This document shows positions 1 to 64,000 of a stretch of 64,000 nucleotides of DNA, piece after piece (the first letter of the stretch is position 1; each line of letters opens with the position of its first letter). The stretch is taken from contig NZ_JAAGOB010000002.1 of the NCBI RefSeq assembly GCF_010550695.1, forward strand, positions 434,001 to 498,000, given 5' to 3'. Under the pieces are notes generated by a model, which did not search any database, was not told the origin of the DNA, and saw only the letters and a program-made list of their open reading frames with translations. The stretch is from Phytoactinopolyspora alkaliphila. Its GTDB lineage: Bacteria > Actinomycetota > Actinomycetes > Jiangellales > Jiangellaceae. A program made the translations under genes and the position numbers.

Positions 1-80
1 CCCACATCGGCTATCTCGGTGGATCCGTTCGGGTGGTATTGAGCGAACAGGTCCTCAACGGTGGCGCGCGCGATCGACAT
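1..80 (-). CDS. 5' end of an unidentified gene, truncated by the window edge
   Basis: Reading leftwards from an ATG at 80 there are 26 open codons (starting MSIARATVEDLFAQYHPNGS) that run off the window. It lies 68 bp downstream of the homogentisate dioxygenase gene on the same strand, so it may be the next gene of that operon. Too little is present to assign a family. Neither fumarylacetoacetase nor hydroxyphenylpyruvate dioxygenase N-termini resemble it. The Shine-Dalgarno sequence is weak. Whether this is a gene at all rests on the open frame and its codon use only. Confidence 0.35.
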   Translation of the reverse strand, partial: MSIARATVEDLFAQYHPNGSTEIADV

Positions 81-148
81 GGACCCGAGCTTAGATGCGT
101 GCTCCGCGAGACCGCATGCGGATTCTCGCCAGGACCGCTCGCACCCAG

Positions 149-1342
149 CTATCGGTCCGTACGGTTCCAGCTCCAGGCGTAGACGCCGTCGTCGCTGGCC
201 TGGCCGGCTTCCCCGAGCTCGAGCGGGCGGAACGTGTCGACCATGACGGCGAGCTCGTCGAAGTACTCCACGCCGATGCTGCGCTCGTAGGCTCCTGGCT
301 GAGGGCCGTGCGCCCATCCACCGGGATGCAACGAAATGGACCCGGGCCCGATCCCGGAGCCCTTACGGGCCTCGTAGTCGCCGCCGCAGTAGAACATGAC
401 CTCGTCCGAGTCGACGTTGGAGTGGTAGTACGGCACCGGTATCGACAGCGGGTGATAGTCGACCTTGCGGGGGACAAAATTGCAGATGACGAAGTTGTAG
501 CCTTCGAAGACCTGATGGACCGGCGGGGGCTGGTGAACCCGGCCCGTGATCGGCTCGAAGTCGGCGATGTTGAACGTGTACGGATACAGGCAGCCGTCCC
601 AGCCGACGACGTCGAACGGGTGCTGCGGATAGACGAACCGAGTGCCCGCGAGCCCACGAGGGCCGCGATGTTTGACGAGCACCTCCGCATCGGTGCCGTC
701 AGCAAGCATCGGCTCGGTGGGCCCGTGCAGGTCTCGCTCACTGTACGGTGCGTGCTCAAGTAGCTGGCCGAACCGGGAGAGATAGCGCTTGGGCGGGGTG
801 ATGTGCGAGTTGGCCTCGATCACGTAGGCCCGGACCGGCTGGTCCGGCTCCGGGACCCATCGGTGCGTCGTCGCTCGCGGAAGCATGACGTGGTCGCCCT
901 GCCGGAACGGCAGAACGCCGAACACGGTCTCCACGGAGCCGGAACCCGATTCGATATAGACGCACTCGTCACCGATGGCGTTCCGGTACAGCGGCGACGG
1001 CTCCCCGGCGACCACGTACGAGATCCGCACATCGGCGTTGCCGAGTACCAGCCGGCGCCCGGTCACCACGTCGGCCGCCTTCCATTCCTGGCCGGGAAAG
1101 AGTTCATGTAGCTTGAGGTGGCGCGGTGTGAGCGGATGATTAGCCGTCAGAGACTGGTCCGGCAGCTCCCACACCTGGGCGTCCGCGATGGCGGACGGGA
1201 TGTTGCGGTGGTAGAGGAGCGACGAGTCACTGGAGAAGCCCTCCTCACCCATCAGCTCCTCGTAATACAGGCCGCCGTCGGGCTTGCGGTGCTGAGTGTG
1301 CCGCTTCGGCGGGACGTTTCCGACGCTCCGGTAGTACGCCAT
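149..1342 (-). CDS. hmgA: Homogentisate 1,2-dioxygenase
   Basis: This cytoplasmic Fe(II) cupin enzyme opens the ring of homogentisate to maleylacetoacetate in tyrosine/phenylalanine catabolism. The 397-residue product matches the shorter bacterial form of the family (the eukaryotic enzyme is about 440 residues). Family hallmarks are visible: an N-terminal GNVPPKRHTQH segment, YYHSNVDSDEVMFY with the His and Glu expected to bind iron, and LHPGGWAHGP near the C-terminus with a further His ligand. The ATG at 1342 is preceded by GGAGG-like bases. It is divergent from an IclR-family gene at 1503, which is the obvious candidate regulator. No hppD, maiA or fahA is visible in the window. Confidence 0.95.
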   Translation of the reverse strand: MAYYRSVGNVPPKRHTQHRKPDGGLYYEELMGEEGFSSDSSLLYHRNIPSAIADAQVWELPDQSLTANHPLTPRHLKLHELFPGQEWKAADVVTGRRLVLGNADVRISYVVAGEPSPLYRNAIGDECVYIESGSGSVETVFGVLPFRQGDHVMLPRATTHRWVPEPDQPVRAYVIEANSHITPPKRYLSRFGQLLEHAPYSERDLHGPTEPMLADGTDAEVLVKHRGPRGLAGTRFVYPQHPFDVVGWDGCLYPYTFNIADFEPITGRVHQPPPVHQVFEGYNFVICNFVPRKVDYHPLSIPVPYYHSNVDSDEVMFYCGGDYEARKGSGIGPGSISLHPGGWAHGPQPGAYERSIGVEYFDELAVMVDTFRPLELGEAGQASDDGVYAWSWNRTDR

Positions 1343-1443
1343 CTCGGCCTCCTTGCAGTGACGGCATCGGGGGACGGCTCAAGCGGGATCGGTCTTGTGC
1401 CGCTTCCGATTCTGACTAAACTGGAGCGATAATCGCACCTGAA

Positions 1444-1458
1444 GTGCGGAGACCGCAC
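1444..1458. promoter_or_regulatory. Palindromic operator candidate between hmgA and the IclR gene
   Basis: GTGCGG-AGA-CCGCAC is a perfect 6-3-6 inverted repeat in the 160-bp divergent spacer. It sits about 45 bp before the IclR start and about 100 bp before hmgA. IclR-family proteins bind short palindromes in such spacers, so this is the best operator candidate for autoregulation and hmgA control. This is inference only. Confidence 0.45.
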
Positions 1459-1502
1459 AGTTTCACGGTAGACAGTGTCCCGCACCACGTCAAGGAGGAT
1501 CG

Positions 1503-2219
1503 ATGCCGTCCACGGCGCCCGCGCACATCTCCGCCTCCCCCTCGGTAGAGGGCGCGGCCGGATCCAAGACCCTGGACAACGGGATCCGGATCCTCAGCGC
1601 TCTCGCGCGGCATCCGCACGGGCTGACCACCACCCAGCTGGCCCACGAGACAGCGCTGCATCGCACCGGCGTCTATCGGCTGCTTGGCACACTGACCCGG
1701 CGCGGCCTCGTGACCCAGCGCGCGGATACCCGGTACCAGCTGGGGCTGACCATGATCGAGCTGGCCGGAGCCGTCCGCCCCGACCTGCGCGCCACTGCGC
1801 AGGTCCCGTTGCGGGACCTGGCCGAAGCCGCCGCCGCCACGGCGTTCCTGTCCGTGCTGGACGGCGACGAGGTCGTCAGTGCGCTGGTCGTGGAGCCCCT
1901 GCACGCCGACGCGCACGTGGCCTACCGGATCGGCACCCGGCACCCGGCTACGGTCGGGTCCGCCGGGCTCGCCATCCTCAGCGCCCGCGCGGCCGTCACC
2001 GGTGAGCGCGCCGAGATCACCGAGGCCCGACGACGCGGGTACTCGATCAGCGAGGGCGAGCTGCAGCGCGGCGCTTGGGGTCTTGCCGCACCCGTTCGTC
2101 CCCGGACGGGCGAGATCGAGGCATCGGTGGGCGTCGTCGCTCTGGGAGCACTCGACGAGCCGCGTACCGCACAGCTCGTCGTGAGCACAGCCGCCGCGAT
2201 CGGCAATCGCCTGCCCTGA
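1503..2219 (+). CDS. IclR-family transcriptional regulator
   Basis: A 238-residue DNA-binding regulator. A winged HTH lies at about residues 20-82 (SKTLDNGIRILSALARHP, then LTTTQLAHETALHRTGVYRL). A C-terminal effector-binding IclR domain follows at about 90-238 with the usual GSAGLAILSA and GELQRGAWGLAAPV stretches. It is divergent from hmgA, so it probably senses homogentisate or a related aromatic, as HmgR/PobR-like members do; the ligand is inferred. The ATG at 1503 follows AAGGAGG at 1491-1497. Confidence 0.93.
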   Translation: MPSTAPAHISASPSVEGAAGSKTLDNGIRILSALARHPHGLTTTQLAHETALHRTGVYRLLGTLTRRGLVTQRADTRYQLGLTMIELAGAVRPDLRATAQVPLRDLAEAAAATAFLSVLDGDEVVSALVVEPLHADAHVAYRIGTRHPATVGSAGLAILSARAAVTGERAEITEARRRGYSISEGELQRGAWGLAAPVRPRTGEIEASVGVVALGALDEPRTAQLVVSTAAAIGNRLP

Positions 2220-2326
2220 CCTCTATCGACGTCGCGGCGGCACAGGCGTACATTGAGGAACGGTCACGTCCCCTGAGCGGACGTCATCGGGAGGTCCGGG
2301 GGGATCGCGACTTGGGGGAGGTCGCC

Positions 2327-2932
2327 ATGTTCATCCAGGTCATCCAAGGTCGCGTGCGCGATGAGGAGCGATTGCGCTCAGGACTGGACCGCTGGCTCGA
2401 GGAGTTCGCTCCCCACGCGGAGGGTTGGCTGGGCGGCACGTACGGCATCACTGACGACGGCATGTTCGTCGGTACGGTCCGCTTCGCTTCGGAGGAAGCC
2501 GCACGGAGAAATTCTCAGCGCCCGGAGCAGGACGCGTGGTGGCGGGAGATGTCCGAGTGCTTCGACGGCGAGGTGACGTTCCACGACTGTACGGACGTCA
2601 TGATGCTCCTCGACGGCGGCACCGACGACGCCGGTTTCGTGCAGGTCATCCAGGGCAAGGTCAGGGACCGCGACCGCATGCACTCCCTGATCGACCAGAC
2701 CGGCTCGGTGCTGGCCCGCGAGCGGCCGGACATCATCGGAGGCACCATCGCCATCGACGACGACGGCGTGATGACAGAGACGGTGGCATTCACCGACGAG
2801 GCAGCGGCGAGGGAGGGCGAGCGGCGTGAACTCAGCTCCGAGGCCCGCCAGCTCATGAGACAGGAGATGGACCTGATCGAGGACGTCCGCTACCTCGATC
2901 TCCATGAGCCCTGGTTCGCTTCGCACCGCTGA
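2327..2932 (+). CDS. Tandem-repeat ABM-like (ferredoxin-fold) protein
   Basis: A 201-residue protein built of two similar halves. Residues 1-95 begin MFIQVIQGRVRDEERL and residues about 103-195 begin GFVQVIQGKVRDRDRM. Both continue with a GGT-I-DDG strand and an E/DEAA helix. This is the layout of antibiotic-biosynthesis-monooxygenase (dimeric alpha-beta barrel) domains, here fused so that one chain could form a pseudo-dimer. No catalytic function can be assigned. The start was set at 2327 because GGGGGAG lies at 2314-2320 and homology to the second half begins there; longer in-frame extensions look non-coding. It follows the IclR gene by 107 bp. Confidence 0.8.
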   Translation: MFIQVIQGRVRDEERLRSGLDRWLEEFAPHAEGWLGGTYGITDDGMFVGTVRFASEEAARRNSQRPEQDAWWREMSECFDGEVTFHDCTDVMMLLDGGTDDAGFVQVIQGKVRDRDRMHSLIDQTGSVLARERPDIIGGTIAIDDDGVMTETVAFTDEAAAREGERRELSSEARQLMRQEMDLIEDVRYLDLHEPWFASHR

Positions 2933-2944
2933 GGCCCCATACCT

Positions 2945-2995
2945 GATCATTGCCGGGTGACGCCCCTATACACGGGAAACGACCCGGCAATGATC
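2945..2995. terminator. Bidirectional hairpin, member D of the GATCA repeat family
   Basis: GATCATTGCCGGGT (2945-2958) pairs perfectly over 14 bp with ACCCGGCAATGATC (2982-2995), with a 23-nt loop. It lies between the convergent ABM-like gene and histidine kinase gene, so it probably stops transcription from both sides. Its ends (TGATCATTG and CAATGATC) match those of the repeats near 7875 and 35394. Confidence 0.65.
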
Positions 2996-3049
2996 GACGC
3001 CGGGCCGAGACGGCGGTGCGGCGGCGACGCATGAGCCGGCGAGGCATTA

Positions 3050-4936
3050 CTACACGGGCACTTCGACGGTCAGGAGAAAGCTGTCGTCCTGGGAGGAGAC
3101 CGCCACCCGGCCGCCCACCACCTCAGCGCGCGTGGCGAGGTTGACGAGTCCGTTGCCGTGGCCGTCCACACCGCTCTCGCTGTCCGTCCCGACTCCGTCG
3201 TTGCCCACGAGCAGGCGCACCACGCCGTTGGCGGTGTCGAGGGAGATGGTGCAGCGCCCGGCTTGCGAATGCCGCACGACGTTGGTGACCGACTCCCGGA
3301 TCACGATGGCCAGCAGCCTGTCCAGGCGGTCGGCCGGGGGTGGGCCGGTCACCTCCACCGTCACGTCGACGCCTGCCGCCTCCAGGACTCGCTTGGCAAT
3401 GGCCAGCTCACTGGCGGACCTCAGTTCCTCCGCGATGCCGGCGACGGCACGCACCTCGACCAGCGCGAGCTCCGCGCTACGTGCCAGGTCCATGAGATGG
3501 CCGCGGACCGCGGCGGCGTCGCCAACCGTTCTCCAGGCGAGTTCGGCCTTCATGGTGATGACCGTCAGATGAAGGCCGAACACGTCGTGGACATCCCGCG
3601 CGAATCGCAATCGCTCCGCCAGCACCGCCGACCGGGCCAGCTCGTCCCGGGTCCCGTGAAGCCATCCGCTGATCTCCGGAAGCCTGCACAGGGCATACAC
3701 GGCGAGAGCGCACCCCACCGGAGACAGCGCCCAGTACAGCATGAAACCCAGGCCGGAGAGTCCGGCCTGGGCGACGGCCGTAGCGGTCACGAACCCGCAG
3801 AGGATCGCCAGTAGCGGCCACGCCATGGCGGGCCGCAATCTGGTCAGCGCCGCGCCACCTGCCAGCGCCAGAATCGGCACCAGGCCAGGGCCGGACACCA
3901 CCAGGATCGCAGCGGCCAGCATGAGCAGGTGAGCGGGCAAGGTCCAGCGCCACCACCGCGGCGCCGACCCGCCCGCTCGTGGCGTGCCGTGATAGAGCTG
4001 GAACGCACCGGCCGCGAGCACCACCGCGATGCTCACCGCCCACGCGCTCGCGCCCAGGGTGGGTGTCTGCTCCGACCCCAGATTCATGATCGAGATGACG
4101 GAGGAGGTCACTACCATCGCGAACGCCACCCACCAGCAGAACCGGAACGGGGCCTCTTGCGCCGCTTCGGCCGACCGGGCCGGTGCGGACGTATCCGCGG
4201 CGCCGGCGGGACGCGGCGCCCGGTGCATGTTGGTCACCGGCCTGGCGCCGGACACCGTCGTGTTCACCAGTTCACGCAACTCCGCCAGCTCGGCCCGGCT
4301 CGGCTCCGGCGCGACCAAGACAGTTCGCGTTCGCTGCACGACGACCGCCAGCTGATCGCCGAGGGCACGCCGGAGCCGGTCCGCGGCGCGCTCCCGCTCG
4401 GCCTCCACCTCGACAGCGACGAGCCGCTGCCGCACATCATGAGTCGCTTGAACCAGCTGGGCGAGCCGCGCTATCGCGAACAGGACGATCGCCACGTTCA
4501 CGTCGACGAGCAGAACTGTGCCCCACTCGTACCCGGTGGAGGCCGGCAGCACGCCGAATGCCGATCGGACGGTCGCGTCCGTCCCGACGACGATTATCAG
4601 GAGCAGCCACGCAACGCGCGGGCGCAAGGTCAGCAAGAGCACCGCACCCAGCAGGCCGGCGATTCCGCCCCAGCCGTGCCCGATGACGGCGTACGGACCG
4701 AAGGCCAGGAGGGCCTGCACACTCAGCAACACCCGCACGGGGCCGCGCCGCAGCATCACCAGGATGTAGATGCCGAACAGTCCAGCGACGGCCGCGATGC
4801 CCACCGCCGTCAAGCCCGCCGACTGCTCCTCCCGGTACGAGAGGTCGTCGAGAAGAGCACCGATCCGGACCGGAACGAGGACGGCGATGAGGGCGAAGGC
4901 GAGGAACCACGCGAACCACGGTTTCAGCCTCACCAC
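3050..4936 (-). CDS. DesK/NarL-type sensor histidine kinase with an internally duplicated sensor module
   Basis: A 628-residue integral membrane kinase. Residues 9-157 hold about five hydrophobic helices, followed at 176-207 by a coiled segment that aligns with a HisKA_3 H-box but has Arg where the His belongs (DRLRRALGDQL). Residues 267-420 hold a second membrane block. Then comes a true HisKA_3 motif, ARDVHDVFGLHL, with the phospho-acceptor at H450. An HATPase_c domain follows (RESVTNVVRHS N-box around 548-558, GNDGVGTD, GHGNGLVNL). The layout suggests a duplication and fusion of a whole TM-DHp unit with decay of the first histidine. Tandem GTGs lie at 4936 and 4933 behind GAGGGGAG. No response regulator gene is adjacent, so the partner is unknown. 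Confidence 0.88.
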   Translation of the reverse strand: MVRLKPWFAWFLAFALIAVLVPVRIGALLDDLSYREEQSAGLTAVGIAAVAGLFGIYILVMLRRGPVRVLLSVQALLAFGPYAVIGHGWGGIAGLLGAVLLLTLRPRVAWLLLIIVVGTDATVRSAFGVLPASTGYEWGTVLLVDVNVAIVLFAIARLAQLVQATHDVRQRLVAVEVEAERERAADRLRRALGDQLAVVVQRTRTVLVAPEPSRAELAELRELVNTTVSGARPVTNMHRAPRPAGAADTSAPARSAEAAQEAPFRFCWWVAFAMVVTSSVISIMNLGSEQTPTLGASAWAVSIAVVLAAGAFQLYHGTPRAGGSAPRWWRWTLPAHLLMLAAAILVVSGPGLVPILALAGGAALTRLRPAMAWPLLAILCGFVTATAVAQAGLSGLGFMLYWALSPVGCALAVYALCRLPEISGWLHGTRDELARSAVLAERLRFARDVHDVFGLHLTVITMKAELAWRTVGDAAAVRGHLMDLARSAELALVEVRAVAGIAEELRSASELAIAKRVLEAAGVDVTVEVTGPPPADRLDRLLAIVIRESVTNVVRHSQAGRCTISLDTANGVVRLLVGNDGVGTDSESGVDGHGNGLVNLATRAEVVGGRVAVSSQDDSFLLTVEVPV

Positions 4937-5041
4937 TCGTCTCCCCTCGCCTGCGGCGGAACACTGTGGTCATGTCGCCGTCGACTGTGAGCATGTCCGA
5001 GCCGGCATCGATTGGCAAGGCGGAGTTCATTGTCACCCGGG

Positions 5042-5060
5042 GGCTCCGGGGTCTGGAGCC
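5042..5060 (-). terminator. Hairpin downstream of paaE
   Basis: GGCTCC-7 nt-GGAGCC, about 35 nt past the paaE stop on the minus strand. It could end the paa transcript before the kinase gene. The stem is short and has no U-tract, so the call is tentative. Confidence 0.35.
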
Positions 5061-5094
5061 GCCCTCGGGCAAGCCATCTGACGAAGGATGACCA

Positions 5095-6177
5095 TCACGC
5101 GTCGTAGTCGACGGTGACCTTCTCTGTGCGGGGCAGCGACTGGCAGGTGAGAACGAACCCGGCATCCACTTCGGCGTCCTCCAGCGCGAAGTTGCGCCGC
5201 ATGGTGACCTCGCCGTCGGTGACCTTCGCCCGGCACGTGCCACACACACCGCCCTTGCACGCGAACGGGAGGTCCGGCCTGACCCGTTGGGCGCCCTCGA
5301 GCACTGTGGTCTCCTGGGAGAGGCTCGTCGTGGTGGATCGGCCGTCGAGCACGATCGTCACATCGCTGGTGGCCCCGTCGAGCGGGGCTTCCTCATGCTT
5401 GACCGGGGGCGGCGGGACGTCGTCGACGTAGAAGAGCTCGTGGTGGATCCGCTCCGGGCGCACACCGATAAGCTTGAGCAGCTCTTCCGCGTCGATGACC
5501 AGGTCGAACGGCCCGCACAACCACCAGTGATCCACCTCATCGACGTCGATGAGCTGGTCGAGCAGAGCCGCCAGCCTCGACGCCTCCAAGCGGCCGGTGA
5601 ACAGCTCCACGTCACGCGGTTCGCGGGAGAGCACGTGGATGAGCTCGAACCGGTCGGGATAGCGGTCCTTGAGATCGGCAAGCTCGTCCACGAACATCAC
5701 CGTGTCCGCGCGGCGGTTGCCGTAGAGGAGCGTGACGGCCGAGTCGGGGTGACTGAGCACGGTGGCGGCGATGGACAGCACTGGCGTGATGCCGGATCCG
5801 GCCGCAATGAGCACGTGACGCCCCGGCGCCTGGGCATCCGGGGTGAAGGTGCCGGTGGGCGTGCCGACCTCGATCCGGTCACCGGGGCGCACCTCGTGCA
5901 CCAGCCAGGTCGAGAATGTCCCGTCGGGCACCATCCGGACACCGACCCGGGGAGCCGAGCCTTCGGGTGCGCAGATGGAGTAGGAGCGACGCTCGTCTCG
6001 CCCGTCGACGACTCGTCGCACGGTGAGCGACTGACCGGCCCGGAACGCGTACGCTTCGGCCAGCTCCGGTGGAACGTCGAAGGTGATCGCCGTGGCGTCG
6101 TCGCACAATCGGTCGACGGCGGCCACGGTCAGCGGGTGGAACTGTCCACGCAGCCGGGGGCTCAAAGCGACGGTCAC
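5095..6177 (-). CDS. paaE: Phenylacetyl-CoA epoxidase reductase subunit PaaE
   Basis: Passes electrons from NADPH through FAD and a 2Fe-2S cluster to the PaaAC oxygenase, which epoxidises phenylacetyl-CoA. The 360-residue length matches E. coli PaaE. Order: FAD-binding barrel (RSYSICAP, about 70-77), NAD(P) domain (IAAGSGITPVLSI) and a C-terminal plant-type ferredoxin domain with CKGGVCGTC plus a distal VLTC cysteine. The GTG at 6177 was chosen because AAGGAGAT precedes it at 6185-6192 and the FAD-domain homology begins right after; upstream sequence belongs to paaD. It starts 3 bp past the paaD stop, the last gene of the paa run. Confidence 0.96.
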   Translation of the reverse strand: MTVALSPRLRGQFHPLTVAAVDRLCDDATAITFDVPPELAEAYAFRAGQSLTVRRVVDGRDERRSYSICAPEGSAPRVGVRMVPDGTFSTWLVHEVRPGDRIEVGTPTGTFTPDAQAPGRHVLIAAGSGITPVLSIAATVLSHPDSAVTLLYGNRRADTVMFVDELADLKDRYPDRFELIHVLSREPRDVELFTGRLEASRLAALLDQLIDVDEVDHWWLCGPFDLVIDAEELLKLIGVRPERIHHELFYVDDVPPPPVKHEEAPLDGATSDVTIVLDGRSTTTSLSQETTVLEGAQRVRPDLPFACKGGVCGTCRAKVTDGEVTMRRNFALEDAEVDAGFVLTCQSLPRTEKVTVDYDA

Positions 6178-6179
6178 GC

Positions 6180-6683
6180 TCAGATCTCCTTGACGTGTTC
6201 GAACGGCTCGGCGCAGGCCCGGCAGCGGCGCAGGGCCTTGCAGGCCGTGGCGCTGAACCGGGACACCTCGTCGGTCTTCGCCGATCCGCAGTGGGGGCAG
6301 TGGACAACCCGCACGGTCGGACCGAGCGACAGGGGTATCGGCCCCGGCGCCGCCGATGGCGCGGGGCCCGGCGGTGCGATGCCGTGCTCGGCGAGCTTGC
6401 GCCGGCCGTCGTCGCTGATCCAGTCGGTGCTCCATGGTGGCGCCAGGACCACGCGCACCTCCACGGCGTCGTATCCCGCGTCCATCAGGGCGTGCACGAG
6501 ATCGTCGCGCATCGTATCCATGGCGGGACAGCCGGTGTAGGTGGGTGTGATCGAGACGGTGACCCGTCCGCCGTCCACCTCAACGTCCCGGAGGACACCG
6601 AGGTCAGCGAGGGTGAGCATGGGAAGTTCCGGGTCGGTGACCGTCTCTGCCACCGTTCGGGCGTCACGCGTCAGGGTCACCAT
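6180..6683 (-). CDS. paaD: Phenylacetyl-CoA epoxidase maturation/accessory subunit PaaD
   Basis: A 167-residue MIP18/DUF59-family protein of the phenylacetyl-CoA epoxidase cluster, thought to help iron-centre assembly. The N-terminal DUF59 fold has DPELPMLTLADLGVLRDV and the TPTYTGCPAMD cysteine motif at about residues 47-57. The C-terminus carries a zinc-ribbon pair (HCPHCGSAKTDE and RCRACAEPF), as in other PaaD proteins. The start overlaps the end of paaC by 7 bp, indicating translational coupling. Confidence 0.95.
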   Translation of the reverse strand: MVTLTRDARTVAETVTDPELPMLTLADLGVLRDVEVDGGRVTVSITPTYTGCPAMDTMRDDLVHALMDAGYDAVEVRVVLAPPWSTDWISDDGRRKLAEHGIAPPGPAPSAAPGPIPLSLGPTVRVVHCPHCGSAKTDEVSRFSATACKALRRCRACAEPFEHVKEI

Positions 6684-7570
6684 GTCGCCTCCGGGTGCGC
6701 CCGGGCCACGCTCTGCATCTCGGCCAGCAGGTAGCCCATCGCCTCGGTGTGGACCCCGTCCCGCCCGGCGCGGCCTCCGACGCCCGGCAGCTGACCGGCC
6801 TCAGGCTTGCTGAGCGTGGCCGCCGACAGGACCTGGGCCAGGACGTTGTCGAACTCGTCCCGAAGCGCGGATGGATCGGGTGCCACCCCGGCGGCGCTGA
6901 GCCGCAGCTCGACCTCGTGGGCGGCGAACAGCTCGTCGACGTACGGCCAGACCACGGCAAGGCCGGCCTGCATCCGGCCGCGCGAGTGGTCGGTTCCATC
7001 TCCTAGCCGGACTGTCCATCGGGCAGCGTAGTCGCGGTGGTAGGTGACCTCCTTGACCCCTTTGGCGGCGACGGCGCTCAGCACCGGGTCCCGGGACTCC
7101 GACAGCCGGCTCAGCAGGGCCAGCCGCCAGGTGGAGAACACCACCAGCCGGGCGACGAGCTCCGCGAAGTCACCGTTGACCAGCTCCGCCAGCCGTACGT
7201 TGCGGTATTCGTGTTCCTCCCGGAAGAACGCGAGCCGGTCCTCGCCGCGGCCGGAGCCGTCCGCGGTACCCCCGCGGGTCAGCAACAGGCGAGCCTGGCC
7301 GAGCAGGTCGAGCGCGATGTTCGCCACCGCCACCTCCTCCTCCAGCTCGGGAAGGCTGGTGCACCACTGTTGCAGCCGGTGCGACATGACCAGCGCGTCG
7401 TCGCCCAGCATCAGGCAGTACGCAGCCAGGTCGTCGCCGTCCACGCTGTCCGGCAGCGAGGTGTCGACGCCGGCGAGCGGATCCTCGAACCCGGTGCCGA
7501 AGGCCCATCGGGCGTCGTCGTGTGCCTCGGTGATCGCTTCGTAGGCGTTGTCGGACACGGCAGGCCTCAC
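6677..7570 (-). CDS. paaC: Phenylacetyl-CoA epoxidase structural subunit PaaC
   Basis: A ferritin-like four-helix partner of PaaA; it supports the oxygenase but lacks the di-iron ligands. At 297 residues it is slightly longer than E. coli PaaC (about 248) because of extra N-terminal sequence and a linker around 95-107. The family segments LMLGDDALVMSHRLQQW and EVTYHRDYAARWTVRLGDGT are present. The GTG at 7570 shares GTGA with the paaB stop, so the two are coupled. A second in-frame GTG at codon 5 is possible. Confidence 0.95.
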   Translation of the reverse strand: MRPAVSDNAYEAITEAHDDARWAFGTGFEDPLAGVDTSLPDSVDGDDLAAYCLMLGDDALVMSHRLQQWCTSLPELEEEVAVANIALDLLGQARLLLTRGGTADGSGRGEDRLAFFREEHEYRNVRLAELVNGDFAELVARLVVFSTWRLALLSRLSESRDPVLSAVAAKGVKEVTYHRDYAARWTVRLGDGTDHSRGRMQAGLAVVWPYVDELFAAHEVELRLSAAGVAPDPSALRDEFDNVLAQVLSAATLSKPEAGQLPGVGGRAGRDGVHTEAMGYLLAEMQSVARAHPEATW

Positions 7571-7857
7571 ATGTGCGGGACGTCGTCGGGGATGTCGTAG
7601 AAGGTGGGGTGGCGATAGACCTTGTCCGCCGACGGCGCGAAGAACGGGTCCTTCTCGTCCGGGCTGGACGCGGTGACGTCAGACGACCTCACCACCCAGA
7701 TGCTCACGCCCTCGTTGCGGCGCGTGTACACATCGCGGGCGTGGTGCAGCGCCATCGTCGCGTCGGCGGCTCGCAGTGAGCCGACGTGCACGTGGTTCAG
7801 GCCACGTTTGCTGCGCACGAACACCTCGTACAGTGGCCAGGCCGCTCGTTCGCTCAT
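7567..7857 (-). CDS. paaB: Phenylacetyl-CoA epoxidase subunit PaaB
   Basis: A small (96-residue) subunit that joins PaaAC heterodimers in the epoxidase complex. The whole chain matches the family: WPLYEVFVRSKRGLNHVHVGSL at the N-terminus and DKVYRHPTFYDIPDDVPHM at the C-terminus, with the usual length. It is separated from paaA by 46 bp that contain half of a palindromic repeat, the only sizeable gap in the paaA-E run. Confidence 0.97.
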   Translation of the reverse strand: MSERAAWPLYEVFVRSKRGLNHVHVGSLRAADATMALHHARDVYTRRNEGVSIWVVRSSDVTASSPDEKDPFFAPSADKVYRHPTFYDIPDDVPHM

Positions 7858-7874
7858 CGTGGACTCCCCTCCTC

Positions 7875-7932
7875 CCCATGATCATTGGCTTTCGCGTACC
7901 TGGTCACGTAGGTGAACGCCAATGATCACGGG
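7875..7932. repeat. GATCA palindromic repeat, copy A (paaA-paaB junction)
   Basis: CCCATGATCATTGGC (7875-7889) pairs with GCCAATGATCACGGG (7918-7932) with one mismatch. A smaller inner stem (ACCT/AGGT) lies within the 28-nt loop. The interior CGCGTACCTG and the ends closely match copy B at 35394. It covers the final codons and stop of paaA, so a hairpin would form in the middle of the paa mRNA and could adjust the paaA:paaB ratio or mark a processing site. Confidence 0.75.
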
Positions 7933-8866
7933 AGTGGTGTTTAGCTGCGTGCGCCGCCGCGGCCTCCCGGACCCAGGCACCGTCCTCATGGGCCCGGCGA
8001 CGCTGGGCCAGGCGCTGGGCGTTACACGGCCCGTGTCCGCTGACGACGCGCTTGAACTCGGCCCAGTCGATCTCACCGAAGTCGAAATGGCCGCGCTCGG
8101 CGTTCCATCTCAGGTCCGGGTCCGGCAGGGTCACCCCCAGTGCCTCCGCCTGTGGCGCCGTCATGTCCACGAACCGCTGCCGCAGCTCGTCGTTGGTGTG
8201 CCGCTTGACCTTCCACGCCATCGACTGCGCCGTGTTGGGAGAGGCGTCGTCGGGCGGGCCGAACATCATCAGCGACGGCCACCACCAGCGGTCGGTGGCG
8301 TTCTGGACCATCCGCCTTTGCGCGTCCGTTCCCCGCGTCATGGTCATCAGCAGCTCGTAGCCCTGCCGCTGGTGAAAGGACTCCTCCTTGCAGATCCGGA
8401 CCATCCCCCGCGCATACGGGCCGTAGGAGCTCCGGCACAGCGGCACCTGGTTGCAGATGGCCGCGCCGTCCACCAGCCACCCGATCACGCCGACGTCGGC
8501 GAAGGTGAGCGTCGGGTAGTTGAAGATCGACGAGTACTTCTGCCGGCTCTCGATCAACTTCTCGGTAAGGTCCGTACGGTCTGCGCCGAGCGTCTCCGCA
8601 GCCGAGTACAGATACAGCCCATGCCCGGCCTCGTCCTGCACCTTCGCCAGCAGGATCGCCTTGCGGCGCAGCGACGGGGCGCGGGTGATCCAGTTCGCTT
8701 CCGGCTGCATCCCGATGATCTCCGAGTGCGCATGCTGGGCGACCTGGCGGATCAGCGTCTTGCGGTACCCGTCCGGCATCCAGTCTCTGGGCTCGATGCG
8801 CTGGTCACGCTCGATGACGTGCTCGAAGTGCCGTTCCAGGTCCTGTTCGGGAAGGGTCGCGGTCAT
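7904..8866 (-). CDS. paaA: Phenylacetyl-CoA epoxidase catalytic subunit PaaA
   Basis: The di-iron oxygenase subunit that converts phenylacetyl-CoA to the ring 1,2-epoxide. The two carboxylate/His pairs of the ferritin-like site are visible in [17 protein letters not shown] and [15 protein letters not shown]. The product is 320 residues, somewhat longer than E. coli PaaA (309). The last dozen codons (ending SRDHWRSPT) are encoded by a palindromic repeat, which also supplies the stop. The ATG at 8866 has AAGGAGG at the right spacing and overlaps the paaZ stop as ATGA. Confidence 0.97.
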
Positions 8867-10899
8867 GCGGTCGCCTCCTTGGCCACGAGGGTGAGGACGT
8901 CGTAACGGGCAGCCAGCTCGCCGTCGTGGTTCACCACGTCCGCGTTCCACCGGACCTCGCCGTAGTCGGCGTCGACACGCGGGGTGATCTGGACCGCCGT
9001 CAACGTCACGGTGAGCTCGTCGCCGGGCTTCACCGGGGCGAGGAAGCGCAGATTCTCCAGGCCGTAGTTGGCCAGCACCGGCCCTGGATCCGGGTCGACG
9101 AAGAGCCCGGCGGCAAGCGAGACCACGAGGTATCCGTGCGCCACGATCCCCTCGAAGAACGGGTTCGCCGCGGCTGCCTCCTCGATCGTGTGGGCGTAGA
9201 ACGTGTCACCCGTAAATTCGGCGAAGTGGTCGATGTCCGCGCGGGTCACCGTTCGGGGACCGGCTACGACGGTGTCGCCGACCCGCAGCTGCGCCAGCGA
9301 CTTGCGGAACGGGTGAACCTCGGTGTCGCCGTACGGCGCGCCGTTGACCCACCGGTTCGTCACCGCGCTCAGCACCGTGGGCGACGCCTGCACGGCGGTG
9401 CGCTGCATGTGGTGAAGCACCCCGCGGATGCCCCCCATCTCCTCCCCGCCGCCGGCTCGTCCCGGGCCCCCATGAACCAGCATCGGCAGCGGAGACCCGT
9501 GGCCGGTGGATTCCTTGGCGTTCTCCGCGTCGAGCACGAGCAGCCGGCCGTGCCACGGAGCGACGCCGAGCACCACGTCCCGGGCGAACGCCGCGTCGCC
9601 GGTGACCACGGAGCCGACCAGACTGCCCGCGCCGCGCACCGCCAGCTCCACCACCTGGTCCGTGGAGGTGTACGGCAGGAGCGTGGACACCGGCCCGAAC
9701 GCCTCGACCTCGTGCGGCTCCGCCCGTCCTGGGTCGTCTGCCCGCAGGAGGACCGGTGAGACGAACGCGCCCCGCTCCGGATCCGCGTCGACCAGCTCGA
9801 CCCGCTCGGGGTCGCCGAAGAGAACGCTCCCGGCGTCCATGAGTGCCTTCAGGGAACGACGCACTTCCTCGCGCTGCTCGAGACTGGCCAGCGCCCCCAT
9901 CCGGACGTCGGGACGGGACGGGTCGCCGATCACGATCTTCGCCAGCCGTTCCCGGACCGCCTCAGCCACATCGTCGAGGCGCTCCGCGGGCACGAACGCC
10001 CTGCGGATCGCCGTGCATTTCTGCCCAGCCTTCACCGTCATCTCGGTGACCAGCTGCTTGACGAAGAGCCCGAACTCCGCCGAGTCCGGACCGGCATCCG
10101 GGCCGAGGACGGACAGGTTGAGCGAATCCGCTTCGGCGTTGAACCGGACCGAGTGGCGGGCGATCACTGGATGCGTGCGCAGCCGCTGCGCGGTGGAGGC
10201 CGACCCGGTGAACGACACCAGGTCCTGCTCGCCCAGATGGTCCAGGAGGTCGCCTGCACCCCCGCAGATCAGCTGCAGGGATCCCTCGGGGAGAATGCCG
10301 GAGTCGACGATCAGCTCGACGAGCCGCTGCGTCACGTACGCGGTCTGGCTCGCAGGCTTGATCAGTGTGGGAACACCGGCCAGGAAGGCGGGAGCAAGCT
10401 TCTCCAGCGGCCCCCACACCGGGAAGTTGAATGCGTTGATCTGCACCGCCACGCCGCGCAACGGCGTGGCGATGTGCTGGCCGACGAACGTGCCACCCTT
10501 GCCCAGAGGTTCGACCGGACCGTCGACGTAGACCGTGTCGTTGGGCAGCTCGCGCCGTCCCTTGCTGCCGTAGGAGAACAGCACGCCGATGCCGCCGTCG
10601 ACGTCGAACCTCGCGTCGAAAAGGGTGGCACCGGTGCGATACGACAGAACGTAGAGCTCGTCTCGATGCTCCTGCAGGTAGAGCGCGAGCTGCTTCAGGA
10701 GCAGCGCTCGCTCGTGGAAGGTGAGCGCGCGCAACGGCGGGCCGCCTACACGGCGGCCATAGTTCAGGGTCTCGCGCATGTCTATCCCGGCCGAGGAGAT
10801 ACGGGCGATCTCCTCCCCCGTGACCGCGTCGTGCAAGGGCGCGCCGTCGTCCGCGGGCGCCTGCCACACGCCTGCGGCGTAGCTGCGAAGTGCGGTCAT
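8863..10899 (-). CDS. paaZ: Bifunctional oxepin-CoA hydrolase / 3-oxo-5,6-dehydrosuberyl-CoA semialdehyde dehydrogenase PaaZ
   Basis: Opens the oxepin-CoA ring and oxidises the resulting aldehyde in aerobic phenylacetate degradation. It has 678 residues, as expected for the fused enzyme. The N-terminal aldehyde dehydrogenase domain (1-520) shows the catalytic Cys in [12 protein letters not shown] and the Glu in FNAEADSLN. The C-terminal MaoC-type hydratase (about 545-678) shows [16 protein letters not shown], with the Asp and His dyad, and [12 protein letters not shown]. The first gene of the paaZ-A-B-C-D-E run, with a likely operator upstream at 10944. Confidence 0.97.
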
Positions 10900-10943
10900 T
10901 CGAGGCGACCTCCTCGTCGTTCCCCCGCCCGAGCGGACGAATT

Positions 10944-10961
10944 ACCAACCGAACGTTCAGG
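10944..10961 (-). promoter_or_regulatory. Operator candidate upstream of paaZ
   Basis: ACCAACCGAACGTTCAGG, centred on the perfect palindrome GAACGTTC (10951-10958), lies about 50 bp before the paaZ start. PaaR-type TetR repressors bind AACG/CGTT-containing palindromes in front of paa genes, so this is a plausible site for the TetR protein encoded at 12781. The flanks are only partly symmetric. Confidence 0.45.
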
Positions 10962-11004
10962 AATTAAGACCCAGGCTACCTCACCGCCCGCGCAGGGACG
11001 AGAG

Positions 11005-11801
11005 TCAGCGACGCGCGACGACCCAGCGCGCCCGCGGCTCATGGCGCCATGGGCCACGGGGTGCCAGCGCGAGAAACTCGTCCCGCCTTGCCTGCATGAA
11101 GGCCTCACCCCGGCGATTCGCCAGCGCACGCAGGGGTCCACCGGTGGTCATCGCCGCCCAGAAGCTCGCGGCATCCGGATGAGTCATGGTGAAGGCCTGA
11201 TACTCGTCTCGCTCGAGCGTCGCTCCGCTGGCACGGACCACGTCGGCGAGCCGGTCCCCCCCCAGGCATCGCCTGCCCGAGGACGCGCACCGGAGAGAAC
11301 CCGGTCCAGCACGGCGAACGGACCGTCGTCCTCCAGTGTGTCCGGCCAGTACATCACCGAGAGCCGCCCCTCGGGCCGAAGCGCCGAGACCCAGGCCCCC
11401 AGCGCAGCCTCGGGGTCGGGTAACTGCTGCAAGCCGAACACGGACACCACACCGGCACACACGGCTGTCCACTCCGGGGCGAGATCTGCAGCGTCACCCA
11501 CCACCAGCCGCACATGCGGCAGACCGGCAGCGCGCCGCCGGGCGATCTCCACCATCCCCGGAGAAAGGTCGATACCGGCGATGTCGCGGCCGGGAAGGGC
11601 TGCGGTCAGCGCCGGCAACTCGGGAAAAGTCCCGCAGCAGGGCACCACGACCGGCCCGGGCGGCAATACCACCTCCGTGACCTCCTGGACCGCGGCGTCG
11701 ACCCAGGGGGCAAAGCGCGGAACGAAATACCGCTCGTACTCGCTGGCCGCGTCGTCCCAGGCGCGTGCCAGGGAAGCTAGCTGCCGAGAGTCGTCACCCA
11801 T
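11005..11801 (-). pseudogene. Class I SAM-dependent methyltransferase, frameshifted at a G8 run
   Basis: From the ATG at 11801 the frame encodes a Rossmann methyltransferase (VVPCCGTFPELPAL for motif I, GIDLSPGMVEIARRR for motif II, LVVGDAADL). It then shifts at a run of eight G on the coding strand (11256-11263). After the shift the homologous C-terminal part resumes in another frame (GDRLADVVRASG through WVVARR) and ends at 11005. One extra G, or two fewer, would restore a protein of about 265 residues. It is therefore a homopolymer sequencing or assembly error, a phase-variable tract, or a true pseudogene. The start overlaps the paaH stop (TGATG). The substrate is unknown. Confidence 0.75.
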
Positions 11802-12655
11802 CAGTGCTCCCAACGGTAGAAGCCCTGCCCGGTCTTGCGGCCGAGCTCTCCGCGGGCGACCTTGTCGCGCAACAGCCGCGGTGGCTCGAACCGGTCGCCG
11901 AGCTTCGAGTTCAGATACTCGGCGATGGCGAGCCGCACATCGAGACCAACCACGTCGGTAGAGCGCAACGGGCCCATGGGATGGCGGTAGCCGAGCTCCA
12001 TGGCCGTGTCGATGGCCTCCGCGTCGGCGACGCCTTCCTCCAGCATGCGGATGGCCTCCAGACCCAGGGCCACGCCGAGCCGGCTCGTGGCGAAGCCCGG
12101 AGAGTCACGGACCACCACCTCCGTCTTGCCGAGCGCCCGCACCCAGTCCACGACCCGGTCCCGGACCTCGGCCGCCGTCTGCTGCCCGCCGACGATCTCC
12201 ACCAGCCTGGAGGCCGGTACCGGATTGAAGAAGTGCATGCCGAGAAATCGGCTGGGATCATCCAGCACGGCGGCGAGCTCGGTGATCGAGAGCGAGCTGG
12301 TGTTGCTGGCCAGGACGGTTCTCTCGCCCACAATGCGTTCGACTGCCGCGAGGACGTTTGCCTTCAGATCGGGGGTCTCGGGGACCGCCTCCACCACGAG
12401 ATCGGCGTCGCGCGGCAGGTGGGCGATGCCGGCGACAAGATCGACCCGCGCCCACACCTCGTCGACGCCGGTGCCCAGCTTGCCCTTCCCAGCTGCCCGT
12501 TCGAGGCTGCCCGCGATCCGGACCCTGGCAGCCTCGCCGGCGGTCTCGTCGCTTTCGACGACTGTGACCCGGGCACCCGCCGCGGCGAACACGTGGGTGA
12601 TCCCGGCCCCCATGGTGCCCCCGCCGACCACCGCGACTGTCTCCGGTACCGCCAT
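11801..12655 (-). CDS. paaH: 3-hydroxyacyl-CoA dehydrogenase, PaaH-like (3-hydroxyadipyl-CoA dehydrogenase)
   Basis: An NAD-dependent oxidation of a 3-hydroxyacyl-CoA; in this setting probably 3-hydroxyadipyl-CoA to 3-oxoadipyl-CoA late in phenylacetate breakdown. It has 284 residues, like FadB2/PaaH single-domain enzymes. The Rossmann motif VVGGGTMGAGITHVFA lies at about 8-23. SNTSSLSI and GMHFFNPVP (with the catalytic His) and the C-terminal GLDVRLAIAEYL and GELGRKTGQGFYRW are present. The ATG at 12655 has GAGGAGAG upstream; longer readings start in the divergent promoter. A 3-hydroxybutyryl-CoA role cannot be excluded. Confidence 0.88.
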   Translation of the reverse strand: MAVPETVAVVGGGTMGAGITHVFAAAGARVTVVESDETAGEAARVRIAGSLERAAGKGKLGTGVDEVWARVDLVAGIAHLPRDADLVVEAVPETPDLKANVLAAVERIVGERTVLASNTSSLSITELAAVLDDPSRFLGMHFFNPVPASRLVEIVGGQQTAAEVRDRVVDWVRALGKTEVVVRDSPGFATSRLGVALGLEAIRMLEEGVADAEAIDTAMELGYRHPMGPLRSTDVVGLDVRLAIAEYLNSKLGDRFEPPRLLRDKVARGELGRKTGQGFYRWEH

Positions 12656-12707
12656 CGACTCTCCTCGTGAAGGTATGCCGGCGCTGCGAGCGCCGGGCTC
12701 ACTTTGT

Positions 12708-12729
12708 TTACCGTCCAGTCGGTCGGTAA
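12708..12729. promoter_or_regulatory. TetR-type operator between paaH and the TetR gene
   Basis: TTACCGTCC-AGTC-GGTCGGTAA is a 22-bp inverted repeat with 9-bp arms and one mismatched pair. It lies 53 bp before paaH and 52 bp before the divergent TetR gene. The spacing and symmetry are typical of a TetR dimer-of-dimers site, so it probably gives autoregulation and paaH repression. Confidence 0.7.
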
Positions 12730-12780
12730 GCAAGCGTCCCATGTGACCCGGCTCCGGCCCGAGCTGGGATACTCGACGCC

Positions 12781-13419
12781 ATGACCGCGGACCCGAGCTC
12801 TCGTCCCGCCCGGCGCGGACGGCCGGGCTACGACCTGGAGTCACTTCTCGCGGTCGCGGTGGATCTGTTCAACGAACGCGGATACGACGGCACCAGCATG
12901 GAGGATCTCTCCCGCAAGCTCGGCATCACCAAGTCCGCCATCTACCACCACGTGTCGAGCAAGGACGACCTGCTCCGGCTCGCCGTCGACCGCGCCCTCG
13001 ACAGCCTGTTCGACGTGGTGGCCGAGGTCGAGACGATGCCGGGGCGAGCCATCGAACGGCTCGAGGCACTGGTGCGCGGCAGTGTCGCCGTCCTGGCGGA
13101 ACAGCTGCCCTACGTCACGCTCCTTCTTCGCGTGCGCGGCAACACGGACGTGGAGCGAGCCGCCCTGGCCCGACGTCGAGAATTCGACCGTCTTGTCGCC
13201 GATCTGGTCAACGAGGCCGAGGCCGAGGGCGACGTCCGACCGGACATCGACCCGAACGTCACCGCCCGGCTCTTGTTCGGCCTTGTCAACTCGCTGATCG
13301 AGTGGTATCGCCCGGATCGCGGGACCTCGTCGTCCCAGCTCGCCGACGCCGTCTGCAAGATCACGTTCGACGGCATGCGCATCCGCTCCGCTCCACGACA
13401 GGCCGGCCACCAGGGTTGA
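12781..13419 (+). CDS. TetR-family regulator, probable PaaR-type repressor of phenylacetate genes
   Basis: A 212-residue repressor. The N-terminal HTH at about 20-65 (LLAVAVDLFNERGYDGTSME, KLGITKSAIYHHVSSKDDLL) is followed by an all-helical ligand domain of the TetR_C type seen in PaaR-like proteins. It is divergent from paaH with a clean palindrome between them. By analogy with actinobacterial PaaR it should be released from DNA by phenylacetyl-CoA; that ligand is inferred from context. The start is fixed by the ATG at 12781. It ends 74 bp before the convergent ROK gene. Confidence 0.9.
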   Translation: MTADPSSRPARRGRPGYDLESLLAVAVDLFNERGYDGTSMEDLSRKLGITKSAIYHHVSSKDDLLRLAVDRALDSLFDVVAEVETMPGRAIERLEALVRGSVAVLAEQLPYVTLLLRVRGNTDVERAALARRREFDRLVADLVNEAEAEGDVRPDIDPNVTARLLFGLVNSLIEWYRPDRGTSSSQLADAVCKITFDGMRIRSAPRQAGHQG

Positions 13420-13493
13420 CGGCCGTCCGTCGGTGGAGATCACAGACACCTCGCCACCCGGCACAGCCCTCCCGAGGGGGGCCCCGCATCGCG

Positions 13494-14651
13494 TCAGCGC
13501 GCAGCAAGCCGCGCGTCAACGGCCGCGGGGGCGAACACGTGGTCGACGACCATCCGGGTCATCCCGACGACGGCGGCGTTCTCACCGAAGGTCGACAACC
13601 TGACGTCGAGGTGGCGGGTGGCACGTGGCAGTGACAGCGGGTACAGGCTCTCCCGTACTCCGCTGATCAACGGCGCCGAAGCGAGAGCACCGCCGATGAC
13701 GAGGATCTCGGGATTCAGAAGGCAGACCACGGTGGCCATGACCTCGCCGATGCGGCGCCCGGCGTCCTGCGTGAGCCCCATCGCCGTCGTGTCGCCCTGA
13801 GCGAGCAACCGAGAGACGTCCCGTCCGGAATGCGCCTCGATGCCGGTTCCGGACAGCGCGCTCGCCACAGCGCGACCGCTCGCCACGGCGGCGAGGCAGC
13901 CCCGGGAACCACATTGGCAGACAGCATCCGGATAGTCGGAGAGGCGCACGTGGCCGATGTCGCCGGCTCCGCCGTCGACGCCGTGGTAGATCCGGCCGTT
14001 CAGCACGATGCCGGTGCCGATCCCGGTGGAGACCTTCACGAAGCACAAGGTGTCGCAGGACGGGTAGTTCGTACTCTGCTCGCCCAGCGCCATCACATTC
14101 GCATCGTTCTCTACCAGGACCGGGCCCGTTCCGAGCGCATCCTCGAGATGGTCGGCCACCGGGTAGGCGTCCCATCCCGGCATGATCGGTGGTTGACTCG
14201 GGCGCGCCGTGTCCGGATCCACCGGACCCGGGATGCTCACTCCGACGCCGCTGACCTGAGACCGCGTCACGCCCGTGTGCTCGAGACTCTGGTCGATCGC
14301 CTGGCTGACCGCGTGCAGAGCCGACTCAGGACCGTCGGCCACCGCGACCTCGATGTCATGCTCCACGAGAACTCGCCCGACGAGATCGGTCACCGCCACC
14401 CGGGCATGGGTGGTCTCGACCGCCGCGACCACCACGACCGAATGGGCCGCGTTGAACTCCAAGTGCGTCGCGCGGCGGCCGCGGGATGCGCTCGCTGTGC
14501 CGGCGTGGCGGATGAGACCGTCGGCGAGCAGTGCGTCGACTCGCTGGGCCACGGTCATGCGCGACAGTCCGGTGGCATCCATGATCTCCCCGCGGGTGCG
14601 GGCCGTGCCCGTCCGGATCAATGCGAGCACATCACCCGGTCCCGACGCCAT
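13494..14651 (-). CDS. ROK-family transcriptional repressor
   Basis: A 385-residue sugar-responsive regulator. The N-terminal winged HTH spans about 1-70 (RGEIMDATGLSRMTVAQRVDAL). The ROK/sugar-kinase fold follows with ENDANVMALGE, STGIGTGIVLNGRIYHG and the zinc-binding CQCGSRGCLAA. The usual GHxxL segment is GHVRL rather than GHM. It is divergent from an ABC importer and sugar-enzyme operon, with a perfect 23-bp palindrome between, so it almost certainly represses that operon and itself until a sugar binds. Confidence 0.94.
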   Translation of the reverse strand: MASGPGDVLALIRTGTARTRGEIMDATGLSRMTVAQRVDALLADGLIRHAGTASASRGRRATHLEFNAAHSVVVVAAVETTHARVAVTDLVGRVLVEHDIEVAVADGPESALHAVSQAIDQSLEHTGVTRSQVSGVGVSIPGPVDPDTARPSQPPIMPGWDAYPVADHLEDALGTGPVLVENDANVMALGEQSTNYPSCDTLCFVKVSTGIGTGIVLNGRIYHGVDGGAGDIGHVRLSDYPDAVCQCGSRGCLAAVASGRAVASALSGTGIEAHSGRDVSRLLAQGDTTAMGLTQDAGRRIGEVMATVVCLLNPEILVIGGALASAPLISGVRESLYPLSLPRATRHLDVRLSTFGENAAVVGMTRMVVDHVFAPAAVDARLAAR

Positions 14652-14731
14652 CGAACTCTCCCTTCACCTGGCGCGTGGGGCCCGCCGATGGGCCGTGTTC
14701 GCCGTCCTTCGGAGCATAACAGTTTGATGAA

Positions 14732-14754
14732 ATATGCATAGACACTATGCATAT
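14732..14754. promoter_or_regulatory. Perfect 23-bp palindrome, ROK operator candidate
   Basis: ATATGCATAG-ACA-CTATGCATAT is perfectly symmetric over both 10-bp arms and strongly AT-rich inside a high-GC spacer. It is 80 bp before the ROK start and 131 bp before the solute-binding protein gene. No second copy was seen in the window. Confidence 0.75.
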
Positions 14755-14885
14755 GTCGCCTAGTGTGCCAGCATAACGACGCCAACGACGGCCGGGACGA
14801 CACGCAGCAAGCGCGGCGGTACTTGGGCGTGCGGCACACGTACGTCCGCGCGGACTCGTCCCTGTGACCTGTAAGGGGATACCTG

Positions 14886-16280
14886 ATGACAACACGCGCA
14901 GTACGCACTGTGGCGACGCTCGCGGCGGTGGTGACAGTGGCCGCCTGCGGGAGCGGAGAAGACAACGATGCCGGCGCCTCCAGTGACGGCCCGATCGTGG
15001 TCTGGACGACCGACACATTGCCGGATCGGGTGGCTGCCACCGAGGCCATCATCGATGACTTCACCGACGCCACCGGCATCGAGGTCGAGCTGGTAGGCGT
15101 GGCGGAAGACCAGTTCAACCAACTCCTCACGTCGGCCGCCGCAGCAGGTGACCTGCCGGACGTGATCGGATCGATCTCACTGGCCGCCGTACGTACCCTG
15201 GCCGCCAACGAGCTGGCTGGCACCGACATCAACGCGGCCGTGATCGAATCGCTGGGTGCGGCGACGTTCAACGAACGTGCCCTGGAGATGACCCGCGACG
15301 GCGACCAGCAGCTCGCCGTGCCCAGCGAATCATGGGCGCAATTGCTCTACTACCGGACGGACCTGTTCGAGGATGCCGGCCTCGACGCCCCGCAGACCTA
15401 TGAGGACGTCCTCGCCGCCGCGCAGGCGCTGGACGAGCAGGGCCTAGCCGGCTTCGTTGGCGCCACCACCCCTGGAGCGGCATTCACGCAGCAGACCTTC
15501 GAGCACATCGCCCTCGGCAACGGATGTCAGATGGTGGACGAGGCGGGCACAGTCCTCTTCGACAGCCCGCAGTGCGTCCAGGCGCTGGAGTTCTACGGTG
15601 ACCTGGTACAGAACCACTCCGTGGCCGGAGGCCAGGACGTGGACACCGTGCGAGCGTCATACTTCGCGGGTCAGGCTGCGATGTTCATCTGGTCGACGTT
15701 CGTCCTCGACGAGATGGCCGGACTGCGCGACGACGCGATGCCGAGTTGCGACGAATGCGAAGACGATCCCGCCTACCTTGCGGCCAACACGGGGATCGTC
15801 CCGGCCATCCAGGGTCCTGACGGCACTGCTCCGGCTCAGTTCGGTGAGATCACCTCGTGGACGGCGACAGTCGACGCCTCGCCGGAGCCGGCGCGGCAGT
15901 TCATCGAGTACGTACTCAGCGATGGCTACCTGGACTGGGTGGGCATCGCCCCCGAGGGCAAGTTCCCCGTGCGGGAGGGCACCGCGGACAATCCCACCGA
16001 GTACGTCGACGCGTGGCAGACCCTTCCGGTGGGGGTCGACACGAAAGCCCCGCTCGACGAGCACTACCCGCCCGAGGTGCTGGAGGCCCTTCGCGACGGG
16101 CTGTCCGATCTCAATCGCTGGGGGATCACCCAAGGACAGGGAGATCTCGTCGGCGCCTCGCTCGGCGAACTCCCCGTCGCCCAAGCCGTCAGTGATGTGA
16201 CCAGCGGGAGCGCGGAGCCGGAGGCTGCCGCCAAGCAGGCGGCCGACGCACTGCGCGAGATCCAGGACTCGCTGCGATGA
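14886..16280 (+). CDS. ABC sugar transporter, extracellular solute-binding lipoprotein
   Basis: A 464-residue lipid-anchored sugar receptor (MalE/family 1 type). A signal peptide ends in the lipobox TVAAC, with the anchor Cys near residue 21, followed by an acidic linker. The mature part has typical features: LAVPSESWAQLLYYRTDLFEDAG and NWxxA-like stretches including FAGQAAMFIWSTFVLDEM. First gene after the ROK operator, with AAGGGGA before the ATG. Its stop overlaps the next start (ATGA). The ligand is unknown; the downstream hydrolases suggest an alpha-linked glycoside. Confidence 0.92.
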   Translation: MTTRAVRTVATLAAVVTVAACGSGEDNDAGASSDGPIVVWTTDTLPDRVAATEAIIDDFTDATGIEVELVGVAEDQFNQLLTSAAAAGDLPDVIGSISLAAVRTLAANELAGTDINAAVIESLGAATFNERALEMTRDGDQQLAVPSESWAQLLYYRTDLFEDAGLDAPQTYEDVLAAAQALDEQGLAGFVGATTPGAAFTQQTFEHIALGNGCQMVDEAGTVLFDSPQCVQALEFYGDLVQNHSVAGGQDVDTVRASYFAGQAAMFIWSTFVLDEMAGLRDDAMPSCDECEDDPAYLAANTGIVPAIQGPDGTAPAQFGEITSWTATVDASPEPARQFIEYVLSDGYLDWVGIAPEGKFPVREGTADNPTEYVDAWQTLPVGVDTKAPLDEHYPPEVLEALRDGLSDLNRWGITQGQGDLVGASLGELPVAQAVSDVTSGSAEPEAAAKQAADALREIQDSLR

Positions 16281-17275
16281 GCCTGCCCGTGACGGGCGCG
16301 GGCCGGAGCACACATGGCACCGGACCGCGCCCCGACCGGGGCACCTCCACGATGGCGCGGGCCGAGGCGCGCGCCGGGTTCGGCTTGATCGCGCCCACGG
16401 TCATCATCGTGCTCCTCGTGGTGGTCGTCCCGATCATCTGGACGATCCTGCTGGCCTTCCAGGATCTGCGGCTGATCAACCTGAGACGGGCCGGCCTGTT
16501 CGGTGACTTCACGCTGGCGAACTTCACCCAGGTGCTCACGTCGTCGGGGTTTCTGGAGGCGTTGTTCACCACTCTGGTCTACTCCGTGCTCGGCACCGGA
16601 AGCGCCATCGTCATCGGACTTATCGCCGCGCTCGCGCTGCGCAAGCCGTTCCGCGGCCGCAACCTGGTGCGCGCGTGCATGCTCCTTCCCTACGTGGCGC
16701 CCGTGGTCGCCGTGACCTTCGTCTGGCGCACGATGCTCAATCCCCAGTTCGGCGTGGTGAACCACTGGGGCACGCGACTGCTCGGCTGGGACGAGCCGAT
16801 CGCGTTCCTCACCCAGCGCACCCTCGACGTATCCATCTTCGGCTGGTCGACGGGTATTCCCATCGCCTTGCTCACCGTGATCGCTTTCGAGGCATGGCGC
16901 TCGTTCCCGTTCGCGTTCATCTTCCTCACGGCACGTCTTCATGCCGTCCCGGCCGGGATCGAGGAGGCCGCCCGCGTCGACGGCGCCACCCCCCTCCAGC
17001 GATTCCGGTACGTGATCCTTCCCCAGCTGATGCCCACGATCGCCGTGCTGACCGTGCTCCGCTTCATCTGGACCTTCAACAGCTTCGACGACATCTACCT
17101 GCTCACAGGCGGAGGAGCGGGAACCGAGGTCGTAGCGGTTCGGGTCTTCGACTTCCTCACCTCCCGGGGCGATATCGGAGCCGCGTCGGCACAGGCGCTC
17201 GTCCTCGCACTGATCCTCGCGCTTCTCGTCGGGGTGTACATGCGCCGGTTCGCGCGGAAGGAGGAGGTCGCGTGA
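16277..17275 (+). CDS. ABC sugar transporter permease, MalF/UgpA type
   Basis: A 332-residue inner-membrane permease with an N-terminal hydrophobic helix (LIAPTVIIVLLVVVVPII), about five further helices and the conserved cytoplasmic EAA loop EEAARVDGATPLQRFRYVIL that docks the ATPase. It pairs with the next permease. No ATP-binding gene is in this operon, so an MsiK-like shared ATPase elsewhere in the genome is likely, as is common in actinomycetes. Confidence 0.93.
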   Translation: MSLPVTGAGRSTHGTGPRPDRGTSTMARAEARAGFGLIAPTVIIVLLVVVVPIIWTILLAFQDLRLINLRRAGLFGDFTLANFTQVLTSSGFLEALFTTLVYSVLGTGSAIVIGLIAALALRKPFRGRNLVRACMLLPYVAPVVAVTFVWRTMLNPQFGVVNHWGTRLLGWDEPIAFLTQRTLDVSIFGWSTGIPIALLTVIAFEAWRSFPFAFIFLTARLHAVPAGIEEAARVDGATPLQRFRYVILPQLMPTIAVLTVLRFIWTFNSFDDIYLLTGGGAGTEVVAVRVFDFLTSRGDIGAASAQALVLALILALLVGVYMRRFARKEEVA

Positions 17276-18198
17276 CCGAAACGACTGTCAGCGAGCGGCG
17301 TGCTCTCCCACAGGTGCACCGGTCACGGAACTGGTCACGGGACCGTGTGGAGAACAAGACCCTGGGAATTCTGCGTGTCGCAGTCATCGCGGTCCTGCTG
17401 ATCGCGACCGTGTTCCCCTTCTACTACATGGCGATGCTCTCCGTTCGTGACCTGTCGGGAGTGCTGCGGGACCCCGGTGCGCTGTGGGTGAGCGTCTCCG
17501 AACTCAGCTTCGACACCTATCTGGCGGTGCTCCGTCCGCAGGGTGACGGGGGTCAGGGCTTCCTGCTGTTCATGCGGAACAGTGCCGTCGTGGCACTCGG
17601 GACGGTCGCGTTGTCCCTGCTTGTCGCGCTGCCGGGCGCATACGCGATCAGCCGCCTGAGGTTCTTCGGTCGCCGCCAGATCAGCGCCCTGTTCCTCGCG
17701 GTCTACTTCTTTCCGAGCATCCTCCTCGCGGTCCCGCTGTTCGTGTTCTTCACCCGCATCGGGTTGCGCGGATCGCTGATCGGGCTGCTGGTCGTCTATG
17801 TCGCCCAGGTGGTAGCGGTCACGATCTTCATGCTCCGCAACTACTTTCAGACGGTCCCCGTGAGCCTCGAAGAGGCTGCCGCGATCGACGGATGCACCCG
17901 TCTGGGCGCGATGCGGCGGATCACCCTGCCGCTCGCCATGCCGGCCATCGTGTCCAATGGGCTGTTCGTCTTCATGATCGCCTGGAACGAGTTCCTGTTC
18001 GCCTTGCTGTTCCTGGTGGAACGGCGAGACAGCTGGACCGTTTCGCTCGGGCTCTCGCAACTCTCAGGCAGCATCGAGATCCCCACCACGGTGCTCATGG
18101 CCGGTTCCGTGGTGCTGACGCTGCCCATCATCGTCATCTTCTTCGCCACCGAACGGCTCCTGACCGACGGCCTGACCGCCGGCGCCGAAAAGGGCTGA
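17272..18198 (+). CDS. ABC sugar transporter permease, MalG type
   Basis: A 308-residue partner permease with six membrane helices and the EAA loop EEAAAIDGCTRLGAMRRITL. The GTG at 17272 overlaps the previous stop (GTGA), follows GGAGGAGG, and is in frame with all the homology; no longer start is credible. It forms the channel with the 16277 permease and serves the same solute-binding protein. Confidence 0.93.
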   Translation: MTETTVSERRALPQVHRSRNWSRDRVENKTLGILRVAVIAVLLIATVFPFYYMAMLSVRDLSGVLRDPGALWVSVSELSFDTYLAVLRPQGDGGQGFLLFMRNSAVVALGTVALSLLVALPGAYAISRLRFFGRRQISALFLAVYFFPSILLAVPLFVFFTRIGLRGSLIGLLVVYVAQVVAVTIFMLRNYFQTVPVSLEEAAAIDGCTRLGAMRRITLPLAMPAIVSNGLFVFMIAWNEFLFALLFLVERRDSWTVSLGLSQLSGSIEIPTTVLMAGSVVLTLPIIVIFFATERLLTDGLTAGAEKG

Positions 18199-18217
18199 CC
18201 CGCCCGGAAAGGCCTCC

Positions 18218-19267
18218 ATGCCACAGATCGTCCAATTCACCGAGCCCGGACGCGCCGAACTCGTCGCGTGCGAAGCGCAACCGCTGACCACCGGTTGTGT
18301 CCGGGTCCGTACCCGCTACTCCGGTATCTCCGCCGGGACGGAGCTGACCGCGTTCCGCGGGACCAACCCGTACCTGACGAAGAGCTGGGACACCGAACGC
18401 CGGATCTTCGTCGACGGGCCGCCTACCTTTCCGTATCCCGTGATGGGGTGGGGTTACTCGGAGGTCGGCGAGGTCGTCGAGGTAGCGGACGATGTCGAAG
18501 ACGTGAGCGTAGGCACCACGATCTACGGTGCGTGGGGGCACCGGAGCGACGCCGTCATCCCAGCGAATCGGGTTGCCGGCCAGGTCCTGCCGGCCGGCAT
18601 CGACGTCCTGGACGGCGTGTTCGCCCGGGTCGGCGCGATCGCCCTCAACGCTGTGCTGGCAGCCGCCCCCTGTCTGGGCGAGACCGTGGCGGTCTTCGGG
18701 CAAGGCGTCATCGGCTTGCTCGCCACCCGGTTGGTGACGCTCAGCGGTGCCGACGCGATAGCGATCGATCCGGTGGACCGTCGTCGTGACCTGGCTGTTC
18801 AATTCGGAGCGCAGGCGACCCTCTCGGCGGACTCGCCCGCTGGGGCGGGCGCAGCTGTCCGCGACCTCACGGGCGGGCCCGGCGCCGACTCGGCGATCGA
18901 GCTGAGTGGCAGTTATCGCGCCCTGCACGAAGCCGTCCGCGCCGTCTCGCCGGACTCCCGCGTGGTGGCGGCGGGGTTCTACCAGGGGGAGGCCGGCGGT
19001 CTGCGGCTGGGAGAGGAGTTCCACCACAACCGGGTGCAGATCGTGGCCAGTCAGATCGGCGCCACGCCCGTGTCTCTCGGCGCGCGCTGGACACCTCAGC
19101 GGCTCGGGACGGTGTTCCTCTCCCGCATTGCCCGCGGAGATCTGGATACCAAGCCCCTGGTCAGTGACGTGCTCCCCGCGGCCGCGGTAGCGGACGCCTT
19201 CGCGTTGCTCGACCGCGGAGCGGAGCAGACCCTGCAGGTGGTACTCGACTTCGGTGATCCGCGATGA
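18218..19267 (+). CDS. Medium-chain dehydrogenase/reductase (zinc-less ADH-like)
   Basis: A 349-residue MDR-fold oxidoreductase. The GroES-like N-terminal part has YSGISAGTELTAFRG, where zinc ADHs have catalytic Cys/His ligands, so the catalytic zinc is probably absent. The NAD(P) domain has VAVFGQGVIGLLATRLV and GADSAIELSG. Members beside Gfo/Idh/MocA enzymes often oxidise sugars or cyclitols, but the substrate here is unknown. The ATG at 18218 is preceded by GGAAAGG. It shares ATGA with the next gene. Confidence 0.85.
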   Translation: MPQIVQFTEPGRAELVACEAQPLTTGCVRVRTRYSGISAGTELTAFRGTNPYLTKSWDTERRIFVDGPPTFPYPVMGWGYSEVGEVVEVADDVEDVSVGTTIYGAWGHRSDAVIPANRVAGQVLPAGIDVLDGVFARVGAIALNAVLAAAPCLGETVAVFGQGVIGLLATRLVTLSGADAIAIDPVDRRRDLAVQFGAQATLSADSPAGAGAAVRDLTGGPGADSAIELSGSYRALHEAVRAVSPDSRVVAAGFYQGEAGGLRLGEEFHHNRVQIVASQIGATPVSLGARWTPQRLGTVFLSRIARGDLDTKPLVSDVLPAAAVADAFALLDRGAEQTLQVVLDFGDPR

Positions 19268-20466
19268 CCGCGCATCCGGAGGCACACGACGACGTGACGT
19301 CCGCTGGGCTCGGTGCCGAGGTCCGGTCCCTCATGCAGGCACATTGGGATGACACACGCGGGTATTGCGTGCCGAATCCGAGTGTCTACCCGCATCTGTG
19401 GCTGTGGGACTCGTGTTTCCACGCGATCGTGTGGGCTCATCTCGAGGACGAGCGAGCCCCGGCCGAGCTCGCCGCCGTGCTCGCCGGACAACTGGACGGC
19501 GGCATGATCCCGCACATGCGCTACGGCCCGGAGGGGCCGGACACCTGGCTGGGGCCGCTGCCCCAAGTGTCGTCCCTGACACAGCCGCCGATCTTCGGAC
19601 ATGCCGCGCGGGTGGTGCACGAACGTGGCATGGAGGTGCCCGACGAGGTGGTGCGCCGGGCCGTGCGGGCGTTCGACTGGCTGTGGGAACACCGCCGCAC
19701 CCCGGACGGCCTGCTGGTGATCGTGCATCCGTGGGAGGCGGGCAACGATCACTCGGTGCGGTGGGACGACTGGGGCGCACCCGGACGTACGCCAGCCGAT
19801 TACAACCGTGCCGCGCGCACGGCCTGGAATAAGGACCAGATGCGCCACGTGCGGTTCGACGACGACGGTGCCGCTGTCTGGTCGGCGTCGTTCGTGGCGG
19901 CGCCCGCGGGCTTCAACGCCCTGACGGCGTTCTCGATGGCGGAGCTCGGTGCCCTGACCGGCGATCCCCGGCTGGTCGAGCGTTCCCGCCTGCTCGCGGA
20001 GGCCATCGACCAGCACCTGTGGAATGCCGAGCTGCGGCTGTGGGCGGACCGGGCCGTCGTCGGTGGTGGCCCTTCCGTCTCTTCCCCGATCAGCGACGGA
20101 GCGCTGGGAGCCCTGGTCACCTCGGACCGCGCCAAGGCCGAGGCGGCCCTGTCGCAGTTGGACGATCCCGGTCGTTTCGGTGCGCCGTCGGGTCCGGCGA
20201 ACGTCGCGCGGGACCACGCGTCGTACGATCCGGCGACATACTGGCGCGGGCCCGCGTGGCCGCAGCTGAATTATCTGTTCGGTGTGGCTCTGGCTCGCTG
20301 GGGCCGGGCAGAGGACGCGGCGCGGCTGACTCGGCGATCCATCGCTGCCGCGCGCACGTCCGGCTGGGCGGAGTACTGGAACCCGGAGACGGGCGAGGGG
20401 CTGGGTGCGGCACCACAGTCCTGGACCGGGATCGTCCTCGCGATGGCGCAGGAGCATCTGCGATGA
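19264..20466 (+). CDS. MGH1-like (GH63-related) alpha-glycoside hydrolase, paralogue 1
   Basis: A 400-residue predicted (alpha/alpha)6-barrel hydrolase, cytoplasmic (no signal peptide). Signature segments: LWLWDSCFHAIVW near residue 45, VHPWEAGNDHSVRWDDW around 160, YWRGPAWPQLNYLFG around 330 and QSWTGIVLAMA at the end. These match the mannosylglycerate/glucosylglycerate-hydrolase-like group. A second family member lies at 22852 in the same operon. The true substrate is unknown. Confidence 0.85.
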   Translation: MTAHPEAHDDVTSAGLGAEVRSLMQAHWDDTRGYCVPNPSVYPHLWLWDSCFHAIVWAHLEDERAPAELAAVLAGQLDGGMIPHMRYGPEGPDTWLGPLPQVSSLTQPPIFGHAARVVHERGMEVPDEVVRRAVRAFDWLWEHRRTPDGLLVIVHPWEAGNDHSVRWDDWGAPGRTPADYNRAARTAWNKDQMRHVRFDDDGAAVWSASFVAAPAGFNALTAFSMAELGALTGDPRLVERSRLLAEAIDQHLWNAELRLWADRAVVGGGPSVSSPISDGALGALVTSDRAKAEAALSQLDDPGRFGAPSGPANVARDHASYDPATYWRGPAWPQLNYLFGVALARWGRAEDAARLTRRSIAAARTSGWAEYWNPETGEGLGAAPQSWTGIVLAMAQEHLR

Positions 20467-21512
20467 GCGCGCCGGACTATCGGCCCTCCTTCCCGGACGA
20501 TCGCCTTGGCGTCGGGATCCTCGGGTGCGGACGCATCGCGCAGAGCGCTCACTTGCCCGCCTACGAGAAGTACGGAGTGGACGTCGTCGGCGTGTGGAGC
20601 CGGTCACCGCAGACCAGGGCCACGCTCGCTGATCGCGTCGGCCATGCACAGGTATACGAGACCGCGGAAGAGCTCCTCGCCGACCCGCGGGTGGCGGTCG
20701 TCGACATCGCGACACCTGCCCAGGACCGCCTGCGGTGGGTCGCCGCCGCCGTGGCGGCGGGCAAACACGTCCTGGCGCAGAAGCCGCTCACCACGGACCC
20801 GGCCGAGCTGGCGCCCGTGCTGGCCGAGGCGGAGCGCCGCGAGCTCAGGCTCGCGGTGAACCAGAACGGGCGCTGGGCACCGGCGTGGCGACTGGCGACC
20901 CTGCTGGTGCGCGACGGTGCCGTCGGGCAGGTGCTCGGCGTCACCCACCTGCACGACAAGCCACTTCCGCCGCTCGCCGGCACCCCGTTCGACGACATAC
21001 CGCACATGCTCATCACGGACTACCTCGTGCACTGGATCGACATCACCCGGTGCTGGTTGAGCGGCACGAGCGTGCGGACGGTCACCGCGAGCGACACCCG
21101 GACACCCGGGCAACCCGGGCACGCACGCAATCCCTGGGCGGCGTCGGTATCCGTCGAGTGCGAGGACGGCGCCCGGGCACACATCCAGGTGCCCGGCAAC
21201 GTCCACACACGCAGCGGGTCCTGCCCATTCTGGATTCACGGGACGGACGGCACGATCCGCGGCAGCGTACTGCTCGGATCGGATTCCGTCGAGCTCGAGC
21301 ACGGCGAGCGCACCACCCGGTTCGCACTGGACGGGCAGTGGTTCGTCGACGGTTTCGCCGGTGCGATGGGCGAACTGATGCATGCCGTGGCCGAAGGACG
21401 GGAACCAGAGAACTCTGCACGGGACAACCTCGCCACCCTCGGCCTGGTCGAGGCGGCACGTCGCTCAGCGCAACGCTCCGGTTCCGCAATCGACGTCCGC
21501 ATAGCACTGTGA
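20463..21512 (+). CDS. Gfo/Idh/MocA-family oxidoreductase
   Basis: A 349-residue NAD(P)-dependent sugar or inositol dehydrogenase. The Rossmann motif GVGILGCGRIAQSAHLPAY lies at about 15-33. The usual EKP motif is QKP (VLAQKPL). The C-terminal half includes HMLITDYLVHWIDITRCW. The ATG at 20463 overlaps the previous stop (ATGA). Together with the MDR enzyme it suggests an oxidised (keto-sugar) intermediate in this pathway. Confidence 0.92.
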   Translation: MSAPDYRPSFPDDRLGVGILGCGRIAQSAHLPAYEKYGVDVVGVWSRSPQTRATLADRVGHAQVYETAEELLADPRVAVVDIATPAQDRLRWVAAAVAAGKHVLAQKPLTTDPAELAPVLAEAERRELRLAVNQNGRWAPAWRLATLLVRDGAVGQVLGVTHLHDKPLPPLAGTPFDDIPHMLITDYLVHWIDITRCWLSGTSVRTVTASDTRTPGQPGHARNPWAASVSVECEDGARAHIQVPGNVHTRSGSCPFWIHGTDGTIRGSVLLGSDSVELEHGERTTRFALDGQWFVDGFAGAMGELMHAVAEGREPENSARDNLATLGLVEAARRSAQRSGSAIDVRIAL

Positions 21513-21523
21513 GGAGCACCCCC

Positions 21524-22855
21524 ATGGAGTTCACTCTGATCGACGAGGTCGAGGTGGACGTGGATACAGCCCGCATATACGTCGAGGGCTGGCAGAGCTG
21601 GAGCCCCACCGGCTGGTTTCCGGCAGCGGGCACCGGTCCGCGACCCGACCAGCGCTGGCAGCACCTGATGCGGTTCCGCCCAGGCACCGACCTTCCCGCG
21701 GACGGGTACCAGGGCGAGGGTCTGATAGCGGTGGACCCGGGCGGCGAACTCCCCGTGCAGGTGTACGGTGCGCCGGACCCCCGCGCCACGCCGCCCTCCA
21801 TCCGTGCGCGGCTCTCCGGTTCCACCGTGCTCGTCAGCGCGGACGGCCCGGCGAGCGTCGTCACCGTGCCCGCAGGCGGCGATGCCGCACTCGCGGCTTT
21901 CGGCGACCTGTGGTCCGCTGCGCTGGGCGGTGTGCCCCTCCGCCCTGCGCCGAGCGTCTGGTGCTCCTGGTACCACTACTTCGAGGACGTCACCGAGGCC
22001 GACATCGTGGAGAATATGGCCGGCATCCGGGAGCATTCGCTGCCGGTGGACGTGATCCAGATCGACGATGGATGGCAACGCGGGATCGGTGACTGGCACG
22101 GTCACTCCGAGCGGTTCGCCTCGCTGACCGGACTACGGCGGCGCATCGGTGACGCAGGCATGCGCGCCGGCATCTGGGTGGCGCCGTTTCTCGTGGGCAG
22201 CGGGAGCGAGCTGGCCCGTACGCATCCGGACTGGCTGGTGGGCGAAGCCGGGACGAACTGGCACCAGGACCTCTACGGCCTCGACATGACTCACCCGGCC
22301 GCCCGGGAGCATCTGTGGACCGCGTTCCGCGAGCTACGCGAGATGGGCTTCGACTACGTCAAGCTCGATTTCCTCTACGCGGGTGCGGTGCCCGGGTCGC
22401 GCCACGACGGTTCCGGCCCGCTCGACGCATACCGCAGCGGCCTGCGATTGATACGCGACGCGGTCGGCCCGGAGACGTACATGCTGGGCTGCGGCGCGCC
22501 GATCCTGCCCAGCGTGGGTCTGGTGGACGGTATGCGGGTGTCCCCCGACACCTTTCATGCCGGGCAGCAGGACGGCTCAGCGGGACTACGCGGTGCACCG
22601 GCCGCGGCCGCCAGGGCCTGGCAGCACGGGCGACTCTGGACCAACGATGCCGACTGCCTCGTCGCCCGGCCGAGTTTCGGGCTGCGCGCAACCTGGGCCG
22701 AGGTCGTCGAGGCGTACAGCGGTTTGCGTTCATGGTCCGACCGGGTGGAAGACCTCGACCGCTGGGGCCTCGACACGACCAGGAGACTACTCGCCCACCC
22801 GCCCGGGACCCGCCCATTGATCGATTCACCGCTGAGCAAGGAGACGCCCGCATGA
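21524..22855 (+). CDS. GH36-like alpha-galactosidase
   Basis: A 443-residue cytoplasmic retaining glycosidase of the GH36/GH27 clan. The barrel shows WCSWYHYFEDVTEADI, VDVIQIDDGWQ and GIWVAPFLV. YVKLDFLY holds the expected nucleophile Asp, and MRVSPDT the expected acid/base Asp. It is much shorter than full GH36 enzymes (about 700), with a reduced N-terminal beta domain (about 140 residues). The ATG at 21524 follows GAGGAG. It releases alpha-linked galactose or a similar sugar; specificity is inferred. Confidence 0.85.
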   Translation: MEFTLIDEVEVDVDTARIYVEGWQSWSPTGWFPAAGTGPRPDQRWQHLMRFRPGTDLPADGYQGEGLIAVDPGGELPVQVYGAPDPRATPPSIRARLSGSTVLVSADGPASVVTVPAGGDAALAAFGDLWSAALGGVPLRPAPSVWCSWYHYFEDVTEADIVENMAGIREHSLPVDVIQIDDGWQRGIGDWHGHSERFASLTGLRRRIGDAGMRAGIWVAPFLVGSGSELARTHPDWLVGEAGTNWHQDLYGLDMTHPAAREHLWTAFRELREMGFDYVKLDFLYAGAVPGSRHDGSGPLDAYRSGLRLIRDAVGPETYMLGCGAPILPSVGLVDGMRVSPDTFHAGQQDGSAGLRGAPAAAARAWQHGRLWTNDADCLVARPSFGLRATWAEVVEAYSGLRSWSDRVEDLDRWGLDTTRRLLAHPPGTRPLIDSPLSKETPA

Positions 22856-24135
22856 CATGGTCCAGCCTGGCCGACGAGGCGGGTCGCATCCTGGAAGGGA
22901 ACTGGTCCGGCGGCTACACGACCCCGGCCAGCGGCCTGTACCCGCACCAGTGGAGCTGGGACTCGGCGTTCATCGCAATCGGGCTGAGGTGGCTTTCCGC
23001 CTCCAGAGCGCGCACCGAGCTCGACTCCCTGTTCGCGTCGCAGTGGGCCGATGGTCGCGTGCCGCAGATCGTCTACGACCCCGCTCGGGAGGACGACTAC
23101 CAGCCCGGAGCGGCATTCTGGGACTCGGCGGCCATCTCCGGCGCACCGGAGCGACCCACCACCGGCCTGGTGCAACCGCCGAACCACGCCGTCGCGGCCT
23201 GGCTCGTGCACACGGCCGACATCGAAGGCTCACGGCAGGCCCGGTTCCTCGAGCGCCTGTACCCGAAGCTCGTCGCGTGGCACCAGTACCTCACCATGAC
23301 GCGCGTATCACCGGGACGGACACTGGCCGCCATCGTCCACCCCTGGGAGTCAGGCACGGACAACTCCCCACTCTGGGATGACGCGCTGGCGACACTTCCG
23401 AAGGTCGCCCGTGACATCCCCAGACCAGACCTCGAGCACGCCGGTGCCGACGAGCGACCCAGCCAGAAGGAGTACGGAACGTACTACTGGCTCGCCGAGG
23501 CCTACCGCGACCAGGGCTGCGACCACCGCGAGGGGCAATGGCGCTTCCTGTTCGAAGACCCGTCGTTCAATGCGCTGTGGTCCGCCTCGGAGCATGCGCT
23601 CGCGCGAATCGCCACGGAGATCGGCCGGGATCCCGTCCCACACCACGAGCGTGCTCGTGCCGTGACCTCCGCGCTCGACTCGTTGTACGACGAGAGTCTG
23701 GGGGTGTTCGTCGCCTGGGACGCCGTCCGTCACGCACCGGTCCGCAAGGCGACCGTCTCCGGCCTGATACCTCTTCTCCTCCCCGGCCTCACCCAGGCGG
23801 ACCAACTGATCCGGACCCTGCGCGGGCCGACGTTCCTCGGCGACCACGCGCTGCTCGTGCCCAGCTATGACGCCACGGCGCCAGATCACGACCCGACGCA
23901 ATACTGGCGGGGACCGTCGTGGTTCAACATGACGTGGATGGTGATCCAGGGCCTGCGCACACATGATCAGGACGCCTTGGCGGACAGCTTGACCCAGCAT
24001 TTCTGTGCGCTGGCGCTTGAGCATGATTTCCCCGAGTATGTGGACCCTTGGACCGGAGCCCCTCACGGCGCGCGGCGATTCAGCTGGACGGCTGCGCTCG
24101 CCCTCGACCTGGCCCGGACGTCGCCGGCAGGCTGA
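22852..24135 (+). CDS. MGH1-like (GH63-related) alpha-glycoside hydrolase, paralogue 2
   Basis: A 427-residue (alpha/alpha)6-barrel enzyme related to the 19264 product: HQWSWDSAFIAIGLRW, VHPWESGTDNSPLWDD, YWRGPSWFNMTWM and FSWTAALALDL. The closest characterised relatives hydrolyse mannosylglycerate or glucosylglycerate. The start overlaps the GH36 stop (ATGA). It is the last gene of the operon, and its TGA stop abuts the stop of the convergent ArsR-GNAT gene with no spacer. Confidence 0.88.
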   Translation: MTWSSLADEAGRILEGNWSGGYTTPASGLYPHQWSWDSAFIAIGLRWLSASRARTELDSLFASQWADGRVPQIVYDPAREDDYQPGAAFWDSAAISGAPERPTTGLVQPPNHAVAAWLVHTADIEGSRQARFLERLYPKLVAWHQYLTMTRVSPGRTLAAIVHPWESGTDNSPLWDDALATLPKVARDIPRPDLEHAGADERPSQKEYGTYYWLAEAYRDQGCDHREGQWRFLFEDPSFNALWSASEHALARIATEIGRDPVPHHERARAVTSALDSLYDESLGVFVAWDAVRHAPVRKATVSGLIPLLLPGLTQADQLIRTLRGPTFLGDHALLVPSYDATAPDHDPTQYWRGPSWFNMTWMVIQGLRTHDQDALADSLTQHFCALALEHDFPEYVDPWTGAPHGARRFSWTAALALDLARTSPAG

Positions 24136-24141
24136 TCAGCC
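24130..24141. other. 12-bp palindrome formed by two abutting convergent stop codons
   Basis: GGCTGATCAGCC is perfectly symmetric. Its centre TGATCA is the stop of the 22852 hydrolase followed directly by the stop of the minus-strand ArsR-GNAT gene. With no intergenic base, the two transcripts must overlap unless this short hairpin ends them. Confidence 0.6.
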
Positions 24142-24972
24142 GTCTTGACGTCGCCGTTCGAGGAAGACGGTGTCTCGCCAGACGCCGTGGTGCTGCGCGA
24201 TGCGCTCGCGCACCCCGAGGGTACGGAATCCGGCGGAGTGGTGCAGCGCCAGGCTGGCCCGGTTCTCCGGGAAGATCGAGGTCTGCAAGGTCCACAACCC
24301 CGCGTTGTCGGCGGCGATAACCTGGTGTCGAACCAGGGCCTTGCCGACGCCGCGCCCTCGGAACCGCTCGCCCACATAGACCGATGTCTCCCCAACGCCC
24401 GCGTAGCAGGCTCGGCCCGAGACCGGACTCGCGGCCGCCCAGCCCGCGATCTCCCCGTCCACCTCGGCCACCCAGCGGTGATCGTCCATCCACGCGGCAT
24501 CGAGAGTGGCCTGCGGAGGCACCTCGGTCTCAAAGGTGGCAACGCCAGTGGCGATCCCCTCGGCGAAGATCCGGGACACAGCAGGCCAGTCTCCGGCCCT
24601 CATGGCCCGTACGTCCACGTCGTCCGTCGGTAGCTCGGGGCAGCACGGTCGGGTGGCCAAAACTCCCATGACCACGTCCGCAGCGTGCGGGAGGCCGGTG
24701 CAGCATGCGGGATTGACGGCGACGACGGTGGTGGTGCCTTCCTTGCGCAGCTGTACGAAACCGACGTCCGCCAGCTTGCGCACGTGATGCGAGCAGGTGG
24801 ACTGGCTGATGCCCAGCTGCTCGGTGAGCTCACCCACGGTGATGGTCCCGGCAGTGGCGACGGCGTGCAGAAGCCGCACCCGGGTGGGCTCGGCCAGGCA
24901 GGCGAACCATTCGGCATAGGTGGAGGCATCGTCGAGCGGGAGCACCGGCCGGACAGGAGCCGTCATCGTCAT
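24136..24972 (-). CDS. ArsR-type repressor fused to a GNAT (ArsN/phosphinothricin-acetyltransferase-like) domain
   Basis: A 278-residue fusion. Residues 15-115 form an ArsR winged HTH (LAEPTRVRLLHAVA, GISQSTCSHHVRKLADVGFV) with Cys60 in the recognition region and Cys pairs at 90-91 and 110-111 that could bind As(III). Residues 119-278 form an acetyltransferase (RFRGRGVGKAL acetyl-CoA loop, ENRASLALHHSAGF) of the PAT/ArsN group, which N-acetylates phosphinothricin or arsinothricin-like amino acids. It is divergent from an ArsO-like gene across a spacer rich in ATCGA motifs. One protein may therefore both sense arsenical and detoxify it; substrate and metal are inferred. Confidence 0.88.
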   Translation of the reverse strand: MTMTAPVRPVLPLDDASTYAEWFACLAEPTRVRLLHAVATAGTITVGELTEQLGISQSTCSHHVRKLADVGFVQLRKEGTTTVVAVNPACCTGLPHAADVVMGVLATRPCCPELPTDDVDVRAMRAGDWPAVSRIFAEGIATGVATFETEVPPQATLDAAWMDDHRWVAEVDGEIAGWAAASPVSGRACYAGVGETSVYVGERFRGRGVGKALVRHQVIAADNAGLWTLQTSIFPENRASLALHHSAGFRTLGVRERIAQHHGVWRDTVFLERRRQDG

Positions 24973-24980
24973 GACGCCCA

Positions 24981-25026
24981 GTATCGACGAGAATCGATGG
25001 TTGCGTCAATCGATGGCCGTCGATAC
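24981..25026. promoter_or_regulatory. ArsR operator region in the divergent spacer
   Basis: GTATCGACG (24981-24989) and CGTCGATAC (25018-25026) are 9-bp inverted repeats. Between them lie two direct copies of AATCGATGG (24992-25000 and 25008-25016). The cluster falls immediately upstream of the ArsR-GNAT start and about 40 bp before the ArsO-like start, the right place for one repressor to control both. Confidence 0.6.
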
Positions 25027-25065
25027 ACTCCCTCCGTCGACGCCTATCGATTAAAGGAGCACACC

Positions 25066-26397
25066 ATGGGCGAGCTGCCCGTTGTCGTGGTGGGAGCGGG
25101 TCCCACGGGCCTCGCCGCGGCGGCACACCTGACCGAGCGAGGCCTCACTCCGCTGGTGCTCGAGGCCGGAGACGGCCCCGGGTGGACGGTGTCCCAATGG
25201 CACCACGTCCGGCTTTTCTCTCCCTGGTCCGAGCTCATCGATCCGGCGGCCGAGCGTCTCCTGAAGTCGTCCGGCTGGACCGCGCCGGACGTCGGCGCCT
25301 ACCCGACCGGCTCGGAGTGGGTCAGCTCATACCTCCAGCCGCTCGCCACGCTGCTCACCGGCCAGATCCGGTACGGAGCACGTGTCACAGGTGTCGCGCG
25401 GCACGGACGGGACCGGCTCGTCGACGTCGGCCGGGAAACGGCACCGCTGACCGTGTACACCGCCACGGCCGGCGGCACGCGGCGAATCACCGCGCAGGCG
25501 ATCATCGACGCCTCCGGGACATGGACCACGCCGAACCCGCTCGGCGGTGACGGCTTGCCGGCGCTTGGCGAACCGGAAGCCCGAGACCGGATCACCTACC
25601 GGATACCTGACCTGGCCAATGCATCGGTGCGTGAACGTTTCACCGGCCGGCGAGTCGCCGTCGCCGGCAGCGGCCACTCCGCCTTGACGGCGCTCGTCGC
25701 GCTGGCCGATCTGGCCCGCGACCACCCCGGAACCGAGATCCTGTGGCTGCTTCGCCGCGGCGCGGTCGGCAACGTCTTCGGTGGCGGAGGCGAGGACCAG
25801 CTCCCCGCACGCGGCGCGCTCGGCTTGCGCGCCAAGGCTGCCGCGGTTGACGGGCACGTCCGAACCGTCACGGGCTTCCGGACAGCCAATGTGGACCGCG
25901 ACCCGGACGGCCGCCTGGTGCTCAATTCCTTCGACGGGCACCGGCTTGAGCCCGTGGACGGGGTGGTGGTGCTCACCGGGTTCCGTCCGGATCTGTCCTG
26001 GCTGTCCGAGGTCCGGCTGGATCTGGACCCCGTCCTGCAGGCGCCCCGCGCCTTGGCTCCGCTCATCGACCCCAACGTGCACTCCTGCGGCACGGTGTAT
26101 CCGCACGGAGCCGCTGAACTCGTCCAGCCGGAGCCCCGGGTCTATCTGGTCGGCATGAAGAGCTACGGACGCGCCCCCACCTTCCTCGCCCTGACGGGCT
26201 ACGAGCAGGTGCGCTCCGTGGTGGCCGCCATCGCCGGCGACGACGACGCGGCCCGGCGCGTCGAGCTGACGCTGCCCGAGACAGGCGTCTGCGGAGGAAC
26301 GGGCGTGTTCGACGAGCCGGTCGGTTCGGATTCGTCCGGGTGCTGCGGCCCGGCGGGGCCGGTACAGATCTCCCTGACCGGGTCGGTCGCCGGGTGA
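25066..26397 (+). CDS. ArsO-like flavin-dependent monooxygenase
   Basis: A 443-residue FAD/NADPH enzyme of the group found in actinobacterial ars clusters. The FAD motif VVVGAGPTGLAAAAHL lies at the N-terminus and a second dinucleotide motif, VAVAGSGHSALTALVAL, at about 200. VVLTGFRPDLSWL sits near the C-terminal third. A cysteine-rich tail (GVCGGTGVFD, SGCCGPAG) is typical of ArsO. The ATG at 25066 has AAAGGAG upstream. It is divergent from the ArsR-GNAT fusion. The reaction is not established for the family; oxidation of arsenical species is assumed. Confidence 0.82.
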   Translation: MGELPVVVVGAGPTGLAAAAHLTERGLTPLVLEAGDGPGWTVSQWHHVRLFSPWSELIDPAAERLLKSSGWTAPDVGAYPTGSEWVSSYLQPLATLLTGQIRYGARVTGVARHGRDRLVDVGRETAPLTVYTATAGGTRRITAQAIIDASGTWTTPNPLGGDGLPALGEPEARDRITYRIPDLANASVRERFTGRRVAVAGSGHSALTALVALADLARDHPGTEILWLLRRGAVGNVFGGGGEDQLPARGALGLRAKAAAVDGHVRTVTGFRTANVDRDPDGRLVLNSFDGHRLEPVDGVVVLTGFRPDLSWLSEVRLDLDPVLQAPRALAPLIDPNVHSCGTVYPHGAAELVQPEPRVYLVGMKSYGRAPTFLALTGYEQVRSVVAAIAGDDDAARRVELTLPETGVCGGTGVFDEPVGSDSSGCCGPAGPVQISLTGSVAG

Positions 26398-26520
26398 TCT
26401 CACACACTGAGGATCGTCCGTCGAGCCCCGCGCGGTGTTCGCGCCGGATACGCTCGGGATAGATTCGTCGCCCGCAACACACGCGCAGGGGTGAGCATTG
26501 CCGGACCTGGCGCCGCCACG

Positions 26521-27726
26521 ATGACGGCCGGACGACCACACAGCAGCTGGCTGTTCGTCGCCATCGTCCTCGTCGGACTCAACCTGCGCGGCCCGATCGT
26601 GGCGGTGTCGCCCGTCCTGGACGACATCCGCCACGATCTGGCCGTCACCTCGGCGTCCGCCGGCCTGCTGACCACGGTGCCGGTGCTGTGCTTCGCGGCG
26701 GTGTCCCCGGCCGTCGCCCTGCTGGCTCGCCGGGCAGGCGCCAACGGTGCCGTAGCCCTGAGCCTGGCCGTGCTCGCGGTCGCCGTAGCCCTCCGGCCGT
26801 GGGCGGGATTCGGGCTGATGATCGTCGCCACCGTGTTCCTCGGCGCGGCCATAGCCGTCGGCAACGTGCTTCTCCCCGTGATCGTCCGGCGTGATTTCCC
26901 TCGGCGGCCCGGACCCGCCTTGTCGGCATCCACGACGTCGCTGATCGTGAGCGCGGCGATCCCCGCGCTGCTCACGGCTCCGCTCGCCTCGTTGTTGGGC
27001 TGGCGGGCAGCCCTTGCCGTCTGGGCGGGACTCGTCGTCGTCGCGCTGGTCTTCTGGTGGACGACGTACATGTCGGCTCGGTCTCCGAGCACAGCCTCGG
27101 TGAACCCCGCATCGGCCGAGGATGGAGCGCCTTTGCCAGCCGCGCCGGCGTCCAAAGTGGCAGTCTGGCGGGCGCCCGCCGCGTGGGAACTCGGGCTCTT
27201 TTTCGGTCTGCAGTCCCTGCTCTTCTACGCCACGACGGCGTGGCTGCCCACAGTGCTCCGCGACGCCGGGCTGGACGCCACCGCCGCGGGTTCCGCCCTG
27301 TCCCTCCTGCAGCTGCTCGGCATCGCCGGCGCGATCGCGGTGCCGATGATCATCGGGCGGATGACTATCCGCTACGCGACCGCGGCTGTTCTGGCCGGTC
27401 TGTGGATCGTCCTGCTCGCCGGCGTGGCCCTGGCGCCCGAGGTCTGGATCCTGTGGTGCCTGCTCGGAGGGGTGGGGCAGGGCGGCAGCCTCGCCCTCGG
27501 ACTCAGCCTGATCGCCTTGCGTTCCACCGGCCCGGACGCGGCTCGGAACGTGTCGGCGATGGTGCAGACCGTCGGCTATTCTCTCGGCGCCGCCGGGCCT
27601 GTCTTGGTCGGCTCCATCCATGCGGCCACCGACGGCTGGAGCATGCCTCTCTACGCCCTGATCGCCTTGGCGGTGGCGTGCGGGGTCATGGGCGTCCGAG
27701 CCGCGTCACCACGCACCATCAGCTGA
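26521..27726 (+). CDS. MFS transporter, CynX/NimT-like
   Basis: A membrane carrier of about 401 residues with 12 predicted helices: first VAIVLVGLNLRGPIVAVSPV, the second half opening at AWELGLFFGLQSLLFYATTAWLP. The family includes cyanate and nitroimidazole transporters. It follows the ArsO-like gene by 123 bp on the same strand, so it may export the modified arsenical, but it could be independent. ATG 26521 was chosen; an in-frame GTG at 26491 would add 10 residues, and neither has a strong Shine-Dalgarno sequence. A hairpin follows the stop. Confidence 0.85.
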   Translation: MTAGRPHSSWLFVAIVLVGLNLRGPIVAVSPVLDDIRHDLAVTSASAGLLTTVPVLCFAAVSPAVALLARRAGANGAVALSLAVLAVAVALRPWAGFGLMIVATVFLGAAIAVGNVLLPVIVRRDFPRRPGPALSASTTSLIVSAAIPALLTAPLASLLGWRAALAVWAGLVVVALVFWWTTYMSARSPSTASVNPASAEDGAPLPAAPASKVAVWRAPAAWELGLFFGLQSLLFYATTAWLPTVLRDAGLDATAAGSALSLLQLLGIAGAIAVPMIIGRMTIRYATAAVLAGLWIVLLAGVALAPEVWILWCLLGGVGQGGSLALGLSLIALRSTGPDAARNVSAMVQTVGYSLGAAGPVLVGSIHAATDGWSMPLYALIALAVACGVMGVRAASPRTIS

Positions 27727-27755
27727 CGCGGGTGCGTCGAGGCCGCACGCGTCAG
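27723..27755. terminator. Bidirectional terminator hairpin
   Basis: CTGACGCG (27723-27730) pairs with CGCGTCAG (27748-27755), extended by TGCG/CGCA after a two-base bulge. It includes the MFS stop and lies between that gene and the convergent flavoprotein gene. Confidence 0.6.
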
Positions 27756-27759
27756 GTGA

Positions 27760-29415
27760 TCAGGCGACAGCGGCGGCGGCCTCTCGGCCGGCCACGCGGC
27801 CAGAGAACAGGCAGCCGCCCAGGAACGTCCCCTCCAGCGCGCGGTAACCGTGCATGCCCCCGCCGCCGAACCCGGCAGCCTCCCCGGCCGCATACAGGCC
27901 GGGGAGAGACTCCCCGGACGAGTCGAGCACCCGGGCCGAGAGGTCTGTGTGCACACCGCCGAGCGACTTCCTGGTCAGGATGGACAGGCGCACCGCGATC
28001 AGCGGCCCAGCTTCGGGATCGAGGATCGGATGCGGAGGCACAACCCGGATCAGCCGGTCGCCCACGTACCGGCGTGCCGCCCGCACAGCGTTCACCTGCT
28101 GGTCTTTACCCAAGCCGGTCTCCGCCTGCCGGTCGCGAGCCACGATCTCCCGCTCGAGGAGGTCGCCGTCCACGAGGTCCTCACCCACGAGGTTGTTCAT
28201 GCCCCGGACGAGATCGGGAAGCGTGCGACGGACGACGACGTCGGCGCCGTGGCGGACGAACGCCCCGACCGGCCCGGTCATCACAGCCCCACGTCGCTGC
28301 AGGAGGCCACCGATGTCGCGGTCGGTGAGGTCGGGGTTCTGCTCAGAGCCGGAGAGCGCGAACTCCTTGGCGATGATCCTCCGGTTCAGCACGAACCAGG
28401 AGTGGTCGTATCCCGTCGTCCCGATGTGCTCGAGTGCTCCAAGCGTGTCGAAGCCAGGGAACAGGGGCGCGGGAAGTCGTCGCCCGTGCGCGTCGAGCCA
28501 GAGTGGCGACGGACCGGACAGCACCCGGATGCCGTGCCGCGACCAGACCGGTGAATGATTCGCGAGGCCCTCCGGGTAATGCCACATCCGGTCCATGTTG
28601 ATCACACCGCCACCCGCGGACCGGACCACGCCGATCATCCGCCCGTCGACGTAGTCCGGCACCCCGGACAGCAAGCGCCGGGGCGGACCACCGAGGCGAA
28701 CCGGCCAGTTCTCCCGGACAAGATCGTGGTTGGCACCGATGCCGCCCGACGTCACGATCACGGCCTGAGCTCGCAGCTCGAAGTCATCGACCACGTCGCG
28801 CGAACTGGGCACGCCACGCTCCTCGGCGCTCGGTGCGAGGATCTCGCCCCGGACACCGCCCACGACGCCGTCGCCGGCGACGAGCCCGCTCACCTGGTGC
28901 CGCCACCTGACATCGACCTGGCCACGCTCCTGCGCAACCCGCAGGGCACGGACGAACGGGGCCAGCACGCCCGGGCCGGTACCCCAGGTCACGTGGAACC
29001 GCGGCACCGCATTGCCGGGGCCAGTGGCCAGCGAGCCGCCTCGCTCGGCCCACTGGACCAGCGGGAACAGGCGCAGGCCGAGCCCATGGAGCCAGGCCCG
29101 CTTCTCCTCGGCGGCAAATTCCACATAGGCGCGCGCCCACCGCCGCGGCCACTCGTCATCCGGGCGGTCGAAACCCGCCGATCCCTGCCAGTCCTCCCAC
29201 GCCAGTTCGAGGGAGTCCCGGATGCCGAGCCGGCGTTGCTCCGGTGAGTTCACGAGGAACAGCCCGCCGAACGACCAGTGCGCCTGGCCGCCGAGCGACG
29301 ACTCGGGTTCCTGCTCCAGCAGGATCACGCGCTTACCGGCCGACGCGAGCTCGGCCGTCGCCACCAGTCCGGCGAGGCCCGCCCCGACGACCACCACGTC
29401 GGCGTCATCCGCCAT
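27760..29415 (-). CDS. FAD-binding dehydrogenase, KstD/fumarate-reductase-flavoprotein-like
   Basis: A 551-residue flavoprotein. The N-terminal FAD motif is DVVVVGAGLAGLVATAELA and the adenine-binding C-terminal motif is GLYAAGEAAGFGGGGMHGYR. IVTSGGIGANHDLVRENWP and FLGGCLFSGRVAGR are typical of the actinobacterial FAD-binding dehydrogenase group. The substrate (steroid-like or otherwise) is unknown. The ATG at 29415 has GGGAGGTGG upstream; the longer reading runs into the divergent promoter. It is convergent with the MFS gene and divergent from the lipoprotein gene. Confidence 0.88.
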   Translation of the reverse strand: MADDADVVVVGAGLAGLVATAELASAGKRVILLEQEPESSLGGQAHWSFGGLFLVNSPEQRRLGIRDSLELAWEDWQGSAGFDRPDDEWPRRWARAYVEFAAEEKRAWLHGLGLRLFPLVQWAERGGSLATGPGNAVPRFHVTWGTGPGVLAPFVRALRVAQERGQVDVRWRHQVSGLVAGDGVVGGVRGEILAPSAEERGVPSSRDVVDDFELRAQAVIVTSGGIGANHDLVRENWPVRLGGPPRRLLSGVPDYVDGRMIGVVRSAGGGVINMDRMWHYPEGLANHSPVWSRHGIRVLSGPSPLWLDAHGRRLPAPLFPGFDTLGALEHIGTTGYDHSWFVLNRRIIAKEFALSGSEQNPDLTDRDIGGLLQRRGAVMTGPVGAFVRHGADVVVRRTLPDLVRGMNNLVGEDLVDGDLLEREIVARDRQAETGLGKDQQVNAVRAARRYVGDRLIRVVPPHPILDPEAGPLIAVRLSILTRKSLGGVHTDLSARVLDSSGESLPGLYAAGEAAGFGGGGMHGYRALEGTFLGGCLFSGRVAGREAAAAVA

Positions 29416-29516
29416 CGAGCGCCACCTCCCGGGGTGTGTTACGAGGACACTAGGTGACTGGCGTTTCGTCCACAAGGCGTTGGCTGACAGGCGTCGGCGC
29501 TGTACAGGAGCGCGCC

Positions 29517-30461
29517 ATGGAACCGAAAGCGCACCGGCGGCGTCTGACCGACATGCGCCCACTCGTCGTGGTTCTTCTGGCCCTCGTCCTGATGTCATGC
29601 GGGAACGAGCCGGCCTCCAACGGTGACAGAACGGCCGCGCAGGCCGGCACAGCAGCCGAGGAAGCGGAGGGCTCCGCCGAAGAGCTCGAGATGCCCCCGG
29701 ACGTCGTCGTCACGGGCGGCGACGAAGAGCTCTCCCTCACTCCCTATGTCTTCTGCTGGAGCAGCGGATGCGTCGACGGAGCACCTCCGGAAACGGTCCC
29801 CGAAGTGGGCTCACCCGGCCAGCTGACTGTCGAGTTCCCGGTCGAAGGGTGGGAGTTCCTCGCCAGCTTCCAGGCCGCAGGTGACACGTGCGCGCGCACC
29901 CAGACCCTCGAACTCGAGCCATTGTCGGCGACGACGTACGCGCTGCCCCCTGCCGGCCCGGCGGGAACCTACGACGTCGATCTGTTCGGCCGCCGCGACG
30001 GCGACGGCGATGTCGTGGTGCGGTTCCGCTGGACCACGCCCGAAGACGGTCCTTCGCCCGCGCCGGAAGCCATGATGGCTGTGCTGGCCGACAACGACGG
30101 CACGGTGGACAGTTACGGCGTCGAGCTCTCCGTCGTGAACCTCGCCGCCAGTCCCGAGACCGTGGAAGCGAACGTCACCGTCACCGCAGCGGGCGGTGAG
30201 ACCTTGACGTACCAGCCCACACCGGCGAACCACGCGCCTGAGGGCTGCTCCTCCGTCGAGGGGGCGCTCTTCTGGGAAGGACCGGCCGAGAAGGGGCTGG
30301 AAGCCGCCGCGCTCGGCGACGCACCGTTCACCTACACGGTGGAACTCGTCCTCGACGGTGTCAGTCACGTCGCCACCGCGGTGTGGCCGGACGACGAGAT
30401 GCCGGACTACGCGCCGTCCGTGCCGCTCACATTCGAGCCTGAGCTACCAGCCGTCACGTAG
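29517..30461 (+). CDS. Secreted lipoprotein of unknown function
   Basis: A 314-residue product. After a basic N-terminus, VVVLLALVLMSC ends in a lipobox with the anchor Cys. An acidic, Ala/Glu-rich linker (about 33-65) leads to beta-rich sequence with paired Cys (FCWSSGCVDG, DTCART, EGCSSVEG). No family was recognised; the strand pattern suggests immunoglobulin-like folds. The ATG at 29517 has CAGGAG at good spacing and sits directly before the signal sequence. It may share the short spacer promoter with the divergent flavoprotein. Confidence 0.75.
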   Translation: MEPKAHRRRLTDMRPLVVVLLALVLMSCGNEPASNGDRTAAQAGTAAEEAEGSAEELEMPPDVVVTGGDEELSLTPYVFCWSSGCVDGAPPETVPEVGSPGQLTVEFPVEGWEFLASFQAAGDTCARTQTLELEPLSATTYALPPAGPAGTYDVDLFGRRDGDGDVVVRFRWTTPEDGPSPAPEAMMAVLADNDGTVDSYGVELSVVNLAASPETVEANVTVTAAGGETLTYQPTPANHAPEGCSSVEGALFWEGPAEKGLEAAALGDAPFTYTVELVLDGVSHVATAVWPDDEMPDYAPSVPLTFEPELPAVT

Positions 30462-30500
30462 ACTTGGCGGGTTTGCACCCGGCTATTCGAGAGGTCCACC

Positions 30501-32102
30501 GTGTCGTTGTCGCACCCACCTGCCCACGGGCTCGTGCCGGGTGAGTCCGAGCGACGTCGCACGTTCGCCGTCATCAGTCATCCGGATGCGGGGAAGTCGA
30601 CGTTGACCGAGGCGCTTGCGCTGCACGCGCGGGTGATCGGTGAGGCGGGCGCGGTGCACGGCAAAGCCGGGCGCAAGGGCGTGGTGTCGGACTGGATGGA
30701 GATGGAGAAGACCCGGGGCATCTCCATCACCTCGGCGGCATTGCAGTTCGCCTACGACGAGCACGTGATCAACCTCCTGGACACGCCGGGTCACGCTGAC
30801 TTCTCCGAGGACACCTACCGGGTGCTCGCCGCGGTGGACTGTGCGGTGATGCTCCTGGACGCCGCCAAGGGCCTGGAACCGCAGACGCTGAAACTGTTCG
30901 ACGTCTGCCGTCATCGCGGCATCCCGGTGATCACCTTCATCAACAAGTGGGACCGCCCTGGCTTGCACGCGCTGGAACTCTGCGACCAGCTGGAAGAACG
31001 TATCGGACTCACTCCTACTCCGCTGACCTGGCCGGTCGGCGAGTCCGGGCACTTCAGCGGCCTGCTCGATCGCGCCACCGGCGAGATGATCACCTTCGAG
31101 CGGGCTCCCGGCGGGGCTCGAATCTCCGCCGAGCACCGTCTTGACGCCGGGCAGGCCGAGGACCGGTTCGGCGACGAGTGGCGCGCCGCGGCCGACGAGG
31201 CTGAACTGCTCGGGGAGTTCGACGCCTCGTCGTTCCTGGCCGGCAAGACCACACCCCTGCTCTTCGGCGCCGCGGTGGCCAACATCGGTGTCGGTCACAT
31301 GCTGCAGACCCTGACCGAGCTGGCGCCTCCACCCTCGCCACGCCCCGACGTCCACGGGGTCCCGCGTGACCTCGACGCGCCCTTCTCCGGGCTGGTGTTC
31401 AAGGTGCAGGCCGGCATGGACAAAGCCCACCGCGACCGGGTCGCGTTCCTGCGAGTCTGCTCCGGGCGGTTCGAGCGCGGCTCCGTGGTCACCCACGCCG
31501 CCACCGGCCGCCCGTTCGCCACCAAGTACGCCCAAGCCATCTTCGGCCGCGACCGCGATACCCTCGACGTCGCCTACCCCGGTGACATCGTCGGCCTGGT
31601 CAACGCCACCGCGCTGCGACCGGGCGACACCCTCCACGAACGCGACGCCCCGGTCGAGTTCCCTCCGATGCCGTCCTTCGCGCCGGAGAACTTCGCCGTG
31701 TGTCGCAGCGCTGACACCAGTAAGGCCAAACAGTTCCGCCGCGGCGTCGAACAGCTCGAACACGAAGGCGTGGTCCAGGTGCTCCGGTCCGACCTGCGCG
31801 GAGACGCCGCCCCCATCTTCGCCGCCGTCGGCCCCCTGCAGTTCGAGGTCGCCGCGCACCGTCTCGAGCACGAGTTCAACTGCGCCGCACGGATGGAGCC
31901 GCTGCCCTACCAACTCGCCCGCAGAACCCGGCCCGAGGACCGCGACGCCCTCGACGCCGAACACGACGTCGAGGTCACCGAACGCGGCGACGGCGCACTG
32001 CTCGCCCTGTTCAGCGACAAATGGCGGCTCGCCTCGGTCCACCGCCGCCACCCCGGCGTCGTCCTCGAACCACTCGTCGCCGGCACCGAGAACGATGCCT
32101 AG
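30501..32102 (+). CDS. prfC: Peptide chain release factor 3
   Basis: A translational GTPase that recycles RF1/RF2 from the ribosome after termination. It has 533 residues (E. coli 529). G motifs: G1 HPDAGKSTLTEAL, switch ISITSAA, G3 DTPGHADFSEDTYR, G4 NKWDRPG. The C-terminal RF3 domain has ARRTRPEDRDALD-like sequence. The GTG at 30501 is used, with GAGAGG 5' of it. The third-position GC is very high, which produces a long antisense open frame that is not a gene. Confidence 0.97.
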   Translation: MSLSHPPAHGLVPGESERRRTFAVISHPDAGKSTLTEALALHARVIGEAGAVHGKAGRKGVVSDWMEMEKTRGISITSAALQFAYDEHVINLLDTPGHADFSEDTYRVLAAVDCAVMLLDAAKGLEPQTLKLFDVCRHRGIPVITFINKWDRPGLHALELCDQLEERIGLTPTPLTWPVGESGHFSGLLDRATGEMITFERAPGGARISAEHRLDAGQAEDRFGDEWRAAADEAELLGEFDASSFLAGKTTPLLFGAAVANIGVGHMLQTLTELAPPPSPRPDVHGVPRDLDAPFSGLVFKVQAGMDKAHRDRVAFLRVCSGRFERGSVVTHAATGRPFATKYAQAIFGRDRDTLDVAYPGDIVGLVNATALRPGDTLHERDAPVEFPPMPSFAPENFAVCRSADTSKAKQFRRGVEQLEHEGVVQVLRSDLRGDAAPIFAAVGPLQFEVAAHRLEHEFNCAARMEPLPYQLARRTRPEDRDALDAEHDVEVTERGDGALLALFSDKWRLASVHRRHPGVVLEPLVAGTENDA

Positions 32103-32198
32103 CCGATCTCCCTGCACAGCCGGCGCCCTGGCCATCTTCGGCGAGTTCGGAGAAGATACGGCGATGAGCCTGACCTGTGAGATCGCGCCGGGAACCGC

Positions 32199-32972
32199 AT
32201 GAGCCCCGAGCAGAGCAACCCAGCGCGGCCGGACGACGCGACCGTGCGGACCTGGATGGACGCAGGCACCGAACTCTTCCTCGACCGGACCGAGGCGCTC
32301 CCCACGGATCAGCCTGCGGCCGGTGCCGCGCCGTTGCCCGGCCTGCCGGGATGGACCCGAGCGCATCTGCTGGCCCATGTCGCCTTCAACGCCGAAGCGT
32401 TGCAGCGGCTGTTGTCCTGGGCCCGCACCGGTGTCGAGGCGCCGATGTATGCGAGCCCGGAGGCCCGGAACACCGAGATCGAGCAGGGCGCCCGGCGGCC
32501 GTTGCCCGAACTGGTGGGGCATGTCCGCACCTCGGCGGCCGACCTGTCCCGCGCGCTCGACGAGCTGCCGGAGCCCGCCTGGGATTCGATGGTGCGCACG
32601 GCCCAGGGGCGTGACGTCCCGGCTCGCGAGGTGGTATGGATGCGCACCCGGGAGGTCTGGATACACGCCGTCGACCTCGATCCGGCACAGGTCACCTTCC
32701 GGCAGTTCCCGGAGGATATCCTCGAAGCTCTGATCACCGACGTCGTCGCCATGTTCACTCGCCGGGGCCAGGTACCCGGCCTGGTGATCGAGGTGATCGG
32801 CTCGCGCTCGTGGGTGGTCGGCGGCGGAACCGAACCGAGCGAGAGCGGGCCGGCGGTGACCGTCCGCGGTGGCCTCGCGGACCTCACAGCATGGCTCACC
32901 GGGCGCGGCTCACCGGATGCGCTCACGGTTCGCGGCGGCGGCTCCCCGCCCGACCTGCCGGCGTGGCTCTGA
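32199..32972 (+). CDS. Mycothiol-dependent maleylpyruvate isomerase family protein
   Basis: A 257-residue DinB-like enzyme with an MDMPI N-terminal domain (RAHLLAHVAFNAEALQRLL, with a metal His, then REVWIHAVDLD) and a C-terminal SCP2-like domain at about 165-257. In gentisate catabolism the founding enzyme isomerises maleylpyruvate using mycothiol. No gentisate genes are nearby, so the substrate here is open. Its presence supports a mycothiol-producing actinomycete host. Confidence 0.88.
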   Translation: MSPEQSNPARPDDATVRTWMDAGTELFLDRTEALPTDQPAAGAAPLPGLPGWTRAHLLAHVAFNAEALQRLLSWARTGVEAPMYASPEARNTEIEQGARRPLPELVGHVRTSAADLSRALDELPEPAWDSMVRTAQGRDVPAREVVWMRTREVWIHAVDLDPAQVTFRQFPEDILEALITDVVAMFTRRGQVPGLVIEVIGSRSWVVGGGTEPSESGPAVTVRGGLADLTAWLTGRGSPDALTVRGGGSPPDLPAWL

Positions 32973-32983
32973 CGTCGGCCGGC

Positions 32984-33814
32984 TCAGCCGGGCAGCCGCA
33001 ACAGCACCTGTACCGGGAGATGATCGGAGGCGAAGGCGCCGTCCACGGCGAACGGATTGATCGCCGCCACCTCCGCGGTCACGCCAGGGGTGGTGAGGAT
33101 CCAGTCGATCCTGGCCCCTCGCACGGTCGGCGGCTCGTATCCCGCGAACGTGGCGTAGGCGGGCGTGCGCTGATCCTTGGCCTCGAGCCACGCGTCGCTC
33201 AGCTCGGTCTCCGTCACGAGTCGCTGGTACGCCTCACTGTCCTCCGCGGCGGCGTTGAAGTCACCGGTGACGAGCACCGGCAGCCCCGCGAAGGAACCCA
33301 CCAGGTCGGCGAGAAGACCGGCGGACCGGAACCGGGACGGCGCTGAATGGTTGTCGAGGTGAGTATTGACGACGACGAACTCGCTGCCCGTGTCCTGATC
33401 CGAGAAGCGCACCCAAGTGGCCATCCGGGGGAACCCGTTGCCCCACGTCGTGGAGCCGATCAGCTGGGGGGTCTCGGACAGCCAAAGGTGGGCGTATCGC
33501 AGGGGTGTGAGCCTGGTGGCGTCGTAGAAGATCGCCATGAACTCGCCTTCGCTGCCACCCGACCGGCCTTCCCCGATCCACTCGTACTCAGCGGGCAGAT
33601 CCGCCGCGATGTCACGTATCTGGTGGAAGTGGCCCTCCTGGGTGCCGAGGACGCCGGGCCGCTCCCGCGCCAGCAGCTGCGCCAGCACCGGCCTGCGCTC
33701 CTCCCACAGGTGCCCGGGGTCGTCGGCGGGGAACCGCAGGTTGTAGGTCATCACATGCAGGCGCCCGTCCGTGGCCGGGCCGATAAGTTGGGTGTCAGGT
33801 GCGTCAGCAGTCAC
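32984..33814 (-). CDS. Endonuclease/exonuclease/phosphatase (EEP) family hydrolase
   Basis: A 276-residue metal-dependent phosphoesterase. The expected order is present: MTYNLRF (Asn), LGTQEGH (Glu metal ligand), VVNTHLDN (His), VTGDFNAAAED (Asp/Asn) and ASDHLPV (final Asp-His). No signal peptide is present, so it is cytoplasmic. The substrate (nucleic acid, sugar phosphate or lipid head group) cannot be told from sequence. It is convergent with the preceding mycothiol-type gene with only 11 bp between. Confidence 0.9.
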   Translation of the reverse strand: MTADAPDTQLIGPATDGRLHVMTYNLRFPADDPGHLWEERRPVLAQLLARERPGVLGTQEGHFHQIRDIAADLPAEYEWIGEGRSGGSEGEFMAIFYDATRLTPLRYAHLWLSETPQLIGSTTWGNGFPRMATWVRFSDQDTGSEFVVVNTHLDNHSAPSRFRSAGLLADLVGSFAGLPVLVTGDFNAAAEDSEAYQRLVTETELSDAWLEAKDQRTPAYATFAGYEPPTVRGARIDWILTTPGVTAEVAAINPFAVDGAFASDHLPVQVLLRLPG

Positions 33815-33859
33815 GTCGGTCCTCCGTGGTCAGCTTGCGTTCCCGGCCATCATCGCAAA

Positions 33860-33934
33860 CCCGTTCTCCCATGATCCTCGGGCGATCACTGACATGGCCC
33901 TGTGGGTGATCGCCGATGATCACGGGAGAACGGG
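33860..33934. repeat. GATCA palindromic repeat, copy C (long near-perfect inverted repeat)
   Basis: The left arm (33860-33889) and right arm (33906-33934) are complementary over about 28 bp with two substitutions and one extra base. The shared core is CTCCCRTGATC followed by GGCGATCAC. The loop is 16 nt. It lies between the EEP gene start and the TetR gene end and supplies the TetR stop codon and final residues. It shows the best-preserved stem of the family. Confidence 0.8.
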
Positions 33935-34543
33935 GGATGGAACACCGGTCAAGGCCGGCCATGCGTCCATGGCCGCATCGACGGTCGACGTGAGGCGGGC
34001 ATGCGGCACGCCGTCCCGTGCCTCTATCGCCATGCCGTGGAGCACGGTGGCGTAGAACGCGGCGACCTTGGCGGTGTCGACGTCCGGGCCCAGCTCGCCC
34101 TCCGACTGAGCGCGCCGAAGCCGGTCCTCGATGGCCGCCACCGTCTTTCGGCGGTTCTCCATCAGGTAGTCGCGGATCTCGCGATTGGCGGTGCTGTAGT
34201 TGGCCGCCGCGAGTACCACCATGCATCCGCCCGGGCGATCGGCCGTCGCATAGAGCTCCGCGTTGCCCCGCAGGCTTGCCTCGACGGCCTCCCGAGCAGT
34301 GGGAGCCTCGCTGAGCGCCCGGTCGGTCGCGGAGCCGGCCGTCGTGAGGTAAAGGTCCACCGCTTCCCGGAACAGCGCTTCCTTGCACTCGAAGGCGGCG
34401 TACAGGCTCGGCGCGTTGATTCCGATGGCCCGGGTGAGGTCGCTGATCGAGGTTCCCTCGTACCCGTGCTCCCAGAAGAGCTCCATCGCCGCGCGGAGCG
34501 CTCGCTCCCGGTCGAAGCGTCGTGGGCGGCCACGGTCAGCCAC
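33920..34543 (-). CDS. TetR-family regulator
   Basis: A 207-residue repressor with the N-terminal HTH at about 12-56 (RALRAAMELFWEHGYEGTSI, AIGINAPSLYAAFECKEALF). The C-terminal domain is TetR_C_16/ComR-like. It is divergent from an SDR gene at 34638 with a clear operator between, so it probably represses that SDR and itself. The last codons (PSPVLP and stop) lie inside a palindromic repeat. Confidence 0.9.
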   Translation of the reverse strand: MADRGRPRRFDRERALRAAMELFWEHGYEGTSISDLTRAIGINAPSLYAAFECKEALFREAVDLYLTTAGSATDRALSEAPTAREAVEASLRGNAELYATADRPGGCMVVLAAANYSTANREIRDYLMENRRKTVAAIEDRLRRAQSEGELGPDVDTAKVAAFYATVLHGMAIEARDGVPHARLTSTVDAAMDAWPALTGVPSPVLP

Positions 34544-34606
34544 CAGAGCACCTCCTGCCGGATCTGCGGCGCGTTGACGAGTTCGTGTGTGCCTGATACT
34601 ACTTTA

Positions 34607-34622
34607 TGTAACGATCACTACA
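34607..34622. promoter_or_regulatory. TetR operator candidate TGTARYGATCRYTACA
   Basis: TGTAACGATCACTACA is symmetric in TGTA/TACA and in the GATC centre; the two remaining base pairs on each side keep purine-pyrimidine symmetry. It sits 15 bp before the SDR start and 63 bp before the TetR start, so binding would block SDR initiation. Confidence 0.65.
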
Positions 34623-34637
34623 AAAAGGAGATTTGAC

Positions 34638-35378
34638 GTGCCGGACCTCTCAGGCAAGGTGGCTCTTGTCACCGGCGGCAGTCGCGGGATAGGCGCGGCG
34701 ATCGCGACGCGCCTCGCGCACGACGGTGCCGACGTGGCGCTGACCTACCACACCGCCGCCGGCAAAGCCGCCGATGTCGCCGCGAAACTGGAGGCGGACG
34801 GAGGCCGCGCGCTCGCCCTGGAAGCAGACAGCGCGGACCCCGGCTCGGTCGTGGAATCCGTGACCCGGACGGTGGAAGAGCTCGGGAGCCTGGACATCCT
34901 GGTCGCCAATGCCGGCATCTTCGCCTATGGAGAGCTGGCCGACGTCACCCTGGACGAACTCGATCGGATGCTCGCCATTCATGTCCGGGGTGTGTTCCTC
35001 GCCGCCCAGGCGGCCGCCGCGCACATGACAGACGGCGGTCGCATCATCAGTATCGGCAGTTGCTTCGCCGAACGTGTCCCGACGCCGGGCGTCACCCTCT
35101 ACTCGATGACCAAGTCCGCACTGACCGGACTCACCAAAGGTCTCGCGCGAGATCTCGGACCACGGGGAATCACGGCCAACGTGGTGCACCCCGGCCCGAC
35201 GGACACCGACATGAACCCCGCGGACAGCCCCGAGGCCGAGACCGAGCGGGCGTTCACCGCGCTCGGCCGGTACGGAACCGGCTCCGACATCGCGGGCATG
35301 GTCTCCTTCCTGGCCGGGCCAGATGGCGACTGGGTCACCGGCGCCTCGTTCGCCGTCGACGGCGGATACACAGCCTGA
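34638..35378 (+). CDS. Short-chain dehydrogenase/reductase (SDR), TetR-controlled
   Basis: A 246-residue classical SDR. NAD(P) motif TGGSRGIG at 12-19, NAG at 91-93, the catalytic Ser in ISIGSCFAE, and Tyr155-x3-Lys159 in LYSMTKSAL. The C-terminus GDWVTGASFAVDGGYTA is typical of 3-oxoacyl-reductase-like SDRs. The GTG at 34638 has AAAAAGGAG at 34622-34630; the ATG 51 bp upstream lies in the operator. The substrate is unknown; TetR-paired SDRs of this type often reduce reactive carbonyls. Confidence 0.9.
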   Translation: MPDLSGKVALVTGGSRGIGAAIATRLAHDGADVALTYHTAAGKAADVAAKLEADGGRALALEADSADPGSVVESVTRTVEELGSLDILVANAGIFAYGELADVTLDELDRMLAIHVRGVFLAAQAAAAHMTDGGRIISIGSCFAERVPTPGVTLYSMTKSALTGLTKGLARDLGPRGITANVVHPGPTDTDMNPADSPEAETERAFTALGRYGTGSDIAGMVSFLAGPDGDWVTGASFAVDGGYTA

Positions 35379-35393
35379 GACACGCCCATACTC

Positions 35394-35451
35394 CCCGTGA
35401 TCATCGGCGATCGCGTACCTGACCGGGTAGGCGACCGTCAATGATCACGGG
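35394..35451. repeat. GATCA palindromic repeat, copy B
   Basis: CCCGTGATCAT (35394-35404) pairs perfectly with ATGATCACGGG (35441-35451), and the stem continues with mismatches. The interior TCGCGTACCTG and GTAGG match copy A at 7875 position for position. It lies just after the SDR gene and before the HTH/SRPBCC pair, where it can act as a terminator. Confidence 0.75.
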
Positions 35452-35468
35452 CAGAGTCGGCACAGCCA

Positions 35469-35514
35469 CTCACCGACGATATTTTCTGTCTTGACAGATT
35501 TATTTGTCGGTGAG
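35469..35514. promoter_or_regulatory. 46-bp composite palindrome upstream of the HTH/SRPBCC pair
   Basis: The outer arms CTCACCGAC (35469-35477) and GTCGGTGAG (35506-35514) and the inner arms TCTGTC (35485-35490) and GACAGA (35493-35498) share the same dyad centre at 35491.5. The centre is AT-rich and includes a TTGACA. The right outer arm ends 11 bp before the ATG at 35526 and overlaps the ribosome-binding region, so repressor binding or RNA folding would block expression. Confidence 0.65.
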
Positions 35515-35525
35515 AGGGTTGCTTC

Positions 35526-36119
35526 ATGTTCGATGTAGCGGTGATCGAGGATCCGGCGGCGGCCGAAGCGTCGCTCGCCCCCATCCGGGCGCGGTTGCTA
35601 GCGGAGCTCGGCGAGCCCGGCTCGGCCTCCACTCTCGCGGCCAAGGTCGGCCTGCCCAGGCAGAAGGTGAACTACCACCTCAAGGCCCTTGAACGGCACG
35701 GCCTGGTCGAGCTGGTCGAGGAGCGCAGAAGGGGCAACGTCACCGAGCGGGTGATGCGGGCGACGGCGTCGTCATACGTGATCTCACCCATGGCGCTGAG
35801 TGCCGTGCAACCCGACCCGTCACGGTCACCGGACCGGCTTTCCGCGCGCTGGCTGCTCGCCGTCGCGTCACAGCTGGTCAGGGACGTCGGAATGCTCGTC
35901 ACCGGAGCGTCGAAGGCGAACAAGAAGGTGGCGACGTTCGCGATCGACAGCGAAGTGCGCTTCGCGTCAGCCGCGGACCGGTCGGCTTTCGCTGAGGAGC
36001 TGGCCATGGCGGTGACCGGCCTCGTCAGCAAGTATCACAATGAGTCCGCCGACGCCGGACGACATCATCGAGTGATCGTCGCCGTCCACCCGAGCGTGAC
36101 ATCCGGACGGGAGCACTGA
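35526..36119 (+). CDS. ArsR-like winged-helix regulator
   Basis: A 197-residue protein. The N-terminal winged HTH spans about 15-75 (ARLLAELGEPGSASTLAAKV, LPRQKVNYHLKALERHGLVEL), followed by a helical C-terminal part of unknown role. No metal-binding Cys motif is present. It is followed one base later by an SRPBCC/AHSA1 gene, a pairing common in actinomycetes. The composite palindrome in front suggests autoregulation. GAGAGGG lies before the ATG. Confidence 0.87.
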   Translation: MFDVAVIEDPAAAEASLAPIRARLLAELGEPGSASTLAAKVGLPRQKVNYHLKALERHGLVELVEERRRGNVTERVMRATASSYVISPMALSAVQPDPSRSPDRLSARWLLAVASQLVRDVGMLVTGASKANKKVATFAIDSEVRFASAADRSAFAEELAMAVTGLVSKYHNESADAGRHHRVIVAVHPSVTSGREH

Positions 36120-36120
36120 C

Positions 36121-36864
36121 ATGGGACATCACTTCGATGAGCGTCACGAAGCCGAGCTCGACGCCACCCCGGAACAGGTATGGAACGCGATCGCCACCGG
36201 CCCCGGTATCGACTCCTGGTTCATGGGCCGGAACGAGGTCGAGCCCGGCCCCGGCGGCGCCGTCCGGATGGCGTTCGGCGGGTACACGCCGGAGCACAGG
36301 GTCACCACGTGGGTTCCGCCGGAACGGTTCGCCTACCGCAGCGACGAGGCGCCGGACGGCCGATTCGTCGCCTTCGAGTTCCTGCTCGAAGGACGTGACC
36401 AGGGCAGCACGGTAGTCCGTATGGTGACGAGCGGCTTTCTTCCCGGCGACGACTGGGAGGACGAGTACCAAGCGATGACCAAGGGCGGTGAGCTCTTCTT
36501 CAGCACGCTGGTCGAGTATCTCGCTCGTTTCAACGGCCGCGCGGCTATCCCGGTGACCGCGTTCGGGCCGGCGGTCCAGGACTGGGGGCAAGCCTGGTCC
36601 ACCCTGCACGGCGCCCTCGGCCTCACGGAGCCGATCACCCGCGGGTCCACCGTACGGTTCACCGGACCCGGCTCGACACCCATCGACGGCACGGTGTACT
36701 TCGTCAACGCGGACACCCTGGGGATCAGCGCCGACGATGCCCTTTACCGCTTCCTCAAGGGCTTTCGCGGTCCGATGATCGCGGGCCACCACCTCTTCTC
36801 CGAGGTCAATCGAACCGATGCCGAGACGGCCTGGCAGAACTGGCTGCGTGAGGTCTTCGGCTGA
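36121..36864 (+). CDS. SRPBCC (AHSA1/START-like) domain protein
   Basis: A 247-residue protein. The AHSA1 fold at about 5-150 opens EAELDATPEQVWNAIATGPGIDSWF and has the conserved EPGPGGAVRMAFGG and HRVTTWVPPERFAY strands. A C-terminal extension (about 150-247) resembles part of a second SRPBCC unit. Such proteins bind small hydrophobic ligands or act as enzymes; the function here is unknown. It is co-transcribed with the HTH gene just upstream. Confidence 0.87.
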   Translation: MGHHFDERHEAELDATPEQVWNAIATGPGIDSWFMGRNEVEPGPGGAVRMAFGGYTPEHRVTTWVPPERFAYRSDEAPDGRFVAFEFLLEGRDQGSTVVRMVTSGFLPGDDWEDEYQAMTKGGELFFSTLVEYLARFNGRAAIPVTAFGPAVQDWGQAWSTLHGALGLTEPITRGSTVRFTGPGSTPIDGTVYFVNADTLGISADDALYRFLKGFRGPMIAGHHLFSEVNRTDAETAWQNWLREVFG

Positions 36865-36915
36865 CGATCCCGCATCTCGACCAGCAAACGACAACTCAGA
36901 TCCACGGGAGCTCTC

Positions 36916-37710
36916 ATGCCAACTGTCACATCCCCAGACGGAACCACCATCGCCTACGACAAGACCGGAGACGGACCGCCTGTCGTCCTCGTCGACGGCG
37001 CTCTTTGCTATCGAGCGTTCGGCCCGGCGACGCCTCTGGCCAAGCAACTGGCCGACCGGTTCACTGTCTACACCTACGACCGCAGGGGCCGGGGCGAGAG
37101 TGCCGACACGGCGCCCTACGCCGCCGAGCGGGAGATCGAGGACCTCGAGGCGATCATCAAGGAGGCCGGAGGCACCGCGTTCGTCTACGGCATCTCGTCT
37201 GGTGCCGCTCTCGCCCTCGAAGCCGCAAACCACGGCATCGGCATCACGAGGCTGGCCCTTTACGAGGCCCCGTACCTCGTCGACGACACCGGGCCGGTCG
37301 AGCCTCCCGACTACCGCGAGCGGATCGCCGAGGACATTGCTGCCGGCCGGCCCGGCGACGCCGTCAAGAGGTTCATGAAGCTGGTGGGCGCCCCCCGAAT
37401 CGCCATTACGATGATGCGCCTGATGCCGGCGTGGAAGAAGCTCAAGGCGGTGGGGCACACGCTTCCCTACGATCGCGAGATTCTCGAACCCGGCCGGAAG
37501 CGCGAACCTCTCCCCTCGGACCGATGGACCTCGGTCACCATGCCGACCCTGGTCATGGACGGTGGGAAGAGCCCGGAGTGGATGCGGAACAGCCAGCGCG
37601 CGGTCGCCGCGGTCCTCCCGGAGGCGGAGTACCGCACGCTGGCGGGGCAAACGCACATGCTCAAGGCCGAGGCCGTCGCCCCGGTCCTCAAGGAGTTCTT
37701 CGCGAGCTGA
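36916..37710 (+). CDS. Alpha/beta hydrolase
   Basis: A 264-residue soluble hydrolase. The nucleophile elbow is GISSGAAL (Ser at about 96), the acid Asp is in LVMDGGKSPEW and the His in AGQTHMLKAE. YTYDRRGRGESADT is the oxyanion-side strand of the family. It follows the SRPBCC gene by 51 bp and probably belongs to the same transcript. The substrate is unknown. Confidence 0.9.
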   Translation: MPTVTSPDGTTIAYDKTGDGPPVVLVDGALCYRAFGPATPLAKQLADRFTVYTYDRRGRGESADTAPYAAEREIEDLEAIIKEAGGTAFVYGISSGAALALEAANHGIGITRLALYEAPYLVDDTGPVEPPDYRERIAEDIAAGRPGDAVKRFMKLVGAPRIAITMMRLMPAWKKLKAVGHTLPYDREILEPGRKREPLPSDRWTSVTMPTLVMDGGKSPEWMRNSQRAVAAVLPEAEYRTLAGQTHMLKAEAVAPVLKEFFAS

Positions 37711-37717
37711 CCCTCTC

Positions 37718-38587
37718 TCAGGAGCCGATGGCGCGCATGGCCGGCAGCGACGCGGCTAGCCGCTCCAGGTCGGCCACCGCGTTGCCCGGCGGGACGTAGA
37801 TGATGATCTCGCTCACACCCAGCGCTGCCTGCTGTTCGATCTCTTTGAGAAGCCGCTCGACGGTGCTGTCGAAGCGCAGCTGGCTGGACCGCCGGATCTC
37901 GGCCGGATCGCGACCCACATCGGCGCAGTGCCGGTCGAGAACGGCCGAGAGGTCAGCCACCTCGTCCGGGTCCGCGGCGGGAGTGTTCCACACGTCCGCA
38001 TACTGGGCCGCGATGCGCAGCGTGCGTTTGCGGCCTCGTCCACCGACCCAGATGGGCGGGTAAGGCCGCTGCACGGGCTTCGGGTTCGCGAGGGCGTCGG
38101 TGAGCTGGTAGTGCTCGCCCTCGAACGTCGTGAGTTCCTCGGTCCACAGTGAGCGGATAAGCTGACAGGCTTCCTCGAACCTGTCCAGCCGCTGCCGCAG
38201 CGTGCCGAACTCGATGCCCAGCATCGTGTGCTCAGCCTCGACCCACGCCGCGCCCAGCCCGAACTCCAGCCGGCCACCGGAGAGGTGATCGACCGTGACG
38301 GCCATCTTGGCCAGTACCGCGGGATGACGATACGTGTTGCCGGTCACCATGCAACCGATCCGGATCCGCTCGGTGGCCTGGGCCATCGCGCCGAGCAGTG
38401 TCCAGGCCTCCAGCACGTCTCCGGGCATGACGTCCGGCTCCGGGGGCAGTGCGGCGAAGTGATCGTAGTTCCACAGATGATCGAAACCCGCCTGATCGGC
38501 GACCCGCCAGAAGTCGGTGAGCTCCGCCACCGTGGTGAGCTGCTGGCTCAGCTTGACGCCGATGTGGAGCGGATGCGCAGATGTCAT
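37718..38587 (-). CDS. LLM-class, probably F420-dependent oxidoreductase
   Basis: A 289-residue TIM-barrel enzyme of the luciferase-like family. FDHLWNYDHFAALPPEPD, IGCMVTGNTYRHPAVLAKMA, LSGGRLEFGLGAAWVEAEH and PPIWVGGRGRKRTLRIAAQYAD are hallmarks of the actinobacterial F420 group. The substrate is unknown. The ATG at 38587 has a G-rich GTGGGGG upstream; the longer reading crosses the divergent spacer. It is convergent with the alpha/beta hydrolase with 7 bp between. Confidence 0.9.
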   Translation of the reverse strand: MTSAHPLHIGVKLSQQLTTVAELTDFWRVADQAGFDHLWNYDHFAALPPEPDVMPGDVLEAWTLLGAMAQATERIRIGCMVTGNTYRHPAVLAKMAVTVDHLSGGRLEFGLGAAWVEAEHTMLGIEFGTLRQRLDRFEEACQLIRSLWTEELTTFEGEHYQLTDALANPKPVQRPYPPIWVGGRGRKRTLRIAAQYADVWNTPAADPDEVADLSAVLDRHCADVGRDPAEIRRSSQLRFDSTVERLLKEIEQQAALGVSEIIIYVPPGNAVADLERLAASLPAMRAIGS

Positions 38588-38737
38588 CCCCCACTCATAC
38601 CGCACCGCACGCCTCGGCCGCGTCAGGCCGGCATCACATTCTTCGGCTGGGACCGATGAGTTCACGGCCCACCGCGAGTCTGTACCCGTGACGGCACGAG
38701 TGAAGCCCGAAGGGGCGCATAGACACGAGGAGTGCAT

Positions 38738-39139
38738 ATGGCGGGGTCCAGCCTTGGCAGCATGCTGCTTTCCAGCACCAACCCGGACCGGCTGCACGCG
38801 TGGTACGCAGCCGCGCTGGCGCCGAACGACGACGCGGATGTCGGCTCCTACCGAGTCCTCAAGTTCGGCGAGTTCTACCTGATGATCGACACGCGGGCGG
38901 ACATCACCGACAAGAATCCGGAGCCCGGCCGGATGATCCTCAACTTCGATGTCGACGACGCCCCCAGCGTTGCGGCACGCTTGGACGAGATGGGTGCCAC
39001 GTGGCTGGCCGAACTGGAGGACCGGGACGGCAGCTACTTCGCCACCGCCATCGACCCGGACGGCAATTACGTGCAGATCATCCAGATCAGCGAAGAGCAC
39101 CAAGCAGAGATGGCTCAGAGCCAGTCGGTCAAGGAGTGA
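38738..39139 (+). CDS. VOC-family (glyoxalase fold) protein 1
   Basis: A 133-residue protein with two betaalphabetabetabeta units. NPDRLHAWYAAAL opens the first unit, and DRDGSYFATAIDPDGNYVQIIQ ends the second with the usual Glu/Asn-rich metal edge. The ATG at 38738 has GAGGAG upstream. It is the first gene of a run of two VOC proteins, an ECF sigma factor and a DinB-like protein. The substrate is unknown. Confidence 0.87.
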   Translation: MAGSSLGSMLLSSTNPDRLHAWYAAALAPNDDADVGSYRVLKFGEFYLMIDTRADITDKNPEPGRMILNFDVDDAPSVAARLDEMGATWLAELEDRDGSYFATAIDPDGNYVQIIQISEEHQAEMAQSQSVKE

Positions 39140-39144
39140 GTGCC

Positions 39145-39537
39145 ATGTTCGGCGATACCCCAGCATTCAGTGGCTTCTCGGTGGACGACCCCGCCGCGGC
39201 CCAGGAGTTCTACGCCACCACGCTCGGCATGCAGGTCACCGAGGTGGAAGGGATGGAAGGCCAGGGACTCCTGGAACTGCACGTGTCCGGAGGACACAAC
39301 ATTCTCATCTACCCCAAGCCCGACCACACGCCGGCGAGCTTCACGATCCTGAACTTTCCCGTGCCGGACATCGAGGCCGCCGTCGGCGAGCTCACGGCTC
39401 GTGGCGTGCGGTTCCTCCGCTATCCACAGTTCGACAATGTGATGGACGACAAGGGGATCGTCCGGGGTGACGAAGGTCCGCCTATCGCGTGGTTCGCCGA
39501 TCCTGCCGGAAATGTCCTCTCGGTCCTTGAGGAGTAA
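39145..39537 (+). CDS. VOC-family (glyoxalase fold) protein 2
   Basis: A 130-residue protein starting 5 bp after the previous VOC gene, with AAGGAG just before it. FSVDDPAAAQEFYATTLGM, LELHVSGGHNILIYPKPDH and PPIAWFADPAGNVLSVLEE are typical of this fold. The two VOC proteins differ enough to have separate roles; they may work as a pair. Co-transcribed with the sigma factor. Confidence 0.88.
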   Translation: MFGDTPAFSGFSVDDPAAAQEFYATTLGMQVTEVEGMEGQGLLELHVSGGHNILIYPKPDHTPASFTILNFPVPDIEAAVGELTARGVRFLRYPQFDNVMDDKGIVRGDEGPPIAWFADPAGNVLSVLEE

Positions 39538-39541
39538 TACA

Positions 39542-40552
39542 GTGCCTACCATGACGCAAGCACCGGTGAAGGAAGACTTCGCCCAGCTCGCCGACCCGTA
39601 CCGGCGGGAGCTGATGGCGCACTGCTATCGCATGCTGGGTTCGGTGCACGATGCTGAAGACCTCGTCCAGGAGACGTACCTTCGCGCCTGGAAGGCGTAC
39701 GAGAAGTTCGAGGGCAGGTCGTCCCTGCGAACCTGGCTCTACCGCATCGCCACCAGCGCATGCCTGACGGCCCTGGAAGGACGCAACCGCCGGCCGATGC
39801 CCACCGGCCTGGGTGCCCCCAGTTCGGACCCCACCGACGACATCGCCGAGCACAACGAGGTGCCGTGGCTGGAGCCGATCCCCGACTCCTCGGTCGGCGA
39901 GGACGGCAGTGACCCCGCATCCATCGTGGCCGGTCGGGAATCTATTCGCCTCGCATTCATCGCCGCCTTGCAGCATCTTCCACCGCGGCAGCGCGCGGTG
40001 CTGGTTCTGCGCGACGTGCTGAAGTGGCGTGCGGCCGAGGTCGCGGATGCCATCGGGATCACCACTGCTGCCGTCAACAGCCTCCTGCAGCGGGCCCGCG
40101 CTCAGCTTGAGCAAGCGGCACCCACCGAGGATGACGTCACCGCACCGACATCCGCCGAACAGCGTGAGCTGCTCGACCGCTACGCCACGGCATTCGAGAA
40201 CTACGACGTCACAGCGATGGTGGAGCTCTTCACGTCGGACGCCGTCTGGGAGATGCCGCCATTCCCCACCTGGTACCAGGGCCCGGAGAACATCGTCGGC
40301 TTGATCCAGCACCAGTGCCCTGCCGAGGGCGCAGGCGATATGCGCCTGATTCCGGCGAGCGCCAACGGTCAGCCGGCATTCGGCGTCTACATGCGCGGCG
40401 ACGACGGCGTGCACCACAAGTTCGGGCTGCAGGTGCTGACCATGAGGGCGTCGCGGGTGGCGCACGTCGCGATGTTCTTCGACGTGAGCCTGTTCGAGGC
40501 GTTCGGTCTCCCGGACATCGCGCCGGCAGAGCCACGGCCCAGCGCCGCGTAG
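39542..40552 (+). CDS. ECF sigma factor with C-terminal SnoaL-like domain (SigG-like)
   Basis: A 336-residue sigma factor. Region 2 lies at about 15-85 (ELMAHCYRMLGSVHDAEDLVQETYLRAW), region 4 at about 150-195 (ALQHLPPRQRAVLVLRDVLKWRAAEVADAIGI is the core) and a SnoaL/NTF2-like domain at about 210-330. ECF factors of this type often lack a separate anti-sigma factor, and the fused domain controls activity. The GTG at 39542 fits the GAGGAG at 39529-39534 better than the ATG at 39551. No anti-sigma gene is adjacent. Confidence 0.9.
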   Translation: MPTMTQAPVKEDFAQLADPYRRELMAHCYRMLGSVHDAEDLVQETYLRAWKAYEKFEGRSSLRTWLYRIATSACLTALEGRNRRPMPTGLGAPSSDPTDDIAEHNEVPWLEPIPDSSVGEDGSDPASIVAGRESIRLAFIAALQHLPPRQRAVLVLRDVLKWRAAEVADAIGITTAAVNSLLQRARAQLEQAAPTEDDVTAPTSAEQRELLDRYATAFENYDVTAMVELFTSDAVWEMPPFPTWYQGPENIVGLIQHQCPAEGAGDMRLIPASANGQPAFGVYMRGDDGVHHKFGLQVLTMRASRVAHVAMFFDVSLFEAFGLPDIAPAEPRPSAA

Positions 40553-40563
40553 CCGGCCCGTCG

Positions 40564-41148
40564 ATGATCAACCAACCCGCTGCCCTGGCGGGCGGCGTCG
40601 AGCTGCTCGATCGGTCTATCGCGTACACACTCGGCAGCCTGCAGGCGATCACGCCCGGCGCCATGCAGCGCCGGACACCCTGCAAGGGCTGGAACCTTCG
40701 TGCACTCCTCAGTCACATGGATGACTCACTGGCCGCCCTGTGCGAGGCCGCGGACCTGGGGCGCATCGAACTCGAGCTGGCCGGCGCCGAGACGCCGGTG
40801 TCGGAGACGATCAGCCGACTGAAACAGCGTGCCTGTCGCCTGCTGAGCTGGGCTGCCGAAGCGATGGACGAACACACCATCGAAGTCTCCGATCGAGCCT
40901 TGAGTGCGAGTTTCGTGACGACTACCGGCGCGTTGGAGATCACCGTGCACGGCTGGGACATCGCTCAGGCATGCGGGCTCGATCGGCCGATACCCGCGGA
41001 GCTCGCCATTCGGTTGCTCGACCTCAGTCCCGTGCTGGTCTCCGACGACGACCGGCCGGCGCGGTTCGCCGCGCCTGTGCAGATCGGTCCGCGGTATGGG
41101 CCGGCGGATCAGCTCATCGCCTTCCTCGGGCGAGATCCCCACGGCTGA
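40564..41148 (+). CDS. DinB-like, TIGR03086-family metal-binding protein
   Basis: A 194-residue four-helix protein of the mycothiol-dependent/DinB group. TPCKGWNLRALLSHMDDSLAAL carries the first metal His, and EITVHGWDIAQACGLDRPIP the second. It starts 11 bp after the sigma factor, so it is the last gene of the VOC-VOC-sigma operon. It may act in thiol-dependent detoxification; this is not established. Confidence 0.85.
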   Translation: MINQPAALAGGVELLDRSIAYTLGSLQAITPGAMQRRTPCKGWNLRALLSHMDDSLAALCEAADLGRIELELAGAETPVSETISRLKQRACRLLSWAAEAMDEHTIEVSDRALSASFVTTTGALEITVHGWDIAQACGLDRPIPAELAIRLLDLSPVLVSDDDRPARFAAPVQIGPRYGPADQLIAFLGRDPHG

Positions 41149-41187
41149 ATCGTCTCGTGATCTAGAGGTCGCGCGATACTGATCCTC

Positions 41188-41209
41188 GCCAGCGCCGGGG
41201 GCCGCTGGC
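41188..41209 (+). terminator. Hairpin after the DinB-like gene
   Basis: GCCAGCG (41188-41194) pairs with CGCTGGC (41203-41209) around an 8-nt loop, about 40 bp past the stop. A possible terminator for the operon. The rest of the 174-bp spacer holds one further inverted repeat (41293-41309). Confidence 0.4.
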
Positions 41210-41322
41210 CCTGTCAGGCACCCGTGGCCTGTATCGCCCTGTCCTGCCGGCGAGATACCCGTCAGCCGTCCCGACCCACCCTGGTTGGTGACATCGGGGG
41301 CCTCCCGATAACGTCGGAGCCC

Positions 41323-42534
41323 ATGACGATCGTCCATCCGATTGAGCAGGCGTGGATCACCTCCGGCGGGACCGGCGCGCAGAACTACGACGAGTTCGCC
41401 GACGACGCGGAGATCACCGCCGTCATCGAGGCGAATCCGGCCAGCGCGCTCGCCATCGAGATGCCTCACCGCGCACCCGAGAATCTCGGCACCACGTTCG
41501 CGGACTCCCTTCCGGACGCCGTGCGACGCCTGACCCATGCCAAGGATCAGGGGCGCTATCTTTCGGCCGAGGACGTCGTCGTGCTCTACCGGATCAGCGA
41601 GTCCGGCTCGGCGGCGAAGGCACCGACCTACGGCATGTTCTGCCTGGTCGAGACTGCTCAGATCTCCACCCGTGCCGATGAGCCGGGTCTGGTGATCCGC
41701 AACGAGGATGTCTTCATCGAGAAGGTGCGGGAACGTGTGGCCCTCGCCGAGGCAACCGGGCACCTGCTCTCGCCCGTGCTGCTCATGCAGACGGGCGCCG
41801 GCCGCGAACTGCAGGAGGCGCTGGCCGCCGCCTGCGAGGCCGCGGGTCCGCCTGCGGCCACCGACATGGACCCCGCAGGGCGGAAACACGAGATCTGGCC
41901 ACTGCCGGCGGGCGACGAGGCCGACCGGCTTCGCGAGCTGGCCGGGGGCGGCGAGCTGGTGGTCGCGGACGGCAACCACCGCAGCCTGGCCGCCCAGATC
42001 GGCGGCCTGAGCCGGTTCCTCGCCGTGGTGACGACGCCCGAGTCACTCAGCATCGATCCGTATCACCGCCTGGTCGCCAGCCTGCCCATGCCGAGCGACG
42101 AGATGCTGGAACGCCTGACGGAAACCGGCGCGTCGGCCACGTCGCTGTCCCAACCGGCCGAGACCCCGCGGAACGCGGACCTGGTGCACCTGTATGTGGA
42201 CGGCGCAAGCTATGCGGTCACCTTGCCGCGTCAGGACGACGCCCCGGTCACCGAGCGGCTCGGCCACGCCCTCGTCGAGCGGCTGCTGTTCGGAGAGGTC
42301 CTCGGCCTCGATCCCGGGGACAAACGCATCCGCTATATCGGAGGCGACTATCCGGCGGCGTGGCTACGCGGTGAAGTCGATCAAGGCAACGCCGCGATGG
42401 CGGTCCTGATACCGCCGGTGAACGTGGACGACTTCGTCGCCGTGAACCTGGCGCGGCAGAAGATGCCCCGCAAGAGCACCTGGTTCACACCGAAGGCCCG
42501 AGCCGGGCTGGTGCTGGCTCAGACCGGCGACTGA
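41323..42534 (+). CDS. DUF1015-family protein
   Basis: A 403-residue soluble protein of a widespread family that includes an ADP-dependent serine kinase in archaea. The signature VVADGNHRSLAA lies near residue 210, and IRYIGGDYPAAWL and FVAVNLARQKMPRKSTWFTPK near the C-terminus are typical. The role in bacteria is not established. The ATG at 41323 has a weak GGAG just upstream. ATCGGG-5 nt-CCCGAT (41293-41309) ends 13 bp before the start and may be an operator. Confidence 0.85.
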   Translation: MTIVHPIEQAWITSGGTGAQNYDEFADDAEITAVIEANPASALAIEMPHRAPENLGTTFADSLPDAVRRLTHAKDQGRYLSAEDVVVLYRISESGSAAKAPTYGMFCLVETAQISTRADEPGLVIRNEDVFIEKVRERVALAEATGHLLSPVLLMQTGAGRELQEALAAACEAAGPPAATDMDPAGRKHEIWPLPAGDEADRLRELAGGGELVVADGNHRSLAAQIGGLSRFLAVVTTPESLSIDPYHRLVASLPMPSDEMLERLTETGASATSLSQPAETPRNADLVHLYVDGASYAVTLPRQDDAPVTERLGHALVERLLFGEVLGLDPGDKRIRYIGGDYPAAWLRGEVDQGNAAMAVLIPPVNVDDFVAVNLARQKMPRKSTWFTPKARAGLVLAQTGD

Positions 42535-42617
42535 CGGGGATTCACGCCACCCGCAAAGCGGCTGTTACCAGGGCATTTCCAGGTCGCCGCGCGCTGTACG
42601 TGTCGATTTCGGTCGTC

Positions 42618-42639
42618 ATTCACCGTCTGTTCACCTACG
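42618..42639 (+). promoter_or_regulatory. PHO box (PhoP direct repeat)
   Basis: ATTCACCGTCT followed directly by GTTCACCTACG makes two 11-bp direct repeat units matching the actinomycete PhoP repeat (GTTCACC plus four bases). It ends 25 bp before the Na/Pi cotransporter start. Gene function and site agree: induction on phosphate limitation is predicted. Confidence 0.75.
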
Positions 42640-42664
42640 TAGGGCTTCCTTTACGTGGTTGTCC

Positions 42665-43924
42665 ATGAGCAGTACGGGCGTCGACGAAAGGTCGAACCAG
42701 CAGATGGCGAGCAGCACTGTCGTCCGCGAGGACGTACACCGCACGCGAGTTCCCCACATGGTGGACGTTGCGCTCCCCGCGGTGACCGCGGCCCGGTCCC
42801 GCACGCGGCGCGCCGGCACCATCGCCAACTGGCTGGCCGTCGCAGGACTGATCTACCTGCTGGTAGCCGCGGTCAGCGTGATCAGCTCCGGCTTCAAGAC
42901 GGCCACCGGCAGTCAGGCCGAGGAACTGTTCCAGTTCGCCACCAACCCGCTGGTCGGCTTGATGGTGGGACTGCTGGCTACAGCGCTCATCCAGTCCTCG
43001 TCCACCGTGACGTCGATCATCGTCGGCCTCGTCGCCGGAGGTTTGCCGGTCAGTGTGGCGGTGCCCATGGTGATGGGCGCCAATATCGGCACGACGGTGA
43101 CCAATACGCTGATCAGCCTCGGCTACGTCCGGGACAAGGACGAGTTCAAGCGCGCGTTCTCGGCCGCCACCGTTCACGACTTCTTCAATCTGCTCGCGGT
43201 GGCGATCTTCCTGCCGCTGGAGATCATGTTCGGGTTCCTCGAGCGGAGCGCGCTGGCGCTGGCCGGGCCGCTGGTCAGCGACCACAGCTACTCGATGGAG
43301 AACAGCAACGTCGTCAGCACGCTCACCTCACCGGTGACCGACACGGTCAAGAACATCACCGGCCCGCTCCCGACCGTTCTCGGTGGCATTGCCATGATCG
43401 TCCTCGGCACAGTGATGATCTTCTTCGCCATCAGGTACATCGGCAAGCTGCTCAAGAAGCTGATGGTGGGCCGGGCACGCCGGATTCTGCATGCGTCGAT
43501 CGGCCGTGGGCCGGTCAGCGGCATCGCCTCAGGTGCGGCCGTCACCGTGCTCGTCCAGTCCTCCACCACCAGCACCAGCCTGATGATCCCGCTCGCCGGG
43601 TCCGGGACGCTCAGCCTGCGGCAGATCTACCCGTTCACCCTCGGCGCCAACGTGGGCACCACCGTCACGGCCCTCCTCGCCTCGACGGCTGTCAGTGGCG
43701 CACACGCGGTGCACGCGCTGGAGATCGCGCTCGTCCACCTGCTGTTCAACCTGTTCGCCCTGCTGCTGATCTTCGGCGTGCCGCTGCTGCGAGAGATCCC
43801 GCTCAAGGGTGCCTCGTGGCTGGCCTCGCTGGCGGTCCAGCGCAAGCGGTACGCGATCGCGTGGGTACTCGGCGTCTTCATCGCCCTGCCCGGCGTGCTG
43901 ATCCTCGCCACCTCGCTGTTCTGA
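42665..43924 (+). CDS. Na/Pi cotransporter family protein (NptA-like)
   Basis: A membrane transporter of about 419 residues with the inverted-repeat layout of the family. ALIQSSSTVTSIIVGL and GANIGTTVTN in the first half are mirrored by VLVQSSTTSTSLMIPL and GANVGTTVTALL in the second. There are about eight hydrophobic helices and no C-terminal PhoU domain. ATG 42665 was used; TTG 42659 and ATG 42704 are possible alternatives, and none has a strong Shine-Dalgarno sequence. A PHO box lies directly upstream. Confidence 0.92.
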   Translation: MSSTGVDERSNQQMASSTVVREDVHRTRVPHMVDVALPAVTAARSRTRRAGTIANWLAVAGLIYLLVAAVSVISSGFKTATGSQAEELFQFATNPLVGLMVGLLATALIQSSSTVTSIIVGLVAGGLPVSVAVPMVMGANIGTTVTNTLISLGYVRDKDEFKRAFSAATVHDFFNLLAVAIFLPLEIMFGFLERSALALAGPLVSDHSYSMENSNVVSTLTSPVTDTVKNITGPLPTVLGGIAMIVLGTVMIFFAIRYIGKLLKKLMVGRARRILHASIGRGPVSGIASGAAVTVLVQSSTTSTSLMIPLAGSGTLSLRQIYPFTLGANVGTTVTALLASTAVSGAHAVHALEIALVHLLFNLFALLLIFGVPLLREIPLKGASWLASLAVQRKRYAIAWVLGVFIALPGVLILATSLF

Positions 43925-43927
43925 TCA

Positions 43928-43942
43928 GCGGGTCGATCCCGC
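43928..43942. terminator. Short hairpin between convergent genes
   Basis: GCGGG-TCGAT-CCCGC lies 4 bp past the Na/Pi cotransporter stop and 21 bp before the stop of the convergent regulator. A probable bidirectional terminator, though the stem is only 5 bp. Confidence 0.4.
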
Positions 43943-43962
43943 CTGCCGCGACATGGCACGCG

Positions 43963-44943
43963 TCAGACCAGGCCTTCCTGACGGGCCCGGACACCGGCCT
44001 GAAACCTGGTCCGGGCTCCAAGAAGCCGGGTCAACACCGCCAGCTGACGGCTGAGGGTGCGCGGGCTCACCTCAAGCTGCCTGGCGATCGCGGTGTCACT
44101 CAGCCCGGCCGCCAGAAGATTCAGCAGCTCTTGAGGCGGTTGCGCCGCATTCGATGTCCCGGCACTGGTCGCGGAGCTGTCTGATACATCCCAGGTCAAC
44201 GGAAGGGAGCGCACCCACAGCATCTCGAACAGGGAGACCAGGGCATCGACCAAGGTCGACGCGTGCACCACGAGTGCCTGTTCGGTGACCTGTTCCGAGT
44301 TCAGTGGAAGGATCGCTACGGACCGATCAGCGATGGCCAGCTTCATCGGCACCACCGAGGAAGTCCTGGCCTCTTCGCCCGCCTCGACCAGCGTTCGCAA
44401 CTCCCGCATCCGCCCGGGCAGCTCGAGGCCGTCCGGTGCGTAGATCCCGCGACATCTGACACCGCGAGCAAGGAGCTCCAGCTCGTGCCTGTTCGGCACT
44501 CCGGGCGAGTAGGCGTAGGGCGGACGGTCCAGCACGAGCAACTCGTCGGACACCACCTGCTCCATCTGCAGAAATCGGTGTGCCACCGCACGCCGGCCGG
44601 AGACGATCTCGACCAGCTCCTCCGGATCCTGCGGCCGATCGGTCACCATCTCGGACACCAGTGCGCGAGCAGCCACCTGCGCCTGCGCCAGCTCTTGCTG
44701 GCGCCTGCTGACCAAGACGTCGACAGCGACGTCGGGTCTGATAGCCATGAACCGGGTCGGCTGTCCGGCCAATCTGGCGAGCAGCCCGAGATCCTCCAGC
44801 CGGCGGAGGCCACGGCGGATCGTCGCGGTGGCGTGACCGGCCCGTTCAGCCAACTCGTCCGCGGTTGCGTGTGGCCTGCGCAACACCGCGCGATAAAGCT
44901 CCTCGTCCTGTTCTGAGATGCCGAGCGCTTCAAGCATGGCCAA
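43963..44943 (-). CDS. TrmB/LuxR-type transcriptional regulator
   Basis: A 326-residue regulator with two DNA-binding ends. The N-terminal TrmB-like HTH is at about 10-65 (AVLRRPHATADELAERAGHA, IRRGLRRLEDLGLL). A middle domain of about 180 residues is probably for sensing. The C-terminal LuxR-like HTH is at about 270-320 (LNLLAAGLSDTAIARQLEVS, RTLSRQLAVL). It is divergent from a giant subtilase gene, an arrangement that suggests dedicated control. CATGGC-8 nt-GCCATG (44935-44954) overlaps its start and may be its own operator. Confidence 0.87.
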   Translation of the reverse strand: MAMLEALGISEQDEELYRAVLRRPHATADELAERAGHATATIRRGLRRLEDLGLLARLAGQPTRFMAIRPDVAVDVLVSRRQQELAQAQVAARALVSEMVTDRPQDPEELVEIVSGRRAVAHRFLQMEQVVSDELLVLDRPPYAYSPGVPNRHELELLARGVRCRGIYAPDGLELPGRMRELRTLVEAGEEARTSSVVPMKLAIADRSVAILPLNSEQVTEQALVVHASTLVDALVSLFEMLWVRSLPLTWDVSDSSATSAGTSNAAQPPQELLNLLAAGLSDTAIARQLEVSPRTLSRQLAVLTRLLGARTRFQAGVRARQEGLV

Positions 44944-45038
44944 ATTCTGCCATGGCGCTATTTCGCCACGCAGCGGCCTAGATTTCGCGCAGTGACCTCA
45001 CGAAGAATCTTGCCAACTCCGACGAAAGGCCCCCCGAG

Positions 45039-48000
45039 ATGATTCGACGCACCCGTCGCGTGAGCCGTTCTCTCGCATCCGCCGCCGTGGCCATGTCGCT
45101 CGCTACTACCGTGGTCACTGTCGGCATCGACACGCCGGGACAGGCCCAGCCGGTCACCGGCACCACCGCCCCCGTGCCGGCCTCGAGCCCGGAGACCACA
45201 CACCACATCGGCTTTGGACCTGCCTCGCCGGCCGATGGGAACCCGGTCGTCACACTCGTGACGGGCGACCGTGTGCACCTCGGCGGCGTCCAGGGCGATC
45301 GCACCACGGTGCGCGTCGAACCGGCGCCGCGCCCGGACGGCACGGTTCCGTCGTTCGGAGTGTCCGGACGCGGAGACGATCTGTACGTCGTACCGTCGGA
45401 CGTCCGAGCGCTCGTACCGGAACGCCTGGATGCCGCCTTATTCAATGTCACCTACCTGGCCGAACACGAACTCACCCACACCGCCGGCGGCCTGCCGCTG
45501 ATCCTCACCTATCCGGAGGACCGGCTGATGGCACAGGCCGGAACGGAGGTCCCCGGCACAGATGACGTGCGGCCGTTCACCAGTATCGCCGCGGCAGCGA
45601 TGACGGCCGATGTGTCCGACACAAGCGAGTTCGCTGGTGCGGTCTTCGAGCTGGCCGACGCGGTGGACCCGGCCGACGGCTCGACCCAGACCTACGGGCT
45701 GGAGCCCGCGGGACCACTCGCCGACGTGGAGAAGGTCTGGCTCGACGCCGTGGTCACCGCTCAGCTCGACCACAGCACCGGGCAGATCTCCGCACCAGCG
45801 GCGTGGGATGCGGGGTTCGACGGCTCGGGGGTCACCGTCGCCGTACTGGACACCGGAATCGACGACGACCACCCGGACCTGGCCGGACAGGTGGTGTCGG
45901 CGCAGAACTTCACCTGGGACCTGGACCCGGGCGATTTCGCCGGACATGGCACGCACGTAGCCTCGACCGTGGCCGGGACCGGGGCGGCCTCGGACGGCCT
46001 GCACCGCGGAGTCGCGCCCGGTGCTGCATTGCTCGACGGGAAGGTGCTGGGCGCCGACGGATCGGGGCTGCTGTCATGGATCATCGCCGGCATGGAATGG
46101 GCGGCCGGCGAGGGCGCCGACGTGGTCAATCTGAGCCTTGGCCTACCTCCGGGACACGTGGAGGCCCCCGTCCTCACGGAGGCTCTCGAGTCGTTGAGTT
46201 CCACACATGACACGCTATTCGTGGCTGCCGCAGGAAACGGCTCCTGCGACCGGTGCATCGGCAGTCCCGCGGACGCCGAGTCGGCGCTGACGGTCGGCGC
46301 AGTCGATCACGAGGATCAGCTCGCCGCCTTCTCCAGCCGCGGACCGGCCCACGGAACATACCGCCTGAAGCCCGACCTCACCGCTCCTGGTGTACAGATC
46401 GCCGCGGCCCGTGCCGGCGGAACGGGCGACGCCGACGGGCCTTATATCCGCTACTCGGGCACGTCCATGGCAACACCACACGCTGCCGGAGCCGTGGCGC
46501 TGCTCAAGCAAGCTCACCCGGATCTAAACGCGCAGGAACTCAAGGGACTGCTCGTGTCCACAGCTACGGCCACCGATGGGCTGAGCGCCTACGACCAGGG
46601 CGCCGGCCGGGTCAACGTCGAGCACGCCATGTCCAGCGAGGTTTTCACCGTCGGGGGGCCGATCGACTTCGGCTTGCAGCCCTTCCCCGACGAGGATCCC
46701 GAACCACAGCGCACGGAGGTCACCTACCGCAACATCTCGGAGCGGTCCGTCACGCTCGATCTCGACCTGGATGCCGACATCGCGGTCACTGTGGAACCGG
46801 CGCAGATCACCGTGCCGGCCGGCGGCACCGCCACCGCGGAATTGGTGCTCGATCTGAACGCGGCCGAGGTCGGTCTCGCCACCGGCCGGCTCGTGGCCAC
46901 CGCCGGTGACGACACGCGGTCGCAGACCCCCGTGGGTTACTACCTTGAACCGGAGCACTTCGACCTGACACTTGCCGGGCTGGCCCGTGACGGACGGCCA
47001 GCCAAACTATGGGGACACGTGATCGACTCGATCGTCATCGATGTCGAGACCGGCGAGCCGATGTACCGCCTCTGTCCGGAGCAGCCGGCCGGCCAGGCAC
47101 TGTGTATCCGCGTACCGGAGGGCACCTACTCGGCTATGGCGTTCGTTTTCACCAAACCCGGCTGGGCGGAGAGCGACGGCAACCCGTCCACCACCACGCC
47201 GCTTCACACCACCCTGGTCGGCAAACCCGAGTTCACCGTCGACTCAGACATGGATGTGCTCTTGGACGCCCGAGAAGCGGTCGAGGTCCACGTCGAAACG
47301 CCATCCCACGACGCGGAGCCCATCCTGGGCGGCGCTTTCGAGCTCGCGTGGCTCCGAACACCGGCGGCCGGACCCGCGACGTTCGAATATCACAGGAATG
47401 CGCCCGGTGGCCAGCTGGAAGAACGGCTATTCATGCAGCCCACCGAAGAGGTCAGCATCGGCGAGCTGACTGCCACCTCCCGCTGGTTGCTCGCCGAACC
47501 TGAGGTGACGCTGGATCTGCCCGGCAGGGACGACATCTCCCTGCGTCCTCGCTACGTCAGGCCGGACTACTTCAGTGACAACAGCTGGCAGTTCCCCGTC
47601 GTCGACGACCACATGGATCTGGTCGTGGCCGATGCCGGCCAGGGCCGCCCGGAAGATCTCGTCGACGTCGATCTTGACGGGGCACTGGCCTTGATCGAGC
47701 GCAGCGACCACACCTCGGTGGCCGAGCAGTCGAACCTCGCCGCCGACGCCGGCGCCAGGATGGTCGCCGTCTACAACGACGAACCCGGCCTCAGTGGCGA
47801 GGTCGGCGCGTACGGCATACTCCGTGTGCCGACGATCCGGCTCTCCCGGGAGGAGGGGCTGATCCTCCTGCAGCAACTGGGCTCCGAACCGGTCACGGTC
47901 CGGGCCGACGGGACGCCGGTCAGCCCGTACGTGTATGACCTCGCCTATGCCGAACGTGGCGGCATCTCCCAGAGTCTCACCTATACGATCGATGCCGACG

Positions 48001-49004
48001 ACAACGCGGTCACGCTGGACCAGGAACTGTACGCACAGCTCGAGGGCATGAGCTTCAGCGCCACTTCGTACCCGTTCCAGCCCGGCGCGCCGTACGCCAC
48101 CAGCGTCGTCCGGCCGTTGCTCGGCGTCCCTCGAGCAAGGGTCGTGTATCACAACGTAGATCCCGTGGTGGATTGGCAGTACGGGGTCTCGACGCCGGAA
48201 CAAAGGCGCAACAACCGCGGGCCGGAGCCGCCGCCCCCGTTCGATCTCGTCTTCCACAGCCCCTTGACGTCATACGGTCGAGCCGATCACGCAACGCAGT
48301 CATGGCTCCGGCAGCCGCTCGTCCCCGGCTTCGATCCCGACCGTCCAGTCGCTCGATACCGCGACATCCTGCATATTCCTACAGCAGGCATCGTCGATGC
48401 CGGCGGGAACTTCGCGAAGGGGTTTTCCACGTTCGGGACAAACGGAATCAATGCGCTCTTCCGCGTCTGGCATGGCGACGACATCCTGGGCGAAACCACT
48501 ATGGAGCCGGCCGGAACCATTCTGCTGCCGCCAGGCGAAGACCAGTTCCGGATCACGTACCACATCGACAACAACGCACCGTGGACAAAACTGTCGACCC
48601 GGACCCTCACGGAGTGGACGTTCCGCTCTAGCCGAACCGCAGACGCCGGCGAGGTGGTGCCACTGCTGACGCTCGACTACGACGTCGACCTCGAACTGAC
48701 CAATCGTCTCGTCGCGCCGCGGGATCGCCGAGGGCCCAACACCGTGTCGGTCACCGTCGGACATCCGGCGGGCGACGACGTCACGGTCAGTGAGGTGACG
48801 TTCCAGGTTTCCTACGACGACGGTGTCAGCTGGCAGGAGTTGCGCACGCATCGCCAGGCCGACGGCTCCTACGCGGTGAACCTCGGCAACCGCGCACCTG
48901 CGAAGGGATCCGGATTCGTCTCGTTCCGTGTCGCCGCTGAAGATGTGCACGGCAATGGGATCGAACAGGAGGTCATCCGCGCCGCCGCGCTGGCGGCACG
49001 CTGA
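45039..49004 (+). CDS. Secreted S8 (subtilisin-like) serine peptidase, very large
   Basis: A 1321-residue exported protease. The signal peptide (about 1-36, after two Arg pairs) ends near AQA. A propeptide spans about 40-225. The S8 catalytic domain has Asp271 (AVLDTGID), His303 (HGTHVAS), oxyanion Asn400 (AAGNGS) and Ser476 (GTSMATPH). A long beta-rich C-terminal region follows, with an Ig-like strand set (about 555-640) and a PA-like stretch (about 865-965). There is no sortase or transmembrane anchor, so it is secreted. Divergent from a TrmB/LuxR regulator. The target protein is unknown. Confidence 0.93.
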   Translation: MIRRTRRVSRSLASAAVAMSLATTVVTVGIDTPGQAQPVTGTTAPVPASSPETTHHIGFGPASPADGNPVVTLVTGDRVHLGGVQGDRTTVRVEPAPRPDGTVPSFGVSGRGDDLYVVPSDVRALVPERLDAALFNVTYLAEHELTHTAGGLPLILTYPEDRLMAQAGTEVPGTDDVRPFTSIAAAAMTADVSDTSEFAGAVFELADAVDPADGSTQTYGLEPAGPLADVEKVWLDAVVTAQLDHSTGQISAPAAWDAGFDGSGVTVAVLDTGIDDDHPDLAGQVVSAQNFTWDLDPGDFAGHGTHVASTVAGTGAASDGLHRGVAPGAALLDGKVLGADGSGLLSWIIAGMEWAAGEGADVVNLSLGLPPGHVEAPVLTEALESLSSTHDTLFVAAAGNGSCDRCIGSPADAESALTVGAVDHEDQLAAFSSRGPAHGTYRLKPDLTAPGVQIAAARAGGTGDADGPYIRYSGTSMATPHAAGAVALLKQAHPDLNAQELKGLLVSTATATDGLSAYDQGAGRVNVEHAMSSEVFTVGGPIDFGLQPFPDEDPEPQRTEVTYRNISERSVTLDLDLDADIAVTVEPAQITVPAGGTATAELVLDLNAAEVGLATGRLVATAGDDTRSQTPVGYYLEPEHFDLTLAGLARDGRPAKLWGHVIDSIVIDVETGEPMYRLCPEQPAGQALCIRVPEGTYSAMAFVFTKPGWAESDGNPSTTTPLHTTLVGKPEFTVDSDMDVLLDAREAVEVHVETPSHDAEPILGGAFELAWLRTPAAGPATFEYHRNAPGGQLEERLFMQPTEEVSIGELTATSRWLLAEPEVTLDLPGRDDISLRPRYVRPDYFSDNSWQFPVVDDHMDLVVADAGQGRPEDLVDVDLDGALALIERSDHTSVAEQSNLAADAGARMVAVYNDEPGLSGEVGAYGILRVPTIRLSREEGLILLQQLGSEPVTVRADGTPVSPYVYDLAYAERGGISQSLTYTIDADDNAVTLDQELYAQLEGMSFSATSYPFQPGAPYATSVVRPLLGVPRARVVYHNVDPVVDWQYGVSTPEQRRNNRGPEPPPPFDLVFHSPLTSYGRADHATQSWLRQPLVPGFDPDRPVARYRDILHIPTAGIVDAGGNFAKGFSTFGTNGINALFRVWHGDDILGETTMEPAGTILLPPGEDQFRITYHIDNNAPWTKLSTRTLTEWTFRSSRTADAGEVVPLLTLDYDVDLELTNRLVAPRDRRGPNTVSVTVGHPAGDDVTVSEVTFQVSYDDGVSWQELRTHRQADGSYAVNLGNRAPAKGSGFVSFRVAAEDVHGNGIEQEVIRAAALAAR

Positions 49005-49027
49005 GCACACACGCGGACATTGCCGGA

Positions 49028-49071
49028 ATCGGCATACCCCACCTCCATCACGAGGGGTGGGGTATGCCGAT
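49028..49071. terminator. Strong bidirectional terminator
   Basis: ATCGGCATACCCCACC (49028-49043) pairs perfectly over 16 bp with GGTGGGGTATGCCGAT (49056-49071), 12-nt loop. It lies between the convergent subtilase and MFS exporter genes. Confidence 0.85.
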
Positions 49072-49087
49072 GCGGTGCTGAAGGCGA

Positions 49088-50551
49088 TCAGGATGCGGTG
49101 CCTTGTCCGGCAACAGTCACCTTGCAGTCGTGCGGACGCAGACCGACCCAGGCGATGACGGCACCCGCCACACAGCTCACGGCCGCTATCCGCAACGCCG
49201 TCGAGACACCGTCAAGTAGTGGGCCGGGTTCCATCGCCCCGGTCGCGGAAAGGCCGGCGGCAGCCGGCAGTACGGCCACGGCGAGCAAGCCCGCGATCCT
49301 GGCCACCGCGTTGTTCACGCCGGAGGCAACACCCTGCCTCGCACCCGGAACGTCGGTCAGCGCCGTCGTGGTCACTGGAGCGACGAGGAACACCAGGCCG
49401 ATGGCGAAGACCATCACCCCGGGCAAGACTCCGGTCAGGTAGGAGGTTCCGATGCCGATACCCGAGAGCATGAGCAGTCCGCACGCCGTCAGCACACCGC
49501 CGATAGTCAGCAGGGGCCGTGCACCGGTGCGGACCATCAATGCGCCCACGCGAGCTGAGAAGGCCAGTAGCACGAGCGTGATGGGCACTGTGGCCGCTCC
49601 GGCTGCCAGCGCCGAATAGCCCAGCCCGCGCTGCAGGGCGAGGGAGATCAGGAAGCTCATTCCAGTCAGTGCGGCATACACGACCACGGTGAACAGGTTC
49701 GCGACAGTGAACGTGCGAATGCGGAACAGCTCCGGAGGCATCATCGGCCTGGCTCGGCGTCGCTCATAGACCACGAAGCCGCACAGGGTCAGCGCGCCGG
49801 TGCCGACGGAGACGATCACCGCCCAGGCAGGTAGCCGCTCGACTTCGATCAACGCCGCGACGATCAGGCCGAGACCGGTGGCGGTCAGCATCGCGCCGGG
49901 CAGGTCGACGCGGTTGAACACGTCGGCCTTCGCCAGGCCGGCGCCGGCACCGGCATCCGCGGGGACGGCTCGCCGGGTCACCGCGATCGCGGCGACGAGC
50001 ACCGGCAGGTTGATGAGGAATATCCACCGCCAGGACGCCGCGTCGACCAGCCACCCACCGAGGAACGGCCCGAATGCCATCGTCACTCCCGACAGGCCGG
50101 ACCATGCGCCGATGGCGCGGCCTCGGTCCTTCGTCGCGAACGTGGCGGAGAGGATGGCCAGGCTCGCCGGGGTCAGCAGTGCCGCGAAGACCCCCTGTAA
50201 GGCCCTCGCACCGACGAGCGCCGCTGGGCTCCACGCCAGGGCGCACAACAACGACGCCACTCCGAAGCCCCACATGCCCACCTCGAAGACGCGGCGGCGG
50301 CCCAGTAGATCGCCGAGAGCTCCGCCCACCAGAACCAGAGCACCCAGCGCCAGCAAGTAGGCATTGAGTACCCACTGCAGTGCCGAGAACTCGGCTCCGA
50401 GATCGGTGCCGATCCGTGGAAGGGCCACGGTCACGACGGTCCCGTCCAGGAACGCCACCCCCGAAGCGAGCACCGTGGCGAGGAGGATGAGCCGGCCACG
50501 GCGGCTTCCGAACTCGATGGCGGGCGGGTCCGGCACACGCACATCCGTCAT
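49088..50551 (-). CDS. MFS drug exporter, DHA2 (EmrB/QacA) type
   Basis: A 487-residue proton-coupled exporter with about 14 membrane helices. Motif A-like GGALGDLLGRRRVFEVG sits after helix 2, and motif C-like GLSGVTMAFGPFLGGWLVDA in helix 5. DGTVVTVALPRIGTDLG in helix 1 is typical of the DHA2 family (motif D1). The substrate is unknown; no regulator gene is next to it. The ATG at 50551 precedes a 186-bp spacer shared with the divergent small antiporter subunit. Confidence 0.93.
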   Translation of the reverse strand: MTDVRVPDPPAIEFGSRRGRLILLATVLASGVAFLDGTVVTVALPRIGTDLGAEFSALQWVLNAYLLALGALVLVGGALGDLLGRRRVFEVGMWGFGVASLLCALAWSPAALVGARALQGVFAALLTPASLAILSATFATKDRGRAIGAWSGLSGVTMAFGPFLGGWLVDAASWRWIFLINLPVLVAAIAVTRRAVPADAGAGAGLAKADVFNRVDLPGAMLTATGLGLIVAALIEVERLPAWAVIVSVGTGALTLCGFVVYERRRARPMMPPELFRIRTFTVANLFTVVVYAALTGMSFLISLALQRGLGYSALAAGAATVPITLVLLAFSARVGALMVRTGARPLLTIGGVLTACGLLMLSGIGIGTSYLTGVLPGVMVFAIGLVFLVAPVTTTALTDVPGARQGVASGVNNAVARIAGLLAVAVLPAAAGLSATGAMEPGPLLDGVSTALRIAAVSCVAGAVIAWVGLRPHDCKVTVAGQGTAS

Positions 50552-50737
50552 TTCGCGCTCCCAGAAAGCCTTCGAGATCCGCCGTTCTTCGTTTCAGGCA
50601 GGCAACCCGCGCAGGTGCCGCCCCTATTCCCCGCGCCTGTGGTCGTGCACCGCTTCCACCGGGCCTCAGCGCGAACGGCTACGCGATCGACGGGCGTATT
50701 GTGTTGTGCGGCACAGATGGCCGGCCGAGGGAGAGAC

Positions 50738-50965
50738 ATGGGTCAGGGTGTGCACGTGCAAGAACTGCCGGGGATAGGCAAGCGGTACGACATCGACCTG
50801 GGCCGCAGCGATCAGCGCATTTCCGTCGTGGTCCGGTCGGGCGGCGTGCGCGATCTCTACGTCTTCGCCTCCGCCTCGGCCGAGCCGTCCGCGGTGATCG
50901 AGCTCAACGAGGAACAAGCTCGTAAAGTCGGTGCGGTACTCTCAGCCACGTTCTTCGAGGCATGA
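50738..50965 (+). CDS. Cation/proton antiporter regulatory subunit (KhtT N-domain-like)
   Basis: A 75-residue protein. VHVQELPGIGKRYDIDL and VVVRSGGVRDLYVF match the N-terminal domain of KhtT-type regulators of K+/H+ antiporters; the TrkA-C part of full KhtT is missing. The ATG at 50738 follows GAGGGAGAG. It is followed by the antiporter gene at 51052, so the two should work as a complex at the membrane. Confidence 0.85.
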   Translation: MGQGVHVQELPGIGKRYDIDLGRSDQRISVVVRSGGVRDLYVFASASAEPSAVIELNEEQARKVGAVLSATFFEA

Positions 50966-51051
50966 CGGCCGCGGCGCTTCGCGGCCATCCGCACACACGG
51001 AGTCGATGCCGCGTACCGGCATGAGTCTTGACTTCGGTTCAAGGGGGCTAC

Positions 51052-52542
51052 ATGCACGTCGAACTGGTGGGCCTCGGCGCGGTGGTGCTGATCGCGGGTC
51101 TGCTGGCCCGCGCCGGGAGACGGGTCGGCCTGCCCACCGTGCCGTGTTACATGGTGGTCGGCATCTTGCTGGGCCCCGGAACCCCCGGGCCGGTGCTCAT
51201 CGAGCACCCGGAAGATCTCGCTGTACTCGCCGCGCTCGGGCTGATTCTGCTGCTGTTCCACCTGGGCGTGGAGTTTCCGGTGGAACAGGTGCTCGGCAGC
51301 GGCCGCAAGCTGTTCCTCGCCGCGGGGTGTTACATCGGGCTGAACCTGTCGGCGGGTCTGGCCCTCGGATTCGCTCTCGGCTGGGGCGCTTCGGAGGCAC
51401 TGGTCATCGCTGGCGCCGTCGGAATCTCGTCGTCGGCGATCGCCACCAAGCTGCTGATCGAACTGCACCGCCTGACCAACGCCGAGACCCCGGTGGTGCT
51501 GGGCATCATCGTCCTCGAGGACATCTTCCTCGCGTTCTACCTGGCCTTACTCTCGCCCATTCTGTCCGACTCGGAGACGGCGCTCGAACTGGTCCGTGAT
51601 CTCGCGATCAGTTTCGGTTTCCTTCTCCTTCTCTTCGCCGTGGCCCGCTACGGTGCACGGTTCATCGGCACGCTCATCGGGAGCCGGGAAGACGAACTGC
51701 TCGCGGTCCTCGTCGTCGGTCTGGTCGTCCTGGTCGCCGGACTCTCGGAGGAGGTCGGCGTCTCCGACGCCATCGGCGCCCTGCTGATCGGGCTCGTGGT
51801 CTCCCAGACCAGGGTTCGCGAGCGGGTAGAGCGTTTGGTGCTGCCGTTGCGTGACGTCTTCGCCGCCGTGTTCTTCGTGGCCTTCGGGCTGAGCATCGAC
51901 GTCGGCGACCTCGGTGCGGTGGCGGTCCCGGTGGCCGTCGCGGTGTTGATCACCCTCGTGGCCAATATCGCCTCAGGCATCGTCGCCGCGCGCCTGTTCG
52001 GCTTCAACCAGCGAGCTGCCGCCAATGTCGGGCTGACCATCCTCGGCCGCGGTGAATTCTCGCTCATCCTGGCGACTCTCGCGCTTGCCGCCGGACTCGA
52101 CCCCCGGATCGGACCGTTCGTCGCTCTCTACGTGCTGACGCTGGCGATCGTCAGCCCGCTGCTCGCCGCGAACTCTCAGTACCTGGCGCGTATCCTGCCG
52201 GACTGGTTGCTGCATCCGGTGTGGCGGTACGTGCGTGAGGAGACCATCAGCACGTCCTGCACGCACCTCGACCAGATCAAGGTGACCGCCACCGACATCG
52301 ACGTCTGCCCCCCATGTGTCGAGCTCGGCGACACCTGGGTGGAGCTGCGTCTGTGCGTCACCTGCGGTGAGGTCGGCTGCTGCGACGACTCACCGAACCG
52401 GCACGCCAGCACGCATGCCCGCGCCGAGCGGCACCCGATCACGCAATCGCTGGAACCCGGTGAGGACTGGCGATACTGCTTCGTCGACGAGACGCTGGTG
52501 CGCGCACCCATCGTGGCAGCACCGCACACGGAAAGCTCCTGA
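51052..52542 (+). CDS. CPA2-family cation/proton antiporter fused to a UBP-type zinc finger
   Basis: A 496-residue protein. Residues 1-385 form a Kef/KhtU-like antiporter with about 12 helices (VGLPTVPCYMVVGILLGPG, GILxED-like IIVLEDIFLAFYL, VFFVAFGLSIDVG, ILGRGEFSLILATLAL). Residues about 400-490 carry a UBP zinc finger: CTHLDQI, CPPCVELGDTWVELRLC, CGEVGCC, HASTHARAERHP and WRYCFVDE. The finger may sense a ligand or dock a partner. ATG 51052 has AAGGGGG upstream. Paired with the KhtT-like subunit, so potassium efflux is likely. Confidence 0.9.
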   Translation: MHVELVGLGAVVLIAGLLARAGRRVGLPTVPCYMVVGILLGPGTPGPVLIEHPEDLAVLAALGLILLLFHLGVEFPVEQVLGSGRKLFLAAGCYIGLNLSAGLALGFALGWGASEALVIAGAVGISSSAIATKLLIELHRLTNAETPVVLGIIVLEDIFLAFYLALLSPILSDSETALELVRDLAISFGFLLLLFAVARYGARFIGTLIGSREDELLAVLVVGLVVLVAGLSEEVGVSDAIGALLIGLVVSQTRVRERVERLVLPLRDVFAAVFFVAFGLSIDVGDLGAVAVPVAVAVLITLVANIASGIVAARLFGFNQRAAANVGLTILGRGEFSLILATLALAAGLDPRIGPFVALYVLTLAIVSPLLAANSQYLARILPDWLLHPVWRYVREETISTSCTHLDQIKVTATDIDVCPPCVELGDTWVELRLCVTCGEVGCCDDSPNRHASTHARAERHPITQSLEPGEDWRYCFVDETLVRAPIVAAPHTESS

Positions 52543-52559
52543 CCGACGCCGCCCTTGGT

Positions 52560-52682
52560 CACCTGATCGTCGCTGTGCCGTCTGATCATCCGCTGTGGCG
52601 AAGATCAGATGTCGAACACCGCGGTTGATGCCCGGATGTGTCGCCTGATCTCATCTCACAGCGTGGACGCTAAACGATCAGG
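52560..52682. repeat. Two tandem GATC-bearing hairpins
   Basis: CACCTGATCGTCGC (52560-52573) pairs with GCGAAGATCAGATG (52598-52611) with two mismatches, and CCTGATC (52644-52650) pairs with GATCAGG (52676-52682). CGCTGTG occurs twice in the first loop. They sit in a 254-bp gene-free spacer between the convergent antiporter and SRPBCC genes. No coding sequence is visible here; GCCCC-GGGGC (52693-52704) and GATCC-GGATC (52720-52732) are further small stems. Confidence 0.6.
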
Positions 52683-52796
52683 TGCCCGAACGGCCCCTGG
52701 GGGCGCAACTTCGTCATCTGATCCATCGGATCGGCGCCAGCCTCGGCGCTTCCGTTCCGCGTTCGATAACCCGGCTCGGCGGCGATATCGTTCCTG

Positions 52797-53312
52797 TCAG
52801 TGCTCGCGATCGGCATCGAGTGCTGCGGCAGCCGCGCTGTAGGCAGGTATCAGACGTGACGTCGCCTCCCACCAGTCCCCAAGCTGGCCACCACCCATAT
52901 GTGCATCCAGCCGATCCAGATACGCCTCCCAGCCGGCCCCATAACCGATCTGGTCCGTAGGAATTCCCCGATGGTCTAGGGTCAGGATGGTGTGCTCGTC
53001 TTCGGACGCGAGCTCAGCCACCAGGATCGAATCGTCAGCACCGGCCCCGAAGGACCAGGTCACTTCCAGCCGCGACGGCGGCTGACAGTCGATCACCCTG
53101 CCATGCGAGACGTTGTCGTCGCCCTCCCCGAAGACGACGCCAAACTCGCCGCCCTGACGGAGATCGCCGGACACCTCGGCGAACCATCTCCGCAACCGCT
53201 CCGGCGTACTGATCGCATCCCAGACCTCACGCGTCGTGGCCACGTATCGGCGCTCGATCCGTACCGCCAGGCGCTCTCCGTCCAGCCTCAGCTCGCCAGC
53301 TATGGACGCCAT
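52797..53312 (-). CDS. SRPBCC (AHSA1-like) domain protein
   Basis: A 171-residue protein of the Aha1/START-like fold. RIERRYVATTREVWDAISTPERLRRWFAEV, of which the core is VATTREVWDAISTPERL, is the family opening; GEFGVVFGEGDD and LEVTWSFGAGAD follow, and GAGWEAYLDRLDAHMGG is the C-terminal helix. It lies downstream of an ArsR repressor on the same strand (42-bp gap), the usual order for this pair. The ligand is unknown. Confidence 0.9.
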   Translation of the reverse strand: MASIAGELRLDGERLAVRIERRYVATTREVWDAISTPERLRRWFAEVSGDLRQGGEFGVVFGEGDDNVSHGRVIDCQPPSRLEVTWSFGAGADDSILVAELASEDEHTILTLDHRGIPTDQIGYGAGWEAYLDRLDAHMGGGQLGDWWEATSRLIPAYSAAAAALDADREH

Positions 53313-53354
53313 GTCGAAGTCCTGCCTTTCAGTCGGGCCGCGCAGCCACGCGAC

Positions 53355-53765
53355 CTACGCTTCATTCGTATTGTCCGCATGTTCGCTCGGCTTCACCGCA
53401 CTGGCGTTCACGCCGGATTTCTCTCTCGCGCCCGCGTCGCGTCGTCCCCGGCGAATCTCCGTCTCCAGCGCGTCGAGCCGCTGACCCCAGAATCCGCGAT
53501 ACCGCTCCAGCCATTGATCAACCTCAACCAGCGGCGTCGGCCTCAACTCGTATACGCGCTGCTGCCCATGGACGACACTGGCCGCGAACCCGGATTCACG
53601 CAGCACTCTGAGATGCCGGGAGACGGCCGGTTGACTGATTCCGAACTCGCCCTGGACGGCAGCCACGATCTCGCCGGCTGTCCTTTCGCCGTCCGCCAGC
53701 AGGTCGAGGATCTGCCGACGAACCGGGTCGCCGAGGACGTCGAACGCGTGCATACAGCCCATCAT
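53355..53765 (-). CDS. ArsR-family repressor paired with SRPBCC protein
   Basis: A winged-HTH regulator of about 136 residues: HAFDVLGDPVRRQILDLLAD, then FGISQPAVSRHLRVLRESGF. Its C-terminal helices include the WLERYRGFWGQRLDALE motif common in ArsR/AHSA1 pairs. No metal-binding Cys cluster is present. ATGs at 53765, 53762 and 53753 are all possible; homology starts at the third. The upstream DNA is AT-rich with two direct TATAAC copies around a TTGACA, a likely promoter and operator. Confidence 0.88.
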   Translation of the reverse strand: MMGCMHAFDVLGDPVRRQILDLLADGERTAGEIVAAVQGEFGISQPAVSRHLRVLRESGFAASVVHGQQRVYELRPTPLVEVDQWLERYRGFWGQRLDALETEIRRGRRDAGAREKSGVNASAVKPSEHADNTNEA

Positions 53766-53889
53766 TTACGCTCGTTGTTATATATGTCAAGCGTTATACG
53801 TCACGGGCCTCGTCGTACACCGCAGGCCCGTGTGGTCCGCCACACTCGAAGACCGCCGCGCGTTGACGGTCAGGCTTCGGCGTCGATGT

Positions 53890-54738
53890 TCAGTCCTCCG
53901 GCGATATGGCGCCCAGCGGCCCGGTGAGGAGCCCTCCATCCACAGGCAGCGTGACCCCCGTGATCCACGAAGCGTCGTCGGACGCCAGAAACGCGACCGC
54001 CGCCGCGATGTCCTCCGGCTCCCCGACGCGGTCGAGCGGATACATCCGCCGAAGGTTCTCGAGTTTGTCCAGACCCTGCTCATCCGTGGTCCAGACGCGG
54101 GTTCGAACCGTACCGGGCGCCACGGTGTTGAACCGGACCGATCGATGCTCGGACCCTGCGTGGCGAAGCGTTCGGCGGCCGTAGCGGACCGCGAGGTTAC
54201 GGGTGAGGTTCTCCAGGCCCGCCTTCGCCGCGGAGTACGCCATGGAGCCGACAGCCGCCAGCCCGTTCACGGAGCTGATCGAGACCACGCTGCCACCCAC
54301 GGATGAGGCAAGCAGATGCGGCAACGCCGTGTCGATACAACGCACCACGCCCTGCAGATTGAGGTTGGCTACCCGCAGCCAGCCGTCGTCGTCGAAATCA
54401 TCGAATTCGGGTCCGTTGGCGCCGCCCGCCGTATTGACCAGCACGTCGAGTGCGCCGAAGCGATCCACCGCCGACGCCACGGCGGAACTGACCGAGCGGC
54501 GGTCCGTGACGTCACAGCGGACGGGGAACACCTGCGCTCCCCGGGCGTCGTCGCCGCCTCCGGCCGGTTCGCCGCCCTCGGCGTGAGCTACGTCATTCGC
54601 TACCCACGCCAGGTTCTCCTCGTCGACATCCGCGAGCACGACGGAGGCGCCCTCCGATCGCAACCGCAACGCAGTGGCCCGCCCGATTCCGTGTGCGGCA
54701 CCCGTCACGAACGCCACCCGCCCCTCGAACCGATGCAT
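53890..54738 (-). CDS. Short-chain dehydrogenase/reductase (SDR)
   Basis: A 282-residue SDR: TGAAHGIG at 12-19, NTAGG at 102-106, Ser in SISSVNG, Tyr168-x3-Lys172 (AYSAAKAGL). Compared with the 250-residue norm it has two insertions, an acidic Gly-rich one at about 53-67 and a basic one at about 187-203. The ATG at 54738 has AAAGGAA upstream. Divergent from a VOC gene across a spacer holding a CsoR-like palindrome. The substrate is unknown. Confidence 0.9.
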   Translation of the reverse strand: MHRFEGRVAFVTGAAHGIGRATALRLRSEGASVVLADVDEENLAWVANDVAHAEGGEPAGGGDDARGAQVFPVRCDVTDRRSVSSAVASAVDRFGALDVLVNTAGGANGPEFDDFDDDGWLRVANLNLQGVVRCIDTALPHLLASSVGGSVVSISSVNGLAAVGSMAYSAAKAGLENLTRNLAVRYGRRTLRHAGSEHRSVRFNTVAPGTVRTRVWTTDEQGLDKLENLRRMYPLDRVGEPEDIAAAVAFLASDDASWITGVTLPVDGGLLTGPLGAISPED

Positions 54739-54791
54739 GTGATTCCTTTCTCGTCCTGTGGCATGTCGTCGATAGGTGATCAACGCCGTTC

Positions 54792-54813
54792 TACTACCCC
54801 TATGGGGGTAGTA
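54792..54813. promoter_or_regulatory. CsoR/FrmR-type operator candidate
   Basis: TACTACCCC-TATG-GGGGTAGTA is a 22-bp inverted repeat with perfect 9-bp arms. The run of C then G flanked by TA-rich ends is the pattern bound by CsoR/RcnR/FrmR-family (DUF156) repressors. It is 54 bp before the SDR start and 91 bp before the VOC start. No DUF156 regulator gene is in the window. It is embedded in GATCA-type flanks (TGATCAACG at 54777, CAATGATC at 54820). Confidence 0.5.
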
Positions 54814-54903
54814 ATCCGTCAATGATCGCAGGGCGATCCACGCGGCGGCCCACGTCCGATTCTTTCAAGACGGCGCACGCCCGTGCCGCCTACCGTGAGG
54901 AGC

Positions 54904-55305
54904 ATGACACCACGTATCGCAGTCATCGAATTGGTCGTCGCGGACATGGGCAGGTCTCTCGCGTTCTATCGCAGGCTCGGCCTCGACATCCCGGACGAGG
55001 CCGATGCCCAGCCGCACGTCGAGGTCGGCCTGCCTGGTGGAATGCGGCTGGCCTGGGACACCGTCGAGACGATTCGCTCGTTCACGCCTGGCTACGAACA
55101 GCCGGGCGTCAGTCAGATCGCCCTCGCCTTCGAATGTGACGAGCCCACCGACGTCGACGCCCTGTACAAGGAGCTGGAGCAGGCCGGTTACGCGGGCGAG
55201 CGCCCTCCGTGGGATGCCTTCTGGGGCCAGCGCTACGCCACGGTGACCGATCCCGACGAGAACCACGTGGATCTGTTCGCCGCGTTGCCGAACACGAGCA
55301 CGTGA
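54904..55305 (+). CDS. VOC-family (glyoxalase fold) protein 3
   Basis: A 133-residue protein: VIELVVADMGRSLAFYRRLGL opens the fold, and WGQRYATVTDPDENHVDLFA closes it with the expected metal-edge Glu/His region. The ATG at 54904 has GTGAGGAG upstream. It is convergent with the AraC gene, 10 bp away. The substrate is unknown. Confidence 0.88.
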   Translation: MTPRIAVIELVVADMGRSLAFYRRLGLDIPDEADAQPHVEVGLPGGMRLAWDTVETIRSFTPGYEQPGVSQIALAFECDEPTDVDALYKELEQAGYAGERPPWDAFWGQRYATVTDPDENHVDLFAALPNTST

Positions 55306-55315
55306 GCCTCCGGGC

Positions 55316-56029
55316 CTACGCCGGCTGAGGTTCCGCGGTGTTCGCGGTAATCACGGAGCCGAAGGTGACGCCGGTCATCGCCTTGACCTCACGCGACATA
55401 TGCGCTTGGTCGGCGTATCCGCTGGCGGCGGCCGCCTCCGCCGCGGAGCGGCCGGCGCGGCCAAGGTCCAGGGCCCGCTGAAGCCGGAGGATCCGGGCGA
55501 GTGTTTTAGGTCCGTATCCGAAGGCATCCAGGCAACGGCGGTGCAGCTGCCGTGAGCTGACACCGACGCTCCAGGCCACCTGGTCCACCCGCGTGCCGCG
55601 TCCGAGCAGCTCAACGACTCCGGCCGCGAGCGGATCCGGCGGATTCGCGTCCGACAGCCGGCGGAGGGCGACCCTCTCCAGCGCCTCAGCGGCGTCGCAA
55701 CCTCGCAACAGGTCATCTCGTGCTGCCCTGACGTGCGCAGCCGGCCAGATCTGGCTGAGCGGGATTCGCTGGTTGCGTACTTCTCGTGCGGGCAGGCCGA
55801 GAACGCGCGGCCCCACCCCGGCGCCGAATCGCAGCCCCACATATGGGCGGGACGGTGCCCAGGACGCGCGGTGCGCCGAGTCATCCGGCCCGGCCACGAG
55901 CAGCTCGTCGTTCACCCAGAGCAGGTCCATACAGCCATCGGGCAGGACGAGGTGCTCCCGGGCCTGAGTGTCGACGCTTCCAGACCACGCGACGGCGTGG
56001 GCGATGACGGATGGCCGTTCCCTGTACAC
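55316..56029 (-). CDS. AraC-family regulator
   Basis: A 237-residue regulator. The N-terminal DUF6597-like domain (REHLVLPDGCMDLLW, YVGLRFGAGVGPRVLGLPA) is followed by an AraC DNA-binding domain at about 150-225 (VDQVAWSVGVSSRQLHRRCL, RSAAEAAAASGYADQAHMSREV). GTG 56029 (VYRERPS) was chosen because the family normally starts there; GGAGGG directly abuts it, which is closer than usual. TTG 56086 would extend it by 19 residues. The target is unknown. Confidence 0.85.
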   Translation of the reverse strand: MYRERPSVIAHAVAWSGSVDTQAREHLVLPDGCMDLLWVNDELLVAGPDDSAHRASWAPSRPYVGLRFGAGVGPRVLGLPAREVRNQRIPLSQIWPAAHVRAARDDLLRGCDAAEALERVALRRLSDANPPDPLAAGVVELLGRGTRVDQVAWSVGVSSRQLHRRCLDAFGYGPKTLARILRLQRALDLGRAGRSAAEAAAASGYADQAHMSREVKAMTGVTFGSVITANTAEPQPA

Positions 56030-56184
56030 CCCTCCAGTGTGACAGTCGGCGGTGACATGCCCGTGTCGCCGACAACGAGTCACCAATTACGCCCAAAGGG
56101 GTTGTCAAGATCACGGTTATCGACAAAACTCATTTTCACGGCGGAGCCCAAATCGCACGTATCCGATAATGAGGAGGCACGGCG

Positions 56185-58188
56185 ATGGCCTTGTTCCGGA
56201 CCGCGCTCACAGTGATGGCCACCAGTCTCCTGGCAGTGGGGGTACTCAGCACCGTGCCGTCCACCGGTACCAGCGCACGATCCGCGCCGAACGACGCTCA
56301 GGTCTCCGCGGCTCAGTGCACACCCGATCCCGCAACCCCGAAGTCGCAGTTCCGAGCGATGTGGATCTCCTCGGTCTACAACATCGACTGGCCTAGCCGC
56401 ACCGGGCTGAGCGCCAACGCGCAGCGAGCCGAACTCCGCTCCTGGCTCGATCTCGCCGAGCAGCGCAACATGAACGCCGTCGTGGTCCAGATCCGGCCTA
56501 CGGCCGACGCCTTCTGGCCGTCGTCGTACGAGCCGTGGTCGCAATGGCTGACCGGCAGCCCCGGCGGAAACCCCGGTTACGATCCCCTGCAGTTCATGGT
56601 CGACGAGGCGCACAGCCGCGACATCGAATTCCATGCGTGGTTCAACCCGTACCGGGTGGCCACCCACACCAACCGGAACAATCTCGCGGCCAGCCATCCG
56701 GTACGGCAGAATCCGGGCTGGGCCTTCGCCTACAACGGCCAGCTCTATTACAACCCCGGGATTCCGGCGGTGCGCGATTTCGTCCAGGACGCGATGATGG
56801 ACGCCGTCACCCGGTACGACATCGACGGCGTGCACTTCGACGACTACTTCTATCCCTATCCGGCCAGCGGGCAGCAGATCCCCGACCAGACCACCTACCA
56901 GCAGTACGGTGCGGGGTTCAGCAACATCGGCGACTGGCGGCGCAACAACGTCGATCTCCTCATCCAGGAGATGAGCCAGCGGATCTCGTCGGCCAAGGAG
57001 CACGTCAAGTTCGGCGTCAGCCCGTTCGGCATCTGGCGGAACAGCTCCACCGATCCCCGCGGCTCCGCCACCAGCGGGCTGCAGTCCTACGACGCCATCT
57101 ACGCCGACACCCGCAAGTGGGTCACCGAGGGATGGCTGGACTACGTCACGCCGCAGATCTACTGGGAGATCGGCCACTCGGCCGCGAACTACTCGGTGCT
57201 GGTCCCGTGGTGGTCCGACCTGGTCAGCGGCACGGATGTCCAGCTCTACGTGGGCCAGGGCGCGTACAAGATCGGTGACGGCGGCGCGTGGAACAGCTCC
57301 GCGGAGCTGAGCAACCACCTCACCCTCAACCGCGACCATCCCGAGGTCAAGGGCGACGTCTACTTCAGCGCCAAGGACATCCGGGCCGACCGCCTGGGAG
57401 CCATTACCCGGCTGGCCGGCGACCACTACACGCGTCCGGCCATCACACCCGCAATGCCACATCTGGGTGGGGGCACGCCTGCGGCGCCGTCGATCACCGA
57501 CGCCACCCGGACCGGAAGCGGAGTATCACTCACCATCGAAGGTGCGGCCACCTCCTACGCCGTGTACCGGATAGCCGGCGATGGAGCCGCGGACCCGTGT
57601 GACTTCGCGGACGCCTCCCACCTGCTCGGAACCGTCCGCGCGTCAGGCGGCAGCGCCGCGTTCATCGACACCACGGCTGCCTCACAGACCTACTCGTACT
57701 ACGCCACCGCGCTGGATCGGACCCGCAACGAGAGTTCCGTGAGCGCGGCGGCCGTTGTCCCGGCCGGCTCCGGGGAGTCCTGGTCGGTGACCGTCGACAA
57801 CGCCACGTCCGGGGCGTTCACCGCAAGCTCGAACTGGGGCTCCTCGTCCTGGTCCTCGCAGCGGTTCGGCATGGACTACCGATTCGCGAGCCCGGTCTCC
57901 TCGAGCGATGCCGCCTGGTTCCGTGCCGATGTGTCCACCACGGCCAGCTACCGGGTGGAGGTCTGGTATCCGGCCAACCCCGACTACAACAGCTCCGCTC
58001 CCCACATCGTCGCCACTACGAGCGGGAACCAGGTGGTCAACGTCGATCAGCGGTCGAACGGCGGCAGATGGGTGAACTTGGGCACGTTCCAGCTGGCGGC
58101 CGGTGAACGCAACGTCGTGGGCGTGAGCCGCTGGACATCCACGAGCGGCTATGTGATCGCCGACGCCGTCCGGCTCACCCGCCAGTAA
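56185..58188 (+). CDS. Secreted GHL10-type (family 10-like) glycoside hydrolase with golvesin-like C-terminal domain
   Basis: A 667-residue exported protein. The signal peptide spans about 1-32. The GHL10/YngK-like TIM barrel at about 55-400 has QFRAMWISSVYNIDWPSRTG, ADAFWPSSYEPWSQWLTG, VHFDDYFYPYP (acidic residues likely catalytic) and YVTPQIYWEI. A fibronectin-like linker lies at about 430-525. The C-terminal golvesin/Xly-like sugar-binding domain (about 530-667) ends VSRWTSTSGYVIADAVRL. Relatives such as DigH act on peptidoglycan glycan strands, so a wall-related role is likely. GAGGAGG precedes the ATG. Confidence 0.9.
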   Translation: MALFRTALTVMATSLLAVGVLSTVPSTGTSARSAPNDAQVSAAQCTPDPATPKSQFRAMWISSVYNIDWPSRTGLSANAQRAELRSWLDLAEQRNMNAVVVQIRPTADAFWPSSYEPWSQWLTGSPGGNPGYDPLQFMVDEAHSRDIEFHAWFNPYRVATHTNRNNLAASHPVRQNPGWAFAYNGQLYYNPGIPAVRDFVQDAMMDAVTRYDIDGVHFDDYFYPYPASGQQIPDQTTYQQYGAGFSNIGDWRRNNVDLLIQEMSQRISSAKEHVKFGVSPFGIWRNSSTDPRGSATSGLQSYDAIYADTRKWVTEGWLDYVTPQIYWEIGHSAANYSVLVPWWSDLVSGTDVQLYVGQGAYKIGDGGAWNSSAELSNHLTLNRDHPEVKGDVYFSAKDIRADRLGAITRLAGDHYTRPAITPAMPHLGGGTPAAPSITDATRTGSGVSLTIEGAATSYAVYRIAGDGAADPCDFADASHLLGTVRASGGSAAFIDTTAASQTYSYYATALDRTRNESSVSAAAVVPAGSGESWSVTVDNATSGAFTASSNWGSSSWSSQRFGMDYRFASPVSSSDAAWFRADVSTTASYRVEVWYPANPDYNSSAPHIVATTSGNQVVNVDQRSNGGRWVNLGTFQLAAGERNVVGVSRWTSTSGYVIADAVRLTRQ

Positions 58189-58323
58189 CCACCACTGGTG
58201 CGGGGCTTCAGGCTGCCGGCGCCACTCGCAATCCGGCCGCAACGGCTCCTTGGCGCGTCACTCCCGCTGTTCACTCACCAGGTCCGCCGCAGGGCCCGGC
58301 GGCGACGACCTACACTGTGCGGG

Positions 58324-58959
58324 ATGTCCGGAACCGATCGCTACCGCACCATCGCTAGAGACGGTGCGGCCGAGGTCGAGGTCAAACGCTCGCGCTTCCG
58401 CTGCCGGCTTGCCCGGGTCGAGACCGAGGAGGCTGCCCGCGCTGTTGTGGAGGAGGCCCGCCGCACCTATTGGGACGCCCGGCACCATTGCTCGGCCTTC
58501 CGGCTGGGGCCTCGCGGCGAAGTGCAGCGCAGCAGCGACGACGGAGAGCCGTCGGGGACAGCGGGTGCGCCGATGCTGGACGTCCTGGCCCGCCGCGACG
58601 TGTCCGACGTGGTCGCCGTCGTCACCCGGTGGTTCGGCGGCACACTCCTCGGCACGGGCGGACTGGTCCGCGCCTACTCCGACGCCGTGGCCGCCGCATT
58701 GGACCACGTCGGCACCCGCGAGCGGCGCCTGATGCGGCGGCTCCAGGCGCGCGTCGGGCACGATACCGCAGGTCGGCTGGAAGGCACCGTCCGCAACGCA
58801 GCGATCACGGTCCACGGCGTAGAGTACCGGTCTGACCATGCCATCCTGTCCCTTGCCGTTCCGACGGAGTCCGTCGAACGGGCCCTGGCCGACCTCGCCG
58901 CCTGGAGCGCGGGATCTGCGGACGCGGAGCTTGGGGAGCTCGAATGGGTCGACGCCTGA
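58324..58959 (+). CDS. IMPACT/YigZ-family protein
   Basis: A 211-residue protein. The N-terminal UPF0029 domain has KRSRFRCRLARVETEEAA, DARHHCSAFRLG, RSSDDGEPSGTAGAPMLDVL and TRWFGGTLLGTGGLVRAYSDA, the most conserved part. A DUF1949-like C-terminal ferredoxin fold follows at about 140-205. Eukaryotic relatives affect translation control; the bacterial role is unclear. ATG 58324 was chosen because homology starts there; 135 bp of spacer precedes it. Confidence 0.92.
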   Translation: MSGTDRYRTIARDGAAEVEVKRSRFRCRLARVETEEAARAVVEEARRTYWDARHHCSAFRLGPRGEVQRSSDDGEPSGTAGAPMLDVLARRDVSDVVAVVTRWFGGTLLGTGGLVRAYSDAVAAALDHVGTRERRLMRRLQARVGHDTAGRLEGTVRNAAITVHGVEYRSDHAILSLAVPTESVERALADLAAWSAGSADAELGELEWVDA

Positions 58960-58976
58960 AGCGCGACACCGAAACA

Positions 58977-59978
58977 TCACCGGCGCTCGTCCACCCGTGA
59001 TGCTGGGGGAAAGGCCCGTCGATAGTCGCTGGGAGATATTCCGATCTGCTTGAGGAAGTGGTGACGCAGGTTATTTGCGGTGCCGAGGCCGCTCAGCGCT
59101 GCGATCCGCTCCACGGAGAGGTCGGTGGACTCCAGCAGGGTCTGTGCCTTGGTGAGGCGCTGGTTGAGCAGCCACTGCAGTGGGGTTGTCCCGGTGGCTG
59201 ACTGGAGGCGCCGATAGAAGGTCCTCGGGCTCACAGCCGCGCGCCGGGCCAAGTCGTCGATCGTGAGTGGCTCGTCGAGGCGCGCCCGCGCCCAGTCCAG
59301 CACCGGGACCAAGCTCTGGTCGTCGGTGGCGGGCACGGACAGGTCGATGAATTGAGCTTGGCCGCCCTGCCGGTGCGCCGGCACCACCAATCGGCGGGCG
59401 AGCTGATTGGCGATTCCCGCACCCAGGTCGCGGCGGACCAAGTGCAGGCAGAGGTCGAGCCCAGCAGTCATCCCGGCGCTGGTGAGCACATCGCCATCGT
59501 CCACATAGAGCACCGAGTCGTCCACCTGAACCTTCGGGTATCGCTCGGCCAACTGGGCAGTATGCATCCAGTGCGCGGTGGCGCGGCGGCCGTCCAGCAG
59601 CCCTGCCTCAGCGAGCGCGAAGGCGCCGACACAGAGCGAAACCATCCGTGCCCCCGCATCATGAGCACGACGCAGGGCGGTGACCATGTCGGTCGGCACC
59701 GGCCGCCCGCCCTCGATGACATCGTCCGGCACCCATGAGACGATCACCGTGTCAGCGCCGACGAGCCCCTCTAGTCCGTGCTGACTCCGCAGGGCGAAGC
59801 CGGGGACGGCCCGCGATCGCTGCTCGGCTCCGCACAATCGCAGCTCATACCAGGGATCGGCCAGGTCCGGTTGCGGCATGCCGAAGACCGTGGCAGGGAT
59901 GCTCAGCTCGTACATATCTAATACCCCGACCTCGTCGGGCACCACCAAGGCAACGGAACCAGTACTCATGAACGCCAT
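58977..59978 (-). CDS. GlxA-family AraC-type regulator with DJ-1/PfpI domain
   Basis: A 333-residue regulator. The N-terminal DJ-1/PfpI-like domain (about 8-190) has VSLCVGAFALAEAGLLDGRRATAHW, with Cys at the nucleophile-elbow position. The C-terminal AraC domain spans about 225-325 (TIDDLARRAAVSPRTFYRRL, SVERIAALSGLGTANNLRHHF). GlxA members act as amino-acid or amide-responsive activators. It is divergent from an imine-reductase-like gene, so that operon is the likely target. ATG 59969 is an alternative start. Confidence 0.92.
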   Translation of the reverse strand: MAFMSTGSVALVVPDEVGVLDMYELSIPATVFGMPQPDLADPWYELRLCGAEQRSRAVPGFALRSQHGLEGLVGADTVIVSWVPDDVIEGGRPVPTDMVTALRRAHDAGARMVSLCVGAFALAEAGLLDGRRATAHWMHTAQLAERYPKVQVDDSVLYVDDGDVLTSAGMTAGLDLCLHLVRRDLGAGIANQLARRLVVPAHRQGGQAQFIDLSVPATDDQSLVPVLDWARARLDEPLTIDDLARRAAVSPRTFYRRLQSATGTTPLQWLLNQRLTKAQTLLESTDLSVERIAALSGLGTANNLRHHFLKQIGISPSDYRRAFPPASRVDERR

Positions 59979-60053
59979 CGTATGGCAGGAATTTGGTGGT
60001 AATGGTCGCCACTGTCACTGGTTGGGCGTGAGATACACGGCAAGCATGGAGGC

Positions 60054-60926
60054 ATGACCCCACCGAAACCGATCACAGTCATAGGCCTCGGCAACCTGGG
60101 AAGCGCTCTCGCCGAGACGTTCCTTCGTCACGGCCACCCCACAACGGTCTGGAATCGCTCGTCCGCCAAGGCGGAGCCGCTGGTCGCCAAGGGCGCCGTG
60201 AGAACGGATACCGCAGCCGAGGCGGTCACCGCCAGTGAACTCGTGCTCGTCACTTTGCTGGATCCACCGGCCGCGCGTGAGGTACTCGCCGGGGCGGCGG
60301 AGGCCGTCCGCGGGCACGCGCTGGTTAATCTCACCTCAGGCGGTCCAGAAGACGCCCGGGAACTCGCCACCTGGGCTGCTGAGCACCGGGCCGAGTACCT
60401 CCATGGAGCCGTGTATGCGATACCCCAGACGATCGGCACCGCAGAGTCGTCGATCAACTACAGCGGTTCGGCAGACGTCCATGAGCAGTGGAAGGCCGAG
60501 CTGGCCATCCTGGGAAAGGGCACCTACCTCGGCGTCGACGCCGGCCGTGCCTCCGGCTACGACGTCGCCGTCCTCGCCGGGATGTACGGCATGCTCGGCG
60601 GTTTCCTGCACGCGACGGCGATGGCCACGGCCGCCGGAGTCAGCGCGAGCGAACTCACCCCGATGCTGGTCTCCTGGCTGACCGACTCTTTTCCGGCGCT
60701 ACCCACGTTCGCCACGGAGATCGACGAAGGTGACTACGCCACCGACGAATCCAGCCTGGCGATGAACCAAGCCGGCCTCGCCACCATCATCCGAGCCAGC
60801 CAATCACAGGGCATCCCCGCTTCCACGCTCGTCCCTCTCAAGGAGATGATCGATCAGCAGATCGATGCCGGCCACGGCGCGGACAGCCTCGCACGCGCCG
60901 TAGAATCGCTCAGGAACAGCGCATGA
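60054..60926 (+). CDS. NAD(P)-dependent oxidoreductase, imine-reductase/6PGDH-like
   Basis: A 290-residue enzyme with the N-terminal Rossmann motif VIGLGNLGSALAETFLRHGHP, TVWNRS for NADP phosphate binding, and an all-helical C-terminal dimerisation domain (DVAVLAGMYGMLGGFLHATA). YAIPQTIGT and the helical half place it with imine reductases rather than with sugar or hydroxyisobutyrate dehydrogenases. GGAGG lies very close to the ATG. Divergent from GlxA. Shares ATGA with the next gene. The substrate is unknown. Confidence 0.87.
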   Translation: MTPPKPITVIGLGNLGSALAETFLRHGHPTTVWNRSSAKAEPLVAKGAVRTDTAAEAVTASELVLVTLLDPPAAREVLAGAAEAVRGHALVNLTSGGPEDARELATWAAEHRAEYLHGAVYAIPQTIGTAESSINYSGSADVHEQWKAELAILGKGTYLGVDAGRASGYDVAVLAGMYGMLGGFLHATAMATAAGVSASELTPMLVSWLTDSFPALPTFATEIDEGDYATDESSLAMNQAGLATIIRASQSQGIPASTLVPLKEMIDQQIDAGHGADSLARAVESLRNSA

Positions 60927-61405
60927 GCACGGCACTTCTCAGGTTCGCCGGTTTGGAAGCCGAGTTCAATGCATACGTCGGAGCCATCAACTACGCCACG
61001 ATGGTCACAGTCGACGCCGAGAACCGCCCACGCACTCGCGTTCTCATTCCCGTGTGGGAGAACGTGGAGGGAGTCCCGCTCGGGTGGCTGGCCACCTATC
61101 GGACTCCGGTCAAGACGGCGCACATCGCGGCCAACCCACACACTAATTTCTCTTACTGGGCGCCCGGGAACAACTCGGTGGCTGTCGACGCCGTCGCCCG
61201 GTGGGACAATGCGTTGCCGACCAAGGAGCACGTGTGGAACCTCTACCGCAAGACAAGCCCCCGCGGCGCCGGTTATCACCTCGGCAACTTCTGGAAGGCA
61301 CCCTCGGATCCACAGCTGCACGTGCTGCGCCTCACGCCTTGGCGCATCCAGGTGATTCGCGGCGCCGATCTGCGTAGCCGGATCTGGCGTGCCAGCGCAC
61401 CGTAG
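60923..61405 (+). CDS. Pyridoxamine-5'-phosphate-oxidase-fold (FMN/F420-binding) protein
   Basis: A 160-residue split-barrel protein: YATMVTVDAENRPRTRVLIPVW and GWLATYRTPVKTAHIAANP are the family strands, and the C-terminus is LTPWRIQVI. It probably binds FMN or F420. Translationally coupled to the imine-reductase-like gene (ATGA), so the two likely serve one GlxA-controlled process. Confidence 0.88.
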   Translation: MSTALLRFAGLEAEFNAYVGAINYATMVTVDAENRPRTRVLIPVWENVEGVPLGWLATYRTPVKTAHIAANPHTNFSYWAPGNNSVAVDAVARWDNALPTKEHVWNLYRKTSPRGAGYHLGNFWKAPSDPQLHVLRLTPWRIQVIRGADLRSRIWRASAP

Positions 61406-61447
61406 AAACACCAGTCAAAGACCACGCAACGTCCTGCAAGGTTCGGG

Positions 61448-62950
61448 TCAGGGCGCTCGCCTTGCGGGGCGTTGTGTGATGTCGTGCAGCCGTTCGACAA
61501 GCCGAGCGACAACGGCCCCTGCCTCCGGCTGCGCCACGCCGAGCACAGACGTGGGCGTCCGGTCGATCTCCTCCAGCACCCGGGCGAGCGTTCTCAGCTG
61601 CGCGTGTGCCAGGACCGGGTCGAACCAATGCCAGCCACCGTCCGCAGCCTCGGCGGTGAGATACGTGGGCCCCGGCACGAGCGAGATGGTGGGTATGCCC
61701 GCCCGGAACAGGCCGGCGCCCTCGCCGAAGTAGACTCCGTTCGCCGGCCGGAGAGTCACCGGGCGCCGGGGACGCTGCAGCCGTGATGCCGCCTGATAGA
61801 TGCGCTCCATCTCCGGGTTTCCGGTGTAGACGAGCTCGTGTGCGGGAGCACCCGTGGGCCGGTACGACGAGCGCCCCCGCCGGTCGTTCCACTCTCTGGC
61901 TCCTAGATGCTCGACGGTGACCCCGGCTACGGCCCGCCGATGGCCGCCGGCACCGTCCCAGAGGTCGTGGTGTGCCTCCAACCAGGTGCTGCACGCCTGC
62001 CCGAGCGGGTCGACCGCGAGATCAGGGATCCGGAAATGGCCACTGACGAAGACGAAGACATGTCCGCGCCGCCAGCGCCGGCGCCCGTCGCGCAGGGCAT
62101 GCCTGGCGAGTCCGAGCAACGCGAGGCCGCCGTTCTCCTCGACGAGGTTCGGGCCGTCGGTGTGTGTGTTCACCACGACAATCTCATCCGCCGTGGCAGG
62201 GTCAGCGCCCGCGACCTCGACCCAGATGGAATGCGTCACCGCGTCCTCGGCGACATCGGCGTCGAGCACCACGGTGGCACGGCGGCCATTTCGCGCCGCG
62301 TCCAGCAACTCGTCGCCGGTGGCGCCGTCAACCCACAGCGCGGGGCAATCGTGGTACGGCGTGGTGAACGGCAGCACCTGCCCGGAGGCGTTTTCGGCCG
62401 ACACACCCCGCCACACGCACACCACAGCCCGCACACCCGCCTCACGGGCGGCAGCTAGATCAGGGGCCCGCAGGAACGACGCGGCCACGGGGTTGGTGAT
62501 GGTCAACGGCAGGTGTCCCGAACGGCGACGCAGGAACGCCGTGGGAATCCGCGGTACGGGAACGTCCACCACGGCGATCCGGCCCGATGCGTCGGTGAAT
62601 GTACCGGGCGCCTTGCCGCAGTACACCAGCTCACCGGTCACACCGTCGGCAGGAGTTTCACCGGAATACGGGAACGGCGAAGTGACAGCGAGGCGTTGCG
62701 ACGCCTCACCCCCCATCCACAGCTCCCAGCGACGAGGCTCCCAGCGCCGGAACCGCAGCTCGTCGCGGTGAACGTGCAGACCCATGGCTTCGAGCCGGCC
62801 GCTCACGCTGTCGACGAACTCCTGATGCGCGGCGGTGCCGGTCAGCCGGGAGCCGAGCCGAGCCAGCTCGTCGTTCCAGCGGGTGAACTCTTCTCGGTCC
62901 GGCAAGCTCCCCATCGCACCAACGTGCCCTTCTGCGGCGATCTCATGCAC
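61448..62950 (-). CDS. M28-like (Zn) peptidase with PA-like insert
   Basis: A 500-residue protein. An N-terminal cap holds a PA-like segment at about 90-225 (DGVTGELVYCGKAPG, AVVCVWRG). The peptidase fold follows with VVNTHTDGPNLVEENGG, where M28 enzymes have the metal-binding HxD and bridging Glu, and later GHFRIPDLA and GIPTISLVPGPTYL. The usual second HS-H motif is less clear, so activity is uncertain. No signal peptide. GTG 62950 is used; ATG 62914 is equally possible. Confidence 0.8.
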   Translation of the reverse strand: MHEIAAEGHVGAMGSLPDREEFTRWNDELARLGSRLTGTAAHQEFVDSVSGRLEAMGLHVHRDELRFRRWEPRRWELWMGGEASQRLAVTSPFPYSGETPADGVTGELVYCGKAPGTFTDASGRIAVVDVPVPRIPTAFLRRRSGHLPLTITNPVAASFLRAPDLAAAREAGVRAVVCVWRGVSAENASGQVLPFTTPYHDCPALWVDGATGDELLDAARNGRRATVVLDADVAEDAVTHSIWVEVAGADPATADEIVVVNTHTDGPNLVEENGGLALLGLARHALRDGRRRWRRGHVFVFVSGHFRIPDLAVDPLGQACSTWLEAHHDLWDGAGGHRRAVAGVTVEHLGAREWNDRRGRSSYRPTGAPAHELVYTGNPEMERIYQAASRLQRPRRPVTLRPANGVYFGEGAGLFRAGIPTISLVPGPTYLTAEAADGGWHWFDPVLAHAQLRTLARVLEEIDRTPTSVLGVAQPEAGAVVARLVERLHDITQRPARRAP

Positions 62951-63040
62951 CTCACCGGGAACTCGCCAGCCCGGGCGCGGACGAGGACCGGCGGAGGCAG
63001 GTCAAGCCATACGTGGTGGAACAGAATATCGCGATCTTAC

Positions 63041-63056
63041 GGGTACTTATGTACCC
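63041..63056. promoter_or_regulatory. Inverted repeat upstream of the M28-like gene
   Basis: GGGTAC-TTAT-GTACCC is a perfect 6-4-6 inverted repeat in the 137-bp AT-richer spacer between the Fic remnant and the M28-like gene, about 90 bp before the latter's start. It could be an operator or a small hairpin. Confidence 0.4.
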
Positions 63057-63069
63057 ATGACTCGTGAAT

Positions 63070-63098
63070 TCGATACTCAAAGACAGCTTAAGTATCGA
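63070..63098 (-). terminator. Hairpin overlapping the end of the Fic remnant
   Basis: TCGATACT (63070-63077) pairs with AGTATCGA (63091-63098). It spans the stop codon of the remnant and is AT-rich. It could end transcription coming from the aldehyde dehydrogenase. Confidence 0.45.
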
Positions 63099-63333
63099 TA
63101 TCGACTCGGCTGCCTTCGACAGTCCGGATCACATCAGGCGCGATGTAGAAGCGTGGATTGAGATGTCCCTCAACCGGAGCGAGGATTCCCTCTTTCACCA
63201 GTCTCTCGATGTGTTGAGCTGCAGCGCGCCGCGTCACGCCGAGCACACGTTGAGCCACCGGTACCGTCAACGCAGGCACCCGGAAGAGTTCATCCACTAG
63301 ACGGCCGGGAAGGGCGGACGACCTGGCTGTCAT
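63088..63333 (-). pseudogene. C-terminal remnant of a Fic-family protein
   Basis: From the ATG at 63333 an 81-residue frame reads like the C-terminal winged helix of Fic/DOC proteins: LPGRLVDELFRVPALTV, then VTRRAAAQHIERLVKEGIL and NPRFYIAPDVI. The open frame continues upstream into the 3' end of the aldehyde dehydrogenase in another phase, with Fic-like residues back to about 63380. The catalytic HPFxDGNGR core is absent. Most likely the 5' part was lost by a rearrangement next to the dehydrogenase. It might still be expressed as a small HTH protein. Confidence 0.55.
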
Positions 63334-63365
63334 CACCCGCGTTCGATACGCATCCCCCTCGATGA

Positions 63366-64000
63366 TCAGGGCAACGCCACAGAGACGTACTTGGTCTCCA
63401 GGAACTCCTCGATGCCCTCGAAGCCGCCCTCTCGTCCGATACCACTGGCTTTGACGCCGCCGAACGGTGCCGCCACGTTGGACACGATGCCCGCGTTCAG
63501 CCCCACCATGCCGGTCTCCAAGCGTTCGCACACCCTCAACGCACGCTGCAGGTCTCGCGTATACACGTAGCTCACCAGGCCGAACTCGGTGTCGTTCGCC
63601 TGCGCCAGGGCGTCGTCCTCGCTCTTGAAGGTGGTGATCGGTGCCACCGGGCCGAACACCTCCTCAGCCAGGATCCGCGCACCAGCCGGCACACCAGTGA
63701 CCACGGTGGGCTCGAAGAAGTACCCGGCGTCGCCGACGCGCGAACCACCGGTCAGGACACGACCCCCCCGTTCCACGGCGTCGGCCAGAAGGGTCTCTAC
63801 CGTCCCCCGCTGCTCGGCGCTGATCAAGGGCCCGACGTCCACGCCGTCGTCGGTGCCGCGGCCTACCCGCAACGCGGACAGCCGCTCAGCCAGCCTGGTG
63901 GCGAACTCGTCCGCCACGGATTCGTGGACGTGGAACCGGTTGGCCGCGGTGCACGCCTCACCGACGTTGCGTAGCTTGGCCGTCACCGCGCCCTCGACAG
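63366..64000 (-). CDS. Aldehyde dehydrogenase, succinate-semialdehyde-dehydrogenase type, 5' end outside the window
   Basis: The C-terminal 211 residues of an NAD(P)-dependent ALDH; the gene enters from the right edge. The catalytic Cys is in LRNVGEACTAANRFHVH. EEVFGPVAPITTFKSEDDAL and FGGVKASGIGREGG, followed by GIEEFLETKYVSV, are typical of the GabD/SSADH group. The stop is at 63366. Neighbouring GABA genes, if any, lie outside. The substrate is inferred from the family. Confidence 0.9.
   Translation of the reverse strand, partial: VEGAVTAKLRNVGEACTAANRFHVHESVADEFATRLAERLSALRVGRGTDDGVDVGPLISAEQRGTVETLLADAVERGGRVLTGGSRVGDAGYFFEPTVVTGVPAGARILAEEVFGPVAPITTFKSEDDALAQANDTEFGLVSYVYTRDLQRALRVCERLETGMVGLNAGIVSNVAAPFGGVKASGIGREGGFEGIEEFLETKYVSVALP

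What the first reader, a model, noticed from the sequence alone, without database searches (positions are those of the whole stretch)
13494..24135. ROK-controlled operon with two MGH1-like hydrolases, a GH36-like enzyme and two dehydrogenases
Eight tightly coupled genes follow one perfect operator. Two paralogous GH63-related hydrolases, a shortened GH36 enzyme and two different oxidoreductase types (MDR and Gfo/Idh/MocA) point to an unusual alpha-linked glycoside degraded inside the cell, possibly through a keto-sugar step. No kinase or isomerase is present, and I recognise no characterised pathway with this set.
Basis: partly seen in the sequence, partly recalled or inferred. Interest (0 to 1): 0.7.

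Follow-up and report, generated by a model that had tools for sequence, protein, structure and literature searches.

The report
Predicted guloside-to-galactoside sugar-degradation operon
A soil-type actinobacterium carries a switchable set of genes that appears to import a rare gulose-containing sugar, flip one carbon to turn the gulose into ordinary galactose, and then cut everything into common nutrients, by a route not described in any paper found here (the library holds only part of the literature).

Summary
In detail: a ROK repressor, a perfect 23-bp palindrome unique in the genome, and eight coupled genes (importer, MDR, MGH1-like a, Gfo/Idh, GH36, MGH1-like b). The statement that no characterised pathway resembles this set is wrong. 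Importer and MDR match the E. coli ycj cluster (YcjN/O/P/Q), annotated as the D-guloside-to-D-glucoside pathway. MGHb keeps the glycerate-binding residues of glucosylglycerate hydrolase, and in sister operons it is replaced by a YcjM-type glucosylglycerate phosphorylase (21 loci versus 52, never both), so the core aglycone is probably glucosylglycerate. The window operon lacks the C4 epimerase YcjR and the outer phosphorylase YcjT, and has a GH36 with a complete α-galactosidase active site and an unrelated Gfo instead. Gulose and galactose differ only at C3, so C3 oxidation and re-reduction would give a galactoside that GH36 can cleave, with no epimerase. Across 83 loci epimerase and GH36 exclude each other; the one exception is a truncated epimerase beside a distant GH36. 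On the MDR tree the main switch happened once, so the counts are not independent. No activity was measured. MGHa, an associated esterase and the natural substrate remain unexplained. Verdict: new variant of a known pathway.

The parts
13494..14651 (-). ROK-family repressor (P0006), divergently transcribed
   Evidence: PF00480 E 7e-50 + HTH_24; orthologue next to the operon in 73 of 80 loci
14732..14754 (.). ROK operator, perfect palindrome ATATGCATAG-ACA-CTATGCATAT
   Evidence: related sites in L088, L100, L072, L106
14886..16280 (+). solute-binding lipoprotein, YcjN type (P0004)
   Evidence: PF01547; 28% to YcjN, E 2e-35
16277..17275 (+). ABC permease A, YcjO type (P0005)
   Evidence: 34% to YcjO, E 4e-42
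17272..18198 (+). ABC permease B, YcjP type, GTG start (P0009)
   Evidence: 37% to YcjP, E 1e-52; no ATPase gene in the operon
18218..19267 (+). MDR dehydrogenase without catalytic or structural zinc ligands, YcjQ type; predicted guloside 3-dehydrogenase (P0001)
   Evidence: 29% to YcjQ over 348 aa, 120 bits, against 55 bits for the next E. coli MDR tested, RspB
19264..20466 (+). MGHa: divergent MGH1-like hydrolase that lacks the glycerate-binding Tyr88/Tyr222 loops but keeps acid, base and sugar-binding residues (P0002); role unknown
   Evidence: PF22422 E 4e-68; residue mapping
20463..21512 (+). Gfo/Idh/MocA oxidoreductase, predicted 3-keto-glycoside reductase giving the galacto product (P0003)
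   Evidence: PF01408; K107, D186, H190 invariant; not an orthologue of YcjS; found only in GH36-type operons in 396 genomes
21524..22855 (+). GH36 alpha-galactosidase, 443 aa (P0007)
   Evidence: all ten TmGalA active-site positions kept; PDB match 1zy9 E 3e-63
22852..24135 (+). MGHb: glucosylglycerate-hydrolase-like MGH1 enzyme (P0008)
   Evidence: NF047898 E 2e-91, 307 bits, below its cut-off of 550; MhGgH Y36, W40, Y88, R216, Y222, Y375, D182 and E419 all kept

Best explanation
The operon is a galactoside-exit variant of the ycj (D-guloside) pathway. Proposed steps: (1) the YcjNOP-type ABC importer brings in an alpha-D-gulosyl-containing derivative of glucosylglycerate, and the ROK repressor leaves its operator (importer homology shown; cargo inferred). 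(2) The zinc-less YcjQ-type MDR oxidises C3 of the guloside with NAD(P)+ (homology shown; activity inferred from E. coli YcjQ). (3) Because 3-keto-guloside and 3-keto-galactoside are the same compound, the unrelated Gfo/Idh/MocA enzyme reduces C3 from the other face and gives an alpha-D-galactoside; no C4 epimerase (YcjR) is needed and none is present (inferred from the gene exchange). (4) GH36 releases D-galactose (active site shown; activity inferred); steps 3 and 4 could occur in either order. (5) MGHb hydrolyses the remaining glucosylglycerate to glucose and glycerate (residues shown; activity inferred). Galactose and glycerate can enter metabolism through the genome's galactokinase and glycerate kinase families. 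MGHa probably removes a further alpha-glucosyl unit from an aglycone other than glycerate.
For: Homology of SBP, PermA, PermB and MDR to YcjN/O/P/Q, and of sister-operon genes to YcjR (34-38%) and YcjM (39-43%). MDR fits YcjQ far better than six other E. coli MDR proteins, and both lack the zinc ligands. All 21 sister GH13_18 enzymes carry TETN and the loop-A Glu, which PMC7178133 gives as hallmarks of glucosylglycerate phosphorylase. MGHb keeps every direct glycerate-contacting side chain reported for MhGgH (PMC6608630). Phosphorylase and MGHb never occur together: 21 versus 52 loci. Epimerase and GH36 exclude each other: 46 versus 29, one with both; in that one (L059) the epimerase is cut to its first 103 residues, without its metal-binding C-terminal part, beside a distant GH36. 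No YcjR-like gene in the window's genome and only remote homologues in three other GH36-type genomes, against clear ones in L094 and L108. GH36 has the full TmGalA active site. Listeria, Pseudalkalibacillus and Enterobacter records hold the epimerase + GH65 form; the Listeria one adds a glycerate kinase. Glycerate kinase and galactokinase families are in the window's genome.
Against: No activity was measured. On the MDR tree the epimerase-to-GH36 switch is essentially one event plus L059, so the Fisher P values overstate the evidence. MDR-YcjQ identity is only 29%, so the clade could act on another sugar or carbon. The Cellulomonas aerilata locus L065 has MDR, GH36 and MGHb but no dedicated Gfo in its genome, and L059 has no Gfo nearby. 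Seven Jiangella loci have MDR with none of the partner enzymes. MGHa and the SGNH esterase found with it are not explained. MGHb departs from MhGgH at H78 and F89 (Gln, Gln). No natural gulosyl-glucosylglycerate was found in the papers searched.
Confidence: 0.58

Rival explanations
1. ycj-type operon, but GH36 removes a separate galactosyl decoration, while MDR and Gfo process another residue (for example C3-epimerising an alloside or guloside that MGHa then cleaves).
For: MGHa is present only together with GH36 (8 of 8 loci) and has an alpha-glucoside -1 subsite, so both a galactosyl and a second glucosyl unit could occur in the substrate.
Against: 20 loci of type B have MDR, Gfo and GH36 without MGHa. 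The link of GH36 gain with epimerase loss, seen again as a truncated epimerase in L059, would be coincidental.
Confidence: 0.2
2. The dehydrogenases oxidise the released sugar or glycerate (for example an aldose or inositol-like oxidation), and the operon is an ordinary alpha-galactoside/glucosylglycerate utilisation operon.
For: Gfo best matches IolG-type models and MDR weakly matches IolM in NCBIfam; all are far below the cut-offs.
Against: MDR matches YcjQ over its full length and much better than other MDR proteins; the canonical clusters keep MDR beside the guloside epimerase.
Confidence: 0.12
3. The Gfo protein is an NAD-dependent glycosidase or part of a 3-keto beta-elimination route, cleaving the glycoside without a conventional hydrolase step.
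For: The Gfo fold also hosts NAD-dependent glycosidases (own knowledge); 8zn9, from a sulfoquinovosidase study, is among the Foldseek hits. Beta-elimination from 3-keto glycosides is known (PMC10628242, listed).
Against: Three conventional hydrolases with complete active sites are present; the best fold matches are 1,5-anhydrofructose reductases and sugar dehydrogenases; no beta-eliminase was recognised in the operon.
Confidence: 0.07

Closest known systems
E. coli K-12 ycjMNOPQRSTUV-ompG cluster (D-guloside to D-glucoside, kojibiose phosphorylase, glucosylglycerate phosphorylase)
   Same: Homologous SBP, two permeases and YcjQ-type MDR in the same order, a Gfo-family enzyme, and an enzyme for glucosylglycerate.
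   Different: No YcjR epimerase, no YcjT (GH65), no YcjM or YcjU; GH36, MGHb and MGHa instead; a non-orthologous Gfo; ROK instead of LacI regulation; no ATPase gene or porin.
Streptomyces-type sister operons (ROK-ABC // MDR-TIM-MGHb, plus GfoC and a GDE_N_bis hydrolase)
   Same: MDR about 56-58% identical, orthologous importer, ROK and MGHb.
   Different: Retain the YcjR-type epimerase and a third Gfo subfamily; no GH36.
Mycolicibacterium hassiacum glucosylglycerate hydrolase MhGgH and Thermus MgH (MGH1-like)
   Same: MGHb keeps the catalytic Asp182/Glu419 and the glycerate-contacting Tyr36, Trp40, Tyr88, Arg216, Tyr375.
   Different: H78 and F89 are Gln in the window's MGHb, and Q434 is Phe as in TtMgH; MGHa lacks the glycerate-binding loops altogether.
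Thermotoga maritima GalA / GH36 alpha-galactosidases
   Same: All ten active-site positions.
   Different: 443 aa: shorter N-terminal domain, no C-terminal beta domain; sits in a ycj-type operon.

Membership tests
ycj-type guloside pathway | YcjN/O/P-type importer | tested here: met
   E 2e-35, 4e-42, 1e-52
ycj-type guloside pathway | YcjQ-type zinc-less MDR (D-guloside 3-dehydrogenase) | tested here: met
   120 bits full length against 55 for the next E. coli MDR tested; zinc ligands absent in both; activity not testable
ycj-type guloside pathway | YcjR 3-dehydro-guloside 4-epimerase | tested here: not met
   absent from the operon and the genome; the same query finds it in L108 and L094
ycj-type guloside pathway | YcjS glucoside 3-dehydrogenase | tested here: not met
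   a Gfo protein is present but only 27% over 149 aa to YcjS, not an orthologue
ycj-type guloside pathway | YcjT GH65 outer phosphorylase | tested here: not met
   no GH65 match in any of the 83 loci; GH36 instead
ycj-type guloside pathway | enzyme for glucosylglycerate (YcjM) | tested here: inconclusive
   YcjM absent in the window; MGHb in its place keeps the glycerate site; YcjM homologues with TETN/YE occur in 21 sister operons
ycj-type guloside pathway | conversion of gulosides shown biochemically | not testable with these tools
   needs purified enzymes
GH36 alpha-galactosidase | catalytic D327/D387 and galactose-binding D220/D221/W257/K325/C368/R383 (TmGalA) | tested here: met
   the list of positions is from memory and matched by alignment
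glucosylglycerate hydrolase (GgH) | catalytic pair and glycerate-binding residues of MhGgH | tested here: met
   for MGHb; not met for MGHa
glucosylglycerate hydrolase (GgH) | NCBIfam NF047898 equivalog cut-off (550 bits) | tested here: not met
   MGHb 307 bits, MGHa 136 bits
ROK repressor | ROK domain plus N-terminal HTH, palindromic operator at the divergent promoter | tested here: met
   binding not testable

The most novel reading that the evidence does not exclude
Actinobacteria use an undescribed C3-only double-redox route (guloside to galactoside, no C4 epimerase) to consume a still unknown but common natural glycoside, a gulosyl-glucosylglycerate. The route arose at least twice by exchanging YcjR and the outer glucoside enzyme for a GH36 alpha-galactosidase.
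Probability: 0.4. Interest if true: 0.75.

Novelty: new variant of a known kind. Interest (0 to 1): 0.6.

Why it matters
The natural substrate of the ycj pathway is unknown: in PMC11543891 a thermal-shift screen found no ligand for YcjN. Gene exchange across actinobacterial operons points to one predicted molecule class, a gulosyl derivative of glucosylglycerate, and explains why the epimerase is dispensable when an alpha-galactosidase is present. Both claims can be tested with a few purified enzymes. If true, gulosides are a carbon source used in at least three bacterial phyla, and the gene set would give a stereochemical editing kit for sugars.

Tried and rejected
GH36 as the search handle: its relatives in the window's order lie in unrelated alpha-galactosidase-type operons. 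MGHa as handle: rare in 396 genomes, but it led to the first syntenic loci. An inositol pathway (IolG/IolM/IolO-like hits): rejected after the much better full-length matches to YcjQ and YcjR. A 3-keto beta-elimination pathway: no eliminase gene recognised, complete hydrolase active sites. Raffinose/sucrose use: the GH13_18 partner has glucosylglycerate-phosphorylase hallmarks, not those of sucrose phosphorylase. Hydroxypyruvate isomerase function for the TIM barrel: weaker match than YcjR. Fold search of Gfo: only generic sugar dehydrogenases. Sigma-70 promoter and terminator scan: nothing above chance. Perfect palindromes in relatives: none like the window's; only imperfect versions of the same motif. 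Papers on ycjQRS, YcjR, the kojibiose phosphorylase and GGaP are not in the library, so E. coli activities rest on RefSeq annotation, citing papers and my own knowledge.
Full report
OBSERVATION. The window region holds a divergent ROK gene (13494-14651, -), a perfect palindrome (14732-14754) and eight genes on the + strand from 14886 to 24135 that overlap by 4 nt or are separated by 11-19 nt. The palindrome is absent from 100 shuffles and, with up to 3 mismatches to its 19-bp core, occurs once in the 5.5 Mb genome apart from one 3-mismatch site. Imperfect versions (L088 TTATGCCTAGCGTCTTTGCATAT, 17 of 20 positions) lie in front of the same operon elsewhere.

DISTRIBUTION. A search with the short GH36 in the window's order finds it otherwise in alpha-galactosidase-type operons. 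A search with MGHa in 396 genomes of the phylum gave ten hits beyond the window; two of them (L053, L061) carry MGHb, two permeases, MGHa, GH36, MDR and Gfo together. An alignment of four MDR proteins found 222 relatives in a collection of 84,980 species genomes; the best 80 were fetched. Around these MDR genes the orthologous importer (75-76 of 80) and ROK (73) are nearly constant, while the enzymes vary. With three more loci added (83), the main patterns are: type A, MDR-Gfo-GH36-MGHb-MGHa (7 loci, and the window); type B, MDR-Gfo-GH36-GH13_18 (20 loci); type C, MDR-TIM barrel-MGHb, mostly with another Gfo (GfoC) and a GDE_N_bis-type hydrolase, in Streptomyces and relatives; seven Jiangella loci with MDR and none of the partner enzymes.

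WHAT IT RESEMBLES. The E. coli K-12 ycj cluster is annotated in RefSeq as glucosylglycerate phosphorylase (ycjM), ABC importer (ycjNOP), D-guloside 3-dehydrogenase (ycjQ), 3-dehydro-D-guloside 4-epimerase (ycjR), D-glucoside 3-dehydrogenase (ycjS), kojibiose phosphorylase (ycjT) and beta-phosphoglucomutase (ycjU). The window's SBP, permeases and MDR match YcjN, YcjO, YcjP and YcjQ (E 2e-35, 4e-42, 1e-52, 9e-35); the type C TIM barrel matches YcjR (34-38%, E to 1e-55); the type B GH13_18 matches YcjM (39-43%, E to 1e-154). MDR scores 120 bits over its full length against YcjQ and 55 bits against the next of six other E. coli MDR proteins, and MDR and YcjQ both lack the catalytic and structural zinc ligands. 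The Gfo proteins of types A/B, of type C and of E. coli are three different subfamilies: the reductase slot was filled independently. Records of Listeria, Pseudalkalibacillus and Enterobacter hold the canonical set with epimerase and GH65; the Listeria one adds a glycerate kinase. So this family of pathways occurs in at least three phyla.

THE AGLYCONE. PMC7178133 gives (T/S)ETN at strand beta-5 and a Glu in loop A as marks of glucosylglycerate phosphorylase. All 21 type-B-like enzymes have both, as does YcjM. MhGgH contacts glycerate through Tyr36, Trp40, Tyr88, Arg216 and Tyr375, with Tyr222 through water (PMC6608630). MGHb of the window keeps all of these and both catalytic residues, as do nearly all MGHb of the sister operons. 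The two unrelated enzymes never occur together (21 versus 52 loci). Two independent lines therefore point to glucosylglycerate as the core. MGHa keeps the catalytic and sugar-binding residues but has lost the Tyr88 and Tyr222 loops, so its aglycone is something else.

THE EXCHANGE. TIM barrel (YcjR) and GH36 exclude each other in 82 of 83 loci (46 TIM only, 29 GH36 only, 7 neither). The exception, L059, has only the first 103 residues of the TIM barrel, followed by a stop, without the later region that holds the invariant E146, D179 and H203 block, directly beside a GH36 that is only 35% identical to the window's. No YcjR-like gene is found in the window's genome; three other GH36-type genomes have only remote homologues, while the same query finds clear orthologues in L094 and L108. 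The A/B Gfo is found in 3 of 396 genomes when searched without regard to MDR, always in a GH36 operon. On the MDR tree the GH36 type is one clade (98% of bootstraps) nested in epimerase-type lineages, and L059 lies outside it. The statistics therefore rest on about two events, not on 83 independent ones.

MECHANISM. From established chemistry: gulose is the C3 epimer of galactose and differs from glucose at C3 and C4. In E. coli, C3 oxidation, C4 epimerisation and C3 reduction give a glucoside, and the cluster's GH65 acts on an alpha-glucoside. Without the epimerase, C3 oxidation and C3 reduction from the other face give a galactoside. GH36 of the window, and 33 of 36 compared sequences in all, keep all ten active-site positions of TmGalA. 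The exchange of epimerase plus outer glucoside enzyme for Gfo plus alpha-galactosidase is what this predicts. The order of reduction and hydrolysis is open. Shown: gene content, homology, residue conservation, exclusion pattern. Inferred: every substrate and reaction. Glycerate kinase and galactokinase families occur in the genome.

LIMITS. L065 (Cellulomonas aerilata) has MDR, GH36 and MGHb but no dedicated Gfo; L059 has none nearby; Jiangella loci have MDR without partners. An SGNH esterase accompanies 5 of 8 MGHa loci but is not in the window. AlphaFold of Gfo (pLDDT 90.7) and its Foldseek search give only generic sugar dehydrogenases. The papers on YcjQRS, YcjR and GGaP are not held. No paper found here describes a GH36 variant; the YcjN paper mentions neither galactosidase nor GH36. 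The library is incomplete, so absence is weak evidence.

VERDICT. The operon works like the ycj guloside pathway but fails three of its defining features (YcjR, YcjS, YcjT), so it is filed as a new variant, not as a member.

Noticed in passing
L059 8050-8361 and 8514-9572: Truncated YcjR-type epimerase (first 103 residues, then a stop) directly before a distant GH36 gene, in an MDR lineage outside the main GH36 clade: an apparent second replacement. From a draft genome (87% complete), so an assembly or sequencing error is possible.
   Followed up: yes
L063 4574-5164, L064 4585-5184, L102 4534-5136, L066 12282-12938, L071 14979-15554: An SGNH/GDSL esterase accompanies MGHa in 5 of 8 loci and no other locus, suggesting an acylated form of the substrate. 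No copy in the window.
   Followed up: partly
L055, L057, L058: MGHa homologues outside this operon lie beside a divergently transcribed gene that looks like a glycosyltransferase, a possible biosynthetic or recycling context.
   Followed up: no
L145 8028-10014; L146 7959-9916: Alphaproteobacterial plasmids carry LacI-ABC importer-MGH1-like hydrolase-PIG-L deacetylase clusters, perhaps for an acetylated amino-sugar glycoside.
   Followed up: no
L068, L070, L074, L075, L080, L082, L090: Jiangella species have MDR (most with importer and ROK) but no TIM, Gfo, GH36 or MGH nearby.
   Followed up: partly
L071 11074-12000: A ROK-type sugar kinase gene lies inside a type A operon of a Propionibacteriales draft genome.
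   Followed up: no
window 24136-24972: Fusion of an ArsR-type HTH with a GNAT acetyltransferase, convergent with the end of the operon (judged by eye from the translation).
   Followed up: no
window 3747-3771: Perfect 11-bp inverted repeat CCCAGGCCGGA-GAG-TCCGGCCTGGG, perhaps a terminator.
   Followed up: no
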